A stretch of DNA of 21,344 nucleotides, taken from positions 1 through 21,344 of the IMG/VR virus record IMGVR_UViG_3300006735_000321; one strand, 5' to 3'. This document shows positions 1 through 21,344 of the stretch, piece after piece. The stretch is from a virus. The translations under genes were made by a program, and so were the position numbers. The notes beneath the pieces were generated by a model. That model saw only the letters and a program-made list of their open reading frames with translations. It ran no database searches and was not told the DNA's origin. Numbering within the stretch: position 1 is the first letter of the stretch; every line of letters begins with the position of its first letter.

Positions 1-38
1 GCCTTCGGGCATCACATTCCCCCACAGGATAGGAGGTG
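1..38 (+). promoter_or_regulatory. UUCG hairpin remnant and leader box 1 of the first gene
   Basis: Bases 1-10 read GCC-TTCG-GGC, the top of a UUCG tetraloop hairpin cut off by the window edge. It is followed by ATCACATTCCCCCACAGGAT and a perfect Shine-Dalgarno AGGAGGTGA at 31-39. The box CACAYTCCMCACAGGA(GGT) recurs at 496-517 and 835-853, each time just before a small gene, so it is a repeated 5' leader module rather than chance sequence. Confidence 0.6.
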
Positions 39-47
39 AAAACAAAC

Positions 48-383
48 ATGGATAAATACAAGCAACAAATTATGCAACTGTATGCTACGCTACTGCGTGC
101 ACACATAGCATTACTTGATGAGATATTGGATGCGGCTACAAGTGATGCCGCACGCCGATGTGCAACCATAGCCAGTGAGCAAATCTGCTCAACTGTGTAT
201 CATTTGATAGATGACACTGGTTTTATGCCCGACACGCACATGATACCATACATCAACGACTTGGCACCAACAGCCGATGACTTTGATTTTGGTCTCATGG
301 AGTCTGTTCGGGATATGGAGAAGCGAGTGTTCCCGTCGCAAGTCGGCGGTCGCACTGGTTTCGGCATATACCCAAGCAACTGA
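48..383 (+). CDS. Hypothetical 111-aa protein
   Basis: I do not recognise this protein. I chose ATG 48 because the Shine-Dalgarno AGGAGG (31-36) lies 11 nt upstream; the in-frame GTG at 36 is part of the Shine-Dalgarno itself. The product is soluble and mostly helical, without a signal peptide or membrane segment. Its N-terminal half (about residues 1-55) is amphipathic helix with two cysteines, and the C-terminal third is acidic and then Gly/Arg-rich (VGGRTGFGIYP near the end). It is the first of three small genes each preceded by the same leader box, which suggests shared control. Function unknown. Confidence 0.7.
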   Translation: MDKYKQQIMQLYATLLRAHIALLDEILDAATSDAARRCATIASEQICSTVYHLIDDTGFMPDTHMIPYINDLAPTADDFDFGLMESVRDMEKRVFPSQVGGRTGFGIYPSN

Positions 384-401
384 TGTCTCATTAGTAATCC
401 A

Positions 402-525
402 GTATATCATGCGTGCCACTGGCATGTGTGTTCCCGAAAGGGTAGCCGCACTGCCCCTCGCTTCGGCGGGGGGTGGTGCCCAACACCTCCTCTCACATCA
501 CACTCCCCACAGGAGGTAAGACAAC
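402..525 (+). promoter_or_regulatory. Structured leader with 14-bp UUCG hairpin and Shine-Dalgarno-masking helix
   Basis: This spacer can fold into four hairpins. The first is ATGCGTGCC/GGCATGTGT around 409-429 with loop ACT. The second is CCC-GAAA-GGG at about 434-443. The third has 14 bp (two G-U or U-G pairs in the middle plus one U-G) formed by 448-461 and 466-479 with a UUCG tetraloop. In the fourth, ACCTCCT (485-491) is the exact complement of the Shine-Dalgarno AGGAGGT (511-517) of the next gene, so it can hide the ribosome site. A TATA-like TATATC lies at 403-408. The third hairpin is too long to be chance. A switch role is inference. Confidence 0.6.
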
Positions 526-726
526 ATGATAAGTGTAGATAAAATATACGAAGAATTGAAACAGATAATGAAGGTTGCTCGAACATGCGAAGTTCAAAAG
601 ATGCTCGGACATATAAGCCAAGAAAAATGCAACTATGACGAATGGGTTACTATCCGCCAGTCTATGAAACGCATTTTCGAGTGCGAGACATCCGAAGAAT
701 GCGAATGTGCTCTTTGCATAGAGTGA
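526..726 (+). CDS. Hypothetical 66-aa cysteine-rich protein
   Basis: This is a small acidic, helical protein of unknown function. ATG 526 lies 8 nt after a perfect AGGAGGT. The C-terminal 20 residues hold a cysteine cluster (FECETSEECECALCIE) and there are two further cysteines at about 22 and 35, so metal binding or disulfides are possible, although no standard zinc-ribbon spacing (paired CxxC) is present. Its leader can fold over its own Shine-Dalgarno (see 402-525). It stands alone rather than overlapping neighbours, unlike the genes after 1825. Confidence 0.7.
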   Translation: MISVDKIYEELKQIMKVARTCEVQKMLGHISQEKCNYDEWVTIRQSMKRIFECETSEECECALCIE

Positions 727-757
727 TTCTAATACACTTCTGTTTAACTGTCAAACC

Positions 758-830
758 GATGACTTGGCATTCTCCAAGACGGCTGAGGAGCCACCCCACA
801 TAAATGCGCTGGCGAGCGCCATATAAATAC
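758..830 (+). repeat. Three-hairpin element, copy A, with TATA box
   Basis: GATGAC is followed by TTGG(764-767)/CCAA(774-777), GAC, GGCT(781-784)-GAGG-AGCC(789-792), and GCGCT(806-810)-GGCG-AGCGC(815-819), then TATAAATACGC. Copy B (1046-1122) has the same order, the same two tetraloops and compensating base changes in the stems. TATAAATA (822-829) is 25 nt before the Shine-Dalgarno of the RHH gene and fits an archaeal promoter, so the hairpins may instead be palindromic operators above it. The repeat is directly visible; its role is open. Confidence 0.65.
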
Positions 831-834
831 GCTT

Positions 835-853
835 CACACTCCACACAGGAGGT
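835..853 (+). promoter_or_regulatory. Leader box 3 with perfect Shine-Dalgarno
   Basis: CACACTCCACACAGGAGGT repeats the leader box found at 496-517 and, with two changes, at 11-37. AGGAGGT (847-853) is 7 nt before ATG 861 and fixes that start. Confidence 0.7.
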
Positions 854-860
854 ATAACAA

Positions 861-1022
861 ATGGGAACAAAATTAACAGACCCAAAACAAAGAGCGACGG
901 CCATGTGTGCATCAGTGCCACTATGGTATCTCGAAAAATTGGATGATTACTGCGCCAAGCATAATCGTAAAATGAACGAGGTTATTAGAAGCGCACTCAA
1001 CGCCTATTTAGGACTTGAGTGA
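861..1022 (+). CDS. Ribbon-helix-helix (CopG/Arc-type) transcriptional regulator
   Basis: This is a 53-aa protein with the layout of a ribbon-helix-helix DNA-binding domain. A short strand (residues 14-20, AMCASVP) is followed by helix 1 (LWYLEKLDDYCAKH, 21-34), a turn NRK, and helix 2 (MNEVIRSALNAYL, 38-50). The hydrophobic spacing and the ending E-VIRSAL-AYL are typical of the CopG family, which binds DNA as dimers through the paired strands at short inverted repeats. The start is fixed by AGGAGGT 7 nt upstream. The gene lies between two copies of a palindrome-rich element (758-830 and 1046-1122), the first carrying its TATA box, which makes autoregulation likely but unproven. The family call is good; the target is inferred. 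Confidence 0.85.
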   Translation: MGTKLTDPKQRATAMCASVPLWYLEKLDDYCAKHNRKMNEVIRSALNAYLGLE

Positions 1023-1045
1023 ACTTTATGCCAAACCCCCACTTG

Positions 1046-1122
1046 GATGACGGCCATCTTATAAGCCGACGGTTGAGGAACCACCCACGATAGATGCGCA
1101 GGCGTGCGCTATACAAATACGC
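1046..1122 (+). repeat. Three-hairpin element, copy B
   Basis: GATGAC, then CGGC(1051-1054)/GCCG(1065-1068) with a 10-nt loop, AC, GGTT(1071-1074)-GAGG-AACC(1079-1082), and GCGCA(1096-1100)-GGCG-TGCGC(1105-1109), then ATACAAATACGC. Against copy A, C-G has become U-A in hairpin 2 and U-A has become A-U in hairpin 3, with both loops unchanged. The TATA box of copy A (TATAAATA) is degraded here to TACAAATA, and a T9 tract follows directly. Confidence 0.65.
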
Positions 1123-1125
1123 ACC

Positions 1126-1134
1126 TTTTTTTTT
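1126..1134 (+). terminator. Poly-T terminator (T9)
   Basis: Nine T in a row follow the hairpin element copy B, 104 nt after the stop of the RHH gene. Runs of T are the core archaeal termination signal. It would end transcripts from the RHH gene, or a short RNA made of copy B. Confidence 0.65.
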
Positions 1135-1211
1135 AAATCAGCGAGAGGACAGTGCTTACCGGCGGGGTAGGTGCTATCAATTACATAAGGGCATAGTTGC
1201 GCACGACTGGA

Positions 1212-1470
1212 GATGCTCTCTCTCCCCCCCATAGTCTTAAGACTAAAGACTATATCACATGCGCTAAGGAGAGCGATTTTTGGCGGCAAAAAATCCAAAC
1301 ACTCACGCACGCACACACACATGCGTCATACACTACTAAAACCGAGGCTCTCTATGCACATATAGTCTTAAGACTAAATCCCCCACTGCATACGCATTGG
1401 GAGAGCGATTTTTCACCTAAAAAAATCCAAATCAAAATGCTCATAAGGCACACACACATACACACACACG
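1212..1470. repeat. 131-bp direct repeat (two units) with perfect palindrome and stem-loops
   Basis: Unit 1 (about 1212-1340) and unit 2 (about 1344-1470) share an ordered set of parts. These are GCTCTC (1215-1220; 1347-1352), the perfect 14-bp palindrome TAGTCTTAAGACTA (1232-1245; 1363-1376), GAGAGC (1269-1274; 1401-1406) complementary to the first part, the hairpin GATTTTT/AAAAATC (1275-1295; 1407-1427), and a CACACACACAT tract (1312-1322; 1450-1460). Sequence between the parts has drifted, so the parts are under selection. Candidate operator, origin or partition site. Confidence 0.65.
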
Positions 1471-1824
1471 AACAGGTGAGGTTTTAGGGCATACGAAAAA
1501 GCCCTCATATGGGCGAAAAAGCGAACATATGTGCGGAATCAGGCGTAAAGTGCCGGTAAAACGCCAAAAAACGGGGCAATCGTATGTGCATGGGTAGGCT
1601 CACACGCTACCTGCGAGTGTTTCGACTCCGCCAAAAACCAAACGCCTTATAATGCGTATGTGCGAGAACTCTCTACTTTCGCACCCGTTCCGCATACACA
1701 TCCATACATGACGCATATACATACGCTTACGCATAGGGCCAGCAAACAGGGGAGCAGTGGCCTCTTTAAGTATCGAATGTAGGGGGAGAATGCTGATATA
1801 CCGGCAGCCTCACATTTCACCTTG
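1471..1824. other. Gene-free stretch with scattered inverted repeats
   Basis: I see no convincing gene here on either strand. It holds GCCC-TCATAT-GGGC (1501-1514), GGCGT(1542-1546)/ACGCC(1561-1565), GGTAG(1593-1597)/CTACC(1607-1611), and GCGGAAT(1533-1539) paired at 6 of 7 positions with ACTCCGC(1625-1631), which together could fold into one roughly 99-nt RNA. ATGTGTATGC/GCATACACAT-like words occur many times on both strands. The last 30 nt contain the promoter of the gene at 1825. Confidence 0.4.
1797..1824 (+). promoter_or_regulatory. Class I TATA promoter (copy 1), leaderless
   Basis: GATATACCGGCAGCCTC has TATA at 1797-1800, 28 nt before ATG 1825, and no Shine-Dalgarno in between, which fits a leaderless archaeal transcript. 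GATATACCGGC is identical to copy 3 at 4769-4779. Confidence 0.6.
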
Positions 1825-1995
1825 ATGAAACCCCAAACGGATGAAATCGAAGCGAGAGGCTCACCGAGTCTCGATATACAACAACAGATACATAATGCCA
1901 TGTCAAGTCACGGTATATTTGGTGAAGCGGCGTGGTTTTTGTTAATGACTATGGCCGACGACATAAACGCAGACCTTCATGGGGTGTTCGCATGA
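1825..1995 (+). CDS. Hypothetical 56-aa protein, first gene of the coupled small-gene operon
   Basis: It is unrecognised. It starts MKPQTDEIEARGSPSLDIQQ and ends in an acidic, helical tail (MADDINADLHGVFA). I chose ATG 1825 because a TATA box lies 28 nt upstream, the distance seen at other leaderless starts here, and because its stop overlaps the next start as ATGA (1992-1995). It has one short hydrophobic stretch (AAWFLLM, about 35-41), too short for a membrane span. It opens the long run of overlapping genes that continues to 9617. Confidence 0.55.
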   Translation: MKPQTDEIEARGSPSLDIQQQIHNAMSSHGIFGEAAWFLLMTMADDINADLHGVFA

Positions 1996-2132
1996 GTGCC
2001 GTTGAAATCATGGGCTACAAAGCCGCACTCGAAAGCCCGATAGTTTGCATGATTGAGTATTGGAAATACTTCGGTGTGGATGACATATGCGAATGCAATA
2101 CCTGCATGGACGAACATGGGGTGAGCGCATGA
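1992..2132 (+). CDS. Hypothetical 46-aa protein
   Basis: It starts at the ATGA overlap with the previous gene and ends in an ATGA overlap with the next, with GGGGTG (1981-1986) as a Shine-Dalgarno-like site. Four cysteines are present, three in a C-terminal ICECNTCMDEHG segment, so a small metal site is possible. A longer reading from GTG 1932 would run across the preceding gene and is less likely. Function unknown. Confidence 0.6.
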   Translation: MSAVEIMGYKAALESPIVCMIEYWKYFGVDDICECNTCMDEHGVSA

Positions 2133-2290
2133 GCGATTGGTTTTCCGGCGAGATTTTCAAGCCGTCATTTGGATTCACTCGAATAAAATTACAGCGTGTA
2201 ACAAGCGAAACCGCACGAGATAAAAAAGGCAACACTTACACATGGCACTCATACAAGGCATATTGGCGAAAGGATGAGGTGAGCGAATGA
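2129..2290 (+). CDS. Hypothetical 53-aa basic protein
   Basis: ATG 2129 overlaps the previous stop (ATGA); GGGGTGAGCG just upstream serves as Shine-Dalgarno. The protein is basic and aromatic, with alternating residues (FTRIKLQRVTSE, then NTYTWHSYKAYWRK) that suggest a short beta-sheet fold. No known family is recognised. Confidence 0.6.
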   Translation: MSDWFSGEIFKPSFGFTRIKLQRVTSETARDKKGNTYTWHSYKAYWRKDEVSE

Positions 2291-2346
2291 TTACAGCGTG
2301 GCTAATACGCATGACGATTCGATACAACAGGTGGCGATACCAATGA
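2287..2346 (+). CDS. Possible 19-aa cationic peptide
   Basis: The frame MITAWLIRMTIRYNRWRYQ starts at an ATGA overlap, has a good Shine-Dalgarno (GAGGTGA, 2275-2281) and ends in an ATGA overlap with the next gene. It fills an otherwise unused gap in a run of coupled genes. It carries four arginines and no acidic residue, among bulky hydrophobics. It may be a true micro-protein, or only a translated link that carries ribosomes to the gene at 2343. Confidence 0.4.
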   Translation: MITAWLIRMTIRYNRWRYQ

Positions 2347-2522
2347 ATGAAAAAGAATGGGCAGAGAGGGTCGCTCAACACAGGGATAGATTCCGTGAGT
2401 TACGAGACACCCAAAGCGAGATTCAAAGAGTCGAAAAACGAATAGCCCACTATCAAGAATTACTTGGTGAACATGAAAGGGTATTGAAAATACTCAAGGC
2501 TAAATTGGAGGCGATTGAATGA
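2343..2522 (+). CDS. Hypothetical 59-aa coiled-coil protein
   Basis: Almost the whole protein is one charged helix with heptad spacing (QRVEKRIAHYQELLGEHERVLKILKAKLEAIE), so a coiled-coil dimer is likely. ATG 2343 has AGGTGG (2330-2335) 7 nt upstream and overlaps the preceding stop as ATGA; a GTG at 2298 in the same frame is a weaker choice. Function unknown. Confidence 0.6.
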   Translation: MNEKEWAERVAQHRDRFRELRDTQSEIQRVEKRIAHYQELLGEHERVLKILKAKLEAIE

Positions 2523-2761
2523 GTCGAGCATTCCGAGCCGATACAGACCGAACAGTATATATGGGGGGAGCCGCCCATAGGAAAACAACGGCCAACAAAC
2601 CGAAACAAGGAGATATGAAAATGAAAATAGAAGAATTGATAGAAACGATAGACGAAAAGTTCGATGAGGTGTCACACATGCTCATCATAGATTACCCGAA
2701 GGGGGATTACATGGATGGTTATGTAGCCGCCCTCGGATGGATATTGGGGTTGATTGAATGA
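2519..2761 (+). CDS. Hypothetical 80-aa protein with a second, promoter-driven start inside
   Basis: ATG 2519 overlaps the previous stop (ATGA) and has GGAGGCGAT upstream. The first 34 residues are basic and look unstructured; the remainder (MKIEELIETIDEKFDEVSH to LGWILGLIE) is an acidic helical domain. A class I TATA promoter (2556) lies inside the N-terminal part, and AAGGAG (2607-2612) precedes in-frame ATG 2615 and ATG 2621, so a 46-aa short form is likely made from its own transcript. The short form may be the ancestral gene, with the N-terminus read through the promoter region. Function unknown. Confidence 0.6.
   Translation: MSRAFRADTDRTVYMGGAAHRKTTANKPKQGDMKMKIEELIETIDEKFDEVSHMLIIDYPKGDYMDGYVAALGWILGLIE
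2556..2582 (+). promoter_or_regulatory. Class I TATA promoter (copy 2), inside a coding region
   Basis: TATATATGGGGGGAGCCGCC resembles the copy at 8721 (TATATATGGGGGAAGCCCCC). The expected transcript start near 2582 leaves a short leader with AAGGAG before ATG 2615/2621. Confidence 0.55.
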
Positions 2762-3132
2762 GTGATGTTCAGCGATTCAGCCAAGACAAGAAGGTGCATG
2801 TTCGCATGGAGTCATCATTTGGTGCAACCAAACCGGAGTTCAAGAACATGCGATTCACTGCGTGGGTATCGAAAGAGCGACAACGAGGTGGATTTGAAAT
2901 CTATGATACAGACGGTAGCGAGCAATACTACGCCGAAGGCGGGCTGTGGTTCACAGACCCATCAACACGAACAGACGGTGGGCACTACCTGTGTGACTAC
3001 GACGGCATCTTTTCCCTGCCCATTGAGATTCAACTATGGCTCGATGAAATCGGTATGATTAGTCAAAACGAAAATGACTATCACCGACAGGATATAGTAA
3101 AGCACTTCGACAGAGTGGAGGTGAAGGAATGA
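2758..3132 (+). CDS. Hypothetical 124-aa protein
   Basis: Start at an ATGA overlap (2758-2761). It is a mixed alpha/beta soluble protein with an aromatic centre: GGFEIYDTDG, then EGGLWF, then HYLCDYDGIFSLPIEIQLWLDEIGM. The pattern of a small beta-sheet followed by a helix after an LxxYDGxxxLP turn is common in uncharacterised phage proteins, but I cannot name a family. The next gene overlaps its stop. Confidence 0.65.
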   Translation: MSDVQRFSQDKKVHVRMESSFGATKPEFKNMRFTAWVSKERQRGGFEIYDTDGSEQYYAEGGLWFTDPSTRTDGGHYLCDYDGIFSLPIEIQLWLDEIGMISQNENDYHRQDIVKHFDRVEVKE

Positions 3133-3299
3133 GGGATATGAGTGTAGATGTAACACCATCACGCAAACAATATGTGCGAATGCTCAGCCTCATTCTCGCA
3201 CACTCTACGAATGATGATGACAAGGCATGGGCCGAAGAACAACTGGATAAATTAGAAGTCTCGCAGTTCTTGGTCGGTCGCTTGGAGGCGGTAGTATGA
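3129..3299 (+). CDS. Hypothetical 56-aa helical protein
   Basis: ATGA overlaps at both ends (3129-3132 and 3296-3299) support it as a real gene. GAGGTGAAG just upstream is the Shine-Dalgarno. It is all helical: SRKQYVRMLSLILAHS, then a polar DDDKAWAEEQLDKLE, then a hydrophobic end. No known family. Confidence 0.6.
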   Translation: MRDMSVDVTPSRKQYVRMLSLILAHSTNDDDKAWAEEQLDKLEVSQFLVGRLEAVV

Positions 3300-3490
3300 G
3301 TGCGATTGCAGACCCAGTATGCCCACATTGTAATGTTGATAGTGAGACTATTAGCATAGACATGCACGACCACTTGATGTTCGATGGCGACCAAGTTCAA
3401 GCATATGTAGGGCATACCTGCTATGAATGCGACGAGGAGTTCACGGTCATATGGAACATGACAATTCACACAGTGGAGGTGGAGGCATGA
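3296..3490 (+). CDS. Zinc-ribbon protein, 64 aa
   Basis: Two CxxC knuckles, CPHC (residues 9-12) and CYEC (42-45), are separated by a beta-rich stretch, which is the standard four-cysteine zinc ribbon. Start at an ATGA overlap with GGAGGCGG upstream. Such mini zinc ribbons in viruses bind nucleic acid or host proteins; nothing here says which. The stop overlaps the start of the large gene at 3487, which also has a zinc site. Confidence 0.65.
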   Translation: MSAIADPVCPHCNVDSETISIDMHDHLMFDGDQVQAYVGHTCYECDEEFTVIWNMTIHTVEVEA

Positions 3491-4770
3491 GTAAGCACGA
3501 GATAGTCGTCACGGTTGCATCACAGCCACGCATTGAGAAGTTGCTCGCTCGCCTTGAGAGGGCACATGACATGCGAGGACTGGACTTTTCGTATGAGTTC
3601 ACGGGCCAGTGGACTCGGAAGCGTCGAGTAGGTCCGAAGGCGTTCATACATGAGACTGTGCAAACACTTGAGGTGAACATGGAGGAACTCTCCGATGACT
3701 GGCAACTGCTTTTCAAGACTGAGCCGGTGGATATTAACGCCGAGACTCTTCACGGGTCACCTGCAATACGCAAATGGAATCCGATGATTAGCAGTGAAGA
3801 CCATGCGATTGAGGCCACTCATGGCGAGTTCGAGGACAGATGCGACCACTGCACATCAGGTCGGCGTGGTCGTCATACAACATACACGCTCCAGCGTAGA
3901 GATGACCCTTCAATTACAAAAACGGTAGGCTCATCATGCCTGTATGAATACACGGCCATAGACCCTGCGGATGTCGAAGCATTACTTCGATTGAAAGGGT
4001 ATGCCGAGGCCGGATATACTGGGCCTCGTAATAGACGCACACACCCAAACATGGACTTGGGGGATTTTGCACTGCTCGCTGGAGTATGGGCATACAACGG
4101 ATTACATTATCAAAAAGGACTCGGTAGTATGTTCTTCAACCAAGTGATATTCGCCAAGTATCAAGGCAGAGGTAAGCACGACTTAGGCCATTACAGAAGC
4201 ACCGACCAAAAGTTCGTTGCCGTGATTAAGGGCGTAGAAGGATTGACTGGTGAAGGTGGATTGCTTGACGGTGATGTCGGGTTCGATTTGGCCGTAGTAA
4301 CTCATGCCAACAACTACATGCAATACATGCGTGAACTCGCAGGTGTGAACTCGTTTGAGCAAAATGTGCGCAACATAGCCAAAGCAGGCGTAGTCACCAG
4401 CAAAACAGCGAACCTCGCAGGGGGCGCAGTGTCCGGCTACCTGCGTGAGAACAAAAAGCGTGCACGAGAACACCTACAAAAAGCACAGGAGCGTAAGGAG
4501 GCGAACTCAAAGTGGGTAGGCGAGGTAGGTAAGCGACAATCATTTGGTGAATGCACAGTAGTGTTCACCCGTAGGCTTGAGAACCAGTGGGGTTCAACCA
4601 CACTTACACGCTTCACGGATAGCCAAGACAACATACTGGTGTGGTTTAGGAGTGGCGACCATAACGATTTACAGGTGGCACAGAAGGTGAACCTCGTCGC
4701 CACCGTCAAAAAGCATGACTCCTATAAGGAGGCCAAGCAAACAACGATTACAAGGGGGAGGATAGAGTGA
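3487..4770 (+). CDS. Large zinc-knuckle plus C-terminal OB-like domain protein
   Basis: A 427-aa protein, the largest of the small-gene region. The middle holds C119-DH-C122, then about 28 residues later VGSSCL (C151). This CDHC...T..L......K.VGSSCL pattern recurs in uncharacterised proteins of phages and conjugative elements. The last 74 residues (354-427; GECTVVFTRRLE, then LTRFTDSQDNILVWF, then VNLVATVKKHDSYKEAKQT) match the beta-barrel-like domain found at the end of the same proteins and look like an OB fold, so nucleic-acid binding is the best guess. A charged helix (330-350) links the parts. ATG 3487 overlaps the previous stop as ATGA. Biochemical role unknown. Confidence 0.7.
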   Translation: MSKHEIVVTVASQPRIEKLLARLERAHDMRGLDFSYEFTGQWTRKRRVGPKAFIHETVQTLEVNMEELSDDWQLLFKTEPVDINAETLHGSPAIRKWNPMISSEDHAIEATHGEFEDRCDHCTSGRRGRHTTYTLQRRDDPSITKTVGSSCLYEYTAIDPADVEALLRLKGYAEAGYTGPRNRRTHPNMDLGDFALLAGVWAYNGLHYQKGLGSMFFNQVIFAKYQGRGKHDLGHYRSTDQKFVAVIKGVEGLTGEGGLLDGDVGFDLAVVTHANNYMQYMRELAGVNSFEQNVRNIAKAGVVTSKTANLAGGAVSGYLRENKKRAREHLQKAQERKEANSKWVGEVGKRQSFGECTVVFTRRLENQWGSTTLTRFTDSQDNILVWFRSGDHNDLQVAQKVNLVATVKKHDSYKEAKQTTITRGRIE

Positions 4771-4806
4771 TATACCGGCGACCCCTAATTGAAACGAAAA
4801 TGGAGG
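4769..4806 (+). promoter_or_regulatory. Class I TATA promoter (copy 3) and Shine-Dalgarno
   Basis: GATATACCGGCGACCCCTAATTGAAA starts on the last bases of the previous gene: TATA at 4771-4774 and CCCCTAATTGAAA shared exactly with copy 4. The predicted transcript start is near 4797. GGAGG (4802-4806) lies 7 nt before TTG 4814. Confidence 0.65.
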
Positions 4807-4813
4807 AATTGAT

Positions 4814-5296
4814 TTGAGATATACAAACATACCGAAAGATAAGCGAGATGATGTGATTACTATTCACACCGTTGAAACCACCGAGAAGGTAACGAACTAT
4901 TACCAAGTAATAGGATTGAACAAGAAACAAGCGAGGGAGGCCGTTGAAAATGATGGCTACTATGACGCCGATGACAGGTGGGTGCATATTGAACCCGAAG
5001 AACACCGAGACTACGGCTCAATGTCAAAGCCCAAGATTAGCAACACACAGCACTACATACCATGCTTCAATCATGGCTGTTTGCTTGAGAAGGAACAGGA
5101 AAATCCGAGTGGGCGGAACTGGATGAGCCACCACACATGCTATCAAATCATGCAGATACCCAAGCATACGCTTAATGCTGAAACCTGTCAGTATGAGAAG
5201 ACCCAAATCACCACATGGATTCGACAAAATCCGGTGTGTCATTCATGCCGTAGAAAAATCAAACAGGGCTACGCATTGAAGGAGGTGACTGAATGA
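4814..5296 (+). CDS. Hypothetical 160-aa protein with C-terminal cysteine/histidine cluster
   Basis: I use TTG 4814 because the Shine-Dalgarno GGAGG sits at the right distance and the nearby ATG 4800 reads straight into a stop. The N-terminal half is acidic (ITIHTVETTEKVTNYYQVIGLNKKQ), with a helix that could be a small DNA- or protein-binding unit. The C-terminal half has CFNHGC, HHTC, C and CHSC, probably one or two zinc sites. ATG at about residue 70 (MSKPKISNTQ) is a possible second start. It overlaps the next gene by ATGA. Family not recognised. Confidence 0.6.
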   Translation: MRYTNIPKDKRDDVITIHTVETTEKVTNYYQVIGLNKKQAREAVENDGYYDADDRWVHIEPEEHRDYGSMSKPKISNTQHYIPCFNHGCLLEKEQENPSGRNWMSHHTCYQIMQIPKHTLNAETCQYEKTQITTWIRQNPVCHSCRRKIKQGYALKEVTE

Positions 5297-5514
5297 GCGT
5301 ATTGACAATACAGGAGATACAGAACGCCATAGATGAGGCATGGGTGATAGGCGAATTGCTACACCGTGAGATGCACCTGTCGGGGCGAGTCAATGAATAT
5401 ACCAAAGACGAACTCGATTGGATGCACGAAGCCGAGGGTGCGTGCCTATGCTACATTACACAGATGAGTTCCTTACTCGGAGACTTCAATCCATTCGGAG
5501 GGCGAAAAGCATGA
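5293..5514 (+). CDS. Hypothetical 73-aa protein
   Basis: Start and stop are both in ATGA overlaps, with GGAGGTGACTG giving a near-perfect Shine-Dalgarno. It is a helical acidic protein: IQEIQNAIDEAWVIGELLHREM, then DELDWMHEAEGACLCYITQM. No motif that I recognise. Confidence 0.65.
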   Translation: MSVLTIQEIQNAIDEAWVIGELLHREMHLSGRVNEYTKDELDWMHEAEGACLCYITQMSSLLGDFNPFGGRKA

Positions 5515-6008
5515 GTAGTCCTACGGACTGGTATGATACCACCGACCAAAACGAATATATAGGTCCGGCCCCCCTAATTGAAAACATGGGCCAAAACCCA
5601 AACGGAAGTGAAAATATGAACACGAACATTAGCGAAAGCACAGCGAAGGAAGCATTCTACAATGCAACCGGATTTACCCCCGAACTACCCCAAGTTATCA
5701 ACTGGGCGATACAATGCCTTACGGACTTTGAGATTGAGCCTACTGCCGAGTTCGCAGACTTTGAGCGAGTTCTCGCAGACTATGCCGACACAGAAGCGAG
5801 TCGCAACTCATACTACCTCAACGCACTGATTGCCGCCGACGGTGGCATTTGGGCTACTGATTGGCTTGACGGCTGGGGCTTCGGCAACAGCCAACCAAGC
5901 GGCGCATTACAAATGGATGAGGTGCTCACAGCCTATGCTTACGAAGTTACAGTAGCGCTGATTATTGCCCACATTGAGATGGTCGGAGACATGGAGGTGA
6001 AAGCATGA
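5511..6008 (+). CDS. Hypothetical 165-aa acidic protein with internal promoter and alternative starts
   Basis: ATG 5511 overlaps the previous stop. The first 35 residues are polar and low in structure; the folded part starts near MNTNISESTAKEAFYNATGF and is helical and very acidic, with a Trp/Gly-rich segment (GGIWATDWLDGWGFG). A class I promoter (5556) lies inside the 5' end. In-frame ATG 5586 is 30 nt after its TATA, and ATG 5616 follows GGAAGTGA. A shorter protein of 140 or 130 aa is therefore likely made too, as at 2519. Function unknown. Confidence 0.6.
   Translation: MSSPTDWYDTTDQNEYIGPAPLIENMGQNPNGSENMNTNISESTAKEAFYNATGFTPELPQVINWAIQCLTDFEIEPTAEFADFERVLADYADTEASRNSYYLNALIAADGGIWATDWLDGWGFGNSQPSGALQMDEVLTAYAYEVTVALIIAHIEMVGDMEVKA
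5556..5582 (+). promoter_or_regulatory. Class I TATA promoter (copy 4), inside a coding region
   Basis: TATATAGGTCCGGCCCCCC is followed by TAATTGAAAAC. Its CCCCTAATTGAAA is identical to copy 3. It is read in frame as EYIGPAPLIEN within the gene at 5511. Confidence 0.55.
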
Positions 6009-6925
6009 GTAAGGTAGACCGAACCAAACAAAAAGTTGTCCGAGGTGGAGGCACCATAATACAACATAACTTCATGCACTTGATACAACAGATAGCGCAT
6101 GCAACGAAAACATTCACTGGTAGCGACGGTAATGTATATCCCGACACCTCATACCGACAGTGGACCGATGATGCTGGCATAAAGCGCTCAGTCAAATACA
6201 AAAAGCATGAGATGTGGGGTATGGAATATCTCAATAAGTTTTTAGATAAATCACAGAATCACTACGAAATAGACCGAAAAATCAAAATGCTGACGCACCC
6301 CGATATAGATGAGTTGCTAAGACTCACACATGGTAATCAACCAGTGACGCTGGCAACTACGGTGTATCATGCTTACAAGGACGACCATGTGAAACTGTAT
6401 CAGCACCCCGACGGGCCACATATCCTTGGGAACGGAACGCAGAGTAAATACCCCGCCTACCAACAGTGGCTTAGTTCTTGGAAAAATAGACTGGTTTTGA
6501 TGCCTTCCGTAGCAAAGGAGTTTAAGAAGTGGCTGGGCGAGAACAAGACTCGTTTAGAATTGATAAAGGCCCAAGCAACGCTCAACAAGGGGCGAGAAGA
6601 TTACAAGCGAGTAGAAATGCGGTTGCGTAACGCCAAGCAAAATGTCGCCAACGCTGAGGTAAGCCTCGCCAATTACGAAAAAGCGTATGATACAAAGGTG
6701 GCCGAGTGGGATGCGGAGATGGAGTGGTTCAAGGCCGCACCTAAACACATCAGGTCACAGGTTACTCGACTTGACATTAACATAGTCAGCATACGAAGAA
6801 AGCAAAGCCCGCAAATGGAACTCAAGTTCCGACAGGACGCTTTGAAGCGCAACCAAGCAGATGTTGATAATCACTCGAAGATGCTGGAGACCCTTAAGGC
6901 TCTTTTCGGAGGTGAGGAGGAGTGA
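6005..6925 (+). CDS. Hypothetical 306-aa protein with C-terminal coiled coil
   Basis: ATGA overlap at the start with GGAGGTGAAAGC upstream (strong Shine-Dalgarno). Residues 1-180 form a mixed globular part with an early FMHLIQQIAHATKTF helix and many His/Tyr/Trp. Residues 185-300 are mostly charged helix (RLELIKAQATLNKGREDYKR, NAKQNVANAEVSLANYEKA, KRNQADVDNHSKMLETLKAL), a long coiled coil that may fold back on itself. It overlaps the next gene by GTGA. I recognise no family; a structural or scaffold-like role is possible. Confidence 0.65.
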   Translation: MSKVDRTKQKVVRGGGTIIQHNFMHLIQQIAHATKTFTGSDGNVYPDTSYRQWTDDAGIKRSVKYKKHEMWGMEYLNKFLDKSQNHYEIDRKIKMLTHPDIDELLRLTHGNQPVTLATTVYHAYKDDHVKLYQHPDGPHILGNGTQSKYPAYQQWLSSWKNRLVLMPSVAKEFKKWLGENKTRLELIKAQATLNKGREDYKRVEMRLRNAKQNVANAEVSLANYEKAYDTKVAEWDAEMEWFKAAPKHIRSQVTRLDINIVSIRRKQSPQMELKFRQDALKRNQADVDNHSKMLETLKALFGGEEE

Positions 6926-7569
6926 ATATCTTCGCACTATCAACCGACCCTCAGATAGCGGCGCAAATGGTGTGCGACAAACACGCCAGTAAGATGTGCG
7001 TCGAGACTGCACAGATGATGGCATCAGCCCTGCTTCGCAACGGATTCGAGCCGGAGGATATGCCACTCACACAGAAGGGCACGCCTTACAAGGGTGGTTA
7101 CAAGCATCACCCATGCACAGTATGGGCTGGCGATAACTGGGCTAATTTTCTATGGCTCGCTCAACATGGGCTGGCACTATGTAGGGAGTTCAAGATGCGA
7201 TACGGCGACCAGCGGGTTGAACATGCTTGTCGTGAGCCTATACAGGTTATGCTCAACATGGCCGTAAACCGCCCAGACACAGGTATATACAAGCACCTGC
7301 GGGGCAGGGATGATGAGACATGGGTGAAGAAGACTCCCTTCGCTATGGCTATGCCCGACGAGTTCAAGCGTGATGATGGCAAAGAGGTGCTCGCATACCG
7401 AGAATACTACCGCTCAAAGGTGTTCAAGGATGGCTCCCGCCCTACATGGGCGAGGGGTCGTGATGCCCCGACTTGGTGGCGACGCCGCCAAGCACCGCTG
7501 GGTTGGATGAATGGTGCACACTACCCCACTTGGGGGCCATCAATCCGAGGGGTGGATTCGGATGAATAA
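6922..7569 (+). CDS. Conserved phage-type protein (MNIF...DP...CDKH..KM..E.AQM family)
   Basis: A 215-aa protein that matches a widespread but poorly characterised phage family. The hallmarks are MNIF at the start, DP at 9-10, CDKHASKM (18-25) with E28 and Q31, a central KHHPCTVWAGDNWANFLWL, ALCREFKMRYG, TPFAMAMPDEFK, and an EYYRSK near the C-terminus. The conserved His/Lys/Glu suggest an active site, and some relatives are annotated loosely as DNA repair glycosylase-like, which I would not adopt. GTG 6922 overlaps the previous stop, with GGAGGTGAGGAGG upstream. The family call is firm, the function is not. Confidence 0.75.
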   Translation: MNIFALSTDPQIAAQMVCDKHASKMCVETAQMMASALLRNGFEPEDMPLTQKGTPYKGGYKHHPCTVWAGDNWANFLWLAQHGLALCREFKMRYGDQRVEHACREPIQVMLNMAVNRPDTGIYKHLRGRDDETWVKKTPFAMAMPDEFKRDDGKEVLAYREYYRSKVFKDGSRPTWARGRDAPTWWRRRQAPLGWMNGAHYPTWGPSIRGVDSDE

Positions 7570-7759
7570 TCGCCCACACGACCAAATACGCACCATGATT
7601 GATGATGCCAATGCGCTCAAAGAAGTATGGTTTGACAAGATGGCAAACGCTACCTCACGGAGTGAGCGAGCGGAGGCTATACGGAATTACAACGCCCTGC
7701 GTGGTGTCGTCAAGGCACTGCGTTGGGCATACTTCGGTGGAGATACACCGCTGAATTGA
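7562..7759 (+). CDS. Hypothetical 65-aa helical protein
   Basis: ATG 7562 overlaps the end of the previous gene by 8 nt and follows GAGGGGTG. It is two charged helices (DQIRTMIDDANALKEVWFDKMANA and ERAEAIRNYNALRGVVKALRWAYF), probably a helical hairpin. The following class I promoter starts on its stop codon. No known family. Confidence 0.6.
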   Translation: MNNRPHDQIRTMIDDANALKEVWFDKMANATSRSERAEAIRNYNALRGVVKALRWAYFGGDTPLN

Positions 7760-7785
7760 TATAGGGGGAGCCTCAATTGACAAAC
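7757..7785 (+). promoter_or_regulatory. Class I TATA promoter (copy 5), leaderless
   Basis: TGATATAGGGGGAGCCTCAATTG has TATA at 7760-7763. ATG 7786 lies exactly 26 nt downstream with no Shine-Dalgarno between, the textbook spacing of a leaderless archaeal transcript. Confidence 0.65.
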
Positions 7786-8040
7786 ATGGACCCTTACAGA
7801 ATACAGTTCATCAACGGCTACATCGAAGTCGAAGAACGCAAATCGCCCAACGGAACACCGGAGGCCAAGTGCACCCTGCATCTATGGGATGCACCATATG
7901 TAACCAAAATGCCAAGACTCTTTCAAGAGGTAGTGGCATGGGCAAACGAAAACAATTACACCCACACCAAGTTGCTGATGCGGGGTGGCGACCCTTATGT
8001 CGTTGCATGGCAACAAATCCAAATGGAGGAACACGAATGA
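7786..8040 (+). CDS. Hypothetical 84-aa protein
   Basis: ATG 7786 is preferred over the TTG at 7777 because of the 26-nt spacing to the TATA box. It is an alpha/beta protein: YRIQFINGYIEVEERK, then CTLHLWDAP, a helix FQEVVAWANENN and a strand KLLMRGG, a plausible small beta-beta-alpha-beta fold. It ends in an ATGA overlap. Family not recognised. Confidence 0.65.
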   Translation: MDPYRIQFINGYIEVEERKSPNGTPEAKCTLHLWDAPYVTKMPRLFQEVVAWANENNYTHTKLLMRGGDPYVVAWQQIQMEEHE

Positions 8041-8348
8041 AAAAATATAATGAATACCTAAACGAGCAATATACCCCACTTACACGGGATGAAGTAATGA
8101 AATTACAGAACACGGTCAATAACTACTTGGGCCAAATTGACCCGAACAGCGAAGACTTAGACGAGTTGCGACAGATGACCGTCAATCTCAATGTGGCCTT
8201 AAGTGAGGTCGCATTCCTACGGGAGCAATTAGCAGTTGCCTATGAATACATAGGACGACGAGCACCCAACCCAGCACCGGCCAAGTATCGAGCCGTGATG
8301 CACCATGCGACACGGATTCGGGCTGAGGAACGGGGGGTGAAGCAGTGA
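8037..8348 (+). CDS. Hypothetical 103-aa helical protein
   Basis: ATGA overlap at 8037-8040 with GGAGGAACACGA upstream fixes the start. It is mostly helical with coiled-coil character (DEVMKLQNTVNNYLGQI, DLDELRQMTVNLNVALSEVAFLREQLAVAYEYI) and a basic C-terminal helix (MHHATRIRAEERG). Overlaps the next start by GTGA. Function unknown. Confidence 0.65.
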   Translation: MKKYNEYLNEQYTPLTRDEVMKLQNTVNNYLGQIDPNSEDLDELRQMTVNLNVALSEVAFLREQLAVAYEYIGRRAPNPAPAKYRAVMHHATRIRAEERGVKQ

Positions 8349-8605
8349 TTATGCACAGCGACTACCTGCTCATCACAGATGACATGAAGGTGGGCGATAT
8401 GCTATGGACTGCGCCCGACAAAGAACCGCAGGCAGTAGTCAAGTATGCCGCTAAAATGAAGAAGTTCTCCGAGAGCAACTTGAAATTGATTAGAGCCGCA
8501 TATGAACGCAAAAAGGTTCAGTATGAGCGACAACTTAAGAACGCTACATACTGGGGCATGGCCTTAGACTTGGCTAAAGAAGACTTGAAGGGGGGCTTAC
8601 AGTGA
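8345..8605 (+). CDS. Hypothetical 86-aa protein
   Basis: GTG 8345 lies in a GTGA overlap, preceded by GGGGGGTGA. An N-terminal strand part (YLLITDDMKVGDMLWTAPDKEPQAVV) is followed by a long basic helix (AKMKKFSESNLKLIRAAYERKKVQYERQLKN). No known family; the helix could mediate dimerisation or nucleic-acid contact. Confidence 0.6.
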   Translation: MIMHSDYLLITDDMKVGDMLWTAPDKEPQAVVKYAAKMKKFSESNLKLIRAAYERKKVQYERQLKNATYWGMALDLAKEDLKGGLQ

Positions 8606-8763
8606 ACGCTCTCGCTACGACGACAGACATAGCCCTCGATGCGATAAAGATTATCCGCATGCTTGGGCACGACGAACTCGCAAACACTCTCACGAGAAGG
8701 CTATTGATAGCACAGAAGAATATATATGGGGGAAGCCCCCCAATACAAAACGGAGGCAACTGA
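8602..8763 (+). CDS. Hypothetical 53-aa protein
   Basis: GTG 8602 overlaps the preceding stop as GTGA, with AAGGGGGG upstream. A helical N-terminus (TTDIALDAIKIIRMLGHDELANTLTRRLLIAQ) resembles short dimerising helices. The tail NIYGGSPPIQNGGN is what the class I promoter copy 6 looks like when read in this frame, so that part may have no protein role. Confidence 0.55.
   Translation: MNALATTTDIALDAIKIIRMLGHDELANTLTRRLLIAQKNIYGGSPPIQNGGN
8721..8756 (+). promoter_or_regulatory. Class I TATA promoter (copy 6) and Shine-Dalgarno
   Basis: TATATATGGGGGAAGCCCCC, where GGGGG/CCCCC can pair around AAG, then AATACAAAAC and CGGAGG (8751-8756), 8 nt before ATG 8765. The predicted transcript start is near 8747. 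It overlaps the 3' end of the gene at 8602. Confidence 0.6.
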
Positions 8764-8764
8764 A

Positions 8765-8977
8765 ATGAATAGAGAACTTTTAGAAGCGGCGACGGACTTA
8801 CTACGGTGGGTCTTGATTAAGAACGACGGAATTATACCATTAGACTTATTGGATGCACAGCATACAATCAAGGAGGAACAGCGTGCTCAAGATATAGAGG
8901 ACTACCAACATACTATGAAGGAGCAATTTCACTCGAACCTCATGTATGTGCTATACGGAGATGAGCCACATGAGTAA
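8765..8977 (+). CDS. Hypothetical 70-aa acidic helical protein
   Basis: ATG 8765 is set by CGGAGG 8 nt upstream and by its own promoter. It is helical throughout: NRELLEAATDLLRWVLIKNDG, then LDLLDAQHTIKEEQRAQDIEDYQHTM is one long charged helix. It overlaps the next gene by 8 nt. Function unknown. Confidence 0.6.
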   Translation: MNRELLEAATDLLRWVLIKNDGIIPLDLLDAQHTIKEEQRAQDIEDYQHTMKEQFHSNLMYVLYGDEPHE

Positions 8978-9179
8978 CGCTGAATATGCCGACGACCACG
9001 AGACAACGATACCTGAGATACTTGACGAGTATATGTCTAAGGAGGCCGCAATAGAGGCACTCATGGACTACTTTCGCAAAGCGGATAAGCATGTCGTAAT
9101 TGCGGAGTTGGCAGAGTGGGTGTATGAAGATGATGGGTGTGCCATAGTAGACATTCGGGGGTGGATTAAGTATGAGTAA
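8970..9179 (+). CDS. Hypothetical 69-aa acidic protein
   Basis: ATG 8970 overlaps the previous gene by 8 nt, with CGGAGATGAG as Shine-Dalgarno-like site. The protein is strongly acidic (pairs DD, EE throughout), with IPEILDEYMSKEAAIEALMDYFRKADKHVVIAELAEWVYED forming two or three helices. A high negative charge is common in DNA-mimic or anti-host proteins, but nothing further supports that here. Confidence 0.6.
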   Translation: MSNAEYADDHETTIPEILDEYMSKEAAIEALMDYFRKADKHVVIAELAEWVYEDDGCAIVDIRGWIKYE

Positions 9180-9348
9180 TGACTACCTAAGTAGAACGGC
9201 ATGCAACAATCCATACTGCGACTCTAAGCCTAATTGGTTTGGTAACTATGCACTGTGTAGTAACTGCCTACATTTGGCGGCGCAACACTTTGTCCTCGAT
9301 AAATTGCTACAAAAGACTATTGAAAATATCAAGGAGATGAGCGAATGA
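9172..9348 (+). CDS. Zinc-ribbon protein, 58 aa
   Basis: ATG 9172 overlaps the previous gene by 8 nt, and the stop overlaps the next start as ATGA. CNNPYC (residues 11-16) and CSNC (29-32) form a four-cysteine zinc site around NWFGNYAL, followed by one helix (AAQHFVLDKLLQKTIENIKEM). It has the fold of a treble-clef or zinc-ribbon mini-protein; partner unknown. Confidence 0.6.
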   Translation: MSNDYLSRTACNNPYCDSKPNWFGNYALCSNCLHLAAQHFVLDKLLQKTIENIKEMSE

Positions 9349-9617
9349 TTGGTGGCTACATAGACCGCTGGGGAGTGCGCTCTACCTTCGAGATAGGAAA
9401 ATGCACCGCATGCAACAAAGGCGGTAAGGTGATGGGAACTACTGAGGCTCCATCTAAAAGAGCCGCAACCTTTATGCTAAGTAAACCTGTGCGTTGGTTG
9501 TATGACAAGACGGACATTGAGGGTAACACCCATGACCGACTTTGCGGCCCTTGTATCGAGCGCATCGAGTTACTCGAAGTGAAACGAGCAGGTGAAAAAG
9601 AGGTGTCTTATCAATAA
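9345..9617 (+). CDS. Zinc-ribbon protein, 90 aa
   Basis: Start at an ATGA overlap, after AAGGAGATGAG. CTAC (residues 20-23) and CGPC (about 67-70) are separated by roughly 43 residues of beta-rich sequence, followed by a helix (IERIELLEVKRAG). Together with the preceding gene it makes a tandem of zinc proteins that closes the small-gene operon; its stop is just before a class II promoter. Confidence 0.6.
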   Translation: MIGGYIDRWGVRSTFEIGKCTACNKGGKVMGTTEAPSKRAATFMLSKPVRWLYDKTDIEGNTHDRLCGPCIERIELLEVKRAGEKEVSYQ

Positions 9618-9646
9618 GGCTATATAGTGGCGTAGGTAGATAGCAT
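9618..9646 (+). promoter_or_regulatory. Class II TATA promoter (copy 1)
   Basis: AAGGCTATATAGTGGCGTAG, with TATATA at 9621-9626. The 16-18 nt core GGYTATATAGTGGCGKAG is repeated at 16474 and 17412. The predicted transcript start is near 9647, about 128 nt before ATG 9775, so the message has a long leader. Confidence 0.7.
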
Positions 9647-9774
9647 ACTACAACATGGGGTGGGCTTCGGCTCTCATCAATTCATCTTAGGATGAGTTGC
9701 CTCCGTTTAGTTGCTTGGTTTCTCCTGTTTGGTCGAAGCCGCCCCGCCACTGAGCAACAACGGAGATGAATAAT
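9647..9774 (+). promoter_or_regulatory. Structured, riboswitch-like leader that can bury its Shine-Dalgarno
   Basis: Helix P1 pairs 9657-9669 with 9734-9745 (12 bp, one bulged G, one G-U). Helix P3 pairs 9701-9719 with 9749-9765 (17 bp, two wobbles, a 2-nt bulge), and its 3' strand contains the Shine-Dalgarno CGGAG (9761-9765). P1 and P3 cross each other in pseudoknot order, and the 3-nt linker 9746-9748 makes full coexistence difficult, so they probably compete. GATGAG (9691-9696) can pair with either CTCATC (9673-9678) or TTCATC (9681-9686, TTAG loop). It matches no riboswitch class I know. Confidence 0.65.
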
Positions 9775-10065
9775 ATGAGTAACAATCCATACATTTTAGC
9801 GGATAGCGTAGCACGATTACTGGTGGCAAACCCCGAAGGCTTGTCATCATACGAGATATTTAATCACTTGGCGGATAGCGACATGAATAGTCGTTGGTTG
9901 CCAACACGCAACTCCATCGGCCCTAAGTTAAGGGCAATCGGTGGGCTTGAGAAGAGTGGTAAAAGCACAGCCTATACGACTGTAAGCACACGAAGCGTAG
10001 TCGTTTGGCGTTTGAACATACAGGACTATATCAAATGGAGAGGTAAAGATGTTATCAGTAATTGA
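9775..10065 (+). CDS. Winged-helix-like DNA-binding protein, 96 aa
   Basis: ATG 9775 lies 9 nt after GGAG; ATG 9766 touches that site and is unlikely. DSVARLLVANPEGLSSYEIFNHLADSD reads as helix-turn-helix (helix 1, then 'GLSSYEIFNHL' as helix 2), followed by a helix with RNSIGPKLRAIGGLEK as recognition helix and a beta wing (AYTTVSTRSVVVWRL). The family is a general winged helix; the similar layout at 13271, 13543 and 16066 suggests an expanded set. Its translation is probably controlled by the structured leader. It overlaps the next gene by 17 nt. Confidence 0.6.
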   Translation: MSNNPYILADSVARLLVANPEGLSSYEIFNHLADSDMNSRWLPTRNSIGPKLRAIGGLEKSGKSTAYTTVSTRSVVVWRLNIQDYIKWRGKDVISN

Positions 10066-10819
10066 TTTGAAAACAATTCACTACGAGCGCACATACCCTT
10101 ACACCCGTAGCCGACAAGGGCGACTGGTTCAAGAGCCATACTTCACAGTATGTGATGGTGGTGACACCTATCACTTGAGAGGTAAGACAGTAATGTGGTC
10201 TTTCCTTGATTCATTATATCCCGACAACCCTCTACCGAGAGGACCGGTCGAGGATGATTTATTTGCGCCGGAGATAAATACTCCTTCGATGTTACACTTG
10301 TTTAACGACTTTGCCGAAGAAGCGGCGGGGAGTAATAGGTATCTTGTTATCGAGCATGATAAGCATGAGGTTTCTTTTGTTCGCAATCTTGATGCCTTCT
10401 CTTTATCTACGGACATAGAGAAGGTTGGAGGTATGCTACAAAGTGCTGGATTCAGCATAGAGTATAGGCCGAGCGTCTATATTGACTCACGAGGCAGTCA
10501 CTTACGAGCCTCTTTGTTTTGTCGCATAGGCAAACACACACTGCGTGTCACCGACATAGGTAGTAAATACTATCTCAGTATCAGCATTCTCGACCCGACT
10601 GGCAAAAAATACTGCATCATGCCGCCGAACACGATAGCCAAGAAAAATGACAAAGATGTTATTGAAAAATTGCGTGACATACTCGATGTTGCTTCTATTG
10701 GTATCACTACCCAAGTAGCAAACCAATTAGGCGCAGTGCCGGAAGTAAATGAGTCACCTTACATGATGACTCGTGAATTAGATACATTACTGCACGATAG
10801 ATTGCGGAGGTGCATATAA
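10049..10819 (+). CDS. Hypothetical 256-aa protein
   Basis: ATG 10049 follows GGAGAGGT. It is an alpha/beta soluble protein: an N-terminal beta-rich part (YFTVCDGGDTYHLRGKTVMW), an acidic linker (PVEDDLFAPEINTPS), a helix-strand pair (LVIEHDKHEVSFVRNLDAF), then a beta-rich part ending SKYYLSISILD, and a helical C-terminus (DVIEKLRDILDVASIGITTQVANQLGAVPE). The last segment could be a small helix-turn-helix. No motif allows a function call. Followed by a T9 terminator. Confidence 0.65.
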   Translation: MLSVIDLKTIHYERTYPYTRSRQGRLVQEPYFTVCDGGDTYHLRGKTVMWSFLDSLYPDNPLPRGPVEDDLFAPEINTPSMLHLFNDFAEEAAGSNRYLVIEHDKHEVSFVRNLDAFSLSTDIEKVGGMLQSAGFSIEYRPSVYIDSRGSHLRASLFCRIGKHTLRVTDIGSKYYLSISILDPTGKKYCIMPPNTIAKKNDKDVIEKLRDILDVASIGITTQVANQLGAVPEVNESPYMMTRELDTLLHDRLRRCI

Positions 10820-10828
10820 GTATTTCGG

Positions 10829-11071
10829 AATTAAGTTGGTATAATTTTTTTTTGACAACGAAAATAAACCAACTCACTGCGCCTTGATTGCTCTAATTAA
10901 GTTATTTCGTTAAAGACATTTATCTTAATACAGGATATACTATACTATTACTATACTATACTATAACCTTTTTATTGAATATCTCTTATACGAATTAACT
11001 TAATACATGCGAATCGAGGAGCAGTGTAGCGGTTTAATTTCGTTTGTTGAATTGAAGTTACCAACTTAATT
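10829..11071. other. Candidate replication origin: symmetric inverted-repeat array around an AT-rich core
   Basis: ATTAAGTT occurs at 10830 (+), 10896 (+), 11004 (-) and 11070 (-); spacings are 66, 108 and 66 nt, so the array is base-exact symmetric about 10950. The outer pair matches over 13 bp (AATTAAGTTGGTA, 10829-10841 and 11059-11071), and the inner pair at 13 of 14 (10896-10909 and 10991-11004). Between them CACTGCGCC (10875-10883) faces GGAGCAGTG (11018-11026). Centred at 10950 is a CTATA tandem (10935-10966). Bases 10921-10980 have 12 G/C in 60. Inverted protein-binding repeats beside an unwinding element are typical of origins, and the helicase gene is close downstream. Confidence 0.65.
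10845..10853 (+). terminator. Poly-T terminator (T9)
   Basis: Nine T in a row start 26 nt after the stop of the gene at 10049. The run falls inside the left arm of the inverted-repeat array and has no counterpart in the right arm, so it probably serves termination rather than symmetry. Confidence 0.6.
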
Positions 11072-11108
11072 ACAGAACACTTAAGTAGTGACGAAGGATT
11101 GATGAAAA

Positions 11109-11948
11109 ATGATGATGACTAAACATAACACCATAGACATATACCAACGAACTGAATGGCCGGATGTTCTACAAGGAGTATTACTATACTCCGAGAATGA
11201 ATACGGTTGCGCTTCGCACATAGCCATGAACTCGTTTGTTGAAGACAACGAACCCGATGGTAGGATATTGACCCACCTAATTAACCAAATGGTATTCAAT
11301 CAAACGATGGACTTTGAAAAGGTAGGTTGGACTTACCACTTTTACAGCGGCTACATGATTATCAATATCAACAAGTGGCCGCAAACGCCTATCATGCCTC
11401 TACATGAAGCGCAGGCAACATGGATTCACTGCTACCCACCAGTGCGTGACCTACTTTCATTCCTCAAAGAAAAGTATGACAACCTATCACTGTTGGCGTA
11501 TGTGACATCAACCACTATGCACGATGCGCTCAATACTGATATTTTTGCAGTGCATCCTCCCGAACATTTGATGGCATACTCTCACACCAACGGAACTAAA
11601 ATTACAATGTTGCCTAAGCATAAGGCTGGCATCAAAGGCGATTTATTTTTCAGCCCACCCTCTTGGATGTTTCCCCACCTCGCAGTAAGCATGGGGTTTA
11701 CTCAAGCCATGAGTATATTCAGTGGGCATGACCCCGAATCGGGTGACATTGACGAGGTAGCGGCACTTACATTGTTCCGATGGCTCAACGGAGTTATGGG
11801 TAATCCGAAATCAAAGCACGCATACAATCGCTCTCTAAGGAAAACAAAGAAGGATGTAGAGGCCGCACATGATATGCGAAAAGACCTTGAGGAACTACTT
11901 GAGAATGCAAAGAATACTGATGAAGCACCGAATGTGCTATGGGGATGA
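11109..11948 (+). CDS. PAC2-like (proteasome assembly chaperone family) protein
   Basis: A 279-aa protein whose layout fits the PAC2 family of archaeal proteasome-assembly-chaperone-like proteins. WPDVLQGVLLYSENEYGCASHIAMNSFVED (17-46) corresponds to the opening strand, glycine turn and helix; a helix-strand unit is at 113-135; PSWMFPHLAVSMGFTQAMSIFSGHDPESGDIDEVAALTLFRWLNGVMG (184-231) corresponds to the family's 'G..L..A...G......L.E..G...D...A...L..L...G'; and a charged terminal helix (245-269) matches the family tail. The glycine turns are poorly kept, so it is a divergent member. ATG 11109 begins a run MMM, so ATG 11115 is equally possible. It lies between the origin candidate and the helicase. 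Alternative: an unrelated Rossmann-like fold. Confidence 0.5.
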   Translation: MMMTKHNTIDIYQRTEWPDVLQGVLLYSENEYGCASHIAMNSFVEDNEPDGRILTHLINQMVFNQTMDFEKVGWTYHFYSGYMIININKWPQTPIMPLHEAQATWIHCYPPVRDLLSFLKEKYDNLSLLAYVTSTTMHDALNTDIFAVHPPEHLMAYSHTNGTKITMLPKHKAGIKGDLFFSPPSWMFPHLAVSMGFTQAMSIFSGHDPESGDIDEVAALTLFRWLNGVMGNPKSKHAYNRSLRKTKKDVEAAHDMRKDLEELLENAKNTDEAPNVLWG

Positions 11949-11952
11949 TTGC

Positions 11953-13269
11953 ATGAATGTCTTTGATGCTATGGCTGAATATGTGAACCGTAATCACTAT
12001 GTTGATGTCGAAGACAAAGTTCCTGTATTCCTGTGCTCCATTGGCACTCACATATTCAACGGACTCAACAAGTGCGGCACATGTCCGTTCATACCTGTTG
12101 AGGGTGTCGAAGGATTCGAGATTGAATCTTGTATTCTACGACATGACAAAGACCCAATCTATACGCCTATGTCTCATGTCGCTGATACGAGACTTCACAT
12201 ACTGATGCTGGGTATGAAAGGGTCGGGTAAATCGGTGCTCATACAGTTGTTCCTAAGCCCAAAAACAGGGCTATTATCGAATGCGGCTAATGCTGAAATC
12301 GGCATGGGCTTTAGAACCGACATCGGACCGAACTCAATTACCGAAGCAGGTATGTTTGGTTCTGTTGATGAAGAGGGCAATATCATGGGGCGACCACTCG
12401 CTCGTGAATTATGTGGTGGGTTCCTCGGTTTCGAGGAGTTCTCCTCCATCACTGATGCTGGCAAAAAGGAGCACAGCACAGATATTAAGAATCAACTATT
12501 GACTTCTACCGATAACGGTCGGGTCAAGAAGGTTATGCGTGCTGGGTGGGTAGAATACATTACTCGATACACCTTATGGGCTGGCACTCAGCCTGCTCGA
12601 TTCGAGATGGAGTCCGGTCTTGACCGACGCTTCTTCATTATCGACATTGAGATGAACCCCGAAAAAGAACGCCTGTTTAAGATAGCGCAGGCCAAACAAG
12701 CGAGCATGACTCCAAGCGAGCGTGCTGAACTAATAGGCATGGCTGATAGACTACGCAACTTCTTTACCGACCGAGCACTCGATGTTATTATGAATCCACC
12801 CACAGGGCTACGCTTCGATGACGAGTTCAATGAGTGGTTGTTCCGACCCGAAGTGCGTAGCCACGAGGCCGACCTGTTTCGACGCTTGGCCCTCGGTTAC
12901 TCTATCATGTCGCCCGAATACAAAGGTGGCGGCATACTACACATCAAAATGACGGACCAACTACGAACTATACTTGACCGTTGCTTAGATATGCGACGAA
13001 CTGTGATGGACTCCGACCTGCGCCTCATCAAGACGGCGTTTTGGAACCAAGCCATGTCTCGCTCCAACCTCATTAAAGAGGTAGCACGAATGATTACTAA
13101 TGGCGATTATCAATCCGCTAAGCGGTGGATTGAGGACAACCTACATATACAGGCGTGGTATAATGAAGAAAGGCCGAAGGGCGGAGGTAGAGGGCGTAAG
13201 GGAGTGTCGTGTTATATCGGCTATCCTCAAGCATCCTACGAACCCGCTAAAGCGGAGAAGGTGAACTAA
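11953..13269 (+). CDS. MCM-like AAA+ replicative helicase
   Basis: This 438-aa protein carries an AAA+ core of MCM type: Walker A GMKGSGKS (87-94), a Walker B-like GGFLGFEEFSS (155-165), a pre-sensor hairpin (VKKVMRAGWVEYI, about 191-203), sensor 1 LWAGTQPARF (208-217) and an arginine-finger stretch SGLDRRFFII (221-230), matching MCM's AANP and SRFDL sites in order. The first acid of Walker B is Glu instead of Asp. The N-terminal part is only about 80 residues, with a CGTC pair (41-44), far shorter than the roughly 250-residue MCM N-domain. The C-terminus (370-438) looks like a winged helix ending in a basic GGGRGRKG segment. ATG 11953 is the first start after the previous stop. It should unwind DNA for viral replication. 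Confidence 0.75.
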   Translation: MNVFDAMAEYVNRNHYVDVEDKVPVFLCSIGTHIFNGLNKCGTCPFIPVEGVEGFEIESCILRHDKDPIYTPMSHVADTRLHILMLGMKGSGKSVLIQLFLSPKTGLLSNAANAEIGMGFRTDIGPNSITEAGMFGSVDEEGNIMGRPLARELCGGFLGFEEFSSITDAGKKEHSTDIKNQLLTSTDNGRVKKVMRAGWVEYITRYTLWAGTQPARFEMESGLDRRFFIIDIEMNPEKERLFKIAQAKQASMTPSERAELIGMADRLRNFFTDRALDVIMNPPTGLRFDDEFNEWLFRPEVRSHEADLFRRLALGYSIMSPEYKGGGILHIKMTDQLRTILDRCLDMRRTVMDSDLRLIKTAFWNQAMSRSNLIKEVARMITNGDYQSAKRWIEDNLHIQAWYNEERPKGGGRGRKGVSCYIGYPQASYEPAKAEKVN

Positions 13270-13270
13270 G

Positions 13271-13543
13271 ATGAAATACAATAAAAGATTTATTAAGCGA
13301 GCAATAGAATACATTAAGACAAACGGACCGGCTACTGCCGAAGAACTACATGACGCACTAAGGTTTACTAAAAAGGGTAGACCCGAAGTGCACCCTCGGA
13401 CAAAGCCACAGGTTCAACAGATACTTTGTCGAAGTAAATTGCTTAAATCACATTGGACTAAAGTTGCTCGTGCCGACAATAAGGAATATCCTCGATACAC
13501 CACTTATAAAGTGAGACAATACTCGGTGGCAGGTGATGAGTGA
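13271..13543 (+). CDS. Winged-helix DNA-binding protein, 90 aa
   Basis: FIKRAIEYIKTNGPATAEELHDALR (8-32) is a classic helix 1/helix 2 of a winged helix; HPRTKPQVQQILCRSKLLKS is the recognition helix and YPRYTTYKVRQYSV the wing. A start right after the helicase stop with AAGGTGA upstream suggests translation from the same message. The C-terminal 'TTYKVRQYSV' corresponds to 'YHYKVKLWSV' in the next gene, so the two look like diverged tandem duplicates. DNA target unknown. Confidence 0.7.
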   Translation: MKYNKRFIKRAIEYIKTNGPATAEELHDALRFTKKGRPEVHPRTKPQVQQILCRSKLLKSHWTKVARADNKEYPRYTTYKVRQYSVAGDE

Positions 13544-13812
13544 TGGGTAGATACACTCAATGGTGCGACCGAGCACGAGAACAGATACTACGACACGGCG
13601 AGATGTCATCTCGCACACTTATGTATAACATAGCACAGTCGGGGTTCAGCCAAAAGCGCAGTCCTACAAGTGTGCGCTCGGCATCCCAAGCCCTGCTACG
13701 AGACCACCGCTTTGCCTCACATGAACCCGATGTCGGGTCATACCAATTTGGTGAAGGTGAAGTAGCGAAAGGTTATCACTACAAAGTAAAATTATGGAGT
13801 GTGGTTCAATGA
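13543..13812 (+). CDS. Winged-helix DNA-binding protein, 89 aa
   Basis: ATG 13543 shares one base with the previous stop and follows AGGTGATG. YTQWCDRAREQILRHGEMSSRTLMYNIAQSG gives helix 1/helix 2, RSPTSVRSASQALLRDHRFAS the recognition helix and GYHYKVKLWSVV the closing strand. The length, order of parts and ending match the preceding gene, which argues for a tandem duplication. It overlaps the next gene as ATGA. Confidence 0.65.
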   Translation: MGRYTQWCDRAREQILRHGEMSSRTLMYNIAQSGFSQKRSPTSVRSASQALLRDHRFASHEPDVGSYQFGEGEVAKGYHYKVKLWSVVQ

Positions 13813-14438
13813 AGACCCGACGACAAATCCAAGACAAGATAGATGAAACCCGTAACGAAGTAGTAATCAATGCTCTCCGCTGGGTCATCGAAGACAACAA
13901 CTGTGCTGTGTGTCAATTACCAAACAAGCGTGAGGTCGAAGTCAAAATCCACCGAGGCGAGATGACAAGCACATTCCTTGAATCAAAGTATTCATGGCCT
14001 GTTGGCACAGTTAATCGCCACATGGATGAGCACCTACAATATGACCCCAACGAAGCGTCGCATATCGAACAGATGCGTGATGAGTCAATCAGCACACTCA
14101 ATGTTGCCGAAAACCTCGTGCAACGCCTTGTCTCGTGGCTTGATGAACTTGAGCAACGAAAAGTAACCGAGGGCTTAACCTCGGAATGGATTGGTGACGC
14201 TACCAAGTTACTATCTCAAGGACAAGGCTTCTTGAAGTTGGTAGGTCAACTCAAGAGTGAGATTGGCGTTGATTCTCAACTGCTATTGGCCGACCGTAAG
14301 GTCGAGAACATGATGGCTATTCTTGTAGAAGTTCTACGCAACGAACCAATTTACCTCGACCAAATCCAACTCCGGCTCGCCAGTATGCAAACACCAACTG
14401 TTACCTATGACGACGCCGACTTCGAGGTGGTAGAATGA
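13809..14438 (+). CDS. Zinc/HTH DNA-binding protein, resembling phage terminase small subunits
   Basis: A 209-aa protein with CAVC (C32, C35), then a short helix, then a helix-turn-helix-like EMTSTFLESKYSWPVGTVNRH with H71 and H75 (RHMDEHL). The order C..C....R..(I)...L..G......Y..S...V.RH...HL is common in phage terminase small subunits and small phage or transposase DNA-binding proteins. Residues 90-209 are helical and acidic, suitable for oligomerisation, with an acidic tail (DDADFEVVE). ATG 13809 is in an ATGA overlap. A large terminase is not nearby, so a replication- or packaging-site binder is equally possible. Confidence 0.5.
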   Translation: MKTRRQIQDKIDETRNEVVINALRWVIEDNNCAVCQLPNKREVEVKIHRGEMTSTFLESKYSWPVGTVNRHMDEHLQYDPNEASHIEQMRDESISTLNVAENLVQRLVSWLDELEQRKVTEGLTSEWIGDATKLLSQGQGFLKLVGQLKSEIGVDSQLLLADRKVENMMAILVEVLRNEPIYLDQIQLRLASMQTPTVTYDDADFEVVE

Positions 14439-14548
14439 AGCCGGAGTGGATGTGGATTCTTGAGAGGGCAGGTCGTAGAAGACTTAACTCTCCAAAGGAG
14501 CAACACTATCTTAATTCCTTAGAACCTTGCGAGTGTGAGGAGGAATGA
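14435..14548 (+). CDS. Possible 37-aa protein
   Basis: It is framed by ATGA overlaps on both sides (14435-14438 and 14545-14548), with GAGGTGGTAGA upstream. The start MKPEWMWILERAGRRR is basic and the end PCECEEE is acidic. It may be a true micro-protein or a coupling link. Nothing is known. Confidence 0.5.
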   Translation: MKPEWMWILERAGRRRLNSPKEQHYLNSLEPCECEEE

Positions 14549-14808
14549 GTATCAAATCTTGGCGTAGCAAAAGTGCTACTATGTTATTCACACGACCAAT
14601 CTACGAGCGTGAGTTCCCTGCTCTCGCTCAAGCCATGTCCGATGATGGTTTAAGTATTCGCTTAGTGAATAAAGGTAATGGTTATGAGTTGTATGTTGCA
14701 GACTATCAAGTCGCCACGAAGTCGGTGCGGGAGGTGTGGGGATTATCACCACATCAAATGCGCCGATTCATAGATTGGGTATTGACAAATGACACGGAGT
14801 TGATGTGA
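14545..14808 (+). CDS. Hypothetical 87-aa protein
   Basis: The start is in an ATGA overlap after GAGGAGGA. A helical N-terminus (REFPALAQAMSDDG), a beta hairpin (LSIRLVNKGNGYELYVADYQVAT) and a C-terminal helix (SPHQMRRFIDWVLTNDTEL) give a compact alpha-beta-beta-alpha unit. No family recognised. Confidence 0.65.
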   Translation: MSIKSWRSKSATMLFTRPIYEREFPALAQAMSDDGLSIRLVNKGNGYELYVADYQVATKSVREVWGLSPHQMRRFIDWVLTNDTELM

Positions 14809-14809
14809 T

Positions 14810-15478
14810 ATGGGAGTAGTAATTTTTACCAAAGACGACGAGCGATACAGGACTGGAGACTACTTCGCTATGTATGGCGAACTTACAGTCTCCCCTACCC
14901 TACCGCATACTACCTATATTCTACACATCAACAAGTTCAATGAACAAGACGCTATTTATTGGGCTAAGATTGTTCCTTTCCGACTTGTAGTAGTGTGTGA
15001 CAAGTTGCCCAAATTGACAAAGGCGAGTGACGAATGCGTCATCCTCGACCAATCAATCAAGACCACTAAGCCGGACTTTTCTCGCAAAATGAGAGCCGCC
15101 CTATGCTGGGCCGACCGTGACCGAGCACACAGTGCCCTCGGCCCTATCCCTCTCCCCTTAGCCAACGCATTCATCAAGGTTAATGTTAATGACATTAGCC
15201 TCGGTCGCCTCTTGGCTCGATGTCGTTACACGCTACACGAAAATTACACTCGTGCCGCTATTGCATACGGTGTCAATCCAGTTCGTAAGTTCAAGTGGCC
15301 TTCTAAGAAGGCCAACAAGGACTATATAGTGCCGAAAGGTATTAGACAAACAGACAAGCACATAAGCACTATCATCAATAATGATGTGATAGTAGCCAAT
15401 GAGTTGCGTATCAATGATACCGCCGCTCTACCTGCTCGTCTAAACAAAACAAAACAGGATGTAATACAATGGGTATGA
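14810..15478 (+). CDS. Hypothetical 222-aa protein, possible clamp-loader partner
   Basis: ATG 14810 follows GGAG (14796-14799). Part 1 is alpha/beta with Rossmann-like strands (TTYILHINKF, FRLVVVCDKLPKL, ECVILDQSI) and no P-loop; part 2 is helical and basic (SRKMRAALCWADRDRAHSALG, GRLLARCRYTLHENYTRAAIAYGV). A nucleotide-free, AAA-like shape next to the RFC small subunit gene resembles the delta/gp62-type partners of phage clamp loaders, but no sequence motif proves it. The C-terminus overlaps the next gene. Confidence 0.55.
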   Translation: MGVVIFTKDDERYRTGDYFAMYGELTVSPTLPHTTYILHINKFNEQDAIYWAKIVPFRLVVVCDKLPKLTKASDECVILDQSIKTTKPDFSRKMRAALCWADRDRAHSALGPIPLPLANAFIKVNVNDISLGRLLARCRYTLHENYTRAAIAYGVNPVRKFKWPSKKANKDYIVPKGIRQTDKHISTIINNDVIVANELRINDTAALPARLNKTKQDVIQWV

Positions 15479-15843
15479 TGATGAAAGAAGAAGCAGTAGA
15501 TACAGTGTTCGTTTATGGAACACTCAAGAAAGGATATAGTAATCACGGATTGATAGAGGATTCGCTCTTTCTTGGTGAGTTCTCCACTAATCCAAAGTGG
15601 GGGCTTATGGACTTAGGCCCATACCCTGCTATGGTTCGTGGTGGATTTGAAGTGAAGGGCGAGGCATACGGTGTCTCGGAGTCTACTCTTGAAAGACTTG
15701 ACTACCTCGAAGGGGTAGACCGAGGACTTTACTCTCGCCGTAGAATCAATGTCAAAGATAATCTCGGAAATAAAATTAGTGCGTGGGTCTACATTTACAA
15801 TGCTATTCCGCATGACACTGTTCAACTGATGGGGGAATGGTAA
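15469..15843 (+). CDS. Gamma-glutamylcyclotransferase-like (GGCT/AIG2 family) protein
   Basis: 124 aa with the full signature of the family. VFVYGTLKKGYSNH (13-26) forms the substrate loop, DLGPYPAMV follows, then VKGEAYGVSESTLERLDYLEG (62-82) with the catalytic Glu81, then YSRRRINV and AWVYIYN. Family members release 5-oxoproline from gamma-glutamyl amines, peptides or glutathione-like compounds, or act on modified amines. All key residues appear present, so it should be active. It overlaps the previous gene by 10 nt; several in-frame ATGs (15469, 15475, 15478, 15481) leave the exact start open. The cell substrate is unknown. Confidence 0.85.
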   Translation: MGMMMKEEAVDTVFVYGTLKKGYSNHGLIEDSLFLGEFSTNPKWGLMDLGPYPAMVRGGFEVKGEAYGVSESTLERLDYLEGVDRGLYSRRRINVKDNLGNKISAWVYIYNAIPHDTVQLMGEW

Positions 15844-15844
15844 T

Positions 15845-16033
15845 ATGGATTACGGCAGTGGTGGCTTATTTATTATCTTAGGATTCTTACTGATGATTAT
15901 TATTCCTGCTTTGATGGACCCCGAAACATACGATTACGGCGGAGCATACCAGTTCGACACCAAGACTACAATTGAACATGAGCAACGAGCCATGCGTTCC
16001 GAATCACTTATTTGGATGAACCAAGACGAGTGA
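15845..16033 (+). CDS. Small membrane protein, 62 aa
   Basis: One clear membrane segment at residues 7-25 (GLFIILGFLLMIIIPALM) follows a six-residue N-terminus; the rest (PETYDYGG... EHEQRAMRSESLIWMNQDE) is polar and probably on one side of the membrane. It is the only obvious membrane protein in the window. Holin-like or host-surface roles are possible but unsupported. It starts 1 nt after the previous stop. Confidence 0.7.
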   Translation: MDYGSGGLFIILGFLLMIIIPALMDPETYDYGGAYQFDTKTTIEHEQRAMRSESLIWMNQDE

Positions 16034-16035
16034 CG

Positions 16036-16065
16036 CTGATATAGCATGAGTCATTACGCTTAAGT
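16036..16065 (+). promoter_or_regulatory. TATA promoter for the leaderless gene at 16066
   Basis: GCTGATATAGCATG has TATA at 16040-16043, exactly 26 nt before GTG 16066, as at 7760-7786. GCTGATATA is shared with copy 1 of class I (1793-1800), but the GC-rich block is missing. Confidence 0.55.
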
Positions 16066-16473
16066 GTGTCGGCCAATAATAATAACAAGAGGGTGCGGAG
16101 AGCAATAGTAGAATTATTGCTTGAGCATGGACCTGCAACTCGTGAAGAAGTAGCGGAACTATTGCAGAATTACAAAGGTGTAAAGAATGTTCCTTCTCCT
16201 AATAGCCTCAGTGCTCTCATGTCTAAGAATCCGCAGGTTGTTATCGTGGGCAAACAAAAAGTCGAGATGACTCTTGGCATCAACACACATCATATGATGT
16301 TTGATATTGACCGAGTAGTAATCAAGACCAAAGATGATTTGATTTTGACTCGACCAATATCTGTTATGACTCCATCCGAGCGACGCAAAGCAATTCAGTG
16401 TAAGGATTGCGGTCGAACTCGAATCATGCCTAAAGGCTCTAATAAGTGTCTCGCATGTCATCGTAGAGAGTAA
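16066..16473 (+). CDS. Winged-helix protein with C-terminal zinc ribbon, 135 aa
   Basis: RRAIVELLLEHGPATREEVAELLQNY (11-36) is helix 1/helix 2 of a winged helix, SPNSLSALMSKNPQVVIVGKQKVEMTL (44-70) the recognition helix and wing. The C-terminus has CKDC (112-115) and CLAC (128-131), a four-cysteine zinc ribbon. The combination is typical of archaeal transcription factors. GTG 16066 is preferred because a TATA box lies 26 nt upstream and no Shine-Dalgarno is present. It lies directly before the RFC promoter. Confidence 0.65.
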   Translation: MSANNNNKRVRRAIVELLLEHGPATREEVAELLQNYKGVKNVPSPNSLSALMSKNPQVVIVGKQKVEMTLGINTHHMMFDIDRVVIKTKDDLILTRPISVMTPSERRKAIQCKDCGRTRIMPKGSNKCLACHRRE

Positions 16474-16505
16474 GGTTATATAGTGGCGTAGACTCATGTT
16501 AAGGC
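16474..16505 (+). promoter_or_regulatory. Class II TATA promoter (copy 2), leaderless
   Basis: AAGGTTATATAGTGGCGTAG, with TATATA at 16477-16482, 29 nt before ATG 16506 and no Shine-Dalgarno between. It overlaps the end of the preceding gene by a few bases of spacing only. Confidence 0.7.
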
Positions 16506-17408
16506 ATGAGACAAGTATGGGCTACCAAGCACCGACCCTCTACTCTCGATGAGTTCGTGGGCCAAGAACACATTGTTAATGAGTTCTCAAATGTTATTCA
16601 AGACCTTAAATCAATGCAACATTATATTTTTCATTCTCCCGAAGCGGGAACAGGTAAGACTTCTCTCGCTCACATATTGGCTAATCAACTTGGCTACACC
16701 ATTCACATGTATAATGCGTCGTCTAAGCGACAGCGTGGTATCGAGTTCATTGAAGATGAACTCGCACCTATGACTCGGCTCGGTCAATGGGAAACGATTT
16801 ACTTTTTAGATGAAGCCGACCAACTTACTGATGCGGCGCAGTCGGCACTCAAGGGTGTTATAGAAGGCGCTCAAGGCTACTTCATCCTTACCTGCAACGA
16901 CTTGACTAAGTTATCACCGTGGCTGAAATCTCGGTGTCAAGTAAGAACCTTTGAACCCATAGGTGATAGCGAGATGTTTCTCCGACTACATCAAGTAGAT
17001 GGCTACGAAGGCTTCTTTACAAACAACGATGACCTTGACAAAATCATAGATGCCAACAAAGGCGACCTACGAAACGCAATCAATACCCTTCAAGCATACC
17101 ACACTATGCCGGAGGAGACTCGACAACAATTCTTACTCTCAATATCCGAACCCGAAGTTGATGCGGCTAAAATCCTCACACTTTGCATTAAGGAAAAGCA
17201 GGTAGAAGAAGCCGTGAAGTGCATGGGCACTCCGGTCAACCTGCGAAAGACAATAGACGCCGTGTTTAACTACGGCATTCACTCCCCCGCTAAACCCGAA
17301 AGCAAATTGCTCTTGGTGGATGCCGCTACACAGGCCCAAAGGGATTTGTTAAGTGGCGTCGAGTCTCACTATGTTATGTGGGATTTTTGCCGGAGATTGG
17401 CTGAATAG
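16506..17408 (+). CDS. rfcS: Replication factor C small subunit (clamp loader ATPase)
   Basis: 300 aa with all RFC small-subunit boxes. WATKHRPSTLDEFVGQEHI (5-23) is box II-like, Walker A PEAGTGKT (45-52), Walker B IYFLDEAD (98-105), sensor 1 with N131 (ILTCND), and SRC (142-144) with the arginine finger that acts on the neighbouring subunit. KGDLRNAINTLQ (about 199-211) is sensor 2. It loads the sliding clamp onto primed DNA. It is somewhat short compared with the usual 315-330 aa, with a small C-terminal collar. A leaderless start under a class II promoter. No large subunit is seen, so it may use the host's or the protein at 14810. Confidence 0.9.
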   Translation: MRQVWATKHRPSTLDEFVGQEHIVNEFSNVIQDLKSMQHYIFHSPEAGTGKTSLAHILANQLGYTIHMYNASSKRQRGIEFIEDELAPMTRLGQWETIYFLDEADQLTDAAQSALKGVIEGAQGYFILTCNDLTKLSPWLKSRCQVRTFEPIGDSEMFLRLHQVDGYEGFFTNNDDLDKIIDANKGDLRNAINTLQAYHTMPEETRQQFLLSISEPEVDAAKILTLCIKEKQVEEAVKCMGTPVNLRKTIDAVFNYGIHSPAKPESKLLLVDAATQAQRDLLSGVESHYVMWDFCRRLAE

Positions 17409-17411
17409 ATA

Positions 17412-17449
17412 GGGTTATATAGTGGCGGAGATACATGGAAATATGAGGT
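17412..17449 (+). promoter_or_regulatory. Class II TATA promoter (copy 3) and Shine-Dalgarno
   Basis: GGGTTATATAGTGGCGGAG, with TATATA at 17416-17421; predicted transcript start near 17442. GAGGT (17445-17449) is 6 nt before ATG 17456, so this copy drives a message with a short leader. Confidence 0.7.
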
Positions 17450-17455
17450 ATTACA

Positions 17456-18646
17456 ATGGTAGATATTGAACAGATGATAGAAAGAATTAGCAAAAATGTA
17501 AATTGCACGACCGACGCACTAAGTGCTCGGATGAATACGGTGCTCGACGCAAATCGAGCGGCATGGATGGATGCTGGAAAGACAGAAGAGGAGTGCACCA
17601 TCAACGCACTTCGTATTGCTGGCCGACAAGTTAAGAGCGAAGGTGAACGCCTCAAGCGTTCCGGCGCAACTCTCTTTGAAGGAATGTTTATTAGCGCACC
17701 ACGATACAAAGACTGGGCCGACTTCGCTTACAAGAAAGCGGCTAAGAGTATTGGTGACTCCGCTATTGCGGATGCTATGGTCGAAGATGGACTGGCGACA
17801 GTCTACGAAGACAACAACGACGGCACATACACTAAAAAATACAACGGCTCTTTGGCTCGTGGCGAAGCATTCGACCCCGATGTCACTACAACAGACATCT
17901 CCGAATTGCCAAAGAACACATATGACGCTGGCAACGGACTACACTTTCATTTGATTTGGGATAAGGCCAGCCCTACATTCCCTTCGGGCGATAAGAACTT
18001 CAAGTATGGCAACCCTCGCCCACTAAGCGAAAAGGACCGCAACTGTATGTTCTTGGGTCGCAAACAAGGCGACACCGACATGCAAATCTACTCGATGCGC
18101 TTTACTGGTGCGTTGGCCGAAGTAGACCATCCGACATTCGTAGCAGGCACTATCGCTATGCGACCTGCACGCAACGGCAACACTGCCTACGCTAAGGCCG
18201 GTGTCTCGACATTTGCTGTTGACGACTCTCTACAATCCGTCTTCTCCGACGCCCCCGATGCCATGAATTATGATGGTATCAAGCGACTCGAAGGTGGACT
18301 ACAAGACATCGAAGCATATGTTGGTGGACTTAGCGACAAAGAGAAGTGGGATGCTCTTGTTTCTGTTGTTGTTGAAGTGGTTCACATTGACCCACGAGAC
18401 AACGGTGGCTACATTATGACTGTTGGCGACCTTGACATTATGAGTATGGCTGGCACCACAGACATTTATGTTCCTACATCTCAAGAGTCTCTTGTTGACT
18501 TCTCCGTAGGTTCGACTCTTATGGTTGTAGGCCAACCATACATGAGCCGTGATGATGAAGCACGCCTTGTCACTACTGGCTGGTGGTGCGCCGAGTCTAT
18601 TGGCTCCGGCGAATCCACCACTACTGATGCTGAGGGGTGGGATTGA
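17456..18646 (+). CDS. Probable ssDNA-binding protein (RPA/SSB-like)
   Basis: A 396-aa protein. The N-terminal 60 residues are helical (IEQMIERISKNVNCTTDALSARM), as in archaeal RPA-like proteins. A long beta-rich central region has YSMRFTGALAEV and later VVVEVVHIDPRDNGGYIMTVGDLD, then TDIYVPTSQESLVDFSVGSTLMVVGQPYM, in the order of an OB fold. The acidic C-terminal tail ends in DAEGWD, reminiscent of SSB tails that dock replication partners. It sits between the clamp loader and the Sak4-like ATPase, the usual place of an SSB. The family call is inferred from fold pattern and context. Its stop shares a base with the next start. Confidence 0.5.
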   Translation: MVDIEQMIERISKNVNCTTDALSARMNTVLDANRAAWMDAGKTEEECTINALRIAGRQVKSEGERLKRSGATLFEGMFISAPRYKDWADFAYKKAAKSIGDSAIADAMVEDGLATVYEDNNDGTYTKKYNGSLARGEAFDPDVTTTDISELPKNTYDAGNGLHFHLIWDKASPTFPSGDKNFKYGNPRPLSEKDRNCMFLGRKQGDTDMQIYSMRFTGALAEVDHPTFVAGTIAMRPARNGNTAYAKAGVSTFAVDDSLQSVFSDAPDAMNYDGIKRLEGGLQDIEAYVGGLSDKEKWDALVSVVVEVVHIDPRDNGGYIMTVGDLDIMSMAGTTDIYVPTSQESLVDFSVGSTLMVVGQPYMSRDDEARLVTTGWWCAESIGSGESTTTDAEGWD

Positions 18647-19575
18647 TGGCTTGGGCACAGTCTAAGACTGAGGCGGCACCTGCGAAAGCGGGTGCTACCT
18701 ATGGGGCCGACTACTACCGTGAGTTGTTCGACAAGAAGCGTGAGAACCACGCTCCGATTCGTATGGCACTGGTTGGCAAAGAGAACACAGCAAAGACTGG
18801 CCTATCTCTCGACCTCGCACTCAAGCACACGGACAAGCAAATCATTGTCCTCGATTGCGACAACTCGGCACAGAACACAGTTGATTACCTACTCTCTACC
18901 AAAGTAGAGGGTGCTGAAAGAATCCGTGTCATCCCTATGATTGATGAGATGGATGATGCTATGTGGAATGACGACAACACTACCGATTGGCTCGCAGTAG
19001 TCAAGAAGTTGGAGTGGTTCACTGCATACTTGGGTGAGAATCACTCCGATATTGGCGCAGTAGTTATGGATGGCGGCTCTACTTTTCTCAAGTGGTGCGA
19101 GTTCGTTATGACTGAACGCCTACTTGAGCGTGGCGTCATCAAAGACGAGAGCGACAACTTCAATCAGAAGGAATGGCGTGAGCGCAACCGTGTGTTTAAG
19201 GGTGTCCTTAACCGCTTGACTGCTCTACCAATCCCCTACATCTTCTTCACCTTTCACTTGAAGGACAAGAAGCAGTTCATGGATATTGGTAACGGCACTA
19301 AAGCCATGATGAAGATTGGCGAGATTGTTGATTGGGTTGATGGCACACAGCGTTTCGTAAGCCAACAGATTCTACTACGGCGATACACCAAGAAAGGCGA
19401 CAAGACCGCCGGTGTTGAGGCTGACAAAAAGTTGGGTGAGGATGACTTCGTTATTCGTGCCACTGTCAACGAGATGAAAGGCCGCAATATGGAACACTTG
19501 GGTAAGCAATATGACTTGATGAGTGTTGTCAATGGCAAAGTGGCTTGGAATGGATTACCTTTCGGGTGGGAATAA
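18646..19575 (+). CDS. Sak4/RecA-like recombination ATPase with an unusual P-loop
   Basis: 309 aa with a single RecA-type core: IRMALVGKENTAKTGLSLDLA (38-58) as Walker A, IIVLDCDNSA (66-75) as second strand, IGAVVMDGGSTFLKW (136-150) as Walker B with D142, and PYIFFTFHLKDKKQF as the next strand with a sensor-like His. This is the layout of phage Sak4-type ATPases that work with SSB in annealing and recombination. The P-loop reads GKENTAKT (44-51), with Ala in place of the usual Gly before the Lys. ATG 18646 shares a base with the previous stop (TGATG). Expected partners are the upstream ssDNA-binding protein and the clamp downstream. Confidence 0.7.
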   Translation: MAWAQSKTEAAPAKAGATYGADYYRELFDKKRENHAPIRMALVGKENTAKTGLSLDLALKHTDKQIIVLDCDNSAQNTVDYLLSTKVEGAERIRVIPMIDEMDDAMWNDDNTTDWLAVVKKLEWFTAYLGENHSDIGAVVMDGGSTFLKWCEFVMTERLLERGVIKDESDNFNQKEWRERNRVFKGVLNRLTALPIPYIFFTFHLKDKKQFMDIGNGTKAMMKIGEIVDWVDGTQRFVSQQILLRRYTKKGDKTAGVEADKKLGEDDFVIRATVNEMKGRNMEHLGKQYDLMSVVNGKVAWNGLPFGWE

Positions 19576-19576
19576 T

Positions 19577-19771
19577 ATGGCGTTTGAGGCGAAGTTGTTT
19601 GAGATGGGCGAAGAGATAACCCGCCTACGCTCAAGAATTGCAGACCTTGAGACAATCATTGATGAGATACCCAACTTGGGTGCCATCTTTGCCGCAGTCC
19701 AAGAATTACAAAACGAACATGATGCTCCGGCATCTAAGTTCGCTCATTATCTTGGGGGCTGGGCGAGATGA
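19577..19771 (+). CDS. Hypothetical 64-aa coiled-coil protein
   Basis: ATG 19577 is 1 nt after the previous stop, with GGGTGGG as Shine-Dalgarno-like site. The helix FEMGEEITRLRSRIADLETIIDEI (8-31) is a clear coiled coil; LGAIFAAVQELQNEH is a second helix. It overlaps the sliding-clamp gene as ATGA, so a replisome link is plausible, but no motif shows it. Confidence 0.65.
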   Translation: MAFEAKLFEMGEEITRLRSRIADLETIIDEIPNLGAIFAAVQELQNEHDAPASKFAHYLGGWAR

Positions 19772-20574
19772 GTGGCGTCACGGTAGTTCGTAATGCTCTT
19801 ATGAGTCTGTTATCCGTCACTGGTAGAGACCAACACATCAACGGTAAACCACAGAAGCAGGTCACTGGCTGTATTGTCTCGCTAAATGACAAAGTGCTAT
19901 CCACTACATCTATTGTTAAGGACGGTAAAACATCACTATCTCGTTTCTCGATATTGACTGATTCGGAACAGAGTGCTACAATTCCTGTGCCCGACATTGA
20001 CCGCATGCTCGGTGTTCTAAAGCATCATGGGGATAGAGTTAATTTAGATTACAAAGATGACAAAGTAGTGATTAAGTCTAAGAACAAACAGACTACGCTT
20101 ACTGGTGGTTTCGGGGCTAAGGCATTTGCCAACAGCCAAAGCACACTCAAAGAATGGTGGGCTCAAGCCAATGAGCGAGCAAAGCAAATCAAAGGTAATG
20201 TTTATTTGACTAAGGACGGAGATACAATTACTCCTTTCTTTGTTGCCGAATTGCCAGCCGAAGAACTACATGATGCTCTCAAATGCGACGGTATTAACGG
20301 ACAGAAGTTAAATCGCTACACCTTCAAAGTAGAAGACGGCTCCTTTACTTTGACAGTGGGTGACGCATTTAAAGGTCGGACAACTGTTGATTTTGGGCCG
20401 CATACATCTAAGGATTTTTCCGCTACTTTTGAGGGTGGTCTTGAACATATACTAAGACACTACTCAAATGAAATTAAATTATCGTTTATGGACTTCACAG
20501 AATATGGACAAGGCATACGCCTTATCCTCACTATGGAGAACGGAGACTGGGTATTTCAAGCAGGGGTGCTTTAA
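19768..20574 (+). CDS. Sliding clamp (PCNA-like)
   Basis: 268 aa with the two-domain pattern of PCNA: an N-terminal domain with VPDIDRMLGVLKHHGDRVNLDYKDDKVVIKS (about 74-104) and a C-terminal domain with FEGGLEHILRHYSNEIKLSFMDFTEYGQGIRLILTMENGDWVFQAGVL (the last 48 residues), matching PCNA's 'Y L......A....V.L.......P...........Y...P'. The interdomain connector and the first strands are divergent. As a ring it would tether polymerase to DNA; it is loaded by RFC (16506). Clamp and loader encoded together with an SSB is typical of archaeal viruses with their own replisome. ATG 19768 is in an ATGA overlap. Confidence 0.65.
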   Translation: MSGVTVVRNALMSLLSVTGRDQHINGKPQKQVTGCIVSLNDKVLSTTSIVKDGKTSLSRFSILTDSEQSATIPVPDIDRMLGVLKHHGDRVNLDYKDDKVVIKSKNKQTTLTGGFGAKAFANSQSTLKEWWAQANERAKQIKGNVYLTKDGDTITPFFVAELPAEELHDALKCDGINGQKLNRYTFKVEDGSFTLTVGDAFKGRTTVDFGPHTSKDFSATFEGGLEHILRHYSNEIKLSFMDFTEYGQGIRLILTMENGDWVFQAGVL

Positions 20575-20978
20575 TGAGCATCTTTGATACTGGAAAGACC
20601 GGTAATAATGGTAATGGGTTTAAGAAAGGTAGAAGGGATAGCATACTCGGATTTAGCACAGGCGAAGTAGAAGAAGCATGCGCATATCCGCCTCTCAATC
20701 GCTGGATTTACCGAAGTTCGCACCGCCGAAGGCGTATGCGTATAGTGCTTGGGTGCGTGTGGTATCACGATATGCTACCCGATGTGTGGTATTCGACAGA
20801 AGAAATTACTCAAATGTGCTTACAGCATGATTCAAAAGGAACATCGGCTATGGTTATTACAAATCAAAGAATAGGCACTCTACTTAGAGTGTTTATTGCT
20901 CGTAATTTAGTCGAGTATAGAGTTGTCAAGGGCAAAAGAGAATACATAAAAGGTGAAATAAATGAAAATGAAGTGTGA
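20574..20978 (+). CDS. Basic protein with C-terminal winged-helix-like domain, 134 aa
   Basis: TAATG overlap with the clamp gene. Residues 1-30 are Gly/Lys-rich and flexible. RSSHRRRRMRIVLGCVWYHDM (47-67) is strongly basic, then YSTEEITQMCLQHDSKGTSAMVITNQRIGTLLRVFIARNLVEYRVVKGKREYI (73-125) reads as a winged helix with recognition helix TNQRIGTLLRVFIAR and wing VEYRVVKGKREY. Probable DNA-binding protein; target unknown. Confidence 0.6.
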   Translation: MSIFDTGKTGNNGNGFKKGRRDSILGFSTGEVEEACAYPPLNRWIYRSSHRRRRMRIVLGCVWYHDMLPDVWYSTEEITQMCLQHDSKGTSAMVITNQRIGTLLRVFIARNLVEYRVVKGKREYIKGEINENEV

Positions 20979-21309
20979 TAAATGCAACAAAGAACAAATT
21001 ATCAATCAACAGCAACCTATGGTTGCCGTGGGTGAGATTGCTGAACAAATGGTAGCGTGCATTCGCTGCCACTCCGTGTTTAAATTATGCTTGACTCTTA
21101 AATCTCTCCGAGATGACTACCGTGACCCTCACTGGTTGCGTGAACACTATGTGGATAAAGGCTACTCTATGGCGGCAATAGCCGACATGTGCGCTGTTAC
21201 TCCTATGACTATTCAAAATTGGCTACGCCGCCACGACATCGAAACAAGAGGGCGTGGATATAGGGCTGGCGCTGGTAAGACACGCTTAAGTAGTGCCGAT
21301 AATAAATGA
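20962..21309 (+). CDS. Zinc-finger/HTH DNA-binding protein, 115 aa
   Basis: CDKC (5-8) and CIRC (33-36) form a zinc ribbon; DPHWLREHYVDKGYSMAAIADMCAVTPMTIQNWLRRHDIETRGRG (56-99) is a helix-turn-helix of the kind seen in phage HNH-endonuclease-associated and resolvase-like proteins (L..LY...G.S...IA...G.S..T...WL...GI..R). No nuclease motif is present, so it is a stand-alone DNA binder. ATG 20962 follows AGGTGA by 5 nt; ATG 20968 is an alternative. It overlaps the previous gene by 17 nt. Confidence 0.7.
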   Translation: MKMKCDKCNKEQIINQQQPMVAVGEIAEQMVACIRCHSVFKLCLTLKSLRDDYRDPHWLREHYVDKGYSMAAIADMCAVTPMTIQNWLRRHDIETRGRGYRAGAGKTRLSSADNK

Positions 21310-21315
21310 TTAGGT

Positions 21316-21344
21316 ATGATTGTAACACAGGTAGGCGGTAGAGA
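21316..21344 (+). CDS. Possible start of the next gene (cut by window end)
   Basis: ATG 21316 opens a frame (MIVTQVGGR) that runs off the window. It is only 9 codons, so it is a guess. The other candidate, ATG 21306 overlapping the previous stop as ATGA, stops after 11 codons. Confidence 0.3.

Follow-up and report, generated by a model that had tools for sequence, protein, structure and literature searches.

In Sulfolobus oriC1 (ORB3-DUE-ORB2), inverted ORBs flank an AT-rich unwinding element, and at archaeal origins MCM has been proposed to be recruited from both sides (excerpted text of PMC12141716 and PMC4010727). Herpes simplex virus carries three redundant origins, and in oriS and oriL inverted binding boxes surround an AT-rich spacer (excerpted text of PMC12543377). 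Replication genes carried by magroviruses (Magrovirales) and other tailed viruses of Poseidoniales include those for a family B polymerase, a clamp loader and an MCM-type helicase (PMC10768690). For magroviruses, Poseidoniales viruses and archaeal tailed viruses we found no origin of the form reported here described in the open-licence literature, and the terms "replication origin" and "origin of replication" occur zero times in the main texts of PMC10160649 and PMC8651126. Here we describe a conserved inverted repeat that we read, with a probability of roughly 0.57, as an origin from which a tailed virus replicates in both directions, with or without a role in transcription control; the host is probably a marine archaeon.

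The window, the stretch of DNA analysed here, is the entire 21,344-base virus record and is probably a fragment. The original prediction described four copies of ATTAAGTT mirrored to the base about position 10950 with spacings of 66/108/66, and these coordinates check out. The sites (ATTAAGTT/AACTTAAT) lie at 10830(+), 10896(+), 10997–11004(−) and 11063–11070(−) and are absent from the rest of the 21,344 bases; because 10830 + 11070 and 10896 + 11004 both equal 21900, the spacings are exact. The four copies of ATTAAGTT in the window compare with a mean of 0.74 in shuffled windows. We also reproduced the identity of the outer pair of sites over 13 bp and of the inner pair at 13 of 14 positions, the placement of CACTGCGCC opposite GGAGCAGTG in the two arms, and the count of 12 G/C at 10921–10980. 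Alignment of the window with its own reverse complement gave a match of 69.9% over 272 columns at 10817–11083 (E 1e-20), and this whole imperfect palindrome of 267 bases (the dyad), which is kept at the same place in relatives, is the candidate origin. With arms of 100–135 bases, the search for ungapped palindromes puts the best centre of the window at 10950.5; with 60-base arms that centre falls outside the best six. None of 1,000 dinucleotide shuffles of 10800–11100 reached the observed best symmetry of 0.524 (0.392 ± 0.018 in shuffles). As claimed, the region is gene-free, sitting between an ORF end at 10819 and an ORF start at 11109. It was also said to lie upstream of the helicase gene (11869–13269), and it does, but the ORF at 11109–11948 intervenes. 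The upstream neighbour (10049–10819, +) encodes 256 aa, and a same-direction ORF ends at the dyad in relatives; the downstream ORF (11109–11948, +) encodes 279 aa, and in relatives an ORF of this type usually separates the dyad from the AAA+ gene. Neither the 256-aa nor the 279-aa ORF has a match in Pfam or PHROG.

Relatives were found via the AAA+ protein encoded at 11869–13269, which first gave 29 loci; an 18-sequence alignment of this protein yielded the best 80 of 182 loci, among which many of the first 29 recur. Self-alignment at E ≤ 1e-3 detected a mirrored stretch upstream of the AAA+ gene in the window and in 15 of the first 29 loci. A half-site profile was grown from the two arms of the window by iterative nhmmer, with the 80 loci and the window as input; four loci with fewer than 500 upstream bases were dropped and the remainder thinned to 64 non-redundant loci by shared 15-mers. 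At least one half is present in 63 of these 64 loci and both halves, facing each other, in 58. At E ≤ 1e-3 the profile has no match outside the 2.3 kb upstream of the AAA+ gene in 450,967 bases. Conservation in related genomes had been set as a test of the original prediction, and the dyad is found at the same place in nearly all testable loci. It is still recognisable in relatives whose flanking 256-aa and 279-aa proteins are down to 30–39% identity, and in two loci (L076 and L116) it stands immediately before the AAA+ gene with no intervening ORF.

In six loci the profile does not find the complete pair of facing halves (L078, L086, L098, L115, L117 and L131). L086 begins 1135 bases before the helicase match and the dyad lies further out in many relatives, which leaves no room for a dyad at the usual distance. 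The missing half is weakly present in L078, L098 and L115, and a sequence-only half-site model recovered both halves in the records of L098 and L115. A clear right half is absent from the helicase site of L131 and L117, and the L131 record has a complete dyad located elsewhere. In L106 (790–2949) the halves are about 2 kb apart with several ORFs between them, a split that may be a real insertion or an assembly error. One of these ORFs resembles by eye the pyrimidine dimer DNA glycosylase encoded at 6922–7569 of the window (PF03013, E 2e-8), homologues of which occur at varying places in many relatives.

The 81-position profile matches the window at 10841–10922 (+, left half-site) and 10978–11060 (−, right half-site). 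From the outside towards the centre, the boxes of each half-site are AATTnTTTT (outer), TAAACGnnnnACTGCgnnCC (core) and AATTnTTTTATTTCTTCAAAGG (inner). The ATTAAGTT sites are real but only a part of the conserved element, whose core is TAAACGnnnnACTGC plus AATTnTTTTATTTC and not ATTAAGTT alone. In the window the left outer AT box (AATTAAGTTGGTA, 10829–10841, +), of a type found across the family, is mirrored at 13 of 13 positions by the right one (11059–11071, −). The left core box (TAAACCAACTCACTGCGCC, family consensus TAAACGnnnnACTGCgnnCC) is at 10865–10883 (+) and the right core box at 11018–11036 (−), and this box also occurs as stand-alone repeats in relatives. The inner boxes lie at 10895–10915 (+; AATTAAGTTATTTCGTTAAAG, consensus AATTnTTTTATTTCTTCAAAG) and 10985–11005 (−). 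The best outer match is 63–66 bp from the inner box in 78 of 117 halves, near the 66-base spacing of the original prediction, with the automatic search choosing other A/T runs for the window's own halves. An ACTGC element is inverted to GCAGT in some left halves of relatives. By the strict core-box consensus (≤5 mismatches) the window holds 4 sites, one of them in the dyad, against 2.4 in shuffles, and its own core boxes do not exceed chance by this measure.

Between the half-sites lies an AT-rich centre (10921–10980, 12 G/C in 60 bases) with a CTATA tandem at 10935–10966, a candidate DNA unwinding element. The length of the centre varies among loci, with modes at 21–29, 41–42 and 54–59 bp. 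The CTATA centre had been singled out from its composition, and it proves to be an extreme low-stability region in both the window and its relatives. The ten least stable 40-mers of the window all start at 10921–10943, and in every one of 56 loci the dyad centre falls within the least stable 5%. In all six long one-dyad records (G001, G002, G003, G011, G033 and G034, with no second dyad among the matches listed) no 150-bp stretch is less stable than the dyad. Among the multi-dyad records (n = 9), 17 of 20 dyads fall within the top 12 least stable stretches, the exceptions being the helicase-side dyads of G050 and G054 and one other dyad of G047.

Left halves resemble one another across loci as closely (0.584) as right halves do (0.585), indicating equal constraint, and similarity is slightly higher between the two halves of one locus (0.618) than between orthologous halves of different viruses. 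The original prediction saw in the arms an old inverted duplication; the data fit such an event, yet the symmetry has been maintained across the family.

The gene at 11869–13269 (+; start may be 11953) encodes an AAA+ protein that the original prediction called an MCM-like helicase. Fold comparison supports this assignment and MCM sequence profiles do not match. A first model built from 18 sequences had no fold match at E ≤ 0.001. In a model built from 55 sequences (mean pLDDT 67, residues 119–223 below 50), Foldseek returned only two matches below E 0.001, both to MCM-containing structures (best 6e-5, TM ~0.3), followed by magnesium chelatase at 0.03. VIA-align listed 50 entries, all of them structures of MCM, CMG or the replisome (Z 12.5–14.7; best Z 14.7, rmsd 4.3 over 254 residues), with the chains taken as MCM subunits from their labels and the lack of ORC-type folds from the list being no evidence against them. 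The medium-quality model therefore supports an MCM-type motor fold for the protein next to the dyad; the aligned part is the predicted motor, and an MCM N-terminal tier is not evident in the model. We found no convincing match for the protein among Pfam, PHROG and PDB sequence profiles and none in the phage collection. The MCM profile PF00493 matched 0 of 18 records at E ≤ 0.01 and was not among the families matched by the 55 AAA+ proteins at E ≤ 1. The modest quality of the model and the Foldseek TM of ~0.3 make this MCM assignment a point that we count against an origin.

A search for Orc1/Cdc6 (TIGR02928) in 18 viral records, possibly fragments, gave one weak partial match and none over the cut-off. 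No orc1/cdc6 gene was found adjoining the dyad in these 18 records with this profile, and a host-supplied initiator is possible. In many relatives, small ORFs of one family separate the dyad from the 279-aa-type gene, and two ORFs of the window are clearly and two weakly related to this family (E-values from a search among the window's ORFs). The first, at 13271–13543 (+; E 6e-8), encodes a small putative DNA-binding protein, a candidate box binder. A second paralogue lies at 16066–16473 (+; E 2e-7) and has a weak HTH_20 match below the cut-off. Possible third and fourth paralogues are at 13540–13812 (+; E 0.005) and 9766–10065 (+; E 0.047, under the inclusion threshold). By eye, the proteins of this family look winged-helix-like. 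The window also encodes an RFC-type clamp-loader subunit (16506–17408, +; PF00004 E 1e-11, phrog_168 E 3e-39), and at 18637–19575 an AAA_24 / Sak4-like recombination-type ATPase is suggested by weak matches.

Among the relatives, 20 of 29 records encode a family B polymerase, and terminase and portal are encoded as well. A haloarchaeal tailed virus (22.8% identity) heads the phage records listed for the polymerase of one of these records (G001). An archaeal host is likely on the strength of the relatives' polymerase, terminase and portal genes together with this haloarchaeal-virus match. In genome contigs, 164 stretches fit a pattern for relatives of the AAA+ protein and none was confirmed. 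Record G001 also encodes a 955-aa protein with amidoligase and glutamine amidotransferase domains (L035:5992–8856).

Reading the dyad as a replication origin is favoured because of the mirrored boxes, the extreme centre, the equal constraint on both halves, the helicase neighbour and the near-universal presence of the dyad; conservation and the low-stability centre support the origin first proposed, and skew and the extra promoter-side copies do not. We also count in its favour the MCM-type fold of the model, the box spacing shared by most halves, the dyads of L076 and L116 that directly adjoin the AAA+ gene, the family B polymerase of relatives and the likeness of dyad copies within a genome. 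At such an origin, sequence-specific proteins would occupy the three boxes of each half, outer, core and inner, in mirrored order; candidates for this role are the AAA+ protein itself and the small paralogues whose genes lie close by. The bound proteins would destabilise the AT-rich centre, two rings of the MCM-fold AAA+ motor would be placed head to head, one per half, and two forks would start from the dyad. Cumulative GC skew had been put forward as an origin marker, and in 5 records the helicase-side dyad does not coincide with a minimum. By and large the skew tracks the direction of the genes, and G003 has a small local maximum at its dyad. Strand-matched third-codon skew differed as expected in 10 of 15 records (p = 0.095). 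We count against an origin this silence of the skew, the split halves of L106, the loci L131 and L117, and the further dyads at promoters and core-box arrays described below.

The main alternative, which we hold to be a real if lesser possibility, is that the dyad serves transcription control only. A viral regulator would bind the boxes, which lie ahead of the replication operon and in many relatives between divergent portal and phosphoesterase–terminase operons as well, and the mirror symmetry would reflect divergent promoters or DNA looping. TATA-like words and start codons come after the right half, as such an element would have it, and the halves often border promoter-like sequence. In the window a TATA-like box (CTTAAGTA, 11080–11087, +), a putative promoter element, precedes the next ORF. 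TATA-like words at offsets 9–22 number 63 in 60 right-half flanks and 21 in 59 left-half flanks, and are thus threefold commoner on the right; in window-like relatives a TATA-like ATATAA also occurs outside the left half, across the stop codon of the upstream gene. Of 57 right edges at the helicase site, 55 have an outward ORF, and a gene starts 35–75 bp outside the half at 45 of 57 right edges, which suits a promoter element. At the left edge the longest ORF points towards the dyad in all 57 loci with enough sequence, and therefore no gene starts outward on that side; yet the left half is as constrained as the right, which favours a symmetric function over a simple promoter. A promoter also leaves unexplained why the centre is the least stable stretch in 6 of 6 one-dyad records, and would seem to leave unexplained a mirrored second half some 200 bp upstream.

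Further copies of the dyad bear on the same alternative. We scanned 50 whole records with a sequence-only half-site model trained on helicase-side halves. The model matches in 50 of 50, partly by construction because it was built from helicase-side halves, many of them from the same viruses, and the further dyads are the out-of-sample part of the scan. At least 17 of the 50 records carry at least two complete dyads, and at least 3 of these carry a third; in G062 the helicase site shows a left half alone, and the one complete dyad is found elsewhere. Sixteen of the 20 further dyads that we fetched are at a divergent portal/phosphoesterase junction and 4 are elsewhere. Both portal and phosphoesterase were recognised by comparison with named relatives at 14 of the 16 junctions, the Pfam matches of the two proteins being below curated cut-offs, and at several the terminase is next along. 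Gene starts lie 35–75 bp outside the half at 22 of 31 edges of the portal junction, and this placement, like the junctions themselves, speaks for a regulatory element. Copies of the dyad are more alike within a genome (0.649) than between genomes (0.606), and a genome's own second copy ranks in the top 3 of 15 for 11 of 15 genomes, as expected if one factor binds all copies. The 50 records, 20 contexts and 15 genomes were used without thinning for redundancy; G014/G020 and G047/G048, for example, look like the same virus. One further dyad, at L046:4796–5003 (record G024), coincides with the minimum of cumulative GC skew.

A strict inverted core-box pattern, used for two gene-blind scans of the viral collection, gave 29 distinct loci, at least 4 of them in contigs already in the AAA+-based set. 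A profile-supported dyad is present in 21 of the 29, of which 8 have relatives of the AAA+, 279-aa or 256-aa proteins, 12 have relatives of portal, phosphoesterase or terminase, and 1 has neither. Of the 8 loci without a supported dyad, three hold core-box arrays (L195, L201 and L221) and the others are L197, L198, L207, L209 and L213. Two of these, in short records, hold inverted core-box pairs with identical spacing (L207:3316–3440 and L209:6769–6893), and neither record matches the AAA+ protein or the half-site profile. L195, from a record (G064) that has the AAA+ gene too, contains 16 copies of TAAACGnnnnACTG in 9.8 kb, and the counts in L205, L221, L194 and L201 are 14, 12, 7 and 6. With ≤5 mismatches of 18 allowed, L195 has 36 core boxes and its shuffles have 0.6. 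The dense array of the 24-bp core box TAAACGnnnnACTGCgnnCCTATT at L195:2535–4005 stands beside a terminase gene, similar arrays are seen in L205, L221, L194 and L201, and some of the weaker boxes in such arrays fall inside an ORF. As repeats of this kind indicate, the core box is a recognition site in its own right in the array-bearing relatives. Since the L195 array stops shortly before an ORF, the arrays support transcription control.

Origins between divergent viral promoters are familiar, and the dyad might be an origin inside a promoter region at which a single factor ties replication to transcription, both early and late; the further dyads would then serve as additional origins or as regulatory copies. 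Such an arrangement would combine the junction dyads, the TATA-like flanks, the unstable centre, the likeness of copies and the gene starts. It needs more assumptions, nothing separates it from the simpler readings, and we regard it as rather doubtful, giving it the smaller share of the probability assigned to an origin above.

A packaging site (pac/cos-type) or another terminase-linked site is improbable: many second dyads and core-box arrays are near the large terminase gene, but the near-universal copy is at the helicase, and in the one-dyad record G001 the dyad is ~20 kb from the portal gene. Least credible is a structured RNA or long hairpin transcript, as might be read from the long inverted repeat and a single weak hit in Rfam (E 0.003; 25 bits, where the gathering score is 110; attributed to the AT-rich inverted repeat), since half-to-half mismatches in 56 loci are as often of G-U type (256) as of A-C type (252) and no RNA pairing is evident.

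If the dyad is an origin, we tentatively suggest a virus-family-specific initiation without Orc1/Cdc6. The small paralogues would read the mirrored three-part half-sites and load a minimal MCM-fold motor lacking recognisable MCM sequence, and the 24-bp core box would have been redeployed as late-promoter dyads and terminase-side arrays. Replication and late transcription, and perhaps packaging too, would then share one recognition code. With a precise and conserved cis element of defined box architecture, with candidate binders and with a divergent motor of MCM type, initiation in an uncultured virus group becomes testable in vitro, and the dyad offers a compact model in which two MCM rings may be placed head to head without Orc1/Cdc6.

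Compared with known systems, the dyad resembles Sulfolobus oriC1, as far as the excerpted text goes and in architecture only, in having inverted sites around an AT-rich centre. It differs in that no Orc1/Cdc6 match over the cut-off was found in 18 viral records, and in that its half-sites are longer and three-part and belong to a site family of the virus group. The likeness to herpes simplex oriS and oriL, as these are excerpted, lies in boxes around an AT spacer and in redundant copies, which occur in at least 17 of 50 records and not in the window; the viruses are unrelated, and each half of the dyad holds three box types over ~100 bp. The many repeats of the 24-bp core box in some relatives recall plasmid iteron arrays, whereas these core-box arrays stand beside the terminase gene and the window has a single core box per half. 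In gene content the group may be compared with Magrovirales and other Poseidoniales viruses, tailed viruses that have a polymerase of family B, a clamp loader and a helicase of MCM type.
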